From Tateyamaria omphalii (GTDB lineage Bacteria; Pseudomonadota; Alphaproteobacteria; Rhodobacterales; Rhodobacteraceae), in the NCBI RefSeq assembly GCF_014651375.1, contig NZ_BMWT01000003.1, positions 434,001 through 498,000 of the forward strand: a stretch of DNA of 64,000 nucleotides, in the 5' to 3' direction. Position 1 is the first letter of the stretch. Every line of letters begins with the position of its first letter. Below are positions 1 to 64,000 of the stretch, piece after piece. Under the pieces are notes generated by a model that saw nothing but the letters and a program-made list of their open reading frames with translations, did no database searches and was not told where the DNA came from. A program made the position numbers and the translations under genes.

Positions 1-86
1 ACGCGGTGTTTTCCAAAGCCAAAACTACCGGTGGTTGATCGACCTTTTTTTGGGGATTCTTTCGGATCGGATAAGGGAACGGGATC

Positions 87-356
87 ATGGCAGGGGGATG
101 GGCCAAGGACGGCGCTGTGTCTGAACAGATCGAGGCATCGATCTCGGATGAGCTTGCGCGCATGCAGGCCCGGAGAACCCCTGTTGGTGACAGCCTGACC
201 CATTGTGCCGATTGCGATGAGCCGATCCCGGAAGCACGACGTATTGCTGTGCCCGGGGTCAAGCTTTGCGTGGATTGTGTCGCAGAGCGGGATGCAGTGC
301 GTATTCAGCGTGGCGGCATCAACCGGCGTGGATCGAAGGATAGTCAACTGAAGTAA
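87..356 (+). CDS. DksA/TraR-type C4 zinc-finger protein, 89 aa
   Basis: Small protein with one four-cysteine zinc finger (CADC near residues 40-43, CVDC near 61-64), the arrangement of the DksA/TraR family. These proteins can bind RNA polymerase through the secondary channel and modulate transcription. The ATG follows an AGGGAA-like ribosome site. At 89 residues it is shorter than DksA (about 150) and lacks the long N-terminal coiled coil, so it resembles the short TraR/YbiI-like members. I infer a regulatory role only from the finger. It stands alone, 80 bp before the next gene. Confidence 0.85.
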   Translation: MAGGWAKDGAVSEQIEASISDELARMQARRTPVGDSLTHCADCDEPIPEARRIAVPGVKLCVDCVAERDAVRIQRGGINRRGSKDSQLK

Positions 357-435
357 CTTGGCCAGATGCCATTGAGAAAGGAGTTTTAGCGCTGCGAGGC
401 AGGCAGCATCTTATAAATTCAAACGATTAGAGAGT

Positions 436-1290
436 ATGGTTCGCGTGTATATTCAACTCGATACTGCCCGACTTTTTTTTGACACCGTGGGGGCCCAGCT
501 GGAGCCTGGTCCCGATAACATGCAAGAGCGGCCAACGCTGCTGGTGCTACATGGGGGACCTGGGTTTGACCACTCGACCTTGCGCCCCTATTTCGACCGA
601 TTTGCCGATGATTTTCAGGTGATCTATCTGGATCATCGCGGCAGCGGACGGTCGACCGGAGACCCCGACACATGGAAGCTTGACCAATGGGCCGATGACA
701 TTGCTGCCTTTTGCGAGGTTTTGAACATTTCGCACCCGGTGGTTTTTGGGCAATCCTTTGGTGGTATGGTTGCGATGCATTACGCAGCGCGGCATCCACA
801 GGGGCCGTCCAAGCTGATACTGTCGTCGACCTGCGCGCAATTCCGCCTGGATGAAACCAAGAAGATGATGCGCAGGCTGGGCGGGGATGTTGCGGCAGAG
901 ATGGCGGATGATTTCTTTTCCAACCCGTCGAGAGAGCGTTTTGACCAGTATGCGCAAGTGTGTCTGCCGCTCTACAGCCAATCGGAAAACCCGGATGCAG
1001 CCGGATTTCGCAACCGTGCCATCCAACGCCCCGAAGTGGCGGTCCATTTTTTTGGTCAGGAAATGAAGGATATGGACATGCGGGGCGAGGTGGCGGGGAT
1101 CACGTGCCCGACCCTTGTTCTGGGCGGCGCGCTTGATCCTGTCACGCCGCCGGTTTGTTCAGAAGAGATCGCGCGGGCCGTCGGGGACAACGCTACGCTC
1201 GAGATGTTCGATGGGTGCGGGCACGGCGTGCACCGCGATGATCCCGACGGGGCAGAGCGTGTCATGCGGGCGTTTTTGCTAGCAGCGTGA
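436..1290 (+). CDS. alpha/beta hydrolase, proline iminopeptidase-like
   Basis: Alpha/beta-hydrolase of 284 residues. The HGGPG oxyanion-hole motif lies near residue 40 and the nucleophile elbow GQSFGG near 112-117. The acid is probably the Asp in LGGALDP near 236, and the base the His in GCGHGVH near 262. HGGPG followed by DHRGSGRS is the pattern of the proline iminopeptidase (S33) group, which also includes esterases and lactonases, so the substrate is not settled. There is no signal peptide, so it is probably cytoplasmic. A strong hairpin terminator follows. Confidence 0.85.
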   Translation: MVRVYIQLDTARLFFDTVGAQLEPGPDNMQERPTLLVLHGGPGFDHSTLRPYFDRFADDFQVIYLDHRGSGRSTGDPDTWKLDQWADDIAAFCEVLNISHPVVFGQSFGGMVAMHYAARHPQGPSKLILSSTCAQFRLDETKKMMRRLGGDVAAEMADDFFSNPSRERFDQYAQVCLPLYSQSENPDAAGFRNRAIQRPEVAVHFFGQEMKDMDMRGEVAGITCPTLVLGGALDPVTPPVCSEEIARAVGDNATLEMFDGCGHGVHRDDPDGAERVMRAFLLAA

Positions 1291-1333
1291 TCTGACGCTT
1301 GCCGAGGCGTTCGGCGTCGGGCTTTGGGGATAT

Positions 1334-1369
1334 GCCGCCTGCCTGCGCAACTGGAGCAGGCGGCTTCTT
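1334..1369 (+). terminator. rho-independent terminator after the hydrolase gene
   Basis: Nine-base-pair GC-rich stem (1334-1342 with 1356-1364) with a 13-base loop, followed by TTCTT. It lies 44 bp after the hydrolase stop, in the space before the convergent pepF gene. Confidence 0.6.
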
Positions 1370-1450
1370 AAACCCACGCGCCAACAAGGGAAAATGCCCA
1401 CGCCTGTGGAGCAAGCGTAGGCATCAAACCGGCAAGGTTCAGGAGGCGTT

Positions 1451-3271
1451 TCACCCCTCCATGGCTTCCAGTTCGTCGATGAAGCCCGAGATCATGCTGA
1501 GACCTTTGTCCCAGAATTTTGGATCCGACGCATCGAGACCGAAGGGGGCCAGAAGCTCCTTGTGGTGTTTGGACCCACCCGCCTTGAGCATGTCGAAGTA
1601 CTTGTCTTCAAAGCCTTCCGTCCCCTCTTCGTAAACCGAGTAAAGCGCGTTCACGAGGCCATCGCCGAAGGCGTAGGCGTAAACGTAGAAAGGCGAATGA
1701 ACGAAGTGCGGGATGTAAGCCCAGAACGTTTCGTACCCGTCCATGAATTCGAAGGCGGGGCCAAGGCTTTCGCCCTGCACGCTCATCCAGATGGCGTTGA
1801 TGTCTTCGGGGGTTAATTCACCACCCCGCCGTGCTTCGTGCAGTTTGCATTCGAAGTCGTAGAAGGCGATTTGGCGCACGACCGTGTTGATCATGTCCTC
1901 TACCTTGCCCACCAGCATGACCTTGCGCTGGGCATCGTCCTTGGCGCCGTCGAGCATCGTGCGGAAGGTGAGCATTTCGCCGAAGACGGAGGCCGTTTCC
2001 GCAAGCGTCAGTGGTGTCGATGACAGCATTTCGCCTTGCCCTGCGGCGAGGACCTGGTGAACGCCGTGACCCAATTCGTGGGCCAATGTCATCACGTCGC
2101 GCGGTTTACCGAGGTAGTTCAGCATGACGTAGGGGTGCACGTCCGTGACCGTCGGGTGAGCGAAGGCACCGGGGGCCTTGCCCGGTTTCACGCCCGCGTC
2201 GATCCAGCCCTTTTTGAAGAACGGTTGCGCCAGCTCACCCATGCGTGGATCGAAGGCATTGTAGGCGTCCATGACGGTCTTTTCGGCCTCGTCCCAATTG
2301 ACGATGCGGGGGTCTTCCATGGGCAGGGGGGCGTTGCGGTCCCAGACCTGCATCTTTTCCAGCCCCAGCCATTTCCGTTTCAGTTCGTAGTAGCGGTGGC
2401 TGAGTTTTGGGTAGGCGGCAACGACGGCGTTGCGCAGCGCTTCGACCACTTCGGGTTCGACCTGGTTGCTGAGGTGCCGACCGGTTTGGGCCGTGGGCAT
2501 CCCGCGCCAACGGTCTAGGATTTCCTTTTCTTTGGCCTGCGTGTTGTGCACACGGGCGAAGGTTTTGATATTGCCGGAGAAGACTTCGGCCAGTTCCCGT
2601 GCTGCGGTTTCGCGTTTCTTGCGATCGGGGTCTGTGAGGAAGTTCAGCGTGCCTTCGATATTCAGCGCTTCGCCGTCGATGTCGAAGGTGAGACCCGCGA
2701 TGGTTTCGTCAAAGAGCCGTTCCCAGGCATCGCCCACGACACCGAGGTCATGCAGGAATTTCTCAAGCTCGTCGGAGAGCTGGTAGGGCTTCATCGCGCG
2801 GATCTTGTCAAAGACCGGTTTGTAGCGGGCGAGGTCGGTGTTCTGGTCCAGCAGGCCGCTGAGGTGATCGTCTTCCAGTCGGTTTAGTTCGAGTGTGAAA
2901 AACACCAGAGGCGTGGTGAAGTTGGTGATCTTTTCCTGCATGTCCGACATGAACTTGGCCCGGTCCGCATCTGTGGTCAGCTGGTAATAGCGCAGGCCAG
3001 CATAGGACATGATGCGACCGGCCACCTGGTTAATCCGTTCCTGGCGTTGGATGCAGTCGAGCACGCCCTTGGCGTCGAGATCAGCCAGATTGCCTTCGTA
3101 ATCGGTGGCGAAGCTCTTGCAGGCTTCTTCCAGCCAATCGAGGTCACGTTTCAGTTCGGGCGCGTCTTCGCCGGTGTAGAGGTCATCAAGGTTCCATTCG
3201 GGCAGGTCACCCAAGGGCTGATCCCCCGTGCTTGCGTTGGCATCGCGGACGGGGAAGGGGAGTTGGAACAT
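1451..3271 (-). CDS. pepF: oligoendopeptidase F, M3 family metallopeptidase
   Basis: Cytoplasmic zinc endopeptidase of the M3B family that cleaves short peptides. It has 606 residues, the normal size for the family. The catalytic zinc motif HELGH is at about residues 398-402, followed by the downstream glutamate region (LAETASVFGEML) that supplies the third ligand. No signal peptide is seen. The ATG at 3271 gives a plausible N-terminus that leads into the conserved WNLDDLY start of PepF proteins. It is a single-gene unit, convergent with the hydrolase and followed upstream by a dispersed repeat copy. Confidence 0.93.
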   Translation of the reverse strand: MFQLPFPVRDANASTGDQPLGDLPEWNLDDLYTGEDAPELKRDLDWLEEACKSFATDYEGNLADLDAKGVLDCIQRQERINQVAGRIMSYAGLRYYQLTTDADRAKFMSDMQEKITNFTTPLVFFTLELNRLEDDHLSGLLDQNTDLARYKPVFDKIRAMKPYQLSDELEKFLHDLGVVGDAWERLFDETIAGLTFDIDGEALNIEGTLNFLTDPDRKKRETAARELAEVFSGNIKTFARVHNTQAKEKEILDRWRGMPTAQTGRHLSNQVEPEVVEALRNAVVAAYPKLSHRYYELKRKWLGLEKMQVWDRNAPLPMEDPRIVNWDEAEKTVMDAYNAFDPRMGELAQPFFKKGWIDAGVKPGKAPGAFAHPTVTDVHPYVMLNYLGKPRDVMTLAHELGHGVHQVLAAGQGEMLSSTPLTLAETASVFGEMLTFRTMLDGAKDDAQRKVMLVGKVEDMINTVVRQIAFYDFECKLHEARRGGELTPEDINAIWMSVQGESLGPAFEFMDGYETFWAYIPHFVHSPFYVYAYAFGDGLVNALYSVYEEGTEGFEDKYFDMLKAGGSKHHKELLAPFGLDASDPKFWDKGLSMISGFIDELEAMEG

Positions 3272-3365
3272 GTGTCAGTACCTTTGATTACGTGTTGCGC
3301 CCATAGGTATGGGGCGACGTCGGGAGGGGCAAGGGTTTCGCCGCGCTTCTCCGTGGCGACTGGCT

Positions 3366-3407
3366 GGGGCTCTGCCCCAGACCCCGAGGTATTTTTAGCC
3401 AGAAGAA
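3366..3407 (-). repeat. dispersed palindromic repeat, copy 1 (minus orientation)
   Basis: Contains GGGGCTCTGCCCC, CCCCGAGGTATTTT and AGCCAGAAGAA. Read on the minus strand this matches the copies at 22660, 35770 and 61784. This copy lacks the internal GGCCGCAGGCC hairpin. It lies between the amidohydrolase stop and pepF and could act as a 3' stem-loop. Confidence 0.75.
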
Positions 3408-3410
3408 GGG

Positions 3411-4268
3411 TTATGGCATAAAGAGGCGGTTGGGTGTGTCGACGAAGATCTTTTGGCGCTCGTCTTCGGTGGTGATGCTGCTGAGACTGTCGGCAAGCGC
3501 AGCCGCATGGGGCATTTGTGCGCCGCTCAGCATGATGTGCGGCCAGTCCGAGCCCCAGAGGCAAGCATTGGGGTTGGCGTCGATCATGCGGCGCATGAGG
3601 GGGTGGGTTTTGGCGATGTCATCGGTCAGCCGATAGGGGGCGGAGAGTTTGACGTAGGCGTGCCCCTCTGCCAACAGCGCGCAGAGCGTGTCGATGGCTT
3701 TTGTGTTTGCGTCGAGGTGGACGGGCCAGCCGCAATGATCGATCACCAGCGGAACGGGCAGGGCGCGGATGTCGTCGGCCAGTTGTTCGATATGTTTGTC
3801 AGCATGCAGCAGCATCTGGATATGAAGCCCATGATCGGCAAGTGCGGGGGCCATCGCCTTGGCCCCGTTCCATGTGAGCACACCGCCATGGACGTAGTTG
3901 AGGCGCACGGCGACGATGTCCGCGTCGGCGAAGTGTTTGATGTCAGCGTCTGAGGCGCCATCGGGGAGGAGGCCGACACCTTTGAACCCTTTGCCCATCG
4001 CGCGGACGGCTTTCAGTGTGACCGTGTTGTCAGTGCCGTAGAGGATGGAGTGCACGATCAGGCCCCGCGCGCATCCCAGTGCGTCGAGATGGGCGCGGTA
4101 GAGGTCAAGCCAGCCTTCGAAGTCGATGCCTTCGGGTGGGTTTTGTACGCGTCCTTCCCAGAGTGGGTGTTCGGGACCGCCAAGCAGGTGGACATGGGTA
4201 TCCCATGCGCCGTCGGGCAGTGGTGTGGTGGGGGATGTGGGCGCGAAGGGCGGCGGGGCGCTATCCAT
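3411..4268 (-). CDS. amidohydrolase family (TIM-barrel) protein
   Basis: Metal-dependent TIM-barrel hydrolase of the amidohydrolase-2 type, 285 residues. DTHVHLLG near residue 23 is the first metal-binding strand, VIDHCGWP near 175 is a later conserved His, and WGSDWPH near 243 is the conserved terminal Asp motif. The closest familiar proteins are 2-pyrone-4,6-dicarboxylate lactonase-like enzymes, but the substrate cannot be read from sequence. The ATG overlaps the last 8 bases of the DNA ligase gene, so the two are probably translated from one mRNA. Any functional link to repair is unproven. Confidence 0.85.
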   Translation of the reverse strand: MDSAPPPFAPTSPTTPLPDGAWDTHVHLLGGPEHPLWEGRVQNPPEGIDFEGWLDLYRAHLDALGCARGLIVHSILYGTDNTVTLKAVRAMGKGFKGVGLLPDGASDADIKHFADADIVAVRLNYVHGGVLTWNGAKAMAPALADHGLHIQMLLHADKHIEQLADDIRALPVPLVIDHCGWPVHLDANTKAIDTLCALLAEGHAYVKLSAPYRLTDDIAKTHPLMRRMIDANPNACLWGSDWPHIMLSGAQMPHAAALADSLSSITTEDERQKIFVDTPNRLFMP

Positions 4269-5853
4269 AGATCTTGAGCATCTCGTTCAGGTCGTCGAGG
4301 CTGTTGGCCTCTTGCACGGGTTTGTCGTGGCGCCAACGTGACATGCGGGGAAAGCGGAGCGCCACCCCCGATTTGTGCCGGGTGGAGGCCTGGATGCCTT
4401 CGAACGCAATCTCGAACACGTGATGCGGCGTGACCTGGCGGACGGGGCCAAAGCGTTGCTGGGTGTTCTTTTTGACCCAGGCCGTGATCTTGCGGAATTC
4501 CTCGTCGGTCAGGCCGGAGTACGCCTTGGTAAAGGGCACGAGGTCGTTGCCGTTCCAGACGGCGAAGGTGAAGTCGGTGAAGAGGTTGGCACGCCGTCCG
4601 TGGCCGGATTGGGCGTAGATCATCACCGCGTCGATGGTCAGCGGATCTAGCTTCCATTTCCACCAATCGCCTTTCTTGCGCCCGGTCAGATAGGGGCTGT
4701 CCATGCGTTTCAGCATCAGCCCTTCCGCTTGTGCATCACGGGCTGTGGCGCGGGTTTGAGCGAGTGCGTTCCAGCTTTCGAAGCCGACGGTGGGCGAGAG
4801 TTTGACTGGGGCGTCGTCAGGCAGCGACTTGCAAAGAGTTTCCAGCGTCGCACGACGTTCCCTTAGGGGCGTTTGCCGCAGGTCCTTGCCCTCCCATTCG
4901 AGCAGGTCATAGGCATAGAGGATCACGGGCGCTTCGGTCAGCAGCTTTTTGGGCACCGTCTTGCGCCCGATCCGTTTTTGCAGGGCGTTGAAGTTTTGCG
5001 GCGCGTCCTCACCCCAGGCCAGCAGCTCGCCATCGAGCACGGTGCCGTCAGGGATGAAATCGCGGGCGCGGGCGAGTTCGGGAAATCGGTCGGTCATCAA
5101 CTCTTCACCACGGGACCAGACGAAGTGGTCGCCATCGCGCAGGATCAGTTGGCCGCGGATGCCGTCCCATTTCCACTCCGCCTGCCAATCATTTGGTTCG
5201 CCAAGGTTTTCTGGCTCGTCCTCCAGCGCGTAGGCGAGGTAGAATGGGTATGGCCGTGACGCGTGCGCAGCGGGGTCATCTTCGAGGATCAGATGTGACC
5301 ATGTGGTTGTGGCCGGGTCCCAATCGCCCATCAGGCGGTGGGCCATTTCGGCCTCGTCCTTGCCAGTGGCGCGGGCCAGCGCGCGGGTCATCAGCTTTTG
5401 ACTGACGCCGATGCGGAAGCCCCCGGTGAGCAATTTGTTGAACAGGAAGCGTTGGGTGGGGTCGAGCGAGGCCCAAGCGTCCAGCACGAACGTCTTGCGT
5501 TCTGGTTCTTCGACTTGAGAAAGATCACGCAATGCGTTGATCCAATGCGTTAATCCGTGATCTGTTTCTGTGCTTGGCGGAGGCAAGACAAGCGCGATGG
5601 TTTCGGCCAGATCACCGACGATTGGGTAGGCTTCTTCGAACAGCCACAGGGGGATGCCCGCGACCTCGGCACCCCATTCGCGCAGGCGTGTGGTGTTCAC
5701 GGCTCGTTTGGGGCGACGGCCCGAGAAGATGGCGATGGTCCAGATACGGTCCTCTTCCGGGGCCTCTTGGAAATACTCCGCGAGGGCTGCAACCTTGACC
5801 GTGGTTTTTGTGGATTGGTCGATGGCGTTGAAGAGCGCGGCGAAGCGTTTCAT
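4261..5853 (-). CDS. ATP-dependent DNA ligase (damage-response type)
   Basis: ATP-dependent DNA ligase of 530 residues. The N-terminal DNA-binding domain occupies roughly residues 1-200. The adenylation motif KWDGIRGQ begins at Lys228, the predicted AMP-binding lysine. Later ligase motifs include DGELLAW and EGLMLKR. The C-terminal OB domain ends near 530. Size and order match the bacterial cisplatin damage-response ligase family, which is usually encoded with an MBL-fold exonuclease, a DEXH helicase and the phosphoesterase PdeM. Its ATG overlaps the exonuclease stop by 4 bp, as expected for an operon. Confidence 0.93.
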   Translation of the reverse strand: MKRFAALFNAIDQSTKTTVKVAALAEYFQEAPEEDRIWTIAIFSGRRPKRAVNTTRLREWGAEVAGIPLWLFEEAYPIVGDLAETIALVLPPPSTETDHGLTHWINALRDLSQVEEPERKTFVLDAWASLDPTQRFLFNKLLTGGFRIGVSQKLMTRALARATGKDEAEMAHRLMGDWDPATTTWSHLILEDDPAAHASRPYPFYLAYALEDEPENLGEPNDWQAEWKWDGIRGQLILRDGDHFVWSRGEELMTDRFPELARARDFIPDGTVLDGELLAWGEDAPQNFNALQKRIGRKTVPKKLLTEAPVILYAYDLLEWEGKDLRQTPLRERRATLETLCKSLPDDAPVKLSPTVGFESWNALAQTRATARDAQAEGLMLKRMDSPYLTGRKKGDWWKWKLDPLTIDAVMIYAQSGHGRRANLFTDFTFAVWNGNDLVPFTKAYSGLTDEEFRKITAWVKKNTQQRFGPVRQVTPHHVFEIAFEGIQASTRHKSGVALRFPRMSRWRHDKPVQEANSLDDLNEMLKIYG

Positions 5854-6854
5854 GCGGCTTCGTCCTCGGCATCTTCTCCGCCGAATTCGGTTTGCAAGAC
5901 CTGTGCGTTCCAGCCTTGGTCATTCAGATAGCGTGTGAAGATTTCTGTGTAACCATGCGTAACATATATGTTTTCCGCACCGGTATCTGTGATGGCTGAC
6001 AGTAGCCCGGACCAGTCGGCATGGTCCGAGATGACAAAGCCACGGTCACCTGCGCGTCGCCGCCGAATGCCGCGCAGGGCCATCCAACCGGAGGCGAAGG
6101 CGTTTTCCTGCGGCCCAAACTTGCGCGCCCATGCAGAGCCGAGCGCCGAAGGCGGCGCCAGCACGAGGCCACCGGAATGCGCCTTGTGGTCGAAATCCGC
6201 ACTGGCTTGGATCGTATCCGGCAGGCTGACGCCCTGCGCGCGCATGACCGCATTGGTGTTCTCAATGGCGGTGTGTGTCAGGATAGGCCCGATCTCGGGG
6301 TTCAGCATGGACATCAGCCGCTGTGCTTTGCCCAATGCATAGCAGCCGAGGAAAGCGGTTTTGCCGGCCGAGGCGCAACCTGCCCACCATTCGTTGATCT
6401 GTGCCGCGATGACCGCTTGGTCCTGCCAGCGGAAGACCGGCAGGCCGAATGTACTTTCGGTGATGAAGTGGTGGCACTTGACTGGCTCGAACGGGGTCGA
6501 AAGGCCGTCATCCACAACCTTGTAGTCGCCGGATGCCACCCAAACCTCACCGGCAACTTCGACGCGGATTTGGGCCGATCCGGGGACGTGACCGGCTGGG
6601 TGGAACGACACGGTTGCGCCGCCGATCTGGAGCCGCTGACCATAACCAATGGTCTCTATGGACACGTCCCCAAGCCGGTGTCGCATGACGGGTGCGGCAA
6701 TGTCGGTGGCCAGATACGACTCCATGCCCCAGCGTGCGTGGTCGGCATGGCCGTGGGTGATCAGCGCCCGGCTGACCGGTTTCCACGGGTCGATGTAAAA
6801 ATCGCCTGCAGGGCAGTAGATACCTGCCGGAGTGAAGGTAAGTGCGCCGCTCAT
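5850..6854 (-). CDS. ligase-associated DNA exonuclease (metallo-beta-lactamase fold)
   Basis: MBL/beta-CASP nuclease of 334 residues. The metal-binding signature THGHADHARWG is near residues 34-44 and PAGHVPGSAQ near 90-99. It matches the ligase-associated exonuclease family (SNM1/Artemis-like), thought to trim DNA ends before ligation. Its stop overlaps the ligase start (ATGA). The helicase and PdeM partners of the usual four-gene set are not adjacent; an unrelated lipase-like gene lies upstream. It is probably the first gene of an exonuclease-ligase-amidohydrolase transcript. Confidence 0.92.
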   Translation of the reverse strand: MSGALTFTPAGIYCPAGDFYIDPWKPVSRALITHGHADHARWGMESYLATDIAAPVMRHRLGDVSIETIGYGQRLQIGGATVSFHPAGHVPGSAQIRVEVAGEVWVASGDYKVVDDGLSTPFEPVKCHHFITESTFGLPVFRWQDQAVIAAQINEWWAGCASAGKTAFLGCYALGKAQRLMSMLNPEIGPILTHTAIENTNAVMRAQGVSLPDTIQASADFDHKAHSGGLVLAPPSALGSAWARKFGPQENAFASGWMALRGIRRRRAGDRGFVISDHADWSGLLSAITDTGAENIYVTHGYTEIFTRYLNDQGWNAQVLQTEFGGEDAEDEAA

Positions 6855-6892
6855 GGGGGCGAACCTAGCATGTCTGAAAAAGCAGACCAGCC

Positions 6893-7834
6893 TTAGGCTG
6901 CGTCGGCGAACCGGGCTGTCATCGTGTCAAAGATGCTGGCGCGTGTCTTGGCATCTTCCATGAGCACCTCGTGCTCTCCGCCCTGGATCAGGTGCAGGTT
7001 GCCGTCCTCCCAGCTGTCCATCCGGTTGTGGATGCGCCCCACGTGGACAATGCGTTCATTAGTTCCAAGGAAGGTGTCGCAAGGCAGTTTCGGGGCCGCC
7101 ATGCGGGATAGGGCCAGTGTTTCATCCAGCGCCTCGCGCAGCCAGACGAAGCTGGGGCCGCCGAGGGCGAGGTCGGGATGTGCGCGCAGTTGATCTCGCA
7201 TCATGTCGAACATCTCGAGGTCGGTGGTCAGCAGATTGTCTTCGAACGGGGCCGTGAGAACATAGGAGTCGATGATCGTCCCAGGGGGCAGGCGGTGACC
7301 CTGGCCGATGGCTGGCATCATGCGGCCCAAGGCCCATGCGACCGGGCGCAGATGGGCCGAGATGCGGATACCCCACATTGGCCCAGTGAAGGCTGCGGCA
7401 CTGACAGGCAATCCGTCGTAGAGGGAGCGCAGACCGATGCAGCCACCCATGGAATGGCCCAGCAAGAAGAATGGCTCTGGCAGGCCCAGTTCACGCGCTG
7501 CGGCGAGCGCTGCTGTGGCATCTTTCTGATAGTCGGAAAAGACTTCGACATGCCCCATACGCGCGTCGTCCAACAGCCGGTCAGCCAATCCCTGACCGCG
7601 CCAGTCGATGGCGAGTGTCGCGAAGCCGCGCTTGGCTAGTTCACCTGCCGAGGGTGCGTATTTCTCAATATACTCGGTGCGGCCGGGAAACAGCAGAACC
7701 GTTCCCTTGGCCGCATCCGGCTGCCACACGCCCAACCGGATGCGCACCCCGTCCGCCGCGGTCGCCCAGTAGGCGGCGCCGTCCAGCGGTGCAGGATGCA
7801 CATCGGTGAAAAGGGGGGCAGCCGTCAGGGTCAT
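6893..7834 (-). CDS. alpha/beta hydrolase, lysophospholipase/monoacylglycerol lipase-like
   Basis: Serine hydrolase of 313 residues with the nucleophile elbow GHSMGG near residue 127. A conserved DWRGQGLADR segment near 78 and a late His in QGGEHEVL near 287 complete the likely triad region. This pattern fits the lysophospholipase L2/monoacylglycerol lipase group. No signal peptide is visible. Its ATG shares one base with the stop of the SCP2 gene (TGATG), so the two lipid-related genes are translationally coupled. Confidence 0.85.
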   Translation of the reverse strand: MTLTAAPLFTDVHPAPLDGAAYWATAADGVRIRLGVWQPDAAKGTVLLFPGRTEYIEKYAPSAGELAKRGFATLAIDWRGQGLADRLLDDARMGHVEVFSDYQKDATAALAAARELGLPEPFFLLGHSMGGCIGLRSLYDGLPVSAAAFTGPMWGIRISAHLRPVAWALGRMMPAIGQGHRLPPGTIIDSYVLTAPFEDNLLTTDLEMFDMMRDQLRAHPDLALGGPSFVWLREALDETLALSRMAAPKLPCDTFLGTNERIVHVGRIHNRMDSWEDGNLHLIQGGEHEVLMEDAKTRASIFDTMTARFADAA

Positions 7835-8124
7835 CAGGCCAGCACGGAGGCCAGTTTCATCGCCATACCCATGTCGCCATCGACCTTGAGCTTGCCGGTC
7901 ATGAAGGCAGATGTCGGGTTCGTGTCGCCTTCGAGGATGGAGCGGAACGTGTCTGCGTCGGCCGACAGTGTCACGTCTGCGTCTTCGTCGGCTGCACGTG
8001 CGCCGTTTTCGTCCATCATGATCGCGCCTTCGCCTTCGATGTCGAATTTCGCGGTGCCGGTGAAATCTGCGCCAGCCAGCTTTTCGTTCAGGACGGCCAC
8101 GGCCTCGGTCACTGTGTCACTCAT
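7834..8124 (-). CDS. SCP2 sterol/lipid-binding domain protein
   Basis: A 96-residue protein that is almost entirely an SCP2 (sterol carrier protein 2-like) fold. It contains KFDIEGEGAIMMDENG followed by ADVTLSADADTFRSILEGDTNPTSAFM, the typical core of bacterial SCP2 proteins. These bind lipids or acyl compounds without known catalysis. It is coupled to the lipase-like gene by a 1-bp overlap and divergent from the TPR gene, with promoters presumably in the 74 bp between the two starts. Confidence 0.9.
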   Translation of the reverse strand: MSDTVTEAVAVLNEKLAGADFTGTAKFDIEGEGAIMMDENGARAADEDADVTLSADADTFRSILEGDTNPTSAFMTGKLKVDGDMGMAMKLASVLA

Positions 8125-8198
8125 CTTTGATGCCCTTTTTGGTCTGTGGACGGGTGCGGTCTCTGGAATTTGCGGCCCGGCCTGTTACATTCATCGTT

Positions 8199-8756
8199 AT
8201 GGGCACTCACTTGCGTAAACTCTACCCTGTCGTCACGGCACTTTTACTTACAGTAGGGAATTCCTTACCCGCTGCCGCGCAATCATCGCTTGACGAGAAA
8301 TTGCAGGCGTTGCGGGATGCGGAACCTGCCGAAGCCACCCGGCTCACGCGAGAGATTGAGCGGGAGTGGTCGCAATCGGGGTCTACCGCGCTGGACATGC
8401 TGCTGCGACGTGGGCGGGATGCGCTTGAGAACCAGAAGCCAGACATCGCAATCGAGCATCTGACTGCGCTGATCGACCATGCTCCGGATTTTGCCGAAGG
8501 ATGGCACGCCCGTGCCACTGCCTTTTACATGAAGGATTTGTATGGTCCGGCGATCAGCGATCTGGAAAAGGCCCTGACCCTGAACCCCGACAACTACAAT
8601 GCCATCTTCGGTTTGGGCGTCATGTTTCAGGAGTTCGGAGACAACGTGCGGGCTGAACGGGCGTTTCAGCAAGTTCTCGACTTGCATCCGCATCATGAAA
8701 ACGCCACCAAGGCGCTTGAGCAGTTGAAGGCCCAAGGCATCGGCCGCACACTCTGA
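8199..8756 (+). CDS. exported TPR-repeat protein
   Basis: The open frame begins at 8127, but the ATG at 8199 gives a clean signal peptide (hydrophobic TALLLTVGNSL, then PAAAQS as likely cleavage site), so I use it; the product is 185 residues. The rest is alpha-helical tetratricopeptide repeats, with consensus blocks such as ALTLNPDNYNAIFGLGVMF and AFQQVLDLHPHHENA. TPR proteins mediate protein-protein contacts; the partner here is unknown. It is likely periplasmic. It ends 21 bp before the helicase gene and may be co-transcribed with it. Confidence 0.85.
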   Translation: MGTHLRKLYPVVTALLLTVGNSLPAAAQSSLDEKLQALRDAEPAEATRLTREIEREWSQSGSTALDMLLRRGRDALENQKPDIAIEHLTALIDHAPDFAEGWHARATAFYMKDLYGPAISDLEKALTLNPDNYNAIFGLGVMFQEFGDNVRAERAFQQVLDLHPHHENATKALEQLKAQGIGRTL

Positions 8757-8777
8757 CGAGTTACCGGGGGACAGCCC

Positions 8778-11594
8778 ATGTCGGGCGACGCGCGGGTGGT
8801 TGCCGTTCTCGGTCCCACCAACACAGGCAAAACCACTTATGCCATCGAAAGGATGCTGGGCCATCGCACGGGTGTGATCGGCCTGCCTCTGCGTTTGCTT
8901 GCGCGAGAGATTTATGACCGGATTGTCGCTCTGCGCGGCCCGTCCGTCGTGGCGCTGGTCACGGGTGAGGAACGGATTGTTCCGCCTCGCACGCAATACT
9001 GGGTGTGCACGGTCGAGGCGATGCCCGAGGGGATGGGCTGCGATTTCCTCGCTGTGGACGAGATCCAGCTTTGCGCCGATCCGGAGCGCGGACATGTTTT
9101 TACCGACCGGCTTTTGCGGGCGCGTGGTTTGCACGAAACGCTGTTCTTAGGCTCTGACACGATGCGCGGGCCTATTGCAGCGCTGGTTCCGCAGGCGCAG
9201 TTTATGCGGCGCGAGCGGATGTCGCAGCTTGTGCACTCCGGTCAGAAAAAGATCAGCCGGATACGGCCCCGGTCGGCCATCGTCGGATTCTCGGTTGATA
9301 ACGTCTATGCCATTGCCGAGCTGATCCGCCGTCAGAAGGGCGGGGCGGCTGTGGTGATGGGGGCTTTGTCCCCCCGCACGCGCAACGCCCAGGTGGACAT
9401 GTACCAGAATGGCGAAGTCGACTTTTTGGTCGCCACCGACGCCATCGGCATGGGGCTGAACCTTGATATCGACCATGTGGCCTTTTCCTCGCTCACCAAG
9501 TTCGATGGGCGACGTATGCGCGCGCTGGCCCCCAATGAGTTGGCGCAGATTGCGGGCCGGGCCGGACGCGGACAGAAAGACGGCACTTTTGGTGTGACTG
9601 GAGATGTTAGCCCGCTGGATGACGGTGTGGCGCAGGCGATCATGGACCACCGCTTTACCCCGCTCAGCAAGCTGCAATGGCGCAACCATGCCCTGCAATT
9701 CGGCACCATCGACGCGCTGGTGCGCAGCCTTGAGGCGCCGTCGGATCATGAGGTTTTGGTCAAGGCGCGAGAAGCTGAAGACCTGCAAGCCCTGAAATCG
9801 CTGAGCGAAAGCGCCGAAGTGACTGCCCGCTGCACCGATGCTCAATCGGTCCGCCTGCTCTGGGATGTGTGCCGCGTGCCGGATTTCAGGGGTATCAGTC
9901 ACCAGGAACATTCCAGCCTGCTCGACGTGATTTTCCGCTACTTGCACGAACGCGGTTTGATCCCAAATGATTGGATGGCCCGCCAGATCAAGCGCATTGA
10001 CCGCGCCGATGGCGACATCGACGCGATCAGCAAGCGATTGGCATTTATCCGCACATGGACATATGTGGCGCAACGCAAGGGGTGGGTGGATGACGAAAGC
10101 CATTGGCGCGACGAGACGCGCCATGTAGAAGACCGCTTGTCAGATGCTCTTCACGAAAAACTGACACAAAGATTTGTAGATCGGCGCACGAGCGTGCTCT
10201 TGCGCCGGCTAGGCCAGAAGGAGGCCATGGTGGCCGAAGTAAATGACGCAGGTGAAGTGACTGTCGAAGGCGAGTTCGTCGGCAAGTTGGACGGGTTCCG
10301 GTTCTCTCAGGACAAGGGGGCGGGTGCGGCCGAGGCGAAGACGATCAAGACCGCGGCGCTGCAGGCGCTGGCGCCGCATTTCCACCTGCGGGCTGATCGG
10401 TTCTACAACGCACCGGACACCGAGCTGGATTTCACCGAGCAGGGTGGCCTGATGTGGGGCAGCTCTGCCGTGGGCAAGCTGGTGGCGGGGCAGGACCCGT
10501 TGAAACCCATGGTCGAAGTGTTTGTGGATGATGTTGCAGGCCCCGAGGTTGCACAGAAGGTGCAGCGCCGCCTGCAACACTTCATCGACCGCAAGGTCGC
10601 AGCCCTGTTCGAGCCGCTTCTGGCCATGCAGAAGGACGAGGCGCTGGCAGGTCTGGCCAAGGGCTTTGCCTTCCAGATGATCGAAGGCTTGGGCGTGCTG
10701 CCTCGCGCCACCGTTGCTGACGATGTCAAAGCGCTGGACCAGGATGCACGCGGGCTGCTGCGCAAGCATGGCATCCGCTTTGGTCAGTTCACCATCTTTA
10801 TGCCCTTGCTGCTGAAACCCGCGCCAACGCGTCTGCGCCTGGTGCTGTGGTCGCTGGCGCAAGGGCTGTCTGAATTCCCGGAATCCCCGCCTCCCGGCCT
10901 GGTCACCGTCCCGGCAATGCAGGACGGTCCCCGAGGCACCGACACGATGTCGGGCTATCGCAATGCGGGCGAGCGTGCGATCCGCATCGATATGCTGGAA
11001 CGTCTCGCGGACATGCTGCGCGCCGAGGATTCGCGCGGCGGGTTCGAAGCCAAGGCTGACATGCTGTCGATTACCGGCATGACCCTTGAGCAGTTTTCCG
11101 GCCTGATGGAAGGTTTGGGGTACAAGTCTGAGAAGGGGGAGCGGGAAAAGGTCAAATCTGCTGACACAAATCCGGTACCGGACGCAATGCCTGAAAGTGA
11201 AGCGACGGCAGAGGAAACCGTGGCTGAGAAGGCCGCGGACCCCGAAAAAACCGAAACACCACAATCGGAGAGCGCCGAGGCGGCGGAGGCCACCGACGCC
11301 AAACCCGAAGATGCCCCTGCGACCGACGGCGATGCCGAAGATACCGGGCCGGAGATGGAGGTCTTCTATACCTTCACCTGGGGCCGCACCGCAGGGAATC
11401 GTCGCCCGCAGCAAGGTGGCAAGCCCCGGGGCAAAGGTGGCCCGAAGGGCGGCAAACCCAAGGGCAAAGGCCCGCGTCGCGACGGTGGCAACAAGCCTCA
11501 GAACTTCTCGGCCCGACCGCCGAAGAAGGAAAAGGCGATTGATCCCGACAACCCCTTTGCAGCAGCCCTTATGGGGTTGAAGGACGGGAAGTAA
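8778..11594 (+). CDS. SUV3-like DExH RNA helicase with acidic/basic C-terminal tail
   Basis: Large helicase of 938 residues. Motif I is GPTNTGKT at residues 12-19 and motif II is DEIQ near 94-97. IGMGLNLDIDHVAFSSL and QIAGRAGRGQKDG follow at about 223-268. This order matches the mitochondrial SUV3 family of RNA helicases, which is common in alphaproteobacteria. The last 150 residues are low complexity: Glu/Ala/Pro-rich, then Lys/Gly/Arg-rich, which suggests an RNA-binding or degradosome-like tail. The next gene starts directly after its stop, so the pair is an operon with RNA-related roles. Confidence 0.9.
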   Translation: MSGDARVVAVLGPTNTGKTTYAIERMLGHRTGVIGLPLRLLAREIYDRIVALRGPSVVALVTGEERIVPPRTQYWVCTVEAMPEGMGCDFLAVDEIQLCADPERGHVFTDRLLRARGLHETLFLGSDTMRGPIAALVPQAQFMRRERMSQLVHSGQKKISRIRPRSAIVGFSVDNVYAIAELIRRQKGGAAVVMGALSPRTRNAQVDMYQNGEVDFLVATDAIGMGLNLDIDHVAFSSLTKFDGRRMRALAPNELAQIAGRAGRGQKDGTFGVTGDVSPLDDGVAQAIMDHRFTPLSKLQWRNHALQFGTIDALVRSLEAPSDHEVLVKAREAEDLQALKSLSESAEVTARCTDAQSVRLLWDVCRVPDFRGISHQEHSSLLDVIFRYLHERGLIPNDWMARQIKRIDRADGDIDAISKRLAFIRTWTYVAQRKGWVDDESHWRDETRHVEDRLSDALHEKLTQRFVDRRTSVLLRRLGQKEAMVAEVNDAGEVTVEGEFVGKLDGFRFSQDKGAGAAEAKTIKTAALQALAPHFHLRADRFYNAPDTELDFTEQGGLMWGSSAVGKLVAGQDPLKPMVEVFVDDVAGPEVAQKVQRRLQHFIDRKVAALFEPLLAMQKDEALAGLAKGFAFQMIEGLGVLPRATVADDVKALDQDARGLLRKHGIRFGQFTIFMPLLLKPAPTRLRLVLWSLAQGLSEFPESPPPGLVTVPAMQDGPRGTDTMSGYRNAGERAIRIDMLERLADMLRAEDSRGGFEAKADMLSITGMTLEQFSGLMEGLGYKSEKGEREKVKSADTNPVPDAMPESEATAEETVAEKAADPEKTETPQSESAEAAEATDAKPEDAPATDGDAEDTGPEMEVFYTFTWGRTAGNRRPQQGGKPRGKGGPKGGKPKGKGPRRDGGNKPQNFSARPPKKEKAIDPDNPFAAALMGLKDGK

Positions 11595-11981
11595 GTGGCT
11601 GATGAAGCGGACAAACTGCGGCTGGACAAGTGGCTGTGGTTTGCGCGCTTCTTCAAGACACGGTCGCTTGCAGCAGCCCGCGTTGCGGCAGGTGATGTGC
11701 GTGTGAATGGCGACCGGGTTACCAAACGATCTACGACAATCGTGCCGGGGGATGTGCTGACCTTTTCACAAGGTCGTGTGGTCCGGGTGATCGAGGTGAA
11801 AGCCATCGGCACGCGCCGGGGACCGGCTCCTGAAGCGCAGGCGCTTTACAACGATATGTCCCCGCCACCGCCACCAAAAGAAACGCCCGTTCCGGAAAAC
11901 CCGCGGTTCGAAGGAAAAGGCCGTCCAACCAAGAAAGACAGGCGGCAAGCTGATCTTTCCCGGTCGCGCCATCTTGAATGA
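11595..11981 (+). CDS. S4-domain RNA-binding protein (Hsp15-like)
   Basis: A 128-residue protein with an N-terminal S4 domain (LRLDKWLWFARFFKTRSLA, then VRVNGDRVTKRSTTIVPGDVLTF), the Hsp15/heat-shock S4 layout, and a basic, Pro-rich tail. Hsp15 binds stalled 50S-nascent-chain complexes in E. coli; a role here is inferred. The start is GTG placed immediately after the helicase stop TAA, with no intergenic base. Such tight coupling suggests stoichiometric or re-initiated translation. Confidence 0.9.
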   Translation: MADEADKLRLDKWLWFARFFKTRSLAAARVAAGDVRVNGDRVTKRSTTIVPGDVLTFSQGRVVRVIEVKAIGTRRGPAPEAQALYNDMSPPPPPKETPVPENPRFEGKGRPTKKDRRQADLSRSRHLE

Positions 11982-12032
11982 TGACGCTCACTCCTTTAGC
12001 TAAACAATGCCCGATCAGATGAGACACCCCTT

Positions 12033-12368
12033 ATGACCTATATCGTCAACGACGCCTGCATTGCCTGCAAATACACCGACTGTGTCGAGGTATGTCCGGT
12101 CGATTGTTTCTATGAGGGTGAGAACATGTTGGTGATCCATCCTGATGAATGCATCGATTGCGGTGTATGTGAGCCAGAATGCCCCGCCGACGCCATCCGC
12201 CCCGACACCGAGCCGGATATGGAGAAGTGGGTCGAGTTCAATCGCAAGTATTCCGAGATGTGGCCGGTGATCATCACCAAGAAAGACCCATTGCCCACTG
12301 CCGAAGAGATGGATGGCAAGGAAGGCAAGATGGAACTGTTCTCAGAAAATCCGGGTGAGGGCGGTTAA
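12033..12368 (+). CDS. fdxA: 7Fe ferredoxin FdxA
   Basis: Ferredoxin of 111 residues, the usual FdxA length. Cysteine pattern [17 protein letters not shown] near residues 9-25 and [12 protein letters not shown] near 40-51 predicts one [3Fe-4S] and one [4Fe-4S] cluster. It transfers electrons in the cytoplasm; partners are not encoded nearby. The S4 gene ends 51 bp upstream and carD follows after about 290 bp, so it could belong to the helicase-S4 transcript or have its own promoter. Confidence 0.95.
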
Positions 12369-12439
12369 GCCAGCGAATCGTTTTTTCAAAGGCTTCTGTC
12401 GAAGAAAACGAGACATATAGGCTTGGAAAATATAGGGGT

Positions 12440-12492
12440 TTCGAAAGTTTCCTTTAGGGCAGCTTTCGAAGCAGCCGTTTTTGTGTTATAGT
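12440..12492 (+). promoter_or_regulatory. candidate carD promoter with inverted repeat
   Basis: Inverted repeat TTCGAAAG (12440-12447) and CTTTCGAA (12463-12470) with 15 bases between the arms, just upstream of a -10-like TATAGT at 12487. No good -35 hexamer is seen at the right spacing, which would suit an activator-dependent promoter. This lies in the 289-bp gap between fdxA and carD; the leader that would result is about 160 bases. Confidence 0.3.
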
Positions 12493-12657
12493 TCTGTTGC
12501 AATTGACAGACGGACGCTGCCTTGGCCCGCAGCAATGCTACGGGCTGGACCAAATTTTTTGACCTGAACCGCACCAAGACGTGGCAGTGAATGCCTCGCC
12601 TAATGCGGTTTTGATTGTCAAAAGGCTGGCCAACCCGGAGTCGCATGAGGATCAGGA

Positions 12658-13170
12658 ATGACAAAATCTAAGAAGCTCGACTTCCGCCCCAATGAATACG
12701 TCGTCTACCCCGCGCACGGTGTGGGCCAGATCACATCGGTGGAAAAGCAGGAAGTCGCAGGTATTGAACTGGAATTGTTCGTCATCTCGTTCGAGAAGGA
12801 CAAGATGACCTTGCGTGTACCCACCCACAAAGCGACCGACATCGGGATGCGCGCATTGTCGAGCCCCGACGTGATCAGCCAAGCGATGAAAACCCTCAAG
12901 GGTAAGGCCAAGGTCAAGCGCGCCATGTGGTCCCGCCGGGCACAGGAATACGAGCAAAAGATCAACTCGGGCGACTTGATCGCAATTGCCGAGGTTGTGC
13001 GCGACCTGCACCGCACCGACGACCAGCGCGAGCAAAGCTACTCGGAGCGTCAGCTGTATGAAGCGGCCCTTGAGCGTCTGACCCGTGAAGTGGCTGCTGT
13101 CTCCGGTGGTGACGAGATTGCTGCCGCCAAGGAAGTGGGCGACGTGCTCAGCAGCCGCATTGCTGCCTAA
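12658..13170 (+). CDS. carD: CarD family RNA polymerase-interacting regulator
   Basis: Protein of 170 residues with the CarD/TRCF RNA polymerase-interaction domain at the N-terminus (NEYVVYPAHGVGQI, residues 12-25, then VPTHKATDIGMR). A helical DNA-contact domain includes MWSRRAQEYEQKINSGDL near 92-109. CarD proteins stabilise open complexes, notably at rRNA promoters, and are general regulators in Rhodobacterales. The ATG follows GAGGATCAGGA. A perfect palindromic terminator closes the unit. Confidence 0.95.
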   Translation: MTKSKKLDFRPNEYVVYPAHGVGQITSVEKQEVAGIELELFVISFEKDKMTLRVPTHKATDIGMRALSSPDVISQAMKTLKGKAKVKRAMWSRRAQEYEQKINSGDLIAIAEVVRDLHRTDDQREQSYSERQLYEAALERLTREVAAVSGGDEIAAAKEVGDVLSSRIAA

Positions 13171-13206
13171 CATCCGGTTAGCGAAGAACGTAAGCCGCTG
13201 AAAACA

Positions 13207-13234
13207 AACGTGTCCCCGCGGGGACACGTTTTTT
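13207..13234. terminator. bidirectional terminator between carD and cobS
   Basis: A perfect 24-bp palindrome centred on GTCCCCGCGGGGAC (13207-13230) followed by T's to 13234. On the other strand it is followed by TTTGTTTT, so it can serve both convergent genes. The cobS stop codon (13233-13235) sits inside the T-tract. Confidence 0.85.
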
Positions 13235-13997
13235 ATTGGGCTATCGTTGCCAGTGTCAGCAGAACTGCAATCTCGGTCAGGATCTGCGTCGCGCCCAGAA
13301 TGTCACCGGTTTGCCCCCCGATCTTTGCGTTTGCAATCAATCCCACGCAGAGCGTCACAGCCCCTGCCACGAGAGCAGCAAGCAGTCCGGCGCCCCCGGT
13401 CAGCAGCATTGCACCCACGATCCCGATCAGCAACGCAACTACAACGGCGCCCATGTCCGGAGCCCCCACGCCATGTGAAAGGCCTGTGCTGCGCGCGTGG
13501 GGCAGGGCCAACATGAGTGGCGGCATCATTGCGCGGCTCAGCACCAGGGCGGCGATCAACGCAGTCCATGACACTTCGGTCAGTCCAAGCCAGCGCAGGC
13601 CCATCACGACGATCAACGCCAGCACGCCGTAAGCGCCGATGCGGCTGTCCTTCATGATCTCAAGCCGTCGTTCTTTGTCATGCCCGCCCCAAAGCCCGTC
13701 AGCGGTGTCAGCCAGCCCGTCTTCGTGCATGGCGCCGGTCAGCATGACCAGCGCGCCGAGGGTTAAACCGGCGATGATGGGCCAGGATAAACCAAGTGTA
13801 TTGAGGGTCGCGGCGAACAGGGCAAGGAGACCGCCCAGAACCAATCCGACAACCGGGTAGGCCCAGACGGCCCGAGCACCCTGGGCAAAGGCATGATCAG
13901 GCAAGGCGGGCATGGGTAGGCGCGTCAGCAAGACCAGTGCGGCCGGCACGTCCCAGAGGCGTGCCGCAAGGGCAATGTCGGAATCATTCTGTGCCAT
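13233..13997 (-). CDS. cobS: cobalamin synthase (adenosylcobinamide-GDP ribazoletransferase)
   Basis: Joins adenosylcobinamide-GDP and alpha-ribazole in the last steps of cobalamin assembly at the inner membrane. The frame is open to 14252, but the ATG at 13997 yields the conserved MAQND...LLTRLPMP start and 254 residues, the family norm. Several hydrophobic segments and the conserved acidic stretch HEDGLADTADGLWGG (near residue 82), probably metal-binding, support it. It is divergent from cobT, which makes the alpha-ribazole precursor it uses, so the two starts share a 71-bp control region. Confidence 0.93.
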   Translation of the reverse strand: MAQNDSDIALAARLWDVPAALVLLTRLPMPALPDHAFAQGARAVWAYPVVGLVLGGLLALFAATLNTLGLSWPIIAGLTLGALVMLTGAMHEDGLADTADGLWGGHDKERRLEIMKDSRIGAYGVLALIVVMGLRWLGLTEVSWTALIAALVLSRAMMPPLMLALPHARSTGLSHGVGAPDMGAVVVALLIGIVGAMLLTGGAGLLAALVAGAVTLCVGLIANAKIGGQTGDILGATQILTEIAVLLTLATIAQ

Positions 13998-14068
13998 GTC
14001 CGGTCCTGACTTGCGGGTGCGTTCCGATTGGGTAAAGAGCGTGAGACCAACAGGCAAGGACAAGACCC

Positions 14069-15076
14069 ATGAGCTTTGAAAGTTTGGATGCGCTGCGCGC
14101 TCTATTGGCCGATATGCCGGGCCCGGATCAATCGGCACTGGCGGGCGCAGAAGAGCGGAATGGGCAATTGACCAAACCCCCCGGCGCTTTGGGTCGGCTT
14201 GAGGATCTGGCACAGTGGTATGCAGGCTGGCGGGGCGATGTGCGGCCGTCAATTGACGCGCCTCAGGTCATCGTTTTTGCGGGAAACCACGGGGTCGCGG
14301 CGCGCGGCGTGTCTGCCTTTCCGCCGGAAGTGACCGTGCAGATGGTAGCGAACTTCGAACATGGTGGGGCCGCAATCAACCAACTGGCCAAGGCGTTTGG
14401 TGCGCGCATGGATGTCGTTCCGCTGGATTTGGATACGCCGACGGCTGATTTCACCAAAGGCCCGGCCATGACCGAGGCTGAAGGTGTGGCCGCCCTGCGG
14501 GCGGGTTGGGACGCTGTTGCCGAGGATGCTGACCTGTTGGTGGTCGGCGAGATGGGGATTGGAAACACGACTTCTGCCGCTGCCATTGCTGCCAAGCTAT
14601 TTGGTGGTGATGCGGCTGAGTGGACGGGGCGTGGAACCGGGGTTGAAGGCGATGCGCTGGCATTCAAAACGCAGGTGGTTGCGGATGGGCTGGGCTTGCA
14701 TAAGGCTGCAACCGACGGGCTGGATGTGTTGATGCGTCTAGGCGGGCGTGAATTGGCAGGGATGGTTGGTGCCATGGCCCGGGCGCGGTCCTTGCGTATC
14801 CCGGTGATCATGGATGGGTTCATCTGTACGGCTGCGGCAGGGTGCCTTGCCAAGACGCAAGAGGGTGCGCTGGATCATGTGGTGGCGGGCCATCAGAGCG
14901 CTGAGGCGGCACATGGTCGGATGCTTGAGGCACTGGGGAAGGCACCGCTTTTGTCCCTTGGCCTGCGTTTGGGCGAAGGGTCCGGTGCCGCGCTTGCCAT
15001 CGGCGTGCTAAAAGGGGCCATTGCGTGCCATTCGGGCATGGCGACCTTTGCCGAGGCGGGCGTGTCTGACGGCTGA
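14069..15076 (+). CDS. cobT: nicotinate-nucleotide-dimethylbenzimidazole phosphoribosyltransferase
   Basis: Cytosolic enzyme of 335 residues that makes alpha-ribazole phosphate from nicotinate mononucleotide and 5,6-dimethylbenzimidazole. Conserved pieces are [14 protein letters not shown] near residue 35, [16 protein letters not shown] near 70, and [14 protein letters not shown] near 297, which carries the catalytic Glu. Length and order match CobT of B12-synthesising proteobacteria. It is transcribed away from cobS. Confidence 0.95.
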
Positions 15077-15134
15077 CGGGTGCTCTCTTTGCTGCGCAAA
15101 TTCGCCCACCCGCCAACCCTTGTACGGTGACGTG

Positions 15135-17015
15135 TTAGGCCCGTTTGGGTTCTTCTTGGCGGGCAGAGAGGGCTGCTTCTAGAGATTTCTCTAGCGACTT
15201 GGCGCGTTCGACATAGGCATCGTTCTTTGACGCCGGAATGTTGGGATCCCACACTTCGGCCAGTTGGCGTACCGCGTCCCGGTCATGGGCATAGAACACC
15301 CGCTCTGCTTCGGCGGCTTCGTATTCGGTGAGACCGAGGTTTTCGAGCGCGTAGCGCCCGGCACGCAGGGAGCTGTCGAACATTTCGCGGACGATGTCAT
15401 TCGCGCCCGCCTGGTAGAGCCGGTAGACATGCACGCGGTCATAGGCGCGCGCGATGATGTGGATGTCGGGCCGCGTCTTGCGTGCATAGGCGACCAGCCG
15501 TGTCGACGCATCTTTGTCATCCAGGGCGACAACCAGGATGTGTGCGGTGTCCAGACCGGCGGCATGCAGGATGTCGGGGCGGCTGGGATCGCCAAGAAAC
15601 CCTTTGAACCCGAAACGACGCATCAGAGCGATGGTTTCCATGTCATGGTCCAGAACAACTGTCTTGAACCCGGAGCCTTGCAACAGGCGGTTTACGATCT
15701 GGCCGAACCGCCCGATGCCCGCGATGATCACGGGGCCATCTTCGTCAATCTCGTCGGCTTCGATTTCAACGCCACGCTTGGCGATGCGGCGTGATTGCAG
15801 TTCATAGAGTATAAAGAGTAGGGGAGTGATCAGCATCGTCAGTGCGATGACCAGCAGTAAGGTTTCAGCTACAGCTTGCGGGATCACGCCCTGACCGACT
15901 GAGAAGGCGACGAGGACAAAACCAAATTCGCCCGCCTGTGCCAGCCCCAGGGTAAAGAGCCATCGATCACGTCCCCGGATATTGAAGGACACGGCCAGAA
16001 GGTAGAGCAGGAAGCCCTTGATCCCGATCACGAGGATCGCCATCGACAGGAGCGCGGGCCAATCGCGGAAGAGCAGATCAAAGTTTATGCCCGCGCCGAC
16101 CGTGATGAAGAACAATCCCAACAACAAGCCTTTGAAGGGCTCGAGGTCCGATTCAAGTTCATGCCGGAATTCCGAACTGGCCAGCACGACACCGGCGAGG
16201 AAGGCGCCAAGCGCAGGGGATAGGCCCACAAGCATCATCAGGAAACTGATCGACACCACGATCAGAAGGGCGAGCGCTGTGTACATCTCGCGCAGGTGGG
16301 CCGCGTGGATGAACCGGAACACAGGCCGGGTGAGGAACACACCGGCGAGGATGACGGCAATGACCGCCGCGATTGTCACCAACGTGACACCCCAGGCGGG
16401 TAGGCCCTCGACCAAGCTCATCGTGGCAGCGTGCCCATGGCCGCCATGGTCGTCGCCATGTGCGCGGGTGATGGAGCCATCGCCGGTGATCTGTACCGGC
16501 AGGGTCACCACGAGTAGGGGCAGGAATGCGAGGATTGGGATGACGGCGATGTCCTGCGTCAACAGGACAGAGAACACGGATCGGCCACCGCTGGTCTGCA
16601 TAAGACCCTTTTCTGAAAGTGTCTGCAGGACGATAGCAGTTGAGGACAGCGACAAGGTCAGACCGATGGCAAGTGCGATACCCCACGGCTGGTTGTAGGC
16701 CATGGCAACGCCCATCAGTGCCAGTGCGGACAGAACGATTTGCAACCCGCCCAGACCCAGCAATTTATGCCGCATGTCCCAAAGTGCCCTGGGTTCTAAT
16801 TCCAGACCGATCAGAAAGAGCATCATGACCACGCCGAATTCGGCGAAATGCTGCAAGTCCTCTGTTTCGGCGCCGACAAGGCCCAGAACGGGACCGATGG
16901 CAATACCGGCAGCCAAATAGCCCAGAACAGAGCCAAGCCCCAAGCGCGACGCCAGCGGCACGGCGATGACGGCAGCGGCGAGGTAGATCGAAGCTTGGTA
17001 GAGAAAACTTTCCAT
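15135..17015 (-). CDS. Kef-type monovalent cation:proton antiporter with RCK domain
   Basis: Membrane protein of 626 residues from the ATG at 17015. The annotated frame extends upstream, but MESFLYQASIYLAAAV begins the first membrane helix. About 12 hydrophobic segments of a CPA2 exchanger (GYLAAGIAIGP, FLIGLELEPRALW) are followed by a cytoplasmic RCK/TrkA-N nucleotide-binding domain (VIIAGIGRFGQIVNRLL near residue 415). This is the KefB/KefC layout for K+/H+ exchange. A His-rich loop (HGDDHGGHGHA) near 206 is unusual and could bind metal; that is a guess. Confidence 0.88.
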   Translation of the reverse strand: MESFLYQASIYLAAAVIAVPLASRLGLGSVLGYLAAGIAIGPVLGLVGAETEDLQHFAEFGVVMMLFLIGLELEPRALWDMRHKLLGLGGLQIVLSALALMGVAMAYNQPWGIALAIGLTLSLSSTAIVLQTLSEKGLMQTSGGRSVFSVLLTQDIAVIPILAFLPLLVVTLPVQITGDGSITRAHGDDHGGHGHAATMSLVEGLPAWGVTLVTIAAVIAVILAGVFLTRPVFRFIHAAHLREMYTALALLIVVSISFLMMLVGLSPALGAFLAGVVLASSEFRHELESDLEPFKGLLLGLFFITVGAGINFDLLFRDWPALLSMAILVIGIKGFLLYLLAVSFNIRGRDRWLFTLGLAQAGEFGFVLVAFSVGQGVIPQAVAETLLLVIALTMLITPLLFILYELQSRRIAKRGVEIEADEIDEDGPVIIAGIGRFGQIVNRLLQGSGFKTVVLDHDMETIALMRRFGFKGFLGDPSRPDILHAAGLDTAHILVVALDDKDASTRLVAYARKTRPDIHIIARAYDRVHVYRLYQAGANDIVREMFDSSLRAGRYALENLGLTEYEAAEAERVFYAHDRDAVRQLAEVWDPNIPASKNDAYVERAKSLEKSLEAALSARQEEPKRA

Positions 17016-17215
17016 GGTGGACCCTGTACGTTTCGGTCTGTTCTCAAGATGCCTCGGTGTCGCCGAAATACAAGGCGAAGGAAACAACTTGGCCCGAATT
17101 GGCTGTGCAGCACAGTGGATGCGCAGTCTGAATGAGCGAAATCATTCTTACGCGTCATCGAGCGGTGTTGTGCGGCGCACTGCACAGGGTGGTGCGATCG
17201 CGGTTCTTGCCGGTC

Positions 17216-17671
17216 TCAGGTGGGTAGGGGGCCGTCGCGTTTCAGTTGATCCATGACGATCTGGCTGTGCACCCGTGCGACGGCCGGATGGGGCAGCAAC
17301 ACATCGTGGATGAGCGTGTTCAGCGCTGTCAGATCGGCACAGTAGACGCGGAGCAGGTAATCGGCCTCACCGGTCATGGTCCACGCGCTTGTCACCTCCG
17401 GCTGGGTGTTGATCAGGCGGGCGAAGCTGGCGGCATGCTCTGGCCCGTGCACGGACAACTGGACCTGTACGAACCCCTGAACGGTTAACCCCAGCCGCTT
17501 GGCATCCAGGCGGGCGACGTAACTTTCGATGTAGCCCTCAGCCTCAAGCCGTTGGCGTCTGCGCCCCACCTGGCTGGCCGACAGGTGCAGCATGGCGCTG
17601 AGTTCCTGTGCTGTCAGATGTGCGTTTTTTTGCAAGGCGGCGAGCAGGCGGGTGTCGATGGAATCAAGCAT
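17216..17671 (-). CDS. Lrp/AsnC family transcriptional regulator
   Basis: Regulator of 151 residues with an N-terminal winged helix (LDSIDTRLLAALQKNAHLTAQELS, then SASQVGRRRQRLE) and a C-terminal RAM/AsnC effector domain. It is divergent from hppD across a 136-bp gap that holds repeated TATGCGCA motifs, so it probably controls tyrosine/phenylalanine breakdown and itself. The effector is presumably an aromatic amino acid or an intermediate; that is inference. Confidence 0.92.
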   Translation of the reverse strand: MLDSIDTRLLAALQKNAHLTAQELSAMLHLSASQVGRRRQRLEAEGYIESYVARLDAKRLGLTVQGFVQVQLSVHGPEHAASFARLINTQPEVTSAWTMTGEADYLLRVYCADLTALNTLIHDVLLPHPAVARVHSQIVMDQLKRDGPLPT

Positions 17672-17701
17672 CTGCGGAGTTTTGTCTGGTTTTCCCTATA
17701 T

Positions 17702-17760
17702 TATGCGCAAAGAACGCGTAAATTGAAAGTTTTGCGCGAAACTATGCGCAGATACCGCGC
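17702..17760. promoter_or_regulatory. candidate operator between AsnC-type regulator and hppD
   Basis: Two exact TATGCGCA copies at 17702-17709 and 17743-17750, 41 bp apart (about four helical turns), with related TTGCGCG and CGCGCG blocks between and after. Spacing on one helix face suits the octameric wrapping of Lrp/AsnC proteins. The region is otherwise AT-rich compared with the flanking genes. Confidence 0.5.
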
Positions 17761-17807
17761 GTTTGTGGCCCTATATCTGCATTAAACCTGTTCAAGGAGG
17801 TATTCCC

Positions 17808-18902
17808 ATGGGCCCTTTCCCGCATAACGCACCGAAATCGACCATCTCCGCTGACAACCCGGTCGGCACAGACGGGTTCGAGTTTGTCGAGTTTGCACAT
17901 CCTGAGCCGGAGGAGTTGCGCACGCTTTTCACCCGGATGGGATATGCGGAGGTGGCCAAGCACAAGACGAAGGACATCGAACTGTGGCAACAGGGCGATA
18001 TCACCTATGTGCTGAACGCCGAGGCGGACAGCTATGGTGCGCGCTTTGTTGAGGAGCATGGACCCTGTGCGCCGTCGATGGGCTGGCGTGTCGTGGATGC
18101 GCAACATGCCTTTGAACGCGCGGTTCAAATGGGGGCAAAGCCATATGAGGGTGACGGCAAGGTGCTGGATGTGCCAGCCATCTACGGCATCGGTGGCAGT
18201 CTGATCTACTTTGTCGACCAATACTACGACACCTCACCCTATAACGATGAATATGAATGGTTGGCGCAGTCCAAGCCGCGCGGGGTCGGGTTCTTCTACC
18301 TCGACCACCTGACCCACAACGTGCACAAGGGGAACATGGACACGTGGTTTCGGTTTTATGGGGATCTGTTCAACTTCAAGGAAATCCGGTTTTTTGACAT
18401 CGAGGGCAAGTTCACAGGTTTGTTTTCCCGCGCGCTGACGTCCCCCTGTGGCCGTATCCGCATTCCAATCAATGAGGACCGGGGCGAGACCGGTCAGATC
18501 GTGGCCTATCTTAAAAAGTACAAGGGCGAAGGTATCCAGCATATCGCGGTGGGGTCGGACGATATCTATGACAGTACGGATGCGATTGCCGAGAACGGTT
18601 TGAAGTTCATGCCGGGGCCGCCCGATACCTACTACGATCTGTCCAAGGACCGGGTTATCGGTCATGAAGAGCCCATCGACCGGATGAAGAAACACGGTAT
18701 CCTGATTGATGGCGAAGGGGTTGTCGACGGAGGCGAGACTAGAATCCTGCTCCAGATCTTTTCAAAGACGGTGATCGGCCCGATCTTTTTCGAGTTCATT
18801 CAGCGTAAAGGCGATGACGGCTTTGGTGAGGGGAACTTCAAGGCGCTGTTCGAGAGCATTGAGCAGGAACAGATCAACAATGGCGAGCTGGTGGCTGAAT
18901 AG
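17808..18902 (+). CDS. hppD: 4-hydroxyphenylpyruvate dioxygenase
   Basis: Fe(II) dioxygenase that converts 4-hydroxyphenylpyruvate to homogentisate in tyrosine catabolism. The start at 17808 is fixed by a strong AAGGAGG 7 bases upstream; the product has 364 residues. Iron ligands are expected at His167 (DHLTHNV), His245 (GIQHIAV) and Glu329 (FFEFIQRKG), all present, followed by the GFGEGNFKALFESIE C-terminal gate. It is divergent from an AsnC-type regulator. Later pathway genes (hmgA, maiA, fahA) are not in the window. Confidence 0.97.
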   Translation: MGPFPHNAPKSTISADNPVGTDGFEFVEFAHPEPEELRTLFTRMGYAEVAKHKTKDIELWQQGDITYVLNAEADSYGARFVEEHGPCAPSMGWRVVDAQHAFERAVQMGAKPYEGDGKVLDVPAIYGIGGSLIYFVDQYYDTSPYNDEYEWLAQSKPRGVGFFYLDHLTHNVHKGNMDTWFRFYGDLFNFKEIRFFDIEGKFTGLFSRALTSPCGRIRIPINEDRGETGQIVAYLKKYKGEGIQHIAVGSDDIYDSTDAIAENGLKFMPGPPDTYYDLSKDRVIGHEEPIDRMKKHGILIDGEGVVDGGETRILLQIFSKTVIGPIFFEFIQRKGDDGFGEGNFKALFESIEQEQINNGELVAE

Positions 18903-18959
18903 CGCCGCGCACCCGTTTTCTTACATAGCAAGCAGCACGGGCATCGGATCGGTGCCCCT

Positions 18960-21782
<2,823 letters not shown>

Positions 21783-21945
21783 GTTTTGCCCATAGCAATT
21801 GTGCGTTCCGAACGGAACACGGGGGAATGGTTGTATGAAGAATAAAGCAGGTCTTTGCCCATGCAAACAAAAAGCCGCGTGACCGGGTTGTACAGGCGCC
21901 ACTTACGCGGGAAGTGTTGAGCCAGTATAGACATTGGAGATTGCT

Positions 21946-22623
21946 ATGAAATTGTCTTTATTAAGTGCTGCGATCTGGATCGCCGTGGCGGGTGTAGTTG
22001 CCGCGCAGGATGACGGCCCCGTTTTGTCGGTATCAGGTATGGGCGAGGTCGCTGTTGCCCCTGATATGGCCGTGATCTCACTGGGTGTCGTGCATGTTGA
22101 AGAAACGGCTGGAGATGCGATGGCCAAAGTGAGCGCTGACGCGACCGCACTGATTGCTGTTCTGTCGGAACAGGGGATCGAGGCACGGGACATTCAAACC
22201 TCCCAGCTGAGCGTCCACCCGGTCTGGAGCAGCTACGATTCGAACGATCGCAAAATTACCGGGTTCGAGGCGCGCAATGCGGTGACAGTACGCGTGCGAG
22301 ACCTGGATGGTTTGGGCGGAGTACTGGACCAGGTGCTTGAGGTTGGGGCCAATACGTTCAATGGGCTGCAATTCCAATTGCAAGACCCAAGTGCGGCTGA
22401 GGCTGAAGCGCGGGCCGGAGCAGTCCGGGACGCCATGGAGAAGGCGGCGCAATTGAGCGAAGCGGCCGGCGTTGGCCTTGGACCTGTCTTGAGCCTGAGC
22501 GAAGGTGGACAAGCGCCGCGTCCCGAGATGTTTGCGGCAGCCCGATCCGCCGATGTACCCATTGCCGCAGGCGAGTTGGTGGTGACGTCACACGTGTCGA
22601 TGAGTTTTGCGCTCGAGCCGTGA
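21946..22623 (+). CDS. SIMPL domain (DUF541) periplasmic protein
   Basis: Exported protein of 225 residues. The ATG at 21946 has GGAGA 5 bases upstream and gives a signal peptide ending AGVVAAQ; a TTG start at 21934 is less likely. The body is the SIMPL/DUF541 fold (VSGMGEVAVAPDMAVISLGVV, later RDAMEKAAQLSEAAGV), a family of periplasmic or outer-membrane-associated oligomers linked to oxidative stress in E. coli YggE. It is divergent from the large PilP-like gene. A dispersed repeat follows its stop. Confidence 0.9.
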   Translation: MKLSLLSAAIWIAVAGVVAAQDDGPVLSVSGMGEVAVAPDMAVISLGVVHVEETAGDAMAKVSADATALIAVLSEQGIEARDIQTSQLSVHPVWSSYDSNDRKITGFEARNAVTVRVRDLDGLGGVLDQVLEVGANTFNGLQFQLQDPSAAEAEARAGAVRDAMEKAAQLSEAAGVGLGPVLSLSEGGQAPRPEMFAAARSADVPIAAGELVVTSHVSMSFALEP

Positions 22624-22659
22624 TCCAAAGGCTGCGCTGCGCGCGACGACCTTGTTAAA

Positions 22660-22709
22660 GGGGGCTCTGCCCCCGGCCTTTGGCCTCCCCCGGGATTTTT
22701 GGAAACAGG
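22660..22709 (-). repeat. dispersed palindromic repeat, copy 2 (minus orientation)
   Basis: GGGGGCTCTGCCCCCGG, then GGCCTTTGGCC and CCCCCGGGATTTTTGG. This is the inverted form of the unit at 61784, with diverged edges. It lies in the 125-bp gap between the convergent SIMPL and metY genes, so it may double as a transcription terminator. Confidence 0.75.
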
Positions 22710-22748
22710 GAAAGGGCGCAGCAAGAGCCGCTGCGCCCATTTTTTGTA

Positions 22749-24041
22749 TCAGCTGGCTGCTTTGGACAACGCCTGGTCCAGATCAGCGATCAGGTCGTCT
22801 GCATCCTCGATACCAATGGAGACGCGTACCACTTCGGGCGCGGCCCCTGCGGCGCGTTGTTGTTCTGCCGTAAGCTGGCGGTGCGTGGTCGACGCCGAGT
22901 GGATGATCAGCGAGCGCGCGTCGCCCAGGTTCGCCACGTGGCTGAAGATTTCCAGCGCGTTCACCAGTTTCACACAGGCATCGTAGCCACCCTTGACCGC
23001 GAAGGTGAAGAGGCCGCCAGCGCCACGCGGGCAGATCTTGGCTACTCGGTCATAGTAGGGGGAGCTTTTCAGTCCAGCGTAGGTGACGTAATCGACGCGG
23101 TCGTCCTTTTCGAGCCATTCGGCGATCTTGATCGCGTTTTCGACATGCCGATCCATGCGCAACGACAGCGTTTCGGTGCCCATGAGCGTGTAATGCGCCG
23201 CTTGTGGGTTCATCGTCATGCCGAGGTCACGCAGACCGATGGCGATGCCGTGGAAGGTGAAGGCCAGCGGGCCAAATGTCTCGTGGAACTTGAGGCCGTG
23301 ATAGGCGGGCTCGGGCTGGCTGAGCGACGGGAACTTGTCGTTGGCAGACCAGTCGAAGGTTCCGCTGTCCACAACGCAGCCACCCGTCACTGTGCCGTTG
23401 CCTGTAAGGTATTTCGTCGTCGAGTGTACCACCAGCGTGGCCCCATGTTCGATGGGGCGGCACAGGTATGGGGTGGCCGAGGTGTTGTCGACGATCATCG
23501 GAATTTCGGCGGCGTCTGCGATGGCCGCGATAGCGTCGAGATCCGTGATGTAACCGCCTGGGTTGGCGATGGCTTCGCAGAATACGGCGCGTGTGTTGTC
23601 GTCAATCGCGGCCTTGACTGCATCAAGATCGTCGAAGTCGACGAATGTCGCCTCCCATCCGAAGCGTTTGATGGTCTGGCTGAATTGCGTCACCGATCCA
23701 CCGTAAAGCCGGGTCGACACGACGACGTTCAGACCGGGCGCCATCAGCGGGAACAGCGCCATGATCTGCGCGGCGTGGCCGGATGAACAGCAGACCGCAC
23801 CGGCGCCACCTTCGAGTGTGGCGATGCGTTCCTGCAGCACCGCAACCGTTGGGTTGGTCAGGCGGGAATAGATGTAGCCAACCTCTTGCAGGTTGAAGAG
23901 GGCGGCGGCGTGTTCCGCGTCACGGAAGACAAAGGCGGTCGATTGATAGATCGGTGTTTGCCGCGCGCCCGTGGCCGGATCGGGCCGTGCGCCCGCGTGA
24001 ATCTGAAGGGTGTCAAAGCCGTATTTGGGGCCGTCGGTCAT
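22749..24041 (-). CDS. metY: O-acetylhomoserine aminocarboxypropyltransferase (sulfhydrylase)
   Basis: PLP enzyme of 430 residues that makes homocysteine from O-acetylhomoserine and sulfide (methionine synthesis); related enzymes also act on O-acetylserine. The Cys/Met-metabolism signature is clear: the PLP lysine is Lys210 in HSTTKYLTGNG, with YSRLTNPTVAVLQERIA near residue 58 and the C-terminal IHSASTTHRQL. The length is right for MetY rather than the shorter MetB/MetC. An inverted repeat lies in the leader, suggesting regulated transcription. Confidence 0.93.
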   Translation of the reverse strand: MTDGPKYGFDTLQIHAGARPDPATGARQTPIYQSTAFVFRDAEHAAALFNLQEVGYIYSRLTNPTVAVLQERIATLEGGAGAVCCSSGHAAQIMALFPLMAPGLNVVVSTRLYGGSVTQFSQTIKRFGWEATFVDFDDLDAVKAAIDDNTRAVFCEAIANPGGYITDLDAIAAIADAAEIPMIVDNTSATPYLCRPIEHGATLVVHSTTKYLTGNGTVTGGCVVDSGTFDWSANDKFPSLSQPEPAYHGLKFHETFGPLAFTFHGIAIGLRDLGMTMNPQAAHYTLMGTETLSLRMDRHVENAIKIAEWLEKDDRVDYVTYAGLKSSPYYDRVAKICPRGAGGLFTFAVKGGYDACVKLVNALEIFSHVANLGDARSLIIHSASTTHRQLTAEQQRAAGAAPEVVRVSIGIEDADDLIADLDQALSKAAS

Positions 24042-24078
24042 AGTGTTCTCCCACCTCTGGCGGCTCGCGCCAGCTCAA

Positions 24079-24108
24079 TTGCATCGCCTGCATGGTTAGG
24101 CAATGCAA
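24079..24108. promoter_or_regulatory. inverted repeat upstream of metY, candidate operator
   Basis: Arms TTGCAT-GCCT and AGGC-ATGCAA pair over ten bases with one mismatch site and an 8-base centre. On the minus strand, a -35-like TTGCCC and a -10-like TAACCA, 17 bases apart, overlap it, and metY starts about 40 bases further on. This suggests repressor control; the regulator is not evident. Confidence 0.4.
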
Positions 24109-24142
24109 CGGGTGTGGGCAAGGGCGGGGCGGCTTTGCCGGT

Positions 24143-24580
24143 TCAGGCCGTTTGCAACAGGGGCATCGATGCGCAGACCTCTGGAAAGCCAATCGATGTG
24201 TAGTCGATCATTTCGATCTTGGGATGCAGGGCCATCTTGTCCTGAAAGATCGCGTACCGAACCTGACTGGTGCATTTCAGGATGCCCGTGTCATCGAAGT
24301 GGTCCCATTCTGTCCAGACCTGGGAATATCCCTTGTTCGGGATGCCTGTGGCGACCACCCGCGGCGTGACTTGGGAAATGCGAGATTTGCGGGCCGCATT
24401 CCGATACAGTTCAAGGGCTTCCATCAGGACACCGGGCGAGCCGAACACCAGCAACTCGCCCCGCGTGTAAAGCGGCAGTGGGTAGGTGAAGTGATCGGCC
24501 ATCAGGTCCAGCCGGTTATTGCAGAATGCGTGCGAAAGTGTCGTCAAAAAACGGGTCAGGGATTGCGTCATCTCAGCCAT
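24143..24580 (-). CDS. uncharacterised protein, probably NTF2/SnoaL-like fold
   Basis: Protein of 145 residues from the ATG at 24580. A TTG nine bases-plus upstream (24598) opens the frame, and a second ATG at 24571 is possible. The pattern of an N-terminal helix pair (LTRFLTTLSHAFCNNRLDLMADHF) followed by alternating strands (VVATGIPNKGYSQVWTEWDHFD) looks like the cone-shaped NTF2/SnoaL fold, but I do not recognise a named family. No signal peptide or catalytic motif is clear. It lies 101 bp upstream of metY in the same orientation and could share its transcript. Confidence 0.75.
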   Translation of the reverse strand: MAEMTQSLTRFLTTLSHAFCNNRLDLMADHFTYPLPLYTRGELLVFGSPGVLMEALELYRNAARKSRISQVTPRVVATGIPNKGYSQVWTEWDHFDDTGILKCTSQVRYAIFQDKMALHPKIEMIDYTSIGFPEVCASMPLLQTA

Positions 24581-24705
24581 CCGAATGTGGGGGATCAATT
24601 TTTATTGACTGCCCAGTTAATGTCCCGAGATGCTTTTGTAAGGGAGAAAACGACACATTTCGTCTCAAAATTGCCGCGCGCAAAGTTTTGACGCAGCGTA
24701 ACGGG

Positions 24706-25713
24706 TCAGCGCATCCAGAACCCGTTGGATTTGATCCGGTTGCGGATCGCTTGTTCCCGCCGCGGCATGTCGTTCTGATCGAACAATGCGCGCACCTTTG
24801 CCCCGCGTCCCTGGAACACCATCCGCTTGATCGGATCGTAGCCTTTGAGGACTTTTTTGATCTTGTTTGGAGCCGTGACCTCTTCGAGCGTGTCGATCAC
24901 ATTTTGGCTTTCACGCGCGTAAAGAAGGGGGAAGATACGGTAGTGGCAGGTAACGCTGCCATCCAGCAGGCCATGCACAGCGCTGTTGCGGCCGCCGCCG
25001 AGGCTGTGGATCACAAGGGGCAGGGCCACCTGGTCAAGCCATGGATCAAGCGGTTGGCAGACCAGGGGAGGCGGTGGCGTGTTTCGGATCGCCAGCGCAT
25101 ACTCCAGAAAGCGGGTCCCAAAGGTGTGTGGGCAAGCACCGAAAAAGAAGCCCGCGTTGAAATACAGGTAGCGCTTCCAGTATTCGTCTGGCTCGGTCAT
25201 ATCGAGGCTGGTTTCGAAATCCAGACCGACCATATCGTAAAGTGACTTCCAGATTTCAGCGTAGCCGGGGCCATAGAGTTCGATTTGCGGCCACGTGCCT
25301 TCCCGCCTCAGCGATGCCGAGGGGTAGTCGAAATCGAAGGGCACCTTGGTCATGTCGCCCAGGACAAGCGTGTCGCTATCAAAGAACACAAACGGTTCGC
25401 CCTTTGGCAACGCGGTCAGCATTTCGATCTTGTTGCCGTATGGGTAGTGTGCGCCGAAATGCGTGTTCTGGAAGCTGACAACTTCTGCGCCAAGGGTTTC
25501 CAAAGCCTCCCGCACATCGCCGGTCATGCGCGGGTCCTTCGGCCACATGGGGCCGGGCTGCGGTTCTGCCACCAGCACACGCCCCGTAAAGTTGGGGCTT
25601 TTCGCTCGCAGGGAGGCTGCGAACAGCAGCGCCTCGTAGCCAAGCCGCCCGGCCTGACCAACAAGGGCAATGTTAAACGTCGGGGGTGTCGTTTTCTTGG
25701 GTTTGCGTACCAT
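24706..25713 (-). CDS. glycosyltransferase-like protein (GT-A fold), uncharacterised
   Basis: Protein of 335 residues from the ATG at 25713; the longer frame starts in an unlikely leader. It opens with a strand-loop (FNIALVGQAGRLGYEALLF) and has FFDSDTLVLGD near residue 113, a DxD motif typical of metal-binding sugar transferases of the GT-A fold. YLYFNAGFFFGACP near 182 resembles the acceptor-side region of GT8-like enzymes. Donor and acceptor are unknown. It lies 78 bp after the Rieske operon, in the same direction. Confidence 0.7.
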   Translation of the reverse strand: MVRKPKKTTPPTFNIALVGQAGRLGYEALLFAASLRAKSPNFTGRVLVAEPQPGPMWPKDPRMTGDVREALETLGAEVVSFQNTHFGAHYPYGNKIEMLTALPKGEPFVFFDSDTLVLGDMTKVPFDFDYPSASLRREGTWPQIELYGPGYAEIWKSLYDMVGLDFETSLDMTEPDEYWKRYLYFNAGFFFGACPHTFGTRFLEYALAIRNTPPPPLVCQPLDPWLDQVALPLVIHSLGGGRNSAVHGLLDGSVTCHYRIFPLLYARESQNVIDTLEEVTAPNKIKKVLKGYDPIKRMVFQGRGAKVRALFDQNDMPRREQAIRNRIKSNGFWMR

Positions 25714-25791
25714 GTGCCTGTCGAGATGCGTTTTCGCTATTTTGCCCGCACTATACGCGGCACACGGGAATGGCAAAAGACCCAGATCCGG

Positions 25792-26055
25792 TCATTCCGG
25801 CGGTGGGTTCAAAAGATCGTAGAGTTTTTGCAGACCGGTCAGGATCACAAAGGCACCCACGGCCCAGATGAGCAACTCGAACGGGGCGAAATCCGTACCA
25901 CGCAGCCATTGCCCGACCAGCCCGCCTTGGGGGCGTAGCGCATCGACGCCAAACAGACCATCACGCGGCCACAGGCGCAGGTGCCAGAACCGGGACACAT
26001 AGAACAGGATGGCGGCCGTAAGCCCGGCGATGATCAGCCAGATGATGCGCTTCAT
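25792..26055 (-). CDS. small two-helix membrane protein, last gene of the Rieske operon
   Basis: Protein of 87 residues with an N-terminal membrane helix (IIWLIIAGLTAAILFYVS) and a second one (LLIWAVGAFVILTGLQKLY), separated by a short loop with LWPRDGLFGVDALRPQGG. No named family recognised. The start overlaps the stop of the preceding gene by 4 bp. It is probably a structural subunit of the same membrane assembly. Confidence 0.8.
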   Translation of the reverse strand: MKRIIWLIIAGLTAAILFYVSRFWHLRLWPRDGLFGVDALRPQGGLVGQWLRGTDFAPFELLIWAVGAFVILTGLQKLYDLLNPPPE

Positions 26056-26807
26056 TCCGTCACCTCGATCGTGTCCACGTCGATTTCCCAGATCAGCAGA
26101 TCGCCGTGTTTCGTGATCTCGCCTTCTGCCGTGATGAACTGCGCTACATGATCATAGGCTTCGCGGGGCAGTCGGGTGTCATCAGGGCCGATGACCAGCA
26201 GGAATTCCTCGCCCAGCACGGGTTGGGTCGACACGAAAATGGGCGGCACGTCCCCCAGCAGACACAGGTTGGCGCAGGCCTTGTGGGCCAGTCCACGGCC
26301 GGGGCGCATGGCGCCTGCAAGGCATTTGCCGTCGCAGATCTCGCCCGCCAGTTTCCAGCGGCCTTGCGGCTCTGGCGTGATCTCTGGCGCGTCACCTTCG
26401 GCGGCTTGCAGACCGTTCCGGCCACCGCGCAACTGCATCATGTAAAGATCGCCGCGTTCCAGCACGATCCCCGACACCTGCGCCAATTGGCCATCGAGCG
26501 GCATGGCGCGGCTATCGACACCGGACTTGCCACCTGCGGTCATCATGAAGCTGTCACCGGGTTTGATCCGATCATTGCCCTCTGTCACGTGGATGACGGG
26601 GTAGGGTGTCATCTCGACCACGCCGGTGACGGTCTGACGGCCATAGTCAAAGCGAAAGGCCCCGGGGCCGGGATCATCTTGTGCCGCCCCCATGAGAAAA
26701 CCAGCGCCTGCGAGTCCTGCAATCAACAGGACGCAGGCAGTCAAAAGGAACGTGCGCAAGGGGCCCGGTGCTGGCAGGTAACCGACGAAGAAGGGTTTGT
26801 CGCTCAT
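26052..26807 (-). CDS. membrane-anchored Cys-rich protein in the Rieske operon, unknown function
   Basis: Protein of 251 residues with one N-terminal membrane helix (FLLTACVLLIAGLAGAGFLMG, about residues 20-40) and a large domain probably outside the cytoplasm. A cysteine/histidine cluster near residues 158-182 (CDGKC, then HKACANLC) could bind a metal or form disulfides. The beta-rich remainder (YPVIHVTEGNDRIKPGD) is otherwise featureless. I recognise no named family. Both ends overlap neighbours by 4 bp, which ties it to the ferric-reductase/Rieske protein. Confidence 0.8.
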   Translation of the reverse strand: MSDKPFFVGYLPAPGPLRTFLLTACVLLIAGLAGAGFLMGAAQDDPGPGAFRFDYGRQTVTGVVEMTPYPVIHVTEGNDRIKPGDSFMMTAGGKSGVDSRAMPLDGQLAQVSGIVLERGDLYMMQLRGGRNGLQAAEGDAPEITPEPQGRWKLAGEICDGKCLAGAMRPGRGLAHKACANLCLLGDVPPIFVSTQPVLGEEFLLVIGPDDTRLPREAYDHVAQFITAEGEITKHGDLLIWEIDVDTIEVTE

Positions 26808-27877
26808 GCTGTCACCCCTTCTTCGTGAAGGTCCGGTTCGGGGACTGGCAGCGGGACCGGTTCCACATAGGTGCCGGGTGGATTGGCGTCTGGATGCACT
26901 TCGACCATGTCGCCCATCACGCGGACACGGTAGGTGGGGACCTTTTCGGTAAACGGTGCGGGCGAGCGGCCACTGCGCACGTCATACTGAAAGCCGTGCC
27001 AAGGGCAGGTGACCAGACAATCGATGATCTTGCCTTCACCCAATGGCCCGTTCTGGTGGGCACAAGCGTTGGAAATCGCGCTCAGCTTGCCCTCCATCAG
27101 GTAGACGGCCACGCGGTCGCCATTCGCAAGCTTGGCGATCTTGGCATAGCCGTCGCGGAAATCACCAACGCGCGCCACCTCGGCCCATGCGCCATCCTTG
27201 CCAGCTGCCTCGGACCGTTCCTGCATCCATGCGGCAAGATGCAGGACGATGACTGCCCCAGCACCAACAAGGAACAACACCGTGAACACATGGTTCTGCT
27301 GATCCTGCAAGATGCCCAAGGACACATGCGCCGCGACGGAGAAATAGGCGGCATAGATCAAGTAGTGCAGCCGCTTCCATATGGGCGGTGTCAGGAACTT
27401 GAGCCAGAAGTCGTGGGATGTCGCGGCAAGGATCAGCAGGCAGACCAGCGCAAAAATTCCAAAGACCTCAAAGGGAAAGCCTGCGATCTGGCCAAAGCTG
27501 GAATTGGCATAGAGCAGGCCGACATATTTGTCCGAACTGGAAAAGGCGAAATACCAATTCAGGATGTAGCCTGCGTGCGTCATGGCAACAAAGGCTGTCA
27601 TCACGCCAAAATGGCGACGGTTGTAGAGCAAAGGCAGGAACCGCTTGTCCAGCCGCGCGGCAGGTCCGATGCACAGGATTACCGTCAGCATGACGAAGGC
27701 GCATGCCCCAAAGGCGCGGGCATTGTGGATTTGCGGATTGATCGGGCGCTCGTGGCTGAGTGCGCCGGGCGTGACATACAGAAACACCCACAGGAATGCG
27801 GCGACGCCAGCCAGCATCACAGCGTCATAGATCCACTTGTTCGGGTTCCATTGAACGGGGATGTACTTGACGCTCAT
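26804..27877 (-). CDS. ferric-reductase-like membrane cytochrome fused to a Rieske [2Fe-2S] domain
   Basis: Protein of 357 residues. Six hydrophobic segments span about residues 15-245, with histidines in RRHFG, THAGY, RLHYL and AAHVS placed as in ferric-reductase/YedZ-type b-haem domains. Residues about 250-335 are a Rieske domain: CAHQNGPL (CxH) and CPWHGFQYD (CxxH) give the cluster ligands. The C-terminus is a short Pro-rich tail. It predicts electron transfer between membrane haems and a 2Fe-2S cluster; donor and acceptor are unknown. It is the core of a four-gene operon. Confidence 0.88.
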   Translation of the reverse strand: MSVKYIPVQWNPNKWIYDAVMLAGVAAFLWVFLYVTPGALSHERPINPQIHNARAFGACAFVMLTVILCIGPAARLDKRFLPLLYNRRHFGVMTAFVAMTHAGYILNWYFAFSSSDKYVGLLYANSSFGQIAGFPFEVFGIFALVCLLILAATSHDFWLKFLTPPIWKRLHYLIYAAYFSVAAHVSLGILQDQQNHVFTVLFLVGAGAVIVLHLAAWMQERSEAAGKDGAWAEVARVGDFRDGYAKIAKLANGDRVAVYLMEGKLSAISNACAHQNGPLGEGKIIDCLVTCPWHGFQYDVRSGRSPAPFTEKVPTYRVRVMGDMVEVHPDANPPGTYVEPVPLPVPEPDLHEEGVTA

Positions 27878-28245
27878 TGGCCTGCCCCTTCGGTCAATTG
27901 CACGGGGGCGATGTCAGCGGGCCAGGTCTGGCGCACGCTCAGGCCGGTGATGACGATGACCACGATGCCGATGCTCATGGCGATGATGGCCAGACCGTAA
28001 GAGGCACGCACCGGGCGGTAACGGTTGGCCCACGGCGCGCGTTCGGTTTCGATCTGCCACCAGCGCCACAGGACAATCGGCCAGATCAGCAGCACGCCGG
28101 GGATCAGGAGCGGGCGGAAAATGTAAGCGCCGCGCGCATCTTCATCAATTCTGTCGATCCCGATGGTCAGGAACACCGCAGCAACAAGTGCGCCGATCAT
28201 CCCCCATGTTTGCATCGCCATCACGAGGGCCTGTGCCACGTCCAT
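27874..28245 (-). CDS. small membrane protein, first gene of the Rieske operon
   Basis: Protein of 123 residues with three hydrophobic stretches (MIGALVAAVFLTIGI, LLIPGVLLIWPIVLW, LAIIAMSIGIVVIVITGL) and a WRWWQIETERAPW loop. No named family recognised. Its stop overlaps the Rieske protein start (ATGA). As first gene it should lie nearest the promoter, in the 237-bp gap divergent from the betaine transporter. Confidence 0.8.
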   Translation of the reverse strand: MDVAQALVMAMQTWGMIGALVAAVFLTIGIDRIDEDARGAYIFRPLLIPGVLLIWPIVLWRWWQIETERAPWANRYRPVRASYGLAIIAMSIGIVVIVITGLSVRQTWPADIAPVQLTEGAGQ

Positions 28246-28482
28246 GTGGTATCGTCCTTGCGTCAGTTCGTTCGTTCCGCTTTGACCCTAACAAGCTGAT
28301 CCCTTTCGGCCCAAGCCCAAACTGTCACTTTTTCCTGACAGAGCGAAATTGTGATCAGCGCGTGTCGAGTTGGGTGCCGAAATTCGCGGCACGGGCGGGT
28401 TTGGACTGTAAGTCTGTGTCGGTTTGGGTCTATCACTTGGCCCATCTTCTGCGAAAATGCCGCCAGAACAGGGAGCAAACTC

Positions 28483-29448
28483 ATGAAAAAACTCGCATTT
28501 GCCGCCACTTTGATGCTGGGCACCTCAGCCGCATCCATTGCCGCTGCCGACTGTGGCGAGGTGTCGATCACCGAAATGGACTGGGCCTCGGCCGCCGTCG
28601 TGACCAATGTCGCCAAGTTCCTGCTCGAGCAGGGCTATGGCTGTTCGGTTACCGTCGTCCCAACGACCACCGTGCCCGCCATGGCATCCGTGGCCGAGAC
28701 GGGCGAGCCGGACATCCTGACCGAGCTCTGGACCAGCTATACTGAGGTTTACGAAGAGCTGCGTGGCGAGGGCAAACTGGTCGAGATGTCCAAGGTCCTG
28801 TCCGATGGTGGCGTCGAGGCCTGGTGGATCCCCGACTACTTGGCCGAAGCGCATCCCGAATTGAAAACCCTTGAAGGGATCAAGGCGAACCCGCAACTGG
28901 TTGGTGGCCGATTCCACGACTGCCCGTCGGGTTGGGGCTGCGACATCACCAACCACAACAATTTCAAGGCCTCCGGTCTGGCTGATGCGGGTGTCGAACG
29001 CTTCCAGCATGGCTCGGGCGAGACACTGGCAACGGCGATTGCCGCTGCTTACGAAGCGAAAGAACCATGGTTCGGCTACTACTGGGCACCCACATCCGTG
29101 CTGGGCAAATACCCGATGGTGCAGGTCGAAATGCCCGCCTATGACGCCGACACGCACACTTGCAACGGTCTGGAAGACTGCGCCACACCCGGCCTGTCCG
29201 CATACCCTGTGTCGAATGTGGTTACGGCCGCGACCCAAGCCTTTGTCGACCGTGAACCGGACGCCGCAGCACTGATGGGCAATGTCACGTTCACAAACGC
29301 TCAGATGGGCGAAGTGCTGGCGTGGCAGGAAGCCAACGAAGCCTCGAACGAAGAGGCTGCCGTGTACTTCCTGACCACCTACAAGGACGTCTGGGGTGGC
29401 TGGCTGAACGACGAGGCACGCGGCAACCTGTCGGCCCTGCTGCAATAA
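28483..29448 (+). CDS. ABC transporter substrate-binding protein, glycine betaine/proline betaine type
   Basis: Periplasmic binding protein of 321 residues (OpuAC/ProX class). The ATG at 28483 has GGGAG 7 bases upstream and gives a signal peptide ending ASIAAAD. The longer frame from 28351 is rejected. The mature protein starts ITEMDWASAAVVTNV, typical of quaternary-amine binders with their Trp/Tyr cage. Ligand may be glycine betaine, proline betaine or choline. It is the first gene of a three-gene importer. Confidence 0.92.
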   Translation: MKKLAFAATLMLGTSAASIAAADCGEVSITEMDWASAAVVTNVAKFLLEQGYGCSVTVVPTTTVPAMASVAETGEPDILTELWTSYTEVYEELRGEGKLVEMSKVLSDGGVEAWWIPDYLAEAHPELKTLEGIKANPQLVGGRFHDCPSGWGCDITNHNNFKASGLADAGVERFQHGSGETLATAIAAAYEAKEPWFGYYWAPTSVLGKYPMVQVEMPAYDADTHTCNGLEDCATPGLSAYPVSNVVTAATQAFVDREPDAAALMGNVTFTNAQMGEVLAWQEANEASNEEAAVYFLTTYKDVWGGWLNDEARGNLSALLQ

Positions 29449-29454
29449 GCTCGG

Positions 29455-29476
29455 GCGCCGGGGTTCGCCCCGGCGC
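29455..29476 (+). other. intercistronic UUCG stem-loop after the binding-protein gene
   Basis: Nine-base-pair perfect stem (29455-29463 with 29468-29476) closed by a TTCG tetraloop, 6 bases after the binding-protein stop. There is no T-tract, so it is more likely an mRNA-stabilising or attenuating element that lets the binding protein be made in excess over the permease. Confidence 0.7.
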
Positions 29477-29521
29477 AACCCTCGCCCCTTGGGGCGCAAG
29501 ATCAAGAAACTGGGGAACGAC

Positions 29522-30556
29522 ATGGCAGCCTATGATGGCATCTTCGACGGCCTTGGCCTGCGGGAGTGGTGCGACGTCGGCAAGGAAGATGCGCCCATGT
29601 CCATGGCGCAGCTTCTGGCTCAAAGCGGCGGCAACGACGCGGTGGCAGAGGAAGGTGGGCTGCCGTTTCCGTCCCTCGACGTGCTGCACGAGGCCTGCGG
29701 GCGTATCGGCCAGACCCGTGACCTGACCGCCGGGATTGAACAGGGGTTCCTGTCAATCCGGTCCGAGTTGAAATTCGTCCTCGATCCCATCACCCAACCG
29801 CTCAGCTGGATGCTCGACGGCACACTCTGGGTGTTCCAAAGCGCGCCGTGGTGGCTGATGATTCCAGCTTTGTTGCTGATCTCATGGCTGGTCAGCCGCT
29901 CCAAATCCGTGACGGCTTTCGTCGGCCTTGTCCTGCTCTTTTTTGGGTTCATCGACCACTACGAGGTGGCGATGCAGACCCTTGCCATCGTGTTTGTCTG
30001 TACCGGGCTTTCGGTCCTCTTCGGTGTGCCGATCGGCATCGGCATGTCGAAATCCGACACGGCTCAACGCACCATCGTTCCCATCCTCGACCTGCTGCAA
30101 ACGCTGCCCACCTTCGTGTACCTGATCCCGCTGATCTTCCTCTTTTCGGTCACGGAGTCAAAGCTCTATGGCATTGCCATTATCCTCTACGCCATCGTGC
30201 CGGTCATCCGTCTGACCGACCTCGGCATCCGCCTAGTGGACAAGGACGTGATTGAAGCAGCCAATGCTTTTGGCCTGACTGCGTGGCAAAAACTTTCCCG
30301 TGTGGAACTGCCACTGGCGCTGCCCAATATCATGGCAGGCGTGAACCAGACGATCATGATGAGCCTTGCGATGGTGGTCATTGCCTCGCTTGTCTCAGCC
30401 CCCGGCCTTGGTGTGTTGGTCCTGCGTGGCATCCGCAACCTCGAACTCGGTGTGGGCATCGTTGCGGGCCTGGGCATCGTGTTGCTCGCCGTGATCCTTG
30501 ATCGCGTGTCCAAGGCCGCGCTGGCCCGTGTTGATACCGGACGCAAGGAACACTGA
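29522..30556 (+). CDS. ABC transporter permease, betaine type (ProW-like)
   Basis: Inner-membrane permease of 344 residues. The start at 29522 has GGGGAA upstream; the frame opening at 29489 lacks support. A cytoplasmic N-terminal ~95 residues precede a helix (WWLMIPALLLISWLV) and the binding-protein-dependent permease domain, with the EAA-type loop (EAANAFGLTAWQKLSRVELPLALPNIMAG) near residues 243-271 that contacts the ATPase. The ATPase gene starts one base after its stop. Confidence 0.93.
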   Translation: MAAYDGIFDGLGLREWCDVGKEDAPMSMAQLLAQSGGNDAVAEEGGLPFPSLDVLHEACGRIGQTRDLTAGIEQGFLSIRSELKFVLDPITQPLSWMLDGTLWVFQSAPWWLMIPALLLISWLVSRSKSVTAFVGLVLLFFGFIDHYEVAMQTLAIVFVCTGLSVLFGVPIGIGMSKSDTAQRTIVPILDLLQTLPTFVYLIPLIFLFSVTESKLYGIAIILYAIVPVIRLTDLGIRLVDKDVIEAANAFGLTAWQKLSRVELPLALPNIMAGVNQTIMMSLAMVVIASLVSAPGLGVLVLRGIRNLELGVGIVAGLGIVLLAVILDRVSKAALARVDTGRKEH

Positions 30557-30557
30557 G

Positions 30558-31583
30558 ATGACCGCAAAAGTGTCCCTGCGCGGGCTGTACAAGATCTTTG
30601 GCCCCAACGACGCGGCCATGGTGCCCCATGTCCAGGCGGGCATGGACAAGACAACCCTGCTGGAAAAGCACAAGCACGTGCTGGGTCTGCAAGATATCAA
30701 TGTCGACATGCAGCCGGGCGAGATCACGGTGATCATGGGCCTGTCCGGGTCGGGGAAGTCCACCCTGATCCGGCACCTCAACCGCCTGATTGACCCCTCT
30801 GCCGGTGAAATCCTTGTGGATGGGCAGGACGTGATGAAGATGGGGCAGGCAGCCCTGCGCGACCTGCGCCAGAAACAGATGTCGATGGTATTCCAGAAAT
30901 TCGCGCTGTTGCCGCACAAGACGGTGCTGGAAAACGCGCAGCTTCCGCTCAGCGTGCAGGGCGCGGACAAGGCGACCTGCGATGCCGAAGGGCGCAAATG
31001 GCTGGCGCGCGTGGGGCTTGAGGGGTTCGAAGACCGCTATCCGTCACAACTCTCCGGCGGCATGCAGCAACGGGTCGGCATTGCTCGCGCGCTGACAGCC
31101 AACACCGACATCATGTTGATGGACGAGGCGTTTTCGGCCCTCGATCCACTCATTCGCACCGATATGCAGAACCTGCTCTTGGAGCTGCAAAAGGAACTGC
31201 ACAAGACCATCGTCTTTATCACGCACGATCTGGACGAGGCGCTGAAACTGGCCGATCATCTCGTGATCCTCAAGGATGGGGCTGTGGTGCAGCAGGGCGA
31301 GCCGCAGGGCATTTTGCTCGCCCCATCAGACCCTTACATCGAAGACTTCGTAAGTGACATCAACCGCGCCCGCGTGCTGCGTGTCCGGTCGGTGATGAAA
31401 CCCATCCAAAGCGACAACTTCGACGGAGAGGTCGAGGCCTCCCGCAACCTCGAAGATATGATCGCGCTGACAGGTGGGGATACCAATCACGTCTACAAAG
31501 TGACGGATGGGGGCGAGGTTGTGGGTCAACTCGACATGAAAGATCTGGTCAAGGCGTTGGTGCCACGGGTGTCTGGGTCATGA
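30558..31583 (+). CDS. ABC transporter ATP-binding protein, betaine type (ProV-like)
   Basis: ATPase of 341 residues. Walker A is GLSGSGKST near residues 62-70, the signature LSGGMQQR near 165-172, and Walker B IMLMDEAFSALDP near 185-197. The extended N-terminus (VSLRGLYKIFGPN) and a C-terminal ~60-residue regulatory region are typical of the ProV/OpuAA class; in relatives the tail carries CBS domains that sense ionic strength, only partly recognisable here. The start at 30558 follows AAGGAA and the permease stop by one base. Confidence 0.94.
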   Translation: MTAKVSLRGLYKIFGPNDAAMVPHVQAGMDKTTLLEKHKHVLGLQDINVDMQPGEITVIMGLSGSGKSTLIRHLNRLIDPSAGEILVDGQDVMKMGQAALRDLRQKQMSMVFQKFALLPHKTVLENAQLPLSVQGADKATCDAEGRKWLARVGLEGFEDRYPSQLSGGMQQRVGIARALTANTDIMLMDEAFSALDPLIRTDMQNLLLELQKELHKTIVFITHDLDEALKLADHLVILKDGAVVQQGEPQGILLAPSDPYIEDFVSDINRARVLRVRSVMKPIQSDNFDGEVEASRNLEDMIALTGGDTNHVYKVTDGGEVVGQLDMKDLVKALVPRVSGS

Positions 31584-31642
31584 CGGGTGGTTTTTAGTTG
31601 GAGAACCTGCCGCGCAGCGCCGCTGCTTGGCATTCAAACCTA

Positions 31643-31667
31643 AAATTGATCCCCCGGATCAGTTTTG
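31643..31667. terminator. probable bidirectional terminator between importer operon and tRNA-Tyr
   Basis: Stem TGATCC/GGATCA (31647-31652 and 31656-31661) with a three-base loop, flanked by AAAAT on one side and GTTTT on the other. It would end the ProV transcript on the plus strand and tRNA-Tyr on the minus strand. Confidence 0.5.
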
Positions 31668-31688
31668 CAGCACAGCTGCCGGTTTGAA

Positions 31689-31772
31689 TGGTGGGCGACC
31701 CTGGAATCGAACCAGGCGTGCGTCTCCGCGAGGGAGTTACAGTCCCCTGCCACACCTTGCGGCCTGTCGCCC
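31689..31772 (-). tRNA. tRNA-Tyr (anticodon GTA), CCA encoded
   Basis: Minus-strand cloverleaf: acceptor stem GGGCGAC/GTCGCCC, D-arm, anticodon loop CTGTAAC with GTA at 31738-31740, long type-II variable arm as expected for bacterial tRNA-Tyr, T-arm CCTGG-TTCGATT-CCAGG, discriminator A and genomic CCA (31689-31691). The length is 84 nt including CCA. Confidence 0.96.
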
Positions 31773-31878
31773 ACTACGCCATTAGGGCCTGAACCCCGGT
31801 GGCGTGAGCGCGTGATTACCGGGACGTATATCAAGGGTCAAGGCACAAAATCAGACCCCAAGGGCCAAAGGTGCAAAG

Positions 31879-32655
31879 ATGAAAAAACCCAAATGGGTCG
31901 TCGAAAAGGAACAGGCGAAAAAGGCGGACGCGGCAGCGACGGTCTGGCTGTTCGGTTTGCACGCGGTACGCGACGCGCTGCTAAACTCCAAACGTGAAAA
32001 ACTGCGCCTGATGGTCACGCTGAATGCAAAGAACAAGCTGGAAGACGCCATTCTGACCGCCGGCATCACGCCCGACGTGATCGACCCACGCAAGTTCAAG
32101 CCGCCGATTGATCCGGGTTCTGTCCATCAGGGCGCAGCGCTCGAGGTCAAGCCGTTGGACTGGGGCAGCCTTGCCGATGTGGCCATTGGGGCGGAAGCGC
32201 CGCGGCTGATCCTGCTCGACCGGGTGACGGACCCGCACAATGTGGGGGCGATTCTGCGCTCGGCCGAGGTTCTGGGGGCTTCTGCTGTCATTGGCACGCG
32301 CCATCACGCGGCACCAGAGACTGGTGCGCTCGCTAAAACGGCTTCGGGCGCGCTTGAACGGCAACCCTATGTGCGAGTGCGCAACCTGGCGGATGCCATC
32401 GTGGAGTTGCAGGGCATGGGCTACATCGTTCTGGGACTGGACGGAGAGGCGGACGCAACGATTGAAACCACCCTGAGCGGCCAAAAGGATCGCGCCGTCG
32501 CTCTGGTTCTTGGCGCCGAAGGCCCCGGCTTGCGACAGAAAACCCGCGAAACTTGTGATGCACTGGCGAAAATCGACGCGGCGGGCGGGTTTGGGTCACT
32601 CAATGTCTCAAATGCTGCCGCACTTGCCCTATATGCCTCCAAGGACCATGGATAG
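31879..32655 (+). CDS. rlmB: 23S rRNA (guanosine-2'-O)-methyltransferase RlmB / TrmH family
   Basis: SPOUT methyltransferase of 258 residues. An N-terminal substrate-binding domain (VWLFGLHAVRDALLNSKREK, residues 15-34) precedes the knotted SAM domain with its three motifs: LLDRVTDPHNVGAILRSAE near 113-131, LVLGAEGPGLR near 211-221, and SLNVSNAAALALY near 240-252. This matches RlmB, which methylates G2251 of 23S rRNA, though other TrmH paralogues are similar. It is immediately followed by the zinc-ribbon gene on the same transcript. Confidence 0.92.
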   Translation: MKKPKWVVEKEQAKKADAAATVWLFGLHAVRDALLNSKREKLRLMVTLNAKNKLEDAILTAGITPDVIDPRKFKPPIDPGSVHQGAALEVKPLDWGSLADVAIGAEAPRLILLDRVTDPHNVGAILRSAEVLGASAVIGTRHHAAPETGALAKTASGALERQPYVRVRNLADAIVELQGMGYIVLGLDGEADATIETTLSGQKDRAVALVLGAEGPGLRQKTRETCDALAKIDAAGGFGSLNVSNAAALALYASKDHG

Positions 32656-32664
32656 GAGGCGACC

Positions 32665-32955
32665 ATCGCCCACCCCACGAAAATCGCCACCTGCTGCTAT
32701 TGCGGCACCCGTGCCGCGCTCGTTCTGACAGGGCGCGAACGCCACGAACTGGCCTGTTCCAGTTGCGGTGCGCCTTTGCACGACCTCAAGATGTTGCCCA
32801 AGAAACGATCCGGTGACCGTGAGACGGTCCGACCCTCTGCCATCCGGCACAAAAGCAAGCCAAAGCCCGCCAAGAAAAAGTACAAGAAACGCAAGTCGCG
32901 TTGGGCGGACATGTTCGAGGACGCATTTGATATCATTGAAGATATCTTTGACTAG
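32665..32955 (+). CDS. zinc-ribbon protein with probable ATC start codon, 96 aa
   Basis: Open frame beginning just after the in-frame rlmB stop, with no ATG, GTG or TTG before residue 38 and no good initiator that would keep the zinc ribbon. An excellent AGGAGG (32654-32659) lies 5 bases before ATC at 32665, so ATC is the likely initiator. The product has a four-cysteine ribbon (CCYCG near residues 10-14, CSSCG near 31-35), a Lys/Arg-rich middle (KPKPAKKKYKKRKSR) and an acidic end (MFEDAFDIIEDIFD). Function unknown; an RNA or ribosome link is suggested by the rlmB context. Confidence 0.8.
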   Translation: MAHPTKIATCCYCGTRAALVLTGRERHELACSSCGAPLHDLKMLPKKRSGDRETVRPSAIRHKSKPKPAKKKYKKRKSRWADMFEDAFDIIEDIFD

Positions 32956-32989
32956 GCGAGGTGTAGACACCGGGGTGTCAAATCCGGCC

Positions 32990-33150
32990 TTTAAGTTTTC
33001 GTTCACAGATTTGCGAGAAGGTCTTTTGCAAGACGTGAGTGATCATATCTTAAGTAGTGAACCACAGGTTTGGAACTCCTGTAGGTTATTTCACTGTCCC
33101 TCGTTCCGCACCTGCGCGCCCCTTTCGCTTTGCGATCGGGGCGTTTTTTT
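32990..33150 (+). ncRNA. candidate small RNA with three hairpins and a terminator
   Basis: The 222-bp gap before the CoA-binding gene holds ordered stem-loops: GTCTT-TTGC-AAGAC (about 33024-33037), a longer one with arms AGTGA/ACC/ACAGG and CCTGT/GGT/TCACT (about 33055-33101), and a strong terminator at 33117-33150. The 5' end is uncertain. It could be a free sRNA, or a 3'UTR-derived RNA of the rlmB transcript. I compared it mentally with 6S, SRP and tmRNA and could not assign it. Confidence 0.45.
33117..33150 (+). terminator. rho-independent terminator
   Basis: CGCCCC (33117-33122) pairs with GGGGCG (33138-33143) round a 15-base loop that can pair further, followed by seven T's. It ends the rlmB/zinc-ribbon transcript or the candidate sRNA before the CoA-binding gene. 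Confidence 0.8.
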
Positions 33151-33177
33151 GGGAACGTGACCGGGCAGGGGGAAATC

Positions 33178-33651
33178 ATGTCCGAAACCTATACCGATGC
33201 GCATCTGAAACAGGTCCTGACGGGGACCAAGGTTGTCGCCGTCGTGGGCGTGTCCACCAACCCGGTGCGACCCAGCTACTATGTGGCGCGGTACCTCGCG
33301 CTCAAGGGCTTCACCGTGATCCCGGTGAACCCGGTCTACGCGGGCGAGACGCTGTTTGGGCGCCAGATCGTGCCTGATTTCGATTCGATTACTGAGCCCG
33401 TCGACATGGTGGATATCTTCCGCCGGTCCGAGGCGGTGCCCGAGATCGTCGATGACGCCATGGCGCGCATTCCAACCCTGAAAACAATCTGGATGCAGAT
33501 TGGCGTGGAACATGCCGACGCCGCAGCCAAGGCGCGTGCAGCGGGTCTGACGGTTATTCAGAATCGTTGTCCCAAGATCGAGTACCAGCGCCTGTTCGGC
33601 GAGCTGCGGATGGGTGGATTCAACACCGGCATCATTTCATCCAAGCTTTAG
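33178..33651 (+). CDS. CoA-binding domain protein (YccU-like)
   Basis: Protein of 157 residues; the ATG at 33178 follows GGGGGAA. It is one Rossmann-type CoA-binding domain: VVAVVGVSTNPVRPSYYVARYL near residues 18-39, then GFTVIPVNP and PVDMVDIFRRSE. It resembles the CoA-binding half of succinyl-CoA synthetase alpha without the active-site His domain. Its physiological role is not known for this family. Confidence 0.9.
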   Translation: MSETYTDAHLKQVLTGTKVVAVVGVSTNPVRPSYYVARYLALKGFTVIPVNPVYAGETLFGRQIVPDFDSITEPVDMVDIFRRSEAVPEIVDDAMARIPTLKTIWMQIGVEHADAAAKARAAGLTVIQNRCPKIEYQRLFGELRMGGFNTGIISSKL

Positions 33652-33657
33652 CCGCAG

Positions 33658-33685
33658 AAAAGCCCCGTGCAGAACTGCACGAGGC
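33658..33685 (-). terminator. terminator of the DUF2147 gene
   Basis: Ten-base stem (33662-33671 with 33676-33685, one mismatch) and GAAC loop; on the minus strand it is followed by TTTTCT. It lies between two convergent genes. Confidence 0.6.
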
Positions 33686-33709
33686 CGCATGCTTCGTCAG
33701 TGCAAAGGG

Positions 33710-34087
33710 TCAGTTGACGCGCGTCCAGGTCTGACCTCGGCAAATCGGTCCGACGCAGCCGGAAACCTTCAGCGCGTTTCCATTCAGTGACATTTTCGAC
33801 CGGTATGTCTTGTCAACATCTGGTGCCCAGATCTTGCCACCAGAATAGCTGCCATTTCCCTTGGACTTCATATCCCAAATGATGGGTTTGCCTTCTGACG
33901 ACGTGTTGTCGCTATTGAAGACTTTGGCAATTGTGCCGCAGACATTCGATCCGCAAGATGCGATCGTGACGTGCAGATAGCCGCCGGTTTCGCCCGTTTC
34001 TGTTTTCCAGGTTCCGTGCACTGGGTCGGCTGCGGCGACACCTGCGCCAGCAACGGCCAGACATGCGGCTGCAATCAAGTGTTTCAT
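33710..34087 (-). CDS. DUF2147-type secreted protein
   Basis: Exported protein of 125 residues. The ATG at 34087 has a strong GGAGGAG 8 bases upstream and gives the signal peptide MKHLIAAACLAVAGAGVAAA. The frame opening at 34186 is rejected. The mature part (VHGTWKTETGETGGYLHVTIASCG, later IWAPDVDKTYRSKMSLNGN and KVSGCVGPICRGQTWTRV) is the DUF2147 pattern, a small beta-barrel with two disulfide-capable cysteine pairs. Periplasmic; function unknown. Confidence 0.9.
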   Translation of the reverse strand: MKHLIAAACLAVAGAGVAAADPVHGTWKTETGETGGYLHVTIASCGSNVCGTIAKVFNSDNTSSEGKPIIWDMKSKGNGSYSGGKIWAPDVDKTYRSKMSLNGNALKVSGCVGPICRGQTWTRVN

Positions 34088-34218
34088 GAGTGGTCTCCTC
34101 CGTAATGCGCAGGACTGTGAGCCATTGAACCGCATCAAAGCAAGAATGACCTTGGGTCGCGTTGCGAATCTTGACGATAGGTGCAAGGACGCGCGCAGAC
34201 AGTGAAAGGCCCAACAAC

Positions 34219-34935
34219 ATGATCCTGTATCCCGCCATCGACCTCAAGGACGGCCAGGCCGTGCGCCTCGTACACGGGGACATGGACAAGGCCACCGTGT
34301 TCAACGACGACCCGGCGGCACAGGCCCGCGCTTTTGTCGAGGCTGGATGCGAATGGTTGCACCTTGTCGATCTGAACGGCGCCTTCGCAGGTGAGCCGTT
34401 GAATGCGGCCCCGGTTGAGGCGATCCTGAAATCCTGCGCCGTGCCCGCGCAACTTGGTGGCGGCATCCGGGATATGGCGACAATTGAGATGTGGCTGTCC
34501 AAGGGCTTGCAACGGGTCATCCTTGGCACCGTTGCGGTCGAGAACCCCGATCTGGTGCGCGAAGCGGCCAAAGCGTTTCCCGGTCACGTGGCTGTGGGCA
34601 TCGACGCGCGGAACGGCAAGGTCGCGACCAAAGGCTGGGCGACCGAAACAGACGTGGACGCCACTGATCTCGCCAAATCCTTCGAGGACGCGGGCGTGGC
34701 CGCAATCATCTACACCGACATCAACCGCGACGGGGCCATGGGCGGACCAAACATCCCTGCCACGCAGGCCCTGGCCGAAGCGGTGGATATTCCCGTCATC
34801 GCAAGCGGCGGCGTGTCGTCACTGGACGATCTGACGGCGCTTAAGGCGACAGGCGTGATCTCGGGGGCCATCTCGGGCCGTGCGCTTTATGACGGAGCCA
34901 TCGACCTCAAGGCCGCGCTTGAGATGCTTGCATGA
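34219..34935 (+). CDS. hisA: phosphoribosylformimino-5-aminoimidazole carboxamide ribotide isomerase
   Basis: TIM-barrel isomerase of 238 residues, fourth step of histidine synthesis. The start at 34219 gives [21 protein letters not shown], the family N-terminus with the catalytic Asp (residue 8). The second acid is in [16 protein letters not shown] near 167-181, and two phosphate-binding motifs are [10 protein letters not shown] and [11 protein letters not shown]. Two very small membrane ORFs overlap or follow its end. Confidence 0.96.
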
Positions 34936-35077
34936 TACGCTGGCCCTTTACCCCATCCTTGTTTCTCTGCTTGGGGTCTGCGCCTTGCCCATTTTGGGCG
35001 TCGTGATGTCCATCTGGCTGGCAGAGACGCACGGCTGTAGGTTGCACGAAGGTGGCACCAATCCCTGTATCATCTAA
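34928..35077 (+). CDS. tiny membrane protein overlapping the hisA end, 49 aa
   Basis: Frame from TTG at 34928, overlapping the last 8 bases of hisA, with one hydrophobic helix ([21 protein letters not shown]) and a short tail with two cysteines ([15 protein letters not shown]). The start is uncertain: an ATG at 34932 leads into another frame that stops after 24 codons. Translational coupling to hisA is likely. Function unknown; supported mainly by the clean helix and tight position. Confidence 0.5.
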
Positions 35078-35095
35078 GGAAAAGACCGGGGCGAA

Positions 35096-35218
35096 ATGTT
35101 GTATACCATGTTCGTCTCGGGATGGTTCATGCTGATCACGGTCCCCGCAGGGGCCGTGATTCTTTTGATCTTGGCGATCCAGATCAGCCGTGACCTTGTC
35201 GCACGATGGCGCGGCTAG
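35096..35218 (+). CDS. tiny membrane protein, 40 aa
   Basis: ATG at 35096, 18 bases after the previous small ORF, with a GGGGCG site close upstream. The product is one membrane helix (GWFMLITVPAGAVILLILAIQ) with a basic C-terminal end (SRDLVARWRG), the orientation expected for a cytoplasmic C-terminus. With its neighbour it would be a pair of single-helix membrane proteins co-transcribed with hisA. No family recognised. Confidence 0.5.
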   Translation: MLYTMFVSGWFMLITVPAGAVILLILAIQISRDLVARWRG

Positions 35219-35221
35219 CGC

Positions 35222-35674
35222 TTACTGCGCAGCACCGTCGGTGAACTTGCCCAACGCGCCAGTCATGGTCTGGACATAGGCGGCATCCTCAGCCACTCCA
35301 CCCAATTTACCCAGCATTGCCGCCGGGTCTTCGTAGGCGATCATGGTCTTGCCTGTTTCGTCCTCGAACACCGCGATTTTCATCGGCAGGAACAAGGCAG
35401 AGGTTCGGTCATCCAGCATCGCCTGCGTGCCCAATTTGGGATTGCCAAAGATCAGCAGCTGCGAGTTGCCAATGTCTTCGCCAACGCCTTGGGCACCCGC
35501 CCCGTGATCCACGCGCGCAAAAATGGTCAACCCGGCCCCTTCCAGCGCGGCCTGAAGCGCATCCATCGTCTCCACCACGCCATTCGCCGATTCCTTGCGA
35601 ACAATCCCGTTGTCACCAGCCATTGCCGTACCTGTCAAAAAAAGGCTCGTTACCAGAGCCATCAAAATCCGCAT
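35222..35674 (-). CDS. DUF302 domain exported protein
   Basis: Protein of 150 residues. The ATG at 35674 has GAGGAG upstream and gives the signal peptide MRILMALVTSLFLTGTAMA. The body (TMDALQAALEGAGLTIFARVDHGAGA, then LLIFGNPKLGTQAML) is the DUF302 fold, a small alpha/beta domain found in secreted proteins of unknown function. It faces the small ORFs after hisA and separates them from hisF. Confidence 0.9.
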   Translation of the reverse strand: MRILMALVTSLFLTGTAMAGDNGIVRKESANGVVETMDALQAALEGAGLTIFARVDHGAGAQGVGEDIGNSQLLIFGNPKLGTQAMLDDRTSALFLPMKIAVFEDETGKTMIAYEDPAAMLGKLGGVAEDAAYVQTMTGALGKFTDGAAQ

Positions 35675-35769
35675 CACGCGTCTCCTCGTTTGCAATAGCC
35701 CGAACCTGTCATATGCGCGAGCGAAGGCCATGCACCTTTCCGTGAATGAGTGAAGATGGGCGGAAATAT

Positions 35770-35826
35770 TCCTTCATCTTGCCGGATAAACTCCGGGGGA
35801 GGCCGCAGGCCGGGGGGCAGAGCCCC
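35770..35826 (+). repeat. dispersed palindromic repeat, copy 3
   Basis: TTCCTTCATCTTGCCGG, then CTCCGGGGGAGGCCGCAGGCCGG and GGGCAGAGCCCC. It matches copy 4 at 61784 through the hairpin core, with a diverged 5' part. It lies upstream of hisF, within its probable leader. Confidence 0.8.
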
Positions 35827-35861
35827 TTTCCCCGCTGCCAAATCCACGCTACCAGACGCGC

Positions 35862-36623
35862 ATGTTAAAAACCCGCATCATTCCTTGCCTTGATGTCGCC
35901 GATGGCCGTGTGGTCAAGGGCGTGAACTTTGTCGACCTGATCGACGCCGGCGATCCGGTCGAAGCCGCCCGCGCATACGACGCTGCAGGCGCGGACGAGC
36001 TGTGTTTTCTCGACATCCATGCAACCCATGAAAACCGGGGCACGATGTTCGATCTGGTGCAACGTACGGCAGAACAGTGTTTTATCCCGCTGACGGTGGG
36101 CGGTGGTGTCCGTACGGTGGCGGATGTGCGGGCGCTGTTACTGGCCGGGGCCGACAAGGTGTCGTTCAACTCCGCTGCCGTGGCAGACCCCGATGTGCTC
36201 GCGCGCGCCGCCGACCAGTTTGGCAGCCAGTGCATTGTCTGCGCCATCGACGCCAAGACGGTCGAGCCGGGGCGCTGGGAGATATTCACCCATGGCGGAC
36301 GCAAGCCGACGGGCATTGATGCGGTCGAATTTGCCCGCACTGCAGCCGAAAAAGGGGCAGGGGAGATCCTTCTCACCTCCATGGACCGCGACGGGACACG
36401 CGCGGGGTTCAACCTGCCTCTGACGCGCGCCATCTCGGACGCCGTGCCGATCCCCGTGATCGCAAGCGGCGGCGTCGGCACGCTTGATCACCTTGTGGAT
36501 GGCGTGACCGCAGGGGGCGCCTCCGCCGTGCTGGCGGCTTCCATCTTCCACTTCGGTGATTATACCATTGCCCAAGCCAAGGCCCACATGGCGGCGGCGG
36601 GCATCCCGATGAGGCTGACATGA
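35862..36623 (+). CDS. hisF: imidazole glycerol phosphate synthase cyclase subunit
   Basis: TIM-barrel cyclase of 253 residues. With HisH it converts PRFAR to imidazole glycerol phosphate and AICAR. The N-terminus [23 protein letters not shown] carries catalytic Asp11. The second catalytic Asp is in [16 protein letters not shown] near residue 131, and [12 protein letters not shown] binds phosphate. hisE overlaps its end by 4 bp (ATGA). Confidence 0.97.
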
Positions 36624-36928
36624 CACTGGACGATCTATTTGCCACGATCGAAGCCCGTAAAGGAGCCGATCCCGATAGCTCCTGGACCGCCAAGCTGCTG
36701 GCCAAGGGGCCGGAAAAATGTGCCGAGAAATTCGGTGAGGAAGCAGTCGAAGCCATCATTGAGGCGGTGAGAGATGACAAGGTCGCCCTGACATCCGAGG
36801 CGGCGGATGTGCTTTATCATCTGTTGGTGATGCTGGCGTCGCGGGACGTGACGGTGAGTGACGTAATGGAGGAACTGGCGCGGCGCCAGGGCACATCTGG
36901 TATCGCCGAAAAAGCGGCGCGGGGTTAG
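36620..36928 (+). CDS. hisE: phosphoribosyl-ATP pyrophosphatase
   Basis: Hydrolyses phosphoribosyl-ATP to phosphoribosyl-AMP, second step of histidine synthesis. The product has 102 residues, free-standing rather than fused to HisI. The all-alpha MazG-like fold is shown by [17 protein letters not shown] near residues 34-50 and [13 protein letters not shown] near 59-71, with the acidic metal ligands. The start overlaps hisF. The stop abuts the left inverted repeat of a 230-bp segment. Confidence 0.95.
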
Positions 36929-37157
36929 GCGGAGGATACCTCCGCCTTACGAATCTGAAATCTGTCCCCGCGGGGACAGCCTGTTAGCTGCTGTAACTCT
37001 TTCTTGGTTGATCTGTGGTTTGTGCGCGTTTTCAAATGCTTGTGCGCCGTGCGGTGTGTTTTGGCAATGTTAACCAGGCAAATGGCACACTGCCCTTCGA
37101 CGGCGGACGGCGCATTGAAATGCGCCTTACGCGCGTAAGGCGGAGGTGTCCTCCGCC
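36928..37157. repeat. 230-bp segment bounded by 24-bp inverted hairpin repeats
   Basis: Left end 36928-36951: GGCGGAGG-ATA-CCTCCGCC then TTACG. Right end 37134-37157 is its inverse with one mismatch. Inside are the palindrome CTGTCCCCGCGGGGACAG (36962-36979), the perfect GCCTTACGCGCGTAAGGC (near 37124-37141), and no ORF. This could be a MITE-like element, or two related terminators, one after hisE and one after hisH. The whole hisE-hisH gap is 236 bp and this fills it. Confidence 0.65.
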
Positions 37158-37164
37158 CCGCCTG

Positions 37165-37803
37165 TCAGGGCGCCCAGGTCAGGAAATTGCGGATCATGCG
37201 CAGACCGATGTCTTGGCTTTTCTCGGGGTGGAATTGCATCCCCAGCATCGTGTCTCGCCCAACGACGGCAGTAACATCTCCACCGTAATCCACATGGGCG
37301 AGCCGCATGTCAGGGTCTGCGACCTCGAAATGATAGGAGTGTACGAAATAGGTGTGATCGCCGGTCGACACCCCTTCAAACACTGGGTGTTGCGCCTCCA
37401 GAACAAGGTCGTTCCACCCCATATGCGGCACCTTCAAAGCTGTATCTGACGGCGTGATTGGCACCACTTCACCATCGACCCAGCCCAAACCCGGCGTGTC
37501 GCTATACTCACGTCCCCACGCGGCCATCAACTGCATGCCCACGCAGATGCCCAGAAAGGGTTTCCCCTTTTTTTCAACGGCTTCGACAAGTGCGTCATAC
37601 ACGCCTGATCCACGCAGCGCTGCGGCGCAGGCGGGAAAGGCGCCGTCGCCCGGCAGCACGATCCGGTCGGCCTTGGCCACGACATCCGCGTCTGAGGTCA
37701 CCACAACTGTGCCTGCATCCGCCTCACGCGCCATGCGTTCGAACGCTTTTTCAGCCGAGTGCAGGTTGCCGCTTTCGTAGTCGATTAGGACTGTCAGGCT
37801 CAT
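37165..37803 (-). CDS. hisH: imidazole glycerol phosphate synthase glutaminase subunit
   Basis: Class-I glutamine amidotransferase of 212 residues that supplies ammonia to HisF. The nucleophile Cys lies in [11 protein letters not shown] near residues 81-91, and the His-Glu pair in [13 protein letters not shown] near 190-202. The N-terminus [22 protein letters not shown] is typical of HisH. Its start overlaps the hisB stop by 4 bp. It is convergent with hisE rather than joined to hisF. Confidence 0.97.
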
Positions 37804-38387
37804 AGGCTGCCCTTGGTCGACGGGATGGCGTCTGCGGTGCGCGGATCGACCTCAAGGGCCACGCGCAGCGCACGCGCAACCGCCTTGAAGGCCGCTTCGG
37901 CAATGTGGTGGCTGTTGATCCCGTGCAGCATGTCCACATGCAGCGTGATGCCGCCATGGGTGCTGAGCGCTTGGAAGAACTCGCGCACGAGCTCAGTGTC
38001 AAAGGTTCCGATTTTGGGCGTCGGCAGGTCCACGTTCCACACAAGGAAGGGCCGCCCCGACAGGTCCAGTGCCGCCCGGACAAGGGCATCATCCATCGGC
38101 AACAGGCAAGACCCGTAGCGCTGGATTCCCTTCTTGTTTCCAACGGCTTGGCTGAGCGCCTGCCCAATGGCGATGCCCACATCCTCGACCGTATGGTGGT
38201 CGTCGATATGCAGGTCCCCTTTGCACCGCACCGTCATGTCGATCAGCGCGTGGCGTGCCAGCTGATCCAGCATGTGGTCAAAGAATCCGACGCCGGTTTC
38301 GTTGTCGTATTGCCCCGTGCCATCAAGGTCGAGAGACACCGAGATATCGGTTTCCGCGGTGGTGCGGGTGAGGGTGGTGCTGCGCAT
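37800..38387 (-). CDS. hisB: imidazoleglycerol-phosphate dehydratase
   Basis: Dehydratase of 195 residues, sixth step of histidine synthesis. The start at 38387 has AGGAGG 6 bases upstream; the frame runs on to 38447 without support. The two manganese-binding signatures are present: [16 protein letters not shown] near residues 61-76 and [13 protein letters not shown] near 158-170. It is monofunctional, without the phosphatase domain seen in enterobacteria. It forms an operon with hisH. Confidence 0.97.
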
Positions 38388-38528
38388 CGCGCGCCTCCTG
38401 CCAATGGGTTCGCGTGCTTCTATAGGCGGGCAGAGCAGCGCCGCCAAGAGGCGCCCATCACGCTTGCAGGGACCTGTGCAGACGTGCCACTACGGGGGCA
38501 TGCACCTCAGTTGCCCAAGGCCTTGCCC

Positions 38529-38768
38529 ATGACCACTTGTGTTTTCATCCAAATCCGCTGTCGCCCCGGTTCCACCTACAAGGTCGCCGAAGAGATTGCG
38601 TTGCGTGAGATCCATTCCGAGCTTTATTCGACCTCGGGTGACTATGACCTGTTGATGAAGGTCTACATTCCTGAAGGTCAGGATGTCGGCAAATACATCA
38701 ACGATGAGTTGTTGGGTATCGACGACATCGAACGGTCGCTGACCACCATGACTTTCAAGGTATTCTAG
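38529..38768 (+). CDS. stand-alone Lrp/AsnC ligand-binding (RAM) domain protein
   Basis: Protein of 79 residues consisting only of the AsnC effector domain (CVFIQIRCRPGSTYKVAEEIALREIHS, then DYDLLMKVYIPEG and SLTTMTFKVF). It has no DNA-binding helix-turn-helix. Such short proteins form the same beta-barrel dimers and may bind amino acids or modulate full-length Lrp proteins. It is divergent from hisB and followed by a terminator. Confidence 0.88.
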   Translation: MTTCVFIQIRCRPGSTYKVAEEIALREIHSELYSTSGDYDLLMKVYIPEGQDVGKYINDELLGIDDIERSLTTMTFKVF

Positions 38769-38889
38769 GCATCTTTTGGGGCACGCCTCACGAGGTTGGG
38801 ATGTGTTGCCAGGTGGAGAAGGGCCGATTGATGTAATCGATCTGCTGGACCTTGGCGTGGCAACGCGTCGGTTCAATTGCATCCAAAAC

Positions 38890-38918
38890 AAAAAAGACCG
38901 CCAAGCGGCGGCCTTTTT
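38890..38918. terminator. bidirectional terminator
   Basis: Stem 38896-38902 with 38907-38913 (one mismatch), six A's before and five T's after. It can end the RAM-domain transcript on the plus strand and tRNA-Gly on the minus strand. Confidence 0.75.
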
Positions 38919-38941
38919 GTCACTCCCGTCAAGGAGGATTT

Positions 38942-39016
38942 TGGAGCGGGCGAGGCGATTCGAACGCCCGACCCTAACCTTGGCAAGGTTATGCTCTACC
39001 CCTGAGCTACGCCCGC
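38942..39016 (-). tRNA. tRNA-Gly (anticodon GCC), CCA encoded
   Basis: Minus-strand cloverleaf of 75 nt: acceptor GCGGGCG/CGCCCGC, D-loop with TAGCTCAGGGGTAGAGCA, anticodon loop TTGCCAA (GCC), T-arm GGGCG-TTCGAAT-CGCCT (one G-T pair), discriminator T and genomic CCA at 38942-38944. Confidence 0.97.
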
Positions 39017-39114
39017 TTCCTTGGGTGAGGCGTGGAATACTTTTACCCGCTTCGCGCTGCAAGCGGAAAATGGACAAGATTGCAAAAAATTTGCGAACAG
39101 GCGACGGAAGGCCG

Positions 39115-39513
39115 ATGACCTTGCGTAGAAGTCATATGATCCGCCACTCACGCGACACAATTGCGGTCCTTGCCCTGCTTTCTGCCTGTGCTTTTTCTCC
39201 GGCAGCCCAAGCTCATGACGGGCCGCATGGTCCCACCATGATGGCCCAGGTCGAGCGGGCCGTCATGGTGGGGCTTCAAGTGAACATACGGCTTACCCTC
39301 ACGGGGTTGGGTGGTCCGTTGGTCCTGCAGGCAATGTACGTTCCTGGCGCAACCGTACAGTTTGATGCACCGGTTGCCGTCAATTTCGCGGAGGATGTTC
39401 CAACGCGCGCAACCGTGACGTTCGCCACGCCGCCTCCGGCCAGCTTTATCCTGTTTCTGGACTTCGGCGTTGCGGGGCAAGGCGCGGTCACTGTCATTCC
39501 GTCACCTGTTTAG
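39115..39513 (+). CDS. small exported protein, unknown
   Basis: Protein of 132 residues from the ATG at 39115 (GGAAG 5 bases upstream); an ATG at 39136 is possible. A signal peptide (TIAVLALLSACAFSPAAQA) precedes HDGPHGPTMMAQVERA and then a beta-rich domain with alternating hydrophobic residues (VGLQVNIRLTLTGLGGPLVLQAM). It may be periplasmic, and the His-rich mature N-terminus could bind metal, which is speculation. The long frame starting at 38776 reads through the tRNA and is rejected. Confidence 0.65.
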   Translation: MTLRRSHMIRHSRDTIAVLALLSACAFSPAAQAHDGPHGPTMMAQVERAVMVGLQVNIRLTLTGLGGPLVLQAMYVPGATVQFDAPVAVNFAEDVPTRATVTFATPPPASFILFLDFGVAGQGAVTVIPSPV

Positions 39514-39539
39514 AACCAGCTCAACAGAAAGGATCCCAG

Positions 39540-39725
39540 ATGCACCTCAGCCTGTCCGCCGCCAAATCACTGACACTGGCCTTTGCGATTGTTCTTGGCT
39601 GTGTCGCATCAGGCGATGCAGAGCCGCGACTGGGGCGTCATGTAAGTGCTGGGATTGAGGTGGTCGGTAGCGTTCTTTTCACGGCCTCTGCCATCTTCGA
39701 TACGCAGATTGATACAGTGCGCTAG
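39540..39725 (+). CDS. small exported protein, unknown, 61 aa
   Basis: ATG preceded by AAAGGA, 26 bp after the previous gene. The signal peptide is clear (SLTLAFAIVLGCVASGDA), leaving about 34 mature residues (EPRLGRHVSAGIEVVGSVLFTA and on). It is probably co-transcribed with the secreted neighbour. The short length and lack of a known family keep confidence moderate. It overlaps the end of the convergent VOC gene by 4 bp. Confidence 0.5.
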   Translation: MHLSLSAAKSLTLAFAIVLGCVASGDAEPRLGRHVSAGIEVVGSVLFTASAIFDTQIDTVR

Positions 39726-40099
39726 GCGCGTTGGATCAGGTCCCAGCGGTTGCCAAAGGGGTCACGGAAGACAGCCACGGTTCCGTAAACCTCGTGCCGC
39801 GGTTCTTCTTCGAAATCGATCCCGCGTGCCGTTAGCCGTGCATGGTCTTGGGCAAAGTCATCCGAGTGCAAAAACAACCAGACCCGTCCACCGCCTTGGG
39901 CGCCGACGCTGGCGATCTGATCTGCGCCGTCCGCCCGCGCAATGATGATTGACGTTTGCGCACCGGGTGCGCGCACTTCGATCCAGCGTTTGCGCCCTTG
40001 ATCGATGTCGGCGACCAGTTCGAAACCCAGCGTGCCACAGAAAAAGTCCAGGCCTGCTTGGTAGTCCGGGACGAGGATGGAGAAGGATTGGATGTGCAT
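39722..40099 (-). CDS. VOC superfamily (glyoxalase-like) protein
   Basis: Protein of 125 residues starting at 40099 with MHIQSFSILVPDYQAGLDFFCGTLGFELVAD, the standard opening of a vicinal-oxygen-chelate domain. It ends with YGTVAVFRDPFGNRWDLIQ, the conserved final strand that carries a metal-ligand position. Such proteins include glyoxalases, dioxygenases and antibiotic-binding proteins; the substrate is open. The frame extends to 40183 but the added residues are not conserved in type. Confidence 0.88.
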   Translation of the reverse strand: MHIQSFSILVPDYQAGLDFFCGTLGFELVADIDQGRKRWIEVRAPGAQTSIIIARADGADQIASVGAQGGGRVWLFLHSDDFAQDHARLTARGIDFEEEPRHEVYGTVAVFRDPFGNRWDLIQRA

Positions 40100-40179
40100 G
40101 TCGGTACCGGGTGTGTAAGTTGGGCGCGGGCGTTGCGCGTATGTGTTTAAGCCTGATCCGGAGAGGTCGCAATTGTGTG

Positions 40180-40887
40180 TCAACGCTCGCCAGACTTCAG
40201 CGCCGACGTGAACGAAGGCACAAGCGATCGCGCATGCTCAGGCTCAAGTTGCCAAGAGCACGCGATTTCCCAGGCGAGTGCGGCTTGTTTGATGATCGGC
40301 GTAGGTGCGTCGGTCCAAGTGACTGTGTCAAAGAGGGGGTGATCGCGGCGTGCTTCGTCCCAGTCAATCACTGTCACATTGCCGTCCGTGTCGGTGAGGA
40401 TGTTGTCCGGGTTCAGGTCGCCGTGCACAAGCGTGGTTTCGAGGCTGATGGCCGACCAAGCGGCCCTGAGTTGGAAAACAAGATCCGTTGGCATTCCGGC
40501 CAGATCAATATCTCCCCCCGACGGCTCGGTCAGAAGATCGCGGGCGGATGCAAACCCGTCGCGTTGGGGCAGGTCAGCGGCGACGTTGTGAAGGCGGGAA
40601 ATTTTATCGGCAATCGTCTTAGGAGGTGTGGAGCCCCCTTCGCATAACGGTTCGCAGGTCCAACCGTCGACCAAGAAGGTGCCAAGGCTGGATCGCAATG
40701 GCGTGGGCACGCTCAGCCCGCAAGTCTCTGCATGCCGTGCGACAGGTAAGAGCCACGTTATCGCGGCCTCTGACCTCCGCGTGGATTTGAGCACGTGTTG
40801 GCCCACCCGCAGCACAGTGTTGCGGTGTCCGCCGGGCAGGGGGACGGGCGTACCCGTCAGGCCCCATGCGCCTAGCGGCGGGGTCAC
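40180..40887 (-). CDS. aminoglycoside-phosphotransferase-like kinase (APH family)
   Basis: Protein of 235 residues. The GTG start at 40887 overlaps the pyc stop as GTGA, which settles the start despite a longer open frame. The kinase core is present: LVHGDLNPDNILT near residue 147 (catalytic Asp and Asn) and VIDWDEARRDHP near 166 (metal Asp). The N-terminal lobe is short. Likely substrates are small alcohols or choline-like molecules rather than antibiotics, but none is shown. It is translationally coupled to pyruvate carboxylase. Confidence 0.82.
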   Translation of the reverse strand: MTPPLGAWGLTGTPVPLPGGHRNTVLRVGQHVLKSTRRSEAAITWLLPVARHAETCGLSVPTPLRSSLGTFLVDGWTCEPLCEGGSTPPKTIADKISRLHNVAADLPQRDGFASARDLLTEPSGGDIDLAGMPTDLVFQLRAAWSAISLETTLVHGDLNPDNILTDTDGNVTVIDWDEARRDHPLFDTVTWTDAPTPIIKQAALAWEIACSWQLEPEHARSLVPSFTSALKSGER

Positions 40888-43800
40888 TCCAATTCGACCA
40901 GCAGATCCTTGGCGTCGATCTGGCCGCCGGCCGAAACGTGCACGGCTTTGACAACCGCGTCGCGCTCGGCGTGGATGCCGGTTTCCATCTTCATGGCTTC
41001 GATGGTCAGAAGAAGGTCGCCTTCGCAAACCTCTTGTCCGGCTGTGACGCCGACGCTGGCCACAACACCCGGCATGGGTGCGCCAACATGGCTGGCGTTG
41101 CCATCTTCGGCCTTGGGCCGAGAGATTGTCTGCGACTTCACCAGACGGTTTGGTACGCGGATCGTGCGCGGTTGGCCGTTGAGCTCGAAGAACACGCGCA
41201 CTTCGCCGTCTTCGTTGGTTTCACCCACTGCTTGCAGACGAATTTCCAACGTCTTGCCCGGATCGATTTCTGCCGTGATCTCTTCGCCGGGCTTCATACC
41301 GTAGAAGAAGGTTTTGGTCGGCAGAGCCCTGACAGGGCCATAGGTGCGGTGACGCCCCATGTAATCAAGGAACACCTTGGGATACATCAGGTAGCCCGAC
41401 AGATCTTCGTCATCGATGGCCTTGCCTTCGAGTTGGCCGGACAGGTCGGCGCGTGTGTTTTCCAGGTCGACCGGCGGCACATCTGCGCCGGGGCGGGCCG
41501 TATTGGGCTCTTCGCCCTTGAGCACTTTTTGCTGGATGCCATGCGGGAAGCCGCCGGGAGGTTGGCCAAGATTGCCGCGCATCATGTCGACAACGCTGTC
41601 GGGGAAGGCTACCTCTTTGTCAGGGTCCTCGACCTCGTCACGGGTCAGCCCCTGTGACACCATCATCAGGGCCATGTCACCAACCACTTTGGATGATGGA
41701 GTGACTTTCACGATGTCGCCGAACATCTGGTTCACGTCTGCATAGGTGCGCGCAACTTCGTGCCAGCGTTCTTCGAGGCCAAGACTGCGCGCCTGTGCCT
41801 TGAGGTTGGTGAATTGGCCGCCCGGCATTTCGTGCAGGTAGACCTCGGAGGAGGGGGCCTGCATGCCACTTTCAAACGCCGCATAATGCGCGCGCACTGC
41901 CTCCCAGTAGTCGGAGATGTCGCGGACCGCGTTTATGTCGAGCCCGGTGTCGCGGTCGGTGTTTTCCAGCGCTTCGACAACGGTGCCGAGTGTGGCTTGC
42001 GACGTGTTGCCTGATAGCGCGTCCATTGCGCAATCAACTGCGTCCACGCCCGCTTCGGCTGCGGCCAGAATCGTCGCAACCGCTACACCGGCGGTGTCGT
42101 GGGTATGGAAATGGATGGGCAGGCCGACCTCTTGCTTCAGGGCGCGGATCAACTGCTTGGCCGCAGCGGGTTTAAGGAGGCCCGCCATGTCCTTGAGGCC
42201 CAGTACGTGGGCGCCTGCATCTTTCAGCTGATTGCCCATGTCGACATAGTATTTCAGGTCATACTTGGCCCGGTCCGGGTCCATGATGTCGCCGGTATAG
42301 CAGATCGTGCCTTCGCAGATCTTGTTCTGCTCTTGGACCGCATCCATGGCGACGCGCATGTTTTCAACCCAGTTCAGGCTGTCGAAGACGCGGAAGACGT
42401 CGATGCCGGTGTCTGCGGCGACGCGCACGAATTCCTGCACCACGTTGTCTGGGTAGTTGGTGTAACCCACACCATTGGCCCCGCGCAGCAGCATCTGGGT
42501 CATCAAGTTCGGCATACGCTCGCGCAGATCGCGCAGGCGCTGCCACGGGCATTCCTGCAAGAAGCGGTAGGCGACGTCGAAGGTCGCACCGCCCCAGCAT
42601 TCCATCGAGAAGAGCTGCGGCAGGTTGGCGGCGTAGGCGGGTGCCACCTTGATCATGTCATAGCTGCGCATCCGCGTGGCGAGCAGAGACTGATGCCCGT
42701 CGCGCATGGTGGTGTCAGTGATCAGCAATTGCTGTTGCGATTTCATCCAGTCCGCAACGGCCTGAGGGCCCTTTTGTTCCAGCAGATTGCGTGTGCCCAT
42801 CTGGTGGGACGGATCGGCCTGCAGCGATGGTGGCTTCGGGTCCTTGATGTCGGCGCGGGGGCTGGGGCGGTCCTTGACCTCCGGGTGACCGTTCACGGTG
42901 ATATCCGCGATGTAGGTCAGAACCTTGGTGCCGCGGTCGCGGCGGCGGGGGAATTGGAACAGTTCAGGTGTCTCGTCGATGAACTTAGTTGTGTATTCGT
43001 TCGACAGGAAGGTCGGGTGCTTTAGCAGGTTTTCGACAAAGGCGATGTTGGTCGAAACGCCCCGGATGCGGAACTCGCGCAGGGCGCGGTCCATGCGGGC
43101 GATGGCGATCTCGGGTGTTGGGCCTTTGGATGTCACCTTGGTCAGCAGGCTGTCGTAGTAGCGGGTGATGACGCCGCCCGCGTAAGCCGTACCGCCGTCG
43201 AGACGTATGCCCATCCCGGTGGCCGACCGGTAAGCGGTAATGCGGCCATAATCGGGGATGAAGTTGTTCTGTGGGTCTTCGGTGGTCACCCGCGTTTGCA
43301 GGGCGTGGCCGGTCAGGACGATGTCCTTTTGGCTGGCCTTGCCAGTCGCTTCGTCAATCGGTTTGCCTTCAGCGATCAGTATCTGGGCGCGTACGATGTC
43401 GATCCCGGTGACCTCCTCGGTCACCGTGTGTTCGACCTGCACACGGGGGTTCACTTCGATGAAGTAGAACTTGGACGTTTCCATATCCATCAGGAACTCG
43501 ACCGTGCCCGCGCATTCGTAGTTCACGTGCTTACAAATCTTGTAGCCAAGGTCGCAGATCTCGGCCCGCTGCTTGTCCGTCAGGTAGGGGGCGGGGGCAC
43601 GTTCCACGACCTTCTGGTTGCGGCGCTGGACCGAGCAGTCGCGTTCAAAGAGGTGATACATGCCGCCGTGTTTGTCGCCGAGGATTTGTACTTCGACATG
43701 GCGCGCGCGGGTGATCATCTTTTCCAGATACCCTTCGCCGTTGCCGAAGGCTGCTTCTGCCTCGCGGCGGCCTTCGAGCACTTTCTCCTCGACTTCCGCT

Positions 43801-44330
43801 TCGCCCATGATGGGGCGCATCCCGCGTCCGCCGCCGCCCCATGAGGCTTTGAGCATCAAAGGGTAACCGATTTCCTTGGCTTCTTTCCGGATGGCGTCCA
43901 TGTCGTCGCCCAGCACTTCGGTAGCGGGAATGACAGGAACGCCAGCAGCGATGGCGACCTTGCGAGCGCTGGCCTTGTCACCAAGGGCACGCATGGTTTC
44001 GGATTTGGGGCCGATGAAGGTGATGCCGTTCTTTTCGCAGGCATCCACGAAATCGGGGTTTTCCGACAGCAGGCCATAGCCTGGGTGGATGGCGTCAGCC
44101 CCGCTTTCGCGGGCGACGCGGATCATTTCGTCGATGCTCAGATAGGCGGCAACTGGCCCGAGTCCCTCGCCGATACGGTAGGCTTCGTCCGCTTTGAAGC
44201 GGTGCAGGCCCAGCTTGTCTTCCTCGGCAAAGACGGCGACCGTCTTTTTCCCCATTTCGTTGGCTGCGCGCATGATGCGGATTGCGATCTCACCGCGGTT
44301 GGCGATGAGAATCTTTTGGAAATCGGGCAT
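40884..44330 (-). CDS. pyc: pyruvate carboxylase
   Basis: Biotin enzyme of 1148 residues that carboxylates pyruvate to oxaloacetate. The start at 44330 gives MPDFQKILIANRGEIAIRI. Domains in order: biotin carboxylase with ATP-grasp (WGGGGRGM near residue 168), carboxyltransferase TIM barrel (ITDTTMRDGHQSLLATR near 536, HTHDTAGVA near 737), allosteric/tetramerisation region, and biotin carrier with Lys1114 in EAMKMET. All parts are full length, so this is the single-chain alpha4 form. Confidence 0.97.
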   Translation of the reverse strand: MPDFQKILIANRGEIAIRIMRAANEMGKKTVAVFAEEDKLGLHRFKADEAYRIGEGLGPVAAYLSIDEMIRVARESGADAIHPGYGLLSENPDFVDACEKNGITFIGPKSETMRALGDKASARKVAIAAGVPVIPATEVLGDDMDAIRKEAKEIGYPLMLKASWGGGGRGMRPIMGEAEVEEKVLEGRREAEAAFGNGEGYLEKMITRARHVEVQILGDKHGGMYHLFERDCSVQRRNQKVVERAPAPYLTDKQRAEICDLGYKICKHVNYECAGTVEFLMDMETSKFYFIEVNPRVQVEHTVTEEVTGIDIVRAQILIAEGKPIDEATGKASQKDIVLTGHALQTRVTTEDPQNNFIPDYGRITAYRSATGMGIRLDGGTAYAGGVITRYYDSLLTKVTSKGPTPEIAIARMDRALREFRIRGVSTNIAFVENLLKHPTFLSNEYTTKFIDETPELFQFPRRRDRGTKVLTYIADITVNGHPEVKDRPSPRADIKDPKPPSLQADPSHQMGTRNLLEQKGPQAVADWMKSQQQLLITDTTMRDGHQSLLATRMRSYDMIKVAPAYAANLPQLFSMECWGGATFDVAYRFLQECPWQRLRDLRERMPNLMTQMLLRGANGVGYTNYPDNVVQEFVRVAADTGIDVFRVFDSLNWVENMRVAMDAVQEQNKICEGTICYTGDIMDPDRAKYDLKYYVDMGNQLKDAGAHVLGLKDMAGLLKPAAAKQLIRALKQEVGLPIHFHTHDTAGVAVATILAAAEAGVDAVDCAMDALSGNTSQATLGTVVEALENTDRDTGLDINAVRDISDYWEAVRAHYAAFESGMQAPSSEVYLHEMPGGQFTNLKAQARSLGLEERWHEVARTYADVNQMFGDIVKVTPSSKVVGDMALMMVSQGLTRDEVEDPDKEVAFPDSVVDMMRGNLGQPPGGFPHGIQQKVLKGEEPNTARPGADVPPVDLENTRADLSGQLEGKAIDDEDLSGYLMYPKVFLDYMGRHRTYGPVRALPTKTFFYGMKPGEEITAEIDPGKTLEIRLQAVGETNEDGEVRVFFELNGQPRTIRVPNRLVKSQTISRPKAEDGNASHVGAPMPGVVASVGVTAGQEVCEGDLLLTIEAMKMETGIHAERDAVVKAVHVSAGGQIDAKDLLVELE

Positions 44331-44508
44331 GGTCGCTCCCCCCGGGGCCGTATTTTGCAGTCGCGGCATTCTCTATGATGTTTACGTGACGCAAACAATA
44401 CGTGGTTGTGGGTAGATTGACCGGCAGGAGAAAAGGTGCCCGGTGGATGACCGGCTGTGACGTCTGGGCACTCAGTCAATACTCACCTGATGCCGACCTG
44501 TGTCGCCG

Positions 44509-45648
44509 CTAGGCGTGTTGGAAGGGTTTAGGCAGGTCCTGCAGCGTCCGCGCTCCGAGTTGGCCCATATTGGCCTTCAAGTCTTCGGACAGGATATGGC
44601 AGAGATGATCGATGCCATCCGGTCCGAGTGCGGCAAGCGCGTAGTGCCATGCGCGACCCAGCATGATGAAATCAGCGCCCGATGCCATGGCGCGCAAAAT
44701 GTCCAATCCGCCTTCGACACCGCTGTCAAAGATGATTGGCAGGCGTGTAGCGCGGCGTACGGCTGGCAGGACCTCGATTGTGGCGGGGGCGGCATCGAAT
44801 TGTCGGCCGGCGTGGTTCGACACCCAGATCGCATCGACGCCGAGCCCTTCGAGCCGCTCGGCATCCGTGCCTCGCATGACGCCCTTTACGACGAAGGGTC
44901 CGTCCCAAGCATCACGCAGCCACGACACATAGTCCCAATCCGGCGAGGTACGCAGCAAGTATCCGACATGCGCCGTCACAGGCAGGTTCTTGGTTGCCGC
45001 TGTGGCATAGGCATCCAGCATTCGCATATGTGGCATGCCCTTGCGCGCCATCGCCACTGCCCATGCTGGTCGCATGGCAACCTGAGCCATCAGGCGCGGT
45101 GTCAGACGAGGTGGGTTGGTAATGCCGGACCGTGTTTGCCGTTCCCGCCGGGATGCCACGGGCACATCGACGGTCAGCACCAATGTCTTGAACCCGGCAG
45201 CGCGGGCGCGGTCTAGCATGTCCTTGCGAATGCCCTCGTCACGCGGCGGATACATCTGGAACCACGCATCCTCACCCAGAACTGGAGCGACATCCTCGGG
45301 TGATGCTGCCGCCACTGTGGACAAGGTGTAGGGCATGCCCAAGCGCGCTGCACCTTGCGACAAGTGGCGTTCGGCGTCGGGCCACATCAGTCCGGACATT
45401 CCAACTGGAGCGATGCCAAAGGGCAGGGCGCGCTGTTGTCCCAACAGGTTCGTTGAAAGATTGGCTTCGAATTCGCCATGCAGAATGGACGGTAACAGCC
45501 CCACGCGATCAAGCGCTGTGCGATTGCGACAACGCGTGGCCTCGTCCCCGGTTCCGCTGTCCAGGTACTCCCAAACGAATTTCGGGATTCGTTGGCGAGC
45601 GCGGTCGCGCAGATCGCTGAGGGCGGGATAGCGGCTGTTCAGATCCAT
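44509..45648 (-). CDS. lldD: FMN-dependent alpha-hydroxy acid dehydrogenase (L-lactate dehydrogenase type)
   Basis: TIM-barrel flavoenzyme of 379 residues from the ATG at 45648. It opens with LSDLRDRARQRIPKFVWEYLDSGTGDEAT, the family N-terminus. WVSNHAGRQFDAAPATIEVLP near residue 265 contains the catalytic His and substrate Arg (usually SNHGGRQLD; here SNHAGRQFD), and IIFDSGVEGGLDILRAMASGAD near 297 binds FMN phosphate. It may oxidise L-lactate, mandelate or glycolate; lactate is most common. Upstream of pyc in the same direction, consistent with lactate-to-oxaloacetate flow. Confidence 0.85.
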   Translation of the reverse strand: MDLNSRYPALSDLRDRARQRIPKFVWEYLDSGTGDEATRCRNRTALDRVGLLPSILHGEFEANLSTNLLGQQRALPFGIAPVGMSGLMWPDAERHLSQGAARLGMPYTLSTVAAASPEDVAPVLGEDAWFQMYPPRDEGIRKDMLDRARAAGFKTLVLTVDVPVASRRERQTRSGITNPPRLTPRLMAQVAMRPAWAVAMARKGMPHMRMLDAYATAATKNLPVTAHVGYLLRTSPDWDYVSWLRDAWDGPFVVKGVMRGTDAERLEGLGVDAIWVSNHAGRQFDAAPATIEVLPAVRRATRLPIIFDSGVEGGLDILRAMASGADFIMLGRAWHYALAALGPDGIDHLCHILSEDLKANMGQLGARTLQDLPKPFQHA

Positions 45649-45812
45649 GCGCGGGACTATGGAGATGGGCGCGTAGGGCTGCAAGGCGTTGAATTTGCGA
45701 ACGCTCTGCCTGTTGGGCTTTCCGAACTGCGGTTTCGAAAAGGGCAAAAGAGGGTGGAACATGGCGTGAACATCAGTCTTTTCCTTTGAGCGCTGTCGCG
45801 ATACATTGTGGC

Positions 45813-48238
<2,426 letters not shown>

Positions 48239-48242
<4 letters not shown>

Positions 48243-49135
48243 GATGTGACAATACCAAGAGGATCGTTTTGTCTAGGATTCAGCGCTCCTAACTTGTCGG
48301 GGTTGCGCATCATATACATCCAACAGATCAAGCCACTGGTGTTTAGCGCCACAGTGACAAGCGCTTCGGTCTGACCGTCTTTGGTCATCAGCACCGCCGG
48401 GTGGCCATTCGCCGTGACCTGTGTCGGCACCAGACGCCCGGCATTTTTCAACGTAACCGCGTGCGAGACCTGAACGATATCGTCCGGACCAACGAGCGGG
48501 CGGCGGGCCGCGCGTGCCTTGGCGCCGCCATCCGAGATCGAGACGGCATCGTCAGACAGATAAGCCTTGGCCGCGTCAAGATCGTTGCTGGCAATGGCGG
48601 CAAGAAAGCCGCTGATCTGGGCGGCGCGTCTGCTTGCGGGTTGGGTCAGGTCCGGGGCCGATTGCGCAACGCGGCGGTGCGCGCGGCTGACCAATTGGCG
48701 ACAGGCGGCTTCGGATTTGCCCAACGTCTGGGCGATGTCGGCATAGGACGCATCGAACGCCTCGCGCAGGACAAATGCGGCGCGTTCACTGGTGGGCAAC
48801 GTGTCCATCACCCAGAGCAAGGCGAGTTCGCATTCTTGCGCTTGGGCAAAGCTGTCTTCCGCCGTGTTTTCATCTACGATCAATGGCTCGGGCAGCCATG
48901 GTCCAACATAGGATTCCCGCCGCGTTTTGGCCCGTCGCAGGCTGTCGATGGCCACCCGTGTTGCGGCGGTGCGCAACCATGCGGCCGGTGTTCGGATGGC
49001 GGCATGATCCGCTGCGGCCCACTTGAGCCACGTGTCCTGTACTGCGTCTTCGGCGGCGGCCCTTTCACCGAGCATGCGATAGCACAGGGCCGTCAGCATC
49101 GGCCGCTGTGCTTCGAATTGGTCGGTCCACGTCAT
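48239..49135 (-). CDS. ECF41-type sigma factor with fused SnoaL-like C-terminal domain
   Basis: Extracytoplasmic-function sigma factor of 298 residues. The sigma-2 region (MLTALCYRMLGERAAAEDAVQDTWLKW) is followed by a WLPEPL linker, sigma-4 (ADIAQTLGKSEAACRQLVSRA) and a ~100-residue extension with DGGAK and the terminal NPDKL. These linker and tail motifs are those of group ECF41, where the extension replaces an anti-sigma factor. DGGAK differs from the usual DGGGK. It overlaps the AhpD-like gene by 4 bp, the classic partner, and a matching promoter lies upstream of the operon. Confidence 0.9.
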
Positions 49136-49680
49136 GCGGCGACCGGTTGGGTAAGTGTGATGGACGTGCCATTCACATCCAGCCGCTGGCACAGTTTGCC
49201 GTGGCCCATGCCACGCTTGAGCACTGGGTAGGTACGGGTAAAGGCAGCGGCGAAGGAGGCGGCCACGACGGCGCGGGGTCCATGGGCTGCTTCGATCCGG
49301 GTGCGCAGTGCATCCAGCGTGTCATCGCCCCGAATGGCCGCCCATGCGAACTGGTAGCCGAGGCCGAAGTCACCTGCCGCATCCGGTGCGCCATTCAGAC
49401 TGGCCTGGATATCGGCAGCACGGGCCCCAAAGGCCAAGGCCATGTCCACGGTCAGTTGGGCGCAAGGGCCGCAATCGCCCTCGACGGCTGAGCCGACCAT
49501 GGCCCCCATCCGGACGTGATGCGCGGATTTGGGGCCGGCATAGGCGCTGACCTTCTGGAACAGGGTCATGCGCAGACCGGCGCGTGGGTCGATGTCGATC
49601 AGGTCATGCATGTACTGCGTATTGTAGTTGAATTGTTTGCCAAAGCGGCGGGCACCGGAATGAAGAAATGCGCGGATCAT
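49132..49680 (-). CDS. carboxymuconolactone decarboxylase/AhpD-like protein
   Basis: Protein of 182 residues; the ATG at 49680 has AAGGAG 8 bases upstream. It has an all-helical AhpD-like fold with the redox pair EGDCGPCAQL (Cys-Gly-Pro-Cys) near residues 60-69 and a preceding HHVRMGAMV. The family includes alkyl-hydroperoxide-reducing partners and decarboxylases; here a peroxidase-like role is inferred from the CxxC. In the ECF41 groups this gene type is the usual sigma-factor target. It overlaps both neighbours by 4 bp. Confidence 0.82.
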   Translation of the reverse strand: MIRAFLHSGARRFGKQFNYNTQYMHDLIDIDPRAGLRMTLFQKVSAYAGPKSAHHVRMGAMVGSAVEGDCGPCAQLTVDMALAFGARAADIQASLNGAPDAAGDFGLGYQFAWAAIRGDDTLDALRTRIEAAHGPRAVVAASFAAAFTRTYPVLKRGMGHGKLCQRLDVNGTSITLTQPVAA

Positions 49681-50060
49681 GAGGTTTGCTCCTTGGGTTG
49701 CATTGAGAAAGCGATTGCAAGGCATGTCCAGACTGGAAGCTGGATGCCTAACAGGTTGACGAAAGCCACCAGATCAAAGGCAAAGCCCCGGTTGGCCCAT
49801 GTGACGAGGTGATAGAGAGCGTGGAGGGCGAGCCAGCTAAGGCCCACGATCAACACATCGTGGTTACGCGAGCGTGCTGCGTACAATACCGCGAGGCCGC
49901 TGGTGCCGAACACCAAGGCGAAGTCGCGAACGAAATGCATGTTGAAGGGCCTCATGGGTGCAACACCGGGGGTGTTGGAGTACCAGAGCTGCGGCTGCGT
50001 CCACATCAGGATGCCCAAACCCACTAAATAGATCCCTACGATCCAGAGAACACGGTCCAT
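49677..50060 (-). CDS. small four-helix membrane protein, first gene of the ECF41 operon
   Basis: Protein of 127 residues with about four membrane helices (VLWIVGIYLVGLGILMW, FALVFGTSGLAVLYAA, HDVLIVGLSWLALHALYHLV, LVAFVNLLGIQLPVWTCLAIA) and histidines in the third. No named family recognised. It starts about 32 bases downstream of a well-matched ECF41 promoter and overlaps the AhpD-like gene by 4 bp. Its place at the head of the operon suggests it is itself a target of the sigma factor. Confidence 0.8.
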   Translation of the reverse strand: MDRVLWIVGIYLVGLGILMWTQPQLWYSNTPGVAPMRPFNMHFVRDFALVFGTSGLAVLYAARSRNHDVLIVGLSWLALHALYHLVTWANRGFAFDLVAFVNLLGIQLPVWTCLAIAFSMQPKEQTS

Positions 50061-50091
50061 GCCATAGTATCCTTGCCTTTGTCATTGGGAT

Positions 50092-50118
50092 GACGTGGCA
50101 GGTCAGGCCGGTGTGACA
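50092..50118 (-). promoter_or_regulatory. ECF41-type promoter
   Basis: On the minus strand TGTCACA (50118-50112), a 16-base spacer, then CGTC (50095-50092). This matches the -35 and -10 elements I recall for ECF41-dependent promoters. The predicted transcript would begin near 50085, about 25 bases before the membrane-protein ATG, which would make the sigma operon autoregulated. Confidence 0.75.
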
Positions 50119-50148
50119 TTTGCGGGCAAGTTAATTGAAGATGGGAAT

Positions 50149-50186
50149 AAAAAAGCGGCGGTCCCCAGGGAGGAGGGGGCCGCCGC
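50149..50186 (-). terminator. terminator of the CcsR-like array
   Basis: Stem of 11 pairs with one bulge (50155-50166 with 50176-50186) whose loop carries the CTCCTCCCT motif; on the minus strand it is followed by TTTTTT (50154-50149). Confidence 0.85.
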
Positions 50187-50226
50187 CTTCGTCATGCCGG
50201 CCGGTCAGGGAGGAGGAGGACCGGTT
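50149..50226 (-). ncRNA. CcsR-like sRNA, third copy, with terminator
   Basis: Two hairpins whose loops carry the anti-Shine-Dalgarno motif CCTCCTCCC on the minus strand (plus-strand GGGAGGAGG at 50208-50216 and 50168-50176). The second hairpin is very stable and is followed by six T's, so it ends the array. Paired with the other two copies downstream of the DUF1127 gene. Confidence 0.75.
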
Positions 50227-50261
50227 CAGCAATCTCTGCACCCTTCGGTGCGGTATTCGTG

Positions 50262-50335
50262 CGACGACATTCGGGAGGAGGTGAATGCCGCCGCTCTTGC
50301 AACATCGCGTCGGTCAGGGAGGAGGAAGACCGAAA
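50262..50335 (-). ncRNA. CcsR-like sRNA, second copy
   Basis: Two hairpins with CCTCCTCCC loops: CGGTC/GACCG at 50311-50332 and CATTC/GAATG at 50268-50287. The internal motif spacing of 44 bp is like the 39-40 bp in the other copies. No own terminator, so it is probably released by processing of a longer transcript. Confidence 0.72.
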
Positions 50336-50357
50336 GTGCGACGTATTGCGGTGTTAA

Positions 50358-50433
50358 AGTGCGGCGACGCCAGGGAGGAGGAGGGCGCCGCCGCCAATTT
50401 CAGATGCCCCAGGGAGGAGGAGGGGGCGATCTG
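50358..50433 (-). ncRNA. CcsR-like sRNA, first copy
   Basis: Two hairpins, one at 50401-50433 (CAGAT, CCCC / GGGG, ATCTG) and one at 50361-50394, each with CCTCCTCCC in the loop on the minus strand. It begins 18 bases after the DUF1127 stop codon, as expected if it is cut from the same precursor. Confidence 0.75.
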
Positions 50434-50450
50434 ATCCTTGTGTTCTTGTG

Positions 50451-50681
50451 TTACGCTGTCAGGTCGTTCGCGGATTCCCAAGCGACGCGCTTCAGTTCCG
50501 ACCGGTGCAGGCCCAGATCGGCCAGTTCACGGTTGGACAGAGCGTTCAGCTCGGTGAATGTGCTGCGGAAGATACGCTGTTTTGCGCGACGCTCTGCAGC
50601 GGCTTCGAACACGCGGGCAACCGTGCCGAGGATACGTTCCACGAGGTCGCTGCGTCGTGCTACATCATTGTAATAGGCCAT
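50451..50681 (-). CDS. DUF1127 small RNA-binding protein, CcaF1-like
   Basis: Protein of 76 residues; start at 50681 (frame is open to 50813 but begins MAYYNDVARRSD here). The C-terminal half is the DUF1127 domain (FRSTFTELNALSNRELADLGLHRSELKRVAWESA). In Rhodobacter sphaeroides the DUF1127 protein CcaF1, encoded directly ahead of the CcsR sRNAs, binds RNA and takes part in sRNA maturation. Gene order here is the same, so I infer the same role. Divergent from mrp. Confidence 0.88.
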   Translation of the reverse strand: MAYYNDVARRSDLVERILGTVARVFEAAAERRAKQRIFRSTFTELNALSNRELADLGLHRSELKRVAWESANDLTA

Positions 50682-50713
50682 GTTCTTTGCCTCATGCTCA
50701 TTTCGTTGACCCA

Positions 50714-50741
50714 AATATAAGCCAATGCTGCGGGTGCACAA
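50714..50741 (-). promoter_or_regulatory. candidate promoter for DUF1127/CcsR unit
   Basis: On the minus strand TTGTGC (50741-50736), 16 bases, TATATT (50719-50714), predicting a start near 50707 and a 25-base leader. It could be sigma-70 or a heat-shock sigma (RpoH) promoter, as the R. sphaeroides counterpart depends on RpoHI/RpoHII. The -35 does not distinguish them. Confidence 0.4.
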
Positions 50742-50904
50742 TGGACACCAATTCAATGCTGCTATGCAGCAATTGCATGGGGTTGTGGTCCAAAGCCTGG
50801 GCAATGTGCACAAGGAAACAGCGTTTCGGACGGTGCTGTTTTCAAGCTCTTGTAAGACGCGAAAATTATGCCATTTCTTTCATCATAAAGCGGGGAAATC
50901 GAGC

Positions 50905-51978
50905 ATGGCTGTCACGAAACAAAATGTTATGGACGCGCTGGCGCGCGTGGGGATGCCGGATGGAGGTGACCTGGTCAGCCGGGATTTGATTCGAGCGGTT
51001 CAGATGCAGGGCGATGCCGTGCAGTTCGTGATCGAGGCGCCCAACCCTGAGCTGGCGGCCAAGATGGAGCCCGTTCGTGCGGCTGCCGAAGCGGCGGTGC
51101 GGGCGCTGGACGCAGTTGGAGAGGTGCGCGTGGCCCTAACGGCGCATGGCCCGGCCAAGAAGCCTGCTGCGCCGCCAAGCCTGAAGATCGGGGGGCACCC
51201 CAAGCCCCAGGACGGTCCCACGAAGCCCACTGGCGTCAAACGCATACTTGCCATTGGGTCGGGCAAGGGCGGTGTTGGCAAGTCCACCGTTTCATCGAAC
51301 CTTGCTGTGGCGCTGGCCAAGCAAGGGCGCAAAGTGGGGCTGCTGGATGCGGATATATATGGTCCGTCTCAGCCCCGCATGATGGGGGTGAACAAGCGGC
51401 CCGCGTCGCCGGATGGCAAGACCATCATTCCCTTGCACGCCCATGGCGTCACCCTGATGTCCATTGGGTTCATGATGGAAGAGGGCAAGGCCGTGGTGTG
51501 GCGTGGCCCCATGCTGATGGGCGCGCTGCAGCAGATGCTGGGGCAGGTGGAGTGGGGCGAGCTGGATGTTCTGCTGGTCGACCTGCCGCCGGGTACCGGG
51601 GATGTGCAACTGACCCTGTGTACGAAATCCGAACTTTCAGGGGCCATTGTTGTCTCGACCCCGCAGGATGTGGCGTTGATCGACGCGCGCAAGGCGCTGG
51701 ACATGTTTGCGACGCTAAAGACGCCGGTGTTGGGCCTGATCGAGAACATGTCGATGTTCGTGTGTCCCGATTGTGGGTCGGAGCATCAAATCTTTGGCCA
51801 AGGGGGCGTTGCGGCGGAGGCCGAGAAGTTGGGCGTGCCCTTGCTGGGAGCATTGCCAATTGATCTTGAGACGCGCCTTGCCGGAGACGGGGGCACGCCT
51901 ATTGCTGTTGGCGACGGGCCGATGGCGCAGGTCTACGCGCGCATCGCCGAAGGGCTGATCAAGGGCGGTATGGCCTGA
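50905..51978 (+). CDS. Mrp/ApbC iron-sulfur cluster carrier ATPase
   Basis: P-loop NTPase of 357 residues from the ATG at 50905 (GGGGAAA upstream; the frame opening at 50725 is rejected). A DUF59-like N-terminal domain (MDALARVGMPDGGDLVSRDLI) precedes the deviant Walker A GSGKGGVGKST near residues 118-128. The conserved MSMFVCPDCG near 284-293 gives the CxxC that bridges an Fe-S cluster in the dimer. It acts in cytoplasmic Fe-S cluster delivery. Its TGA directly abuts the stop of the convergent membrane gene. Confidence 0.94.
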   Translation: MAVTKQNVMDALARVGMPDGGDLVSRDLIRAVQMQGDAVQFVIEAPNPELAAKMEPVRAAAEAAVRALDAVGEVRVALTAHGPAKKPAAPPSLKIGGHPKPQDGPTKPTGVKRILAIGSGKGGVGKSTVSSNLAVALAKQGRKVGLLDADIYGPSQPRMMGVNKRPASPDGKTIIPLHAHGVTLMSIGFMMEEGKAVVWRGPMLMGALQQMLGQVEWGELDVLLVDLPPGTGDVQLTLCTKSELSGAIVVSTPQDVALIDARKALDMFATLKTPVLGLIENMSMFVCPDCGSEHQIFGQGGVAAEAEKLGVPLLGALPIDLETRLAGDGGTPIAVGDGPMAQVYARIAEGLIKGGMA

Positions 51979-52740
51979 TCAAACGTCGCGCCCCTCGACA
52001 GCGATACCATAGAGAGTCGTGAGTATGCTGGCGCTGACCAACGCATAAAACACAGAAACAATTATGGAGATGAGACCACTGACGATATTGTCTGTCAGAA
52101 TGGTGCCAAGAGCGAAGTTCAGGCCGAAATCCACTGCGGCCAGTATAATCATGATCCCGACGATGGTGAGTGCCAAGGGTTTCGACGCGTCCCAGCTTTC
52201 GCGGAAAGTCATCTTGCGCCCAATGGTGCAGGCGGGAAGGATCAGGCTCCATCGGAACAACAACCAGCCCAGCAGCACGACCAGCGGTATCGCAACGATT
52301 CCCGCCATCACTTCACCGGCTCCCGCGCCGACGAGACCCACGGGAACGAAAAGTGGAAGGGCGATCAGGGTGATGAGAAGGCCCAACAGGATGCTGCGGC
52401 CGAGATAACCCAGCACGATGCCAGCGCTTGGGGTGTAACCTTCGTCCCGCTGTTCCAGCGGGAGCAACACAAAACGGTGCCAGGCCGCAATCATCATCAG
52501 GTAACCGATTGCCATCAGCAGGAACGCCGGGATGAGAAGACCGAAATTCGAAATGGTCGACAGTGCTTCGGTGTCGTCAAGGTTTGTCACGCCACTGGCC
52601 AGACCGGGGGCCGTTGCGATCAGCAAACCCGCACCCACTGCAATCAGCACAATACCTGCAGACGTGGCCCGAAAGGTTGCGCCAAGGTCACGGAATACCA
52701 TGGAAACGGCGTGAACAAAGATGCGGATGGCGTAGGACAT
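51979..52740 (-). CDS. multi-helix membrane protein, unknown
   Basis: Protein of 253 residues from the ATG at 52740 (AGGAG site upstream). About six hydrophobic segments can be seen, such as AGIVLIAVGAGLLIATAPGL, FGLLIPAFLLMAIGYLMMIAA, LLGLLITLIALPLFVPVGLV and VVLLGWLLFRWSLILPAC. HRFVLLPLEQRD and TFRESWDASKPLAL are conserved-looking loops. I recognise no family. An FNR-like box lies about 130 bp upstream of its start. The stop codon abuts the mrp stop (TGATCA, zero bases between). Confidence 0.82.
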   Translation of the reverse strand: MSYAIRIFVHAVSMVFRDLGATFRATSAGIVLIAVGAGLLIATAPGLASGVTNLDDTEALSTISNFGLLIPAFLLMAIGYLMMIAAWHRFVLLPLEQRDEGYTPSAGIVLGYLGRSILLGLLITLIALPLFVPVGLVGAGAGEVMAGIVAIPLVVLLGWLLFRWSLILPACTIGRKMTFRESWDASKPLALTIVGIMIILAAVDFGLNFALGTILTDNIVSGLISIIVSVFYALVSASILTTLYGIAVEGRDV

Positions 52741-52869
52741 GTGTGCTCCTGTCTGGCTTTGGGGTGCTGTTGCCGCGTTCGCGCGCCCTTCGCAAGGGAT
52801 TTCATGGGACGGGCGGGGCGATATGGGATGCGGCATGGGAAACCATGGGCAAGAGTGGCCAAAAGTTGT

Positions 52870-52883
52870 GTGATTCGAATCAA
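52870..52883. promoter_or_regulatory. FNR/FnrL-like box
   Basis: GTGAT-TCGA-ATCAA, nine of ten positions of TTGAT-N4-ATCAA, with a perfect 12-bp palindrome TGATTCGAATCA. It sits in the region between the membrane gene and mraZ, about 130 bp from the start of the membrane gene. Confidence 0.5.
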
Positions 52884-52940
52884 TCTACCTAAGTAGCACA
52901 TATTTACGCCGGAACAAGTAGAGAACATAAGCGATGCCAT

Positions 52941-53012
52941 ACAATTGGCCCAAATTTTTTTGGGAAATTGTGGTGCGGTAATGCTATCTGATCATCGCCA
53001 CAATATATTGTG
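52941..53012. other. AT-rich dyad region upstream of the dcw leader
   Basis: Inverted repeat ACAATT-CCCAAA / TTTGGG-AATTGT at 52941-52971 round a TTTT centre, and the perfect palindrome CACAATATATTGTG at 52999-53012. The 52860-53160 stretch is visibly richer in A and T than any neighbour and contains no plausible gene. It may hold operators or a terminator; proteins are unknown. Confidence 0.5.
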
Positions 53013-53123
53013 TCATATCTTCTTCATCTTACAGCATGTTCCTGAAATCTGGTGAAATCATCCGCAATATGTTGTTTTCGACTGCGAGGGGAAACCAGTT
53101 GTAGTGTGTTGTGACCTCAAAAA

Positions 53124-53148
53124 ACCATTGCGTCCCATGTTTTCCCAC
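53124..53148 (-). promoter_or_regulatory. MraZ box: three TGGG-type repeats with 10-bp period
   Basis: On the minus strand GTGGG-AAAAC-ATGGG-ACGCA-ATGGT; repeat starts fall exactly 10 bp apart (53144, 53134, 53124). MraZ is known to bind GTGGG-N5 direct repeats at its own promoter. The box overlaps a weak -35/-10 pair (TTGCGT at 53128, TACCTA at 53153) and lies about 315 bp upstream of mraZ. The third repeat is degenerate. Confidence 0.65.
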
Positions 53149-53165
53149 GTCATACCTAATGACAT

Positions 53166-53378
53166 CAGATGAGAACGAGCACGGGGCAGCAAACGACCCC
53201 AAGCAAAAAACAAAACTCTAGCAGGTTTCATACAGGCACCTCGCTTTCATCAGACCAGAGATCCGGCGCGCGAGCGAGCAGACATCCCCCCAGGTGGCGC
53301 GCGCAGCTGGACATCCCGCGAGGCGGGACGAGGGCGGCGGGTTGATCAGTGGCAGCAGATCAACCCGCCGTTTCATTT
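53166..53378 (+). ncRNA. dcw leader RNA, UpsM-like sRNA candidate
   Basis: In Rhodobacter sphaeroides the dcw cluster has a long leader that yields the abundant sRNA UpsM. Here the same place, between the MraZ box and mraZ, holds a roughly 210-base structured region with hairpins at 53313-53327 (TCCCGC/GCGGGA) and 53336-53369. The estimated length agrees with UpsM (about 200 nt). The start point is a guess from a weak promoter. No sequence comparison was possible. Confidence 0.6.
53336..53378 (+). terminator. leader terminator or processing hairpin before mraZ
   Basis: Perfect 12-bp stem GGCGGGTTGATC / GATCAACCCGCC (53336-53347 with 53358-53369) with a 10-base loop, followed by GTTTCATTTC. 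The T-run is interrupted, so termination may be partial, letting dcw transcription continue. Confidence 0.6.
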
Positions 53379-53464
53379 CAAGGCCCCGAAAAGAGGGCGC
53401 AGGTGACTGGGGAACGAATTTGAAGCGCTGCGGCGCGAAGGTGAAATAGGGACGGGCCAAAACG

Positions 53465-53956
53465 GTGGCACGCAGGTTCAGAGGCGAAAGCGACCACAAG
53501 GTGGACGCAAAGGGGCGGGTGTCTATCCCGGCCTCGTTTCGTCGTGTGATCGAAGCCTGTGACCCCGACTGGACCGAGGGCCTGCCGCCCCGCATTATCA
53601 TTGTCTATGGCGGCGCGACGCGTGACTACCTTGAGGGCTTCACGGTCGAGGCCATGGATGAGGTGGACGAGAAGATTTCGAAATTCCCGCGCGGTTCGGC
53701 CAAGCGGAAGGCGATGGAGCGTCTGTATAGCGCGCAATCCATCGAGACCGTTGTTGATGATACCGGCCGCATCGTGTTGCCCGCCAAGCTGCGTGAGAAG
53801 ATCGGCCTTGATGGCATGGCGCGGTTTGTATCCTCGGGCGACACATTCGAGATTTGGCAGCCCGATGCTTATGACGAGAGTATCGCCGCGCTGCATGATG
53901 ATGGGTTCGATCCTGATCTGGACCCGTCAGCTTACCTTGACGGGGACTTGGAGTAA
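53465..53956 (+). CDS. mraZ: MraZ transcriptional regulator of the dcw cluster
   Basis: Protein of 163 residues with two tandem MraZ/SpoVT-AbrB-like DNA-binding repeats: [18 protein letters not shown] near residues 10-27 and [19 protein letters not shown] near 96-114. It forms ring-shaped oligomers and autorepresses dcw transcription in other bacteria. The start is GTG at 53465; no ATG gives the conserved N-terminus. It is first of eight genes running in one direction. Confidence 0.95.
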
Positions 53957-53958
53957 GA

Positions 53959-54921
53959 ATGGCTGGGGGGCCACATATTCCGGTTCTGATCGACGCGATC
54001 CTGCGGGAATGCGCGCCCATTCATGGCACATGGCTTGATGGCACCTTTGGGGCCGGGGGCTATACGCGCGCCTTGCTGGAGGCCGGGGCTGAGCAGGTGA
54101 TTGCGGTGGATCGTGACCCTTTGGCCTTTGAATTGGCTGGAGAGTGGGCTGCGACCTATGGCGACCGGATCGTGATGCAGCCGGGTGTGTTTTCGAAGCT
54201 GGATGAGTACGGGCAGGGGCTGGACGGTATTGTTCTGGACCTGGGCGTGTCGTCGATGCAGTTGGACCGCGCTGAGCGGGGGTTCTCCTTCATGCAGGAC
54301 GGGCCGCTGGATATGCGCATGTCGCAGGACGGACCCTCTGCCGCGGATATTGTGAATGAGGCCGAAGAGGGCGTGATGGCGGACATCCTGTTTCAGTACG
54401 GCGAGGAGCGGGCGTCGCGCCGCATTGCGCGTGCGATCATCACGGCGCGGCCTATCACCACGACGCTTGAGCTGGTGGGTGTCATTGAGAAATGCCTGCC
54501 GCGTCCGAAGCCGGGGCAATCGCATCCTGCGACCCGCAGTTTTCAGGCTCTGCGCATTGCGGTGAACAATGAATATGATGAGCTGTATCAGGGGCTTATG
54601 GCAGCTGAGCGGGCTTTGAAACCCGGTGGGCAACTGGCCGTTGTGACCTTTCATTCGGTCGAGGACCGGATGGTGAAGCGCTTCATGACCGCGCGCGGTG
54701 GGCGGCAGTCGAACCCGAACCGCTATGCGCCCGAGGTGGAGGCCGTGCCCGCGCAGTTCGAATTGCGGACCCGGAAGGCGATTGGGCCCGACAAGCAAGA
54801 ATTGGAGATAAACCCGCGCAGCCGGTCGGCCAAGCTGCGGGTGGCGGTGCGCACGGACGCGCCTGCCGGAGAGATTGACGCAAAGAGTATTGGTATGCCG
54901 CAGGTCAGGGGGGCCATCTGA
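53959..54921 (+). CDS. rsmH: 16S rRNA (cytosine(1402)-N4)-methyltransferase
   Basis: SAM-dependent methyltransferase of 320 residues (formerly mraW). The N-terminus [13 protein letters not shown] leads to the SAM motif [17 protein letters not shown] near residues 26-42. [19 protein letters not shown] near 93-111 and [16 protein letters not shown] near 226 are family signatures. It methylates C1402 in the ribosomal P site. Two bases separate it from mraZ, and ftsL starts on its final base. Confidence 0.97.
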
Positions 54922-55277
54922 TGCGCACGGTTTTGTATATTTTGACGACATTGGCCGTGATTGGCCTGGCCTTCTGGGCCTATCGCGAGAATTACGCGAC
55001 GCAGGAAGCGCTGTCGAAGACGGACAGGCTGCACCGTGACATCCGCATGGCACATTCGCGGCTGGCCGTTCTCAAGGCCGAATGGGCCTATTTGAACCGC
55101 CCGGACCGGCTGCGCGATCTGGCCGACATCAACTTTGACCGGCTTGGCCTGTTGCCGTTCCGCCCTGACCAGTTTGGGCATGTGGACGAGGTGGCCTATC
55201 CCGCGCCACCGCAACTTGTCATCGACAACGCGGTTGAAGTGTCCGGCGAGTTGCCCGGCGATGGAGAGCAGCCATGA
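54921..55277 (+). CDS. ftsL: cell division protein FtsL
   Basis: Bitopic membrane protein of 118 residues: helix VLYILTTLAVIGLAFWAY at residues 3-20, then a periplasmic coiled-coil (ATQEALSKTDRLHRDIRMAHSRLAVLKAEWAYLNRP) ending in the conserved LADINFDRLGLLPFRPDQ. It forms FtsQLB and recruits FtsW/FtsI. It shares a base with the rsmH stop (TGATG) and overlaps ftsI by 4 bp. Assignment rests on position plus topology. Confidence 0.9.
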   Translation: MRTVLYILTTLAVIGLAFWAYRENYATQEALSKTDRLHRDIRMAHSRLAVLKAEWAYLNRPDRLRDLADINFDRLGLLPFRPDQFGHVDEVAYPAPPQLVIDNAVEVSGELPGDGEQP

Positions 55278-57061
55278 CCCGCACCCCTTTGCGCCCATTG
55301 GCCCGTATTCTGCCCGCCCGCGCCGCCGGTGAAAGCACCGAAGCCATCGAGCGTGAGAACCTGCGTGCCCGCCACGAGGAAATGCGCGACCGCTCGCGCC
55401 AGCGCGCCGAGGGCCGTTTGCTGGTGTTGGGCCTGTTCTTTTTCTGCGCCTTCATGACGGTTGCCGTCCGCATGGGAATGCTTGCCACATCGGAGCCGGT
55501 TGAGCCCCGAGCGAGTGCTCAGGGCGCTGCGATTTCGGCGGCCCGCGCGGATATCGTTGACCGTCAGGGCCGTCTACTGGCCACGAATTTCGAGACCCAT
55601 GCGCTCTATGCCCAGCCGCCGCAGATGGTGGACCCGGCAGCGGCGGCCCAGAAGTTGGCCGAGATTTTTCCCGATCTGAAGGAAGAGGAGCTGCTGAAGG
55701 ATTTCACCGGCAAGCGTAAGTTCCTGTGGATTCGCAAGAAAATCAGCCCTGAGCAGATGCAGCTGGTGCATGAGATCGGTGATCCCGGTCTGCTGTTTGG
55801 TCCGCGCGACATGCGTCTTTATCCCAATGGGACCTTGGCTGCCCATGTTCTGGGCGGGGCCAGCTTTGGCAAGGAAGGTGTGAGCGCCGCCGAGGTCATC
55901 GGTGTTGCGGGTGTTGAGAAGCAGTTCGATGATTATCTGCGCGATCCGGCAAACGGCCAGAAGCCGCTGCAGCTGTCCTTGGACCTGACCATTCAGGCCG
56001 CCGCCGAGCGTGTGCTCTATGGCGGTATGCGGTTGATGAATGCCAAGGGCGCGACATCCGTGCTGATGGATGTGAAGACGGGCGAGGTGATCTCGGTCGT
56101 GTCGCTGCCAACATTTGACCCCAACAACAGACCCCGACCCGCGACCAAAGGGGATCAGTCGGACAGCCCGCTGTTCAACAGGTCTGTGCAGGGCGTGTAT
56201 GAGTTGGGATCTTCGTTCAAAATTTTCACTGCAGCGCAGGCCGTTGATCTCGGGCTGGTGTCACCTTCTACGATCATTGATGCGTCGGGCCCTATGCGTG
56301 TTGGCGGTTTCAGCATCGGTGAATTCAACAACAAGAACTACAAGAAGCTGAGTGTCGCCGACATCATAGTTAAGTCATCGAACCGCGGCACGGGCCGCAT
56401 GGCCTTGCAGATTGGCGTTGAACGCCAACAGCAGTTCCTCAAGTCGCTGGGATTTTTCAAACCAACGGATTTCGAAATTGTTGAAGCACGAACAGGGCGG
56501 CCGCTTTTGCCCAAGCGTTGGACCGACTTGAGCGCGGTGACAATCAGCTATGGTCACGGTCTGTCGTCGTCTCCGATGCACCTTGCCGCTGCCTATTCTG
56601 CAATTGCGAATGGCGGCCGGATGGTTAAGCCGACCATTGTAAAGCAGCATGGTCCGCGTCTTGGTGATCGCGTCATGAGCGAAGGAGCGGCCCGTGCTGC
56701 GCGTAAGATGTTGCGCAAGGTTGTGACGGATGGCACCGCTAGCATGGCAGAAGTACCGGGATACGCCGTTGGCGGAAAAACAGGGACTGCCGACAAGCCC
56801 AAGCCGCGCGGTGGTTATTATGATGACAAAGTCATCGCCACCTTTGCCACCATGTTCCCGGCGCATGATCCAAAATACGTTTTGGTGGTGACACTGGACG
56901 AACCGGTCGAAACCTCTGGTAGCAAACCGCGCCGTTCTGCTGGTTGGACCGCCGTTCCGGTTGCCGCCGAGATGATTGGCCGGATTGCACCGCTACTGGG
57001 CCTGCGCCCAAGCGTTGAACCTGTCACCCTCGCTGATATAACGCTGACCAGCAGCAACTGA
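55274..57061 (+). CDS. ftsI: penicillin-binding protein FtsI (PBP3)
   Basis: Septal transpeptidase of 595 residues. A basic N-terminus precedes one membrane helix (LLVLGLFFFCAFMTVAVRMGML, residues 49-70), a pedestal domain (AARADIVDRQGRLLATN), and the transpeptidase domain with SxxK at Ser313 (GSSFK), SxN in VKSSNRG near 371-377, and KTG at Lys502. It crosslinks septal peptidoglycan with FtsW. Overlaps ftsL by ATGA; a 35-bp gap precedes murE. Confidence 0.97.
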   Translation: MTRTPLRPLARILPARAAGESTEAIERENLRARHEEMRDRSRQRAEGRLLVLGLFFFCAFMTVAVRMGMLATSEPVEPRASAQGAAISAARADIVDRQGRLLATNFETHALYAQPPQMVDPAAAAQKLAEIFPDLKEEELLKDFTGKRKFLWIRKKISPEQMQLVHEIGDPGLLFGPRDMRLYPNGTLAAHVLGGASFGKEGVSAAEVIGVAGVEKQFDDYLRDPANGQKPLQLSLDLTIQAAAERVLYGGMRLMNAKGATSVLMDVKTGEVISVVSLPTFDPNNRPRPATKGDQSDSPLFNRSVQGVYELGSSFKIFTAAQAVDLGLVSPSTIIDASGPMRVGGFSIGEFNNKNYKKLSVADIIVKSSNRGTGRMALQIGVERQQQFLKSLGFFKPTDFEIVEARTGRPLLPKRWTDLSAVTISYGHGLSSSPMHLAAAYSAIANGGRMVKPTIVKQHGPRLGDRVMSEGAARAARKMLRKVVTDGTASMAEVPGYAVGGKTGTADKPKPRGGYYDDKVIATFATMFPAHDPKYVLVVTLDEPVETSGSKPRRSAGWTAVPVAAEMIGRIAPLLGLRPSVEPVTLADITLTSSN

Positions 57062-57096
57062 GGTGCGCATCGCACCCGAACCGTAGGGCCAACAAT

Positions 57097-58572
57097 ATGG
57101 GCGCGCAGGCACGATCACTTTCATCGCTGGGCCTGACCGCCCGAGGTGGGGTCAATCCCGATATCACCGGCATTGCCGTGGACAGCCGCGAGGTGACGGA
57201 CGGGTTCCTGTTCGCCGCCATGCCGGGCAGCCGCGTGCATGGGGCGGAGTTCATCCAATACGCGGTGCGCATGGGCGCGGCCGCCGTTCTGACCGATGCA
57301 GAAGGGGCCAAACTGGCCGCGGAGTGGTTGGACGATGTGGCCGTTGTTGTCACCGATGCCCCGCGCGAGGCGCTCAGCCGGACGGCTGCCCTGTGGTTTG
57401 GCGGTCAGCCTGACGTGGTGGTCGCTGTCACCGGGACCAACGGGAAAACATCCGTGGCGACCTTTGTGCGTCAGATCTGGATCGAGATGGGCTTGCCTGC
57501 CGTCAACCTGGGCACAACGGGGGTGGAGGGCGCATGGACGGCCCCCTTGGCCCACACCACGCCCGAGCCGATCACACTGCATCGCACCCTTGCTGAGGCG
57601 AAGGCGAACGGGATTACCCATGCCGCGATGGAAGCCTCTTCGCATGGTCTGGACCAGCGCAGGCTGGATGGCGTGACGCTGAAAGCGGCTGGGTTCACGA
57701 ACTTTACCCAGGATCATCTGGACTACCACCACACATTTGAGGCCTATTTTGACGCCAAGGCGGGTCTGTTTGCACGTGTGCTGCCCGAGGACGGGGTGGC
57801 CGTGATCAATATGGATGATGCACGCGGCGTGGACATGGCCGCCATTGCACGGGCGCGGGGGCAAACCGTGATGGCCGTGGGCCGGGATGGCGGCGATCTG
57901 CGCCTGAGCGCGCAGCGGTTCGATGCGACGGGTCAGGATGTGCGGTTCGAATATGAGGGCAAGGCGTATACCGCGCGTCTGCCCCTGATTGGAGGTTTTC
58001 AGGCCGACAACGTGATGCTGGCCTGCGGGCTGGTCATTGCCTGCGGGGCGGAGCCCGCGCGGGTGTTCGAGACGTTGCCCCATCTTGGCACCGTTCGAGG
58101 GCGTATGCAGCTGGCCGCCACGCGCGAGAATGGCGCGGCGGTGTTCGTGGATTACTCACACACACCTGACGCGGTGGCCACCGCGCTCAAGGCGATGCGC
58201 CCGCATGTGATGGGCCGGTTGATTGCCGTTGTGGGGGCAGGCGGGGATCGCGATGCGGGGAAGCGTCCGTTGATGGGGCAGGCCGCGGCTGAGAATGCTG
58301 ACATCGTCTTTGTCACCGATGACAACCCGCGCAGCGAAGACCCCGCACTGATCCGCGCTGCGGTCATGGAGGGCTGCCCCGAGGCAACCGAAGTGGGGGA
58401 CCGGGCCGAGGCAATCCTGCGCGCGGTCGATGCGCTGGGGCCCGGTGACGCGCTGCTGATCGCGGGCAAGGGGCATGAGACGGGTCAGATCGTGGGCGAT
58501 GATGTGCTGCCCTTTGACGATGTGGAACAGGCAAGCGTGGCCGTGGCCGCCTTGGAAGGACGGTTGACATGA
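57097..58572 (+). CDS. murE: UDP-MurNAc-L-Ala-D-Glu:meso-diaminopimelate ligase
   Basis: Mur ligase of 491 residues that adds the third peptide residue. The ATP-binding loop VTGTNGKTSVATF is near residue 110, and the substrate-specificity motif DNPRSEDP near 409 marks meso-diaminopimelate as the amino acid. The N-terminal domain (DSREVTDGFLFAAMPGSRVHG) binds the UDP part. Cytoplasmic. murF overlaps its end by 4 bp. Confidence 0.97.
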   Translation: MGAQARSLSSLGLTARGGVNPDITGIAVDSREVTDGFLFAAMPGSRVHGAEFIQYAVRMGAAAVLTDAEGAKLAAEWLDDVAVVVTDAPREALSRTAALWFGGQPDVVVAVTGTNGKTSVATFVRQIWIEMGLPAVNLGTTGVEGAWTAPLAHTTPEPITLHRTLAEAKANGITHAAMEASSHGLDQRRLDGVTLKAAGFTNFTQDHLDYHHTFEAYFDAKAGLFARVLPEDGVAVINMDDARGVDMAAIARARGQTVMAVGRDGGDLRLSAQRFDATGQDVRFEYEGKAYTARLPLIGGFQADNVMLACGLVIACGAEPARVFETLPHLGTVRGRMQLAATRENGAAVFVDYSHTPDAVATALKAMRPHVMGRLIAVVGAGGDRDAGKRPLMGQAAAENADIVFVTDDNPRSEDPALIRAAVMEGCPEATEVGDRAEAILRAVDALGPGDALLIAGKGHETGQIVGDDVLPFDDVEQASVAVAALEGRLT

Positions 58573-60026
58573 CGCTTTGGACCGCAGCCGAGGCTGCTGC
58601 CGCAACGGGTGGGCGCGCCACCACGGATTGGGTGGCGACCGGGGTGTCGATCGACACCCGCACGATTCAGCCCGGCGATATCTTTGTGGCCCTCAAGGCG
58701 GCTCGGGACGGGCATGATTTTGTGGCGCAGGCGCTTGAGAAGGGCGCGGCCGCGGCGCTGGTGACCCATGTGCCGGACGGCGTGGCCGAAGATGCGCCCT
58801 TGCTGATCGTGGATGATGTTCTGGAAGGTCTGGAAGGGCTGGGTATCGCGGCCCGTGCCCGCACAGAGGCCCGCGTGGTCGCCATTACCGGGTCGGTTGG
58901 CAAAACCTCGACCAAGGAAATGCTGCGCGCCATCCTGACGGATCAGGGGCGCACACATGCCTCGGTTGCCAGCTACAACAACCATTGGGGTGTGCCACTG
59001 ACACTGGCGCGGATGCCGCAGGATACGGAGTATGCGGTGATCGAGATCGGGATGAACCATCCCGGCGAGATTGCGCCGCTGGCCAAGATGGCGCGGCCGC
59101 ATGTGGCGATGATCACCACGGTTGCCGCTGCGCATCTGGAAGCCTTTGAGAATATCGAGGGGATCGCGGTCGAGAAGGCATCGATCCTTGACGGTTTGGA
59201 GTATGGCGGTGCTGCGGTTCTGAACAACGACTGTTCGACTGCGGCGATCCTGCAGGCCAAGGCGCATGACGCCAAGCGTCGCGACATCGGCTTTGGCGAA
59301 CACGGCTTTGATTTCAAATTGAAATCCGTTGATTTGAAGCGTGATACAACCGTGGTGCAGGCTGAGGCGCATGACGCCCCGCTGCTGTTCAAGATTGGCG
59401 CTGTCGGCAAGCACTATGCCATGAACGGTTTGGGCGCGCTGGCCGCCGCCGAGGCGCTGGGCGCCGACCTTGCCCTTGCGGCGCAGTCGCTGGGCCGGTG
59501 GTCCCCCTACGAGGGGCGGGGTGCGCGCGAAGTCATCGTTTTGGACCCGGTCGAGACCCACATGACGCTGGAGCTGATCGATGACAGTTACAACGCCAAT
59601 CCGACCTCAATGGGCGCTGCACTTGAGGTTCTGGCCGCTGCGGAAGTGACCAATGACATCGGACGTGTCAGCAAGGGGCGGCGGATCGCTTTTGTCGGTG
59701 ACATGAAGGAGCTGGGCGATGAAGGACCCGCGATGCATGGCGGGATTGCCGATCTGCCCTCCATAGCATCCATCGACGTGATCCACTGCATCGGCCCGCT
59801 GATGAAGCATCTGCACGAGGCGCTGCCTGCAGACAAACAGGGGCAATGGGCAGAGACGTCCGAAGAGATGGCGGCACAGGTTCCGCGCCGCCTGGACAGC
59901 GGGGACGTGGTTCTGGTCAAGGGATCGCTGAGCATGCAACTGGCACGGGTCGTTGACGCGATCCGCAAAATGGGCCATCCGGTAGACAAGGGCGAAGACC
60001 CAAAAGATAAGGCCCAAAAAGAATAA
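58569..60026 (+). CDS. murF: UDP-MurNAc-tripeptide:D-Ala-D-Ala ligase
   Basis: Mur ligase of 485 residues that adds D-alanyl-D-alanine. Motifs: [19 protein letters not shown] near residue 26, the P-loop [14 protein letters not shown] near 107-120, and [16 protein letters not shown] near 161. The final ~20 residues are Lys/Asp/Glu-rich. It overlaps murE (ATGA) and is followed 16 bases later by mraY. Confidence 0.97.
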
Positions 60027-60042
60027 CGAGGGACAGGCAGGC

Positions 60043-61125
60043 ATGCTTTATTGGTTGACGGCACTTTCGGATGGCGGGGACTTTTTCAACCTGTTCCGCT
60101 ACATCACCTTTCGGGCCGGGGGTGCGTTCCTGACTGCGCTGGTGTTTGGCTTTCTCTTTGGCCGTCCGCTGATTGCGGTGTTGCGCAAGAAGCAGGGCAA
60201 GGGCCAGCCGATCCGCGATGATGGGCCGGAAGGGCATTTTTCCAAGGCGGGCACGCCGACCATGGGGGGGCTGCTGATTGTTGGGGCCCTGGCCACATCA
60301 ACGCTGTTGTGGGCGCGCTGGGACAACCCGTTCACGTGGATTGTCTTGGGCGTCACGCTGGCCTTTGCCCTGATCGGTTTTGCCGACGACTATGCCAAGG
60401 TGTCCAAACAGACCACGGCAGGTGTGCCCGGTAAGGTGCGGCTTTTGCTGGGGTTTCTGATTGCTGGTATTGCTGCCTATTTTGCCACGATCAGCCACCC
60501 CGACGATCTGCAGAACCAGTTGGCGGTGCCTGTCCTCAAGGATGTGCTGATCAATATGGGGGTTCTGTTCATTCCCTTTGCCATCATCGTCATTGTGGGG
60601 GCCGCCAATGCGGTGAACCTGACGGATGGGCTGGACGGGCTGGCCATCATGCCGGTGATGATCGCAGGCGGCACGCTGGGCATCATCGCCTATGCCGTGG
60701 GCCGCGTTGACTTCACCGAGTATCTGGATGTGCACTATGTGCCCGGTACGGGTGAGTTGCTGATCTTTACCTCGGCGCTCTTTGGTGGGGGCTTGGGGTT
60801 CCTGTGGTACAACGCGCCGCCTGCTGCGGTGTTCATGGGTGATACCGGATCCTTGGCGCTGGGCGGTGCTTTGGGCGCGATTGCCGTGGCGACGAAACAC
60901 GAGCTGGTTCTGGCCATCGTAGGCGGTCTGTTCGTGGTCGAGGCGCTGAGTGTGATCATTCAGGTTCTCTACTTCAAACGTACCGGCAAGCGCGTGTTCC
61001 TGATGGCCCCGATCCACCACCACTATGAGAAAAAGGGCTGGGCTGAGCCTCAGATCGTGATCCGGTTCTGGATCATTTCCCTGATCCTGGCGATGATCGG
61101 CCTTGCCACCCTGAAGGTGCGGTGA
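60043..61125 (+). CDS. mraY: phospho-N-acetylmuramoyl-pentapeptide transferase
   Basis: Integral membrane enzyme of 360 residues, ten helices, that makes lipid I. Catalytic motifs: [10 protein letters not shown] near residues 113-122, [14 protein letters not shown] near 191-204, and [12 protein letters not shown] near 322-333. The N-terminal cytoplasmic loop has MGGLLI after GTPT. The SDR gene begins on the last base of its stop (TGATG), an unusual partner here. Confidence 0.97.
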
Positions 61126-61781
61126 TGCCACGGGCGCTGGTCACTGGCGGCAACCGTGGGATCGGGTACGCGATGGCGCAGGATCTGCTTGCGCGGGGAT
61201 GCGATGTTGTGATCGGGGTAAGAGATGCGCAGGCGGGGGCAGCTGCAGCGGCCGCCTTGGGCTGCGATTGGGTCCATCTTGACCTTGAGGATACATCCAC
61301 CTTTGCACCGGCCATTGAGGCCGCAGGTGGCATCGATATCCTGATCAACAACGCAGGCATCCTGATTGAAGACAGCATGGTGACCCATCCCAAGGGTCTG
61401 CGGCGGTCCATGCAGGTCATGTTTCACGCGCCCTTCGAACTGATCCTGCTATGCCTGCCCCATATGGCGCAGACGGGACAGGGCCGCATCATCAATGTCA
61501 GTTCCGGCTGGGGCGCCTTTGACGAGGGTCTGGAAGGTCCGGGCGGGTACGGTGTGGCCAAGGCGGCGCTGAATGCACTGTCCCATGCCTTGCCACGTGA
61601 TCTGCCGAAGGGTGTCAGCATCAATGCGATGTGCCCGGGCTGGGTGCACACACGCATGGGCGGTCAGGCCGCGCCCCGCACACCGGAAGAGGGCGCGGAC
61701 ACGGCCATCTGGCTGGCGCTTGATGCGCCTGCAAACGTGACCGGCAAATTCTTTCGCGATCGTCAGGAAAAGGCGTGGTGA
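61125..61781 (+). CDS. short-chain dehydrogenase/reductase inserted between mraY and murD
   Basis: Protein of 218 residues. Start at ATG 61125, not the GTG one codon earlier, giving a 1-bp overlap with mraY. Classical SDR marks: TGGNRGIG (cofactor loop) near residue 7, INNAG near 77, the catalytic Ser in INVSSGWGAF near 123 and YGVAK near 140. The substrate is unknown. Genes of this class are not usual in the dcw cluster; co-transcription with mraY is very likely, but a role in peptidoglycan synthesis is not implied. Confidence 0.92.
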   Translation: MPRALVTGGNRGIGYAMAQDLLARGCDVVIGVRDAQAGAAAAAALGCDWVHLDLEDTSTFAPAIEAAGGIDILINNAGILIEDSMVTHPKGLRRSMQVMFHAPFELILLCLPHMAQTGQGRIINVSSGWGAFDEGLEGPGGYGVAKAALNALSHALPRDLPKGVSINAMCPGWVHTRMGGQAAPRTPEEGADTAIWLALDAPANVTGKFFRDRQEKAW

Positions 61782-61783
61782 TG

Positions 61784-61840
61784 ATCTTTCTTCTGGCTGA
61801 AAATACCTCGGGGGAGGCCGCAGGCCGGGGGCAGAGCCCC
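61784..61840 (+). repeat. dispersed palindromic repeat, copy 4 (best copy)
   Basis: TCTTTCTTCTGGCTGAAAAT, then ACCTCGGGGGAGGCCGCAGG and CCGGGGGCAGAGCCCC. Internal hairpins GGCCGCAGGCC and GGGGCAGAGCCCC. It fills most of the gap between the SDR gene and murD within an otherwise tightly packed cluster; the murD ribosome site follows right after. Confidence 0.85.
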
Positions 61841-61854
61841 AAGGGAGCAAGGAC

Positions 61855-63249
61855 ATGATCCCGGTGCAGGGTCTGAACGGCGCACGCGTTGCGGTTCTGG
61901 GGCTTGGACGCTCGGGCCTTGTTGCAGCGCGTGCTTTGAAAGCAGGCGGTGCGACACCGATCTGCTGGGATGACAACCCCGAGGCGCAGGCCAAGGCCGA
62001 GGCGGAAGGGTTTACCTGTCTGAACCTGAAAAAACAGGGTGCGTTTGACGACATTGCGCGGCTGATTGTCAGCCCGGGCATTCCGCATCTTTACCCGACC
62101 CCCAACCCGGTGATCGCTGCGGCATGGGCTGCCGGTGTGCCGGTGGACAATGACATCGGGCTGTTCTTCCAATCCTTTGCCACTTCCGATTGGAACCGCT
62201 TTGACACCGTGCCGCGGGTCATTGCCGTGACCGGGTCTAATGGCAAATCGACGACCTGCGCCCTGATCCATCACATCATGGAGGTCGCGGGCCGCCCCAG
62301 CCAGCTTGCGGGCAATATCGGGCGCGGTGTGTTGGACATCGACCCGCCCCATGATGGTGAGATCGTGGTGCTGGAACTGTCGAGCTACCAGACTGACCTC
62401 GCGCGCAGCCTGACGCCGGATGTGGCCGTGTTCACCAACCTGTCGCCGGATCATCTGGATCGGCATGCGGGTATGGGTGGATATTTTGCCGCCAAGCGCA
62501 GGCTTTTTGCCGAGGGTGGCCCGGACCGGGCTGTCATTGGCGTGGATGAAGACGAAGGGCGATCCCTTGCGGGGCAACTGAGCGAAGGCCCCAGCGATGA
62601 CCGCGTGATCCGTGTGTCTGTGGCGGAAAAGCTGACCGGACCCGGCTGGCAGGTCTTTGCGAAAAAGGGCTTTTTGGCCGAGTACCGCAAGGGACGTCAG
62701 GTTGCGTCCATTGATCTGCGCGAGGTTGCAGGCTTGCCCGGCGCGCACAATCACCAGAATGCCTGTGCCGCCTATGCTGCTGCGCGTGCGGTTGGTGTGG
62801 CGCCTAAGGTGATCGAACAGGCCTTTCACAGTTTTGCGGGCTTGCCGCATCGCAGCCAGACCATCGCCGAGGCAGATGGTGTGCGCTATGTGAATGACAG
62901 CAAGGCCACGAATGTGGACAGCGCGGCCAAGGCGCTGATGGCGTTCAAGAACATTCGTTGGATTTGTGGCGGGTTGCAGAAAGAGGGCGGGCTTGATCCG
63001 CTCAACGACGCCTCGTCCGGTGTGCGCAAAGCCTATGTCATCGGGCGAGAAGCGGCGCAGTTCGCGATGCAACTGAATGTCGAAGCGCAGGTGTGCGGCA
63101 CGATGTCGGCGGCAGTGGACGCTGCGATGCAAGAAGCTGAGGCCGGAGATGTGGTTCTGCTTGCGCCTGCTGCAGCCAGTTTCGATCAATATGACAGTTT
63201 TGAGCGGCGAGGCGATGACTTTGTCACTGAGGTCACGAAGCGGCTGTAA
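61855..63249 (+). CDS. murD: UDP-MurNAc-L-Ala:D-glutamate ligase
   Basis: Mur ligase of 464 residues that adds D-glutamate. The N-terminal Rossmann domain is shown by [17 protein letters not shown] at residues 11-27, the P-loop [15 protein letters not shown] sequence ([17 protein letters not shown]) near 124, and [12 protein letters not shown] near 193. The ATG follows AGGGAGCAAGGAC. It is the last dcw gene here: the next gene lies on the other strand, so ftsW, murG and later genes must be elsewhere. Confidence 0.97.
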
Positions 63250-63323
63250 TCCAAAGGCGCGCCTACGGCGCATTCCATTCTGATTTTGAAAAAGCCTTTT
63301 GGCTTTCCCAAAAAGGGGTGTGA

Positions 63324-64000
63324 TCAGCTCTGAAGCGCCCGTGCAGCGGCCATGGCGGATGACCAGGCCCATTGGAAGTTATAGCCCCCCAACCAGCCGG
63401 TGACATCAAGGGCTTCGCCGATGAAGTACAGGCCCGGTGTGATCTGCGACTCCATTGTTTTTGAGCTGACCTGACCCGTTTCAATACCGCCACGGGTCAC
63501 TTCGGCGGTGCGGTAGCCTTCGGTGCCGCTTGGGGTCAGGGCCCAGTGGTGCAGGTCATGGGTCAGGGCTTCAATCCGCGCGTCGGACAGATCGCCAAGG
63601 CGGCCCGACATGTCCAGCTGCGTGGACAGATGATCGACAAGCCGGGCGGGCAGGTGGCGTGCCAGTTCGGTTGTCAGCGCTTTCTTTCCGTCGCTGCGCC
63701 GTTTGGCCCGCAGGATGCCGGCGAGGTCCGTTTCCGGGGCGAGGTGAACGGTGATGTCCTGGCCTGTGTTCCAATAGCTGGACGCCTGCAGGATGGCCGG
63801 ACCGGAGAGGCCGCGATGGGTGAACAGCATCGCTTCGTCAAAGCTGGTGCCGTTGGCCGTAACCCGGGCCGGGCAGGAGACGCCCGAGATGTCGGCAAAG
63901 CGGCGGTCTGTGAAGGTGAATGGGACAAGCGCCGGTTCGGTTGTCGTCACGCGGTGCCCAAACTGGCGTGCGGTATCGTAGGCGAACCCGGTTGCGCCCA
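63324..64000 (-). CDS. NAD(P)/FAD-dependent flavoprotein, HI0933/BaiN family (partial)
   Basis: Only the C-terminal ~225 residues are inside the window; the reading frame continues past the right edge through GFAYDTARQFGHRVT, so the start lies outside and a GTG at 63950 is internal. TEPALVPFTF, the central insert domain, LSGPAILQASSYW and the terminal GGYNFQWAWSSAMAA FAD contact are typical of HI0933-like flavoproteins. The reaction is not well known; some reduce unsaturated bile-acid-like substrates. It is convergent with murD. Confidence 0.88.
   Translation of the reverse strand, partial: GATGFAYDTARQFGHRVTTTEPALVPFTFTDRRFADISGVSCPARVTANGTSFDEAMLFTHRGLSGPAILQASSYWNTGQDITVHLAPETDLAGILRAKRRSDGKKALTTELARHLPARLVDHLSTQLDMSGRLGDLSDARIEALTHDLHHWALTPSGTEGYRTAEVTRGGIETGQVSSKTMESQITPGLYFIGEALDVTGWLGGYNFQWAWSSAMAAARALQS

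Follow-up and report, generated by a model that had tools for sequence, protein, structure and literature searches.

What is a tight cluster of identical nine-base motifs doing behind a small gene of Tateyamaria, and what switches it on? In the window (the whole 64-kb stretch of DNA that we analysed), the motif CCTCCTCCC has seven exact copies, and six of them lie on the minus strand at 50168-50420, the number and strand given in the original prediction. In 100 dinucleotide shuffles of the window, the mean number of copies is 0.61 and the largest is 4, and no shuffle reaches 7. Across the whole genome (4.75 Mb in 22 contigs), which by its named relatives groups with Tateyamaria (Roseobacteraceae), this 9-mer occurs 26 times and the reversed pattern 24 times. 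The 9-mer alone is thus not rare; six copies clustered in hairpins are. The cluster and the gene before it contain the following features.

50451..50681, minus strand: ccaF1-like gene for a 76 amino acid DUF1127 protein (PF06568, E-value 6.7e-10)
50401..50433, minus strand: hairpin 1, loop motif at 50412-50420, unit 1
50361..50394, minus strand: hairpin 2, loop motif at 50373-50381, unit 1
50302..50344, minus strand: hairpin 3, loop motif at 50317-50325, unit 2
50261..50294, minus strand: hairpin 4, loop motif at 50273-50281, unit 2
50195..50231, minus strand: hairpin 5, loop motif at 50208-50216, unit 3
50149..50190, minus strand: hairpin 6 with six T's, an intrinsic terminator, motif at 50168-50176, unit 3

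The motif spacings along the array, when recounted, are exactly the 39, 56, 44, 65 and 40 first reported, which gives a 2+2+2 grouping. Folding prediction places every one of the six motifs within a hairpin. The claim that each copy occupies a loop stands for hairpins 1-5, where the motif is entirely in the loop, and has to be modified for hairpin 6, where its first two bases are paired. The minus-strand RNA of 50149-50445 folds at -133.7 kcal/mol (z = -6.3), and none of 200 shuffles is as low. Hairpin 6 is directly followed by six T's, as expected from its description as a terminator; a terminator-like hairpin was also looked for between the DUF1127 gene and hairpin 1, and none was seen. The DUF1127 gene adjoins the array directly upstream on the same strand, where it had been placed. 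None of the genome's three other DUF1127 genes has an exact motif in the surrounding 3 kb, and the downstream DNA of the two that were inspected carries terminator-like hairpins without the motif. The window also holds, on the minus strand, a SigJ-type ECF sigma factor gene (48239-49192; NF007214, 281 bits, cut-off 271) and, overlapping it, a gene for 197 amino acids (49132-49725) with no Pfam or NCBIfam match.

Does the array belong to a known RNA family? The association of DUF1127 genes with CcsR RNAs has been published as the CIN1 locus (PMC10253847). A CcsR-type array had been predicted here, with a covariance-model search as the proposed check, and that search matches all three predicted units. 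RF02791 (CcsR1) aligns with each of them from end to end (model positions 1-83), at 53.8, 29.0 and 39.8 bits (E-values 3.4e-12, 7.3e-5 and 4.9e-8), with the best score below the Rfam gathering score of 65.3. Such a low score is normal in the family. In a sample with almost one genome per genus, 248 of 296 family genomes have CcsR1 matches at E ≤ 0.001 and only ten exceed the gathering score, while 48 of the remaining 286 have no match at all. The gathering score works here as a cut-off and not as a biological criterion. Matches are also found in 24 of 41 genomes of relatives and in 19 of 20 genomes of the genus Tateyamaria. The control genome of Thermus composti matches CcsR1 at E ≤ 0.001 in both searches as well; weak matches therefore need context, and it is on context that the 29-bit unit rests. 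The three-hairpin family RF02344 (ar14) matches too, over windows of three hairpins (47.1 and 39.9 bits, below its cut-off of 58.8), so the unit boundaries are uncertain. Taken together, these results support the view that the locus is a CcsR/alpha-r14-type RNA operon (CIN1 locus) of a Tateyamaria species and that the array extends a known sRNA operon.

To compare arrays between organisms, we used 81 loci, comprising the window and 80 named loci (L numbers) kept from 309 DUF1127 relatives. The comparative gain is a set of 68 arrays: downstream of the gene, a distance rule finds 2 to 15 exact motifs in 68 of the 81 loci, a single motif in eight loci and none in five. The commonest number is six (23 loci) and the largest is 15. 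The rule yields 417 array sites; 34 more exact motifs fall outside it, in 12 loci, no farther than 0.4 kb upstream or 1 kb downstream of the gene. These 34 sites are further array members, not background; 31 of them fold. They precede the gene start by 229-367 bases in ten loci (L090, L095, L097, L098, L093, L102, L104, L113, L131, L132) and follow it by 731-934 bases in L135 and L137. All 451 exact motifs are on the gene's strand. When both sides of the gene are counted, 77 of the 81 loci have at least two motifs, the exceptions being L088, L107, L121 and L151.

The original prediction spoke of three sRNAs rather than four, which agrees with the three units here. Such a number is common in the genus, where motif counts vary: each of the 19 Tateyamaria loci has four, five or six exact motifs, and one with five (L036) has a near-match at the expected place of the sixth. 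Of the three loci with the best CcsR1 matches, L165 has fourteen exact motifs, and L166 and L167 have eight each, which makes four two-hairpin units, as published for R. sphaeroides. On a plasmid of Paracoccus jeotgali, a DUF1127 gene is followed by seven exact motifs. T-runs come after 41 of 68 last hairpins and after 3 of 341 inner hairpins. The spacing between units changes by amounts not divisible by three, which makes a coding role less likely.

We consider it very probable that this is a CIN1-type operon, in which one promoter gives a ccaF1-like mRNA with a tail processed into Shine-Dalgarno-pairing RNAs under LysR-type control. Anatomy, homology, structure and promoter conservation were computed; the start, the processing, the target pairing and the regulator are inferred. 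A single promoter, with its start probably near 50706, would transcribe the ccaF1-like DUF1127 mRNA together with its 3' untranslated tail, which comprises three CcsR-like units of two hairpins each, the terminator hairpin being the last. RNase E, as in R. sphaeroides, would presumably cut this tail into RNAs of about 80-90 nt. Their CCUCCUCCC loops may pair with purine-rich Shine-Dalgarno stretches (GGGAGGAG) and so block or destabilise mRNAs, probably those of transport and catabolic genes. Transcription would be set by a LysR-type regulator on an element upstream of a sigma-70- or RpoH-like core promoter.

Which mRNAs could be paired? The genome has 25 sites of the form GGGAGGAG-N4-10-ATG vs. 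3 for the reversed pattern. One of the 25 is the array itself read in antisense, and 20 come with an open reading frame of at least 100 amino acids. Among these 20 are five transport proteins (four solute-binding proteins and one TctA); the rest include several metabolic enzymes and two products without a Pfam match. These candidate targets may reflect the transporter theme of rhizobial anti-Shine-Dalgarno sRNAs. Alternatively, the tail might work mainly in cis, its hairpins binding the DUF1127 protein and autoregulating its mRNA, with target pairing secondary. The accessible accounts of R. sphaeroides lend this some colour: CcaF1 is an RNA-binding protein there, involved in the maturation of CcsR, a process that excess CcaF1 is said to disturb, with a shorter half-life of CcsR1. 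However, autoregulation needs no invariant loop complementary to Shine-Dalgarno sequences, the CcsR RNAs of R. sphaeroides are described as targeting flhR mRNA, and in some relatives the hairpins precede the gene. We therefore regard a mainly cis-acting tail as rather unlikely, and retain RNAs that act on other mRNAs as our reading of the array.

What controls the operon? An upstream promoter element had been overlooked in the original prediction; the pair CYATGCANTTGCTGCATRGCAGCATTG and TTGTGCANNNGCAGCA is present in 77 of the 81 loci. In the window the promoter region reads as follows.

50754..50780, minus strand: conserved upstream element CCATGCAATTGCTGCATAGCAGCATTG, with TGCA-N6-GCAT (T-N11-A); proposed LysR-type activator site
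50726..50741, minus strand: second promoter block TTGTGCANNNGCAGCA, covering the likely -35 and the spacer
50713..50721, minus strand: likely -10 region CTTATATTT (family consensus CCTATNTT)

The consensus from the alignment of 81 loci is CYATGCANTTGCTGCATRGCAGCATTG, 12-13 variable bases, ATTGTGCANNYGCAGCATT and CCTATNTT. The alignment was anchored on the best site (77 of 81 loci with at most two mismatches), a choice that favours the 15 aligned columns and not the flanks. The second block (best match, at most three mismatches) accompanies the upstream element in 77 of 77 loci; its TTG and GCAG are invariant, and the distance between the two is 30 or 31 in 76 of the 77. For 14 fixed bases, two mismatches and 500 positions, simple arithmetic puts the odds of a chance match at approximately 0.002 per locus, although the loci are related. 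The element is absent from L095, L098, L126 (which has nine motifs) and L151. With at most one mismatch, TGCTGCNNNGCAGCA is found in 61 of the 67 named loci with a downstream array and in 8 of the 13 others. Among 28 further family loci (L185 of the original 29 was left out for having too few motifs on one strand), 25 have the site with at most two mismatches, L169 with three, and L187 and L193 with five. L088, L107 and L121, with fewer than two motifs nearby, keep the element (L151 does not), which argues that it serves the gene or operon and not the array alone. In six Sulfitobacter- and Roseobacter-like loci (L093, L102, L104, L113, L131, L132), the hairpins come before the gene and the element lies approximately 380-450 bases upstream. 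The element precedes the hairpins there, so the order is promoter element, hairpins, gene.

Within the element, TTGCTGCATAGCAGCA occupies 50757-50772. This pattern recurs without mismatch in one other region of the genome, between a phasin and a phaC gene. Allowing one mismatch, it is found before the array in nineteen Tateyamaria genomes and in two further genera (G021, G024), and was not found there in the more distant L052 and L054; L053 was left out for having too few motifs. TGCA-N6-GCAT, which is present in the window, is exact in 62 of the 77 loci, and T-N11-A holds in 76. It would lie at about -71 to -58 from the start deduced from the -10. The -35 TTG and the -10 CCTATNTT fit sigma-70 and RpoH about equally well, each spacer being one base short (S. 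meliloti consensus). A second exact copy of the window's TGCATAGCAGCATTG occurs at the start of flgI; as a regulatory site it was set aside as chance.

We propose that the conserved element is a LysR-type switch site, by analogy with rhizobia. According to the accessible sources, NfeR1 of S. meliloti, the founder of alpha-r14 with three CCUCCUCCC hairpins, is activated by the LysR-type protein LsrB through TGCA-N6-GCAT (T-N11-A) at about -72 to -57 (PMC10746234), nearly the same distance from the start as we predict for the element here. VtlR is described as controlling DUF1127 genes and AbcR2, with the motif CAATGCAGCCATGCA (PMC12595884). The stated LsrB/VtlR consensus is GCAT-N3-TG-N3-T (PMC7486931), from which the window departs in one place, GCATAGCAGCATT having A for the T of TG and hence reading AG. 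A search for alpha-r15 (AbcR), as a route to a rhizobial LsrB sequence, gave no match in 115 genomes of the class or in the controls, so it is uninformative. LsrB is syntenic with trxB. In this genome the gene beside trxB is of the Lrp/AsnC type, so that synteny yielded no LsrB candidate. A literature search that had the key CcsR, CcaF1 and cuckoo papers outside its reach returned no report joining CcsR with a LysR-type regulator at the promoter and, among the matches listed, none that links PhaR with this operon.

The palindrome TTGCTGCANNGCAGCA was first read as a PhaR box, by which the polyhydroxybutyrate sensor PhaR would repress the operon in place of LysR-type activation. Without mismatch, the palindrome occurs in only two regions of the genome, the array promoter and the phasin-phaC gap; the S. 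meliloti phaP1 and phaP2 promoters are reported to have two PhaR sites flanking the -35 (PMC12542648), and the loose B. diazoefficiens consensus NGCN3GC[GA]N3, as given in the available text (PMC10888616), fits. But the S. meliloti core YGCRNYGCR, as published, needs C or T at the sixth base, where 76 of the 77 loci have A or G (A in the window; T in L106 only), while the phasin-phaC sites do fit that core. The conserved stretch is also longer (27 nt) and includes the outer TGCA-N6-GCAT. Because the sixth base fails the S. meliloti consensus in so many loci, we have lowered this reading and think it quite improbable. In the phasin-phaC gap itself, two TTGCTGCARTGCAGCA-type palindromes that fit the PhaR consensus lie at C2:673146-673189 (L061/L291).

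The other comparative gain is this promoter element, conserved nearly base for base in an operon for which the available literature names only an RpoH-type promoter. If a LysR-type redox or nutrient sensor binds the element, this would offer a direct test of how an entire pool of Shine-Dalgarno-blocking RNAs is switched on, and of a circuit common to rhizobia and Rhodobacterales.

Are the hairpins themselves maintained as RNA structures? The original prediction named covariation of the stems in relatives as a check. The loci were gathered by the exact motif, so loop invariance is there by construction. In 391 of the 417 sites, the hairpin's own arms pair in a run of at least 6 bp, vs. 3230 of 8206 draws in which arms were swapped between loci. 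Inside the 68 arrays, the foldable motif-like sites comprise 409 exact ones, 33 with one mismatch and 7 with two. The stems do covary in a set of 43 hairpins from as many loci, pre-selected for at least nine of ten pairs: the covariation score is 1.05 vs. 0.24 shuffled, and cells changed on both sides number 149 vs. 39 shuffled, with 0 of 500 shuffles as high in either measure. Sliding the register gives much less covariation. Ten pairs show both-side changes, but 221 of 500 shuffles have at least as many, so this count is uninformative. In the 13 first units from the genus, of which 12 are distinct, every counted cell is paired, both-side changes occur in 2 of 16 pairs (reached by 24 of 500 shuffles), and the covariation score is 0.117 vs. 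0.069 shuffled (0 of 500); for hairpin 1 only the five outer pairs are counted, as a bulge shifts the register between species.

A covariance model of the hairpin has matches in 19 of the 20 genus genomes. In its own genome it gives four matches at E ≤ 0.05, all in the array (150 of 991 first-look candidates scored). A dispersed REP-like repeat or a mere multi-part terminator without trans-acting RNA function, to which a downstream motif number ranging from 0 to 15 between relatives and the presence of one terminator hairpin might point, is highly improbable, because the own-genome model matches among the scored candidates are confined to the array and exact loops far outnumber near-misses while the stems covary, and the R. 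sphaeroides homologues are described as established sRNAs. In three other Tateyamaria genomes, model matches also lie outside the arrays (G012:C211:37410, G009:C6:137782 and G002:C72:7018; 37.4, 30.8 and 27.4 bits).

Two single CCTCCTCCC terminator-like hairpins occur elsewhere in the genome. One of them (C1:232817, L001) is in a nitrate-assimilation (nrtA) leader behind nasT-nasS-like genes: a nasS-like gene and an ANTAR-domain gene precede it and an nrtA-like gene follows, nasS and nrtA being named by their position and by comparison with annotated relatives on plasmids. DNA searches of 20 genus genomes with the stretches of the two hairpins gave matches in 9 and 8, together 13 genomes in which the leader (L001, L263-L277) has the same gene order; the other seven gave no match. 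In 12 of these 13 genomes the terminator loop reads CCTCCTCCC, and in G014 it reads ACTCCTCCC. Of nine plasmid relatives, chosen from 30 listed (473 records matched; gene start guessed in two), two Leisingera have ACTCCTCCC as the loop and Roseibium has CCTCCTCC; in the other six the loop differs or is unrecognisable. The loop is thus largely conserved within the genus, and beyond it only in part. Rfam gave no match up to E 0.5 for six nitrate-leader loci. The second homologous CCTCCTCCC terminator lies near a contig start (C3:303, minus strand, L009), where the remaining 300 bases of the contig show no clear target gene. The nitrate leader, with its identical loop, offers a second, quick test of whether the loops act in trans.

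A wider reading, which we put forward as possible rather than probable, is that throughout Rhodobacterales an LsrB/VtlR-class LysR regulator switches the DUF1127-CcsR operon via one ultra-conserved site, and that in Tateyamaria the terminated nitrate leader adds further CCUCCUCCC RNA. If this were true, one regulator class would govern, in two bacterial orders, both DUF1127 proteins and the RNAs that block Shine-Dalgarno sequences, and the terminated leader would tie the CCUCCUCCC RNA pool to nitrate sensing.

How does the locus compare with known systems? CcsR1-4 of Rhodobacter (Cereibacter) sphaeroides (RF02791, with CcaF1) share with it the DUF1127 gene followed by tandem two-hairpin units, the CCUCCUCCC loops and the 3'-end terminator; R. 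sphaeroides has four units, while the Tateyamaria array has three. An RpoHI/RpoHII promoter is reported for CIN1 of R. sphaeroides, and the locus here has the conserved upstream element in addition. As published accounts describe it, the NasT antitermination leader of Paracoccus has the same arrangement as the nasS/nrtA-like leader of Tateyamaria. In the alpha-r14 family (RF02344; S. meliloti NfeR1; cuckoo RNAs), CCUCCUCCC is described as unpaired and the stems as divergent, as here. NfeR1 is reported as a 123-nt, three-hairpin RNA, whereas the array here follows a DUF1127 gene and its ar14 matches are below the cut-off; the accessible part of the NfeR1 literature contains no statement that NfeR1 is in a DUF1127 operon. 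Upstream of the NfeR1 promoter is a conserved stretch of 29 nt, with TGCA-N6-GCAT bound by LsrB, and the element here is similar. LsrB has been described as seemingly unique to Rhizobiales (PMC11975290), which counts against the LysR-type reading. In rhizobia and relatives, the LysR-type VtlR/LsrB regulon is reported to include DUF1127 genes and the AbcR/NfeR1 sRNAs. The reverse complement of the VtlR motif, TGCATGGCTGCATTG, is one base from the TGCATGGCAGCATTG of many loci in our set and two bases from the window copy, TGCATAGCAGCATTG.
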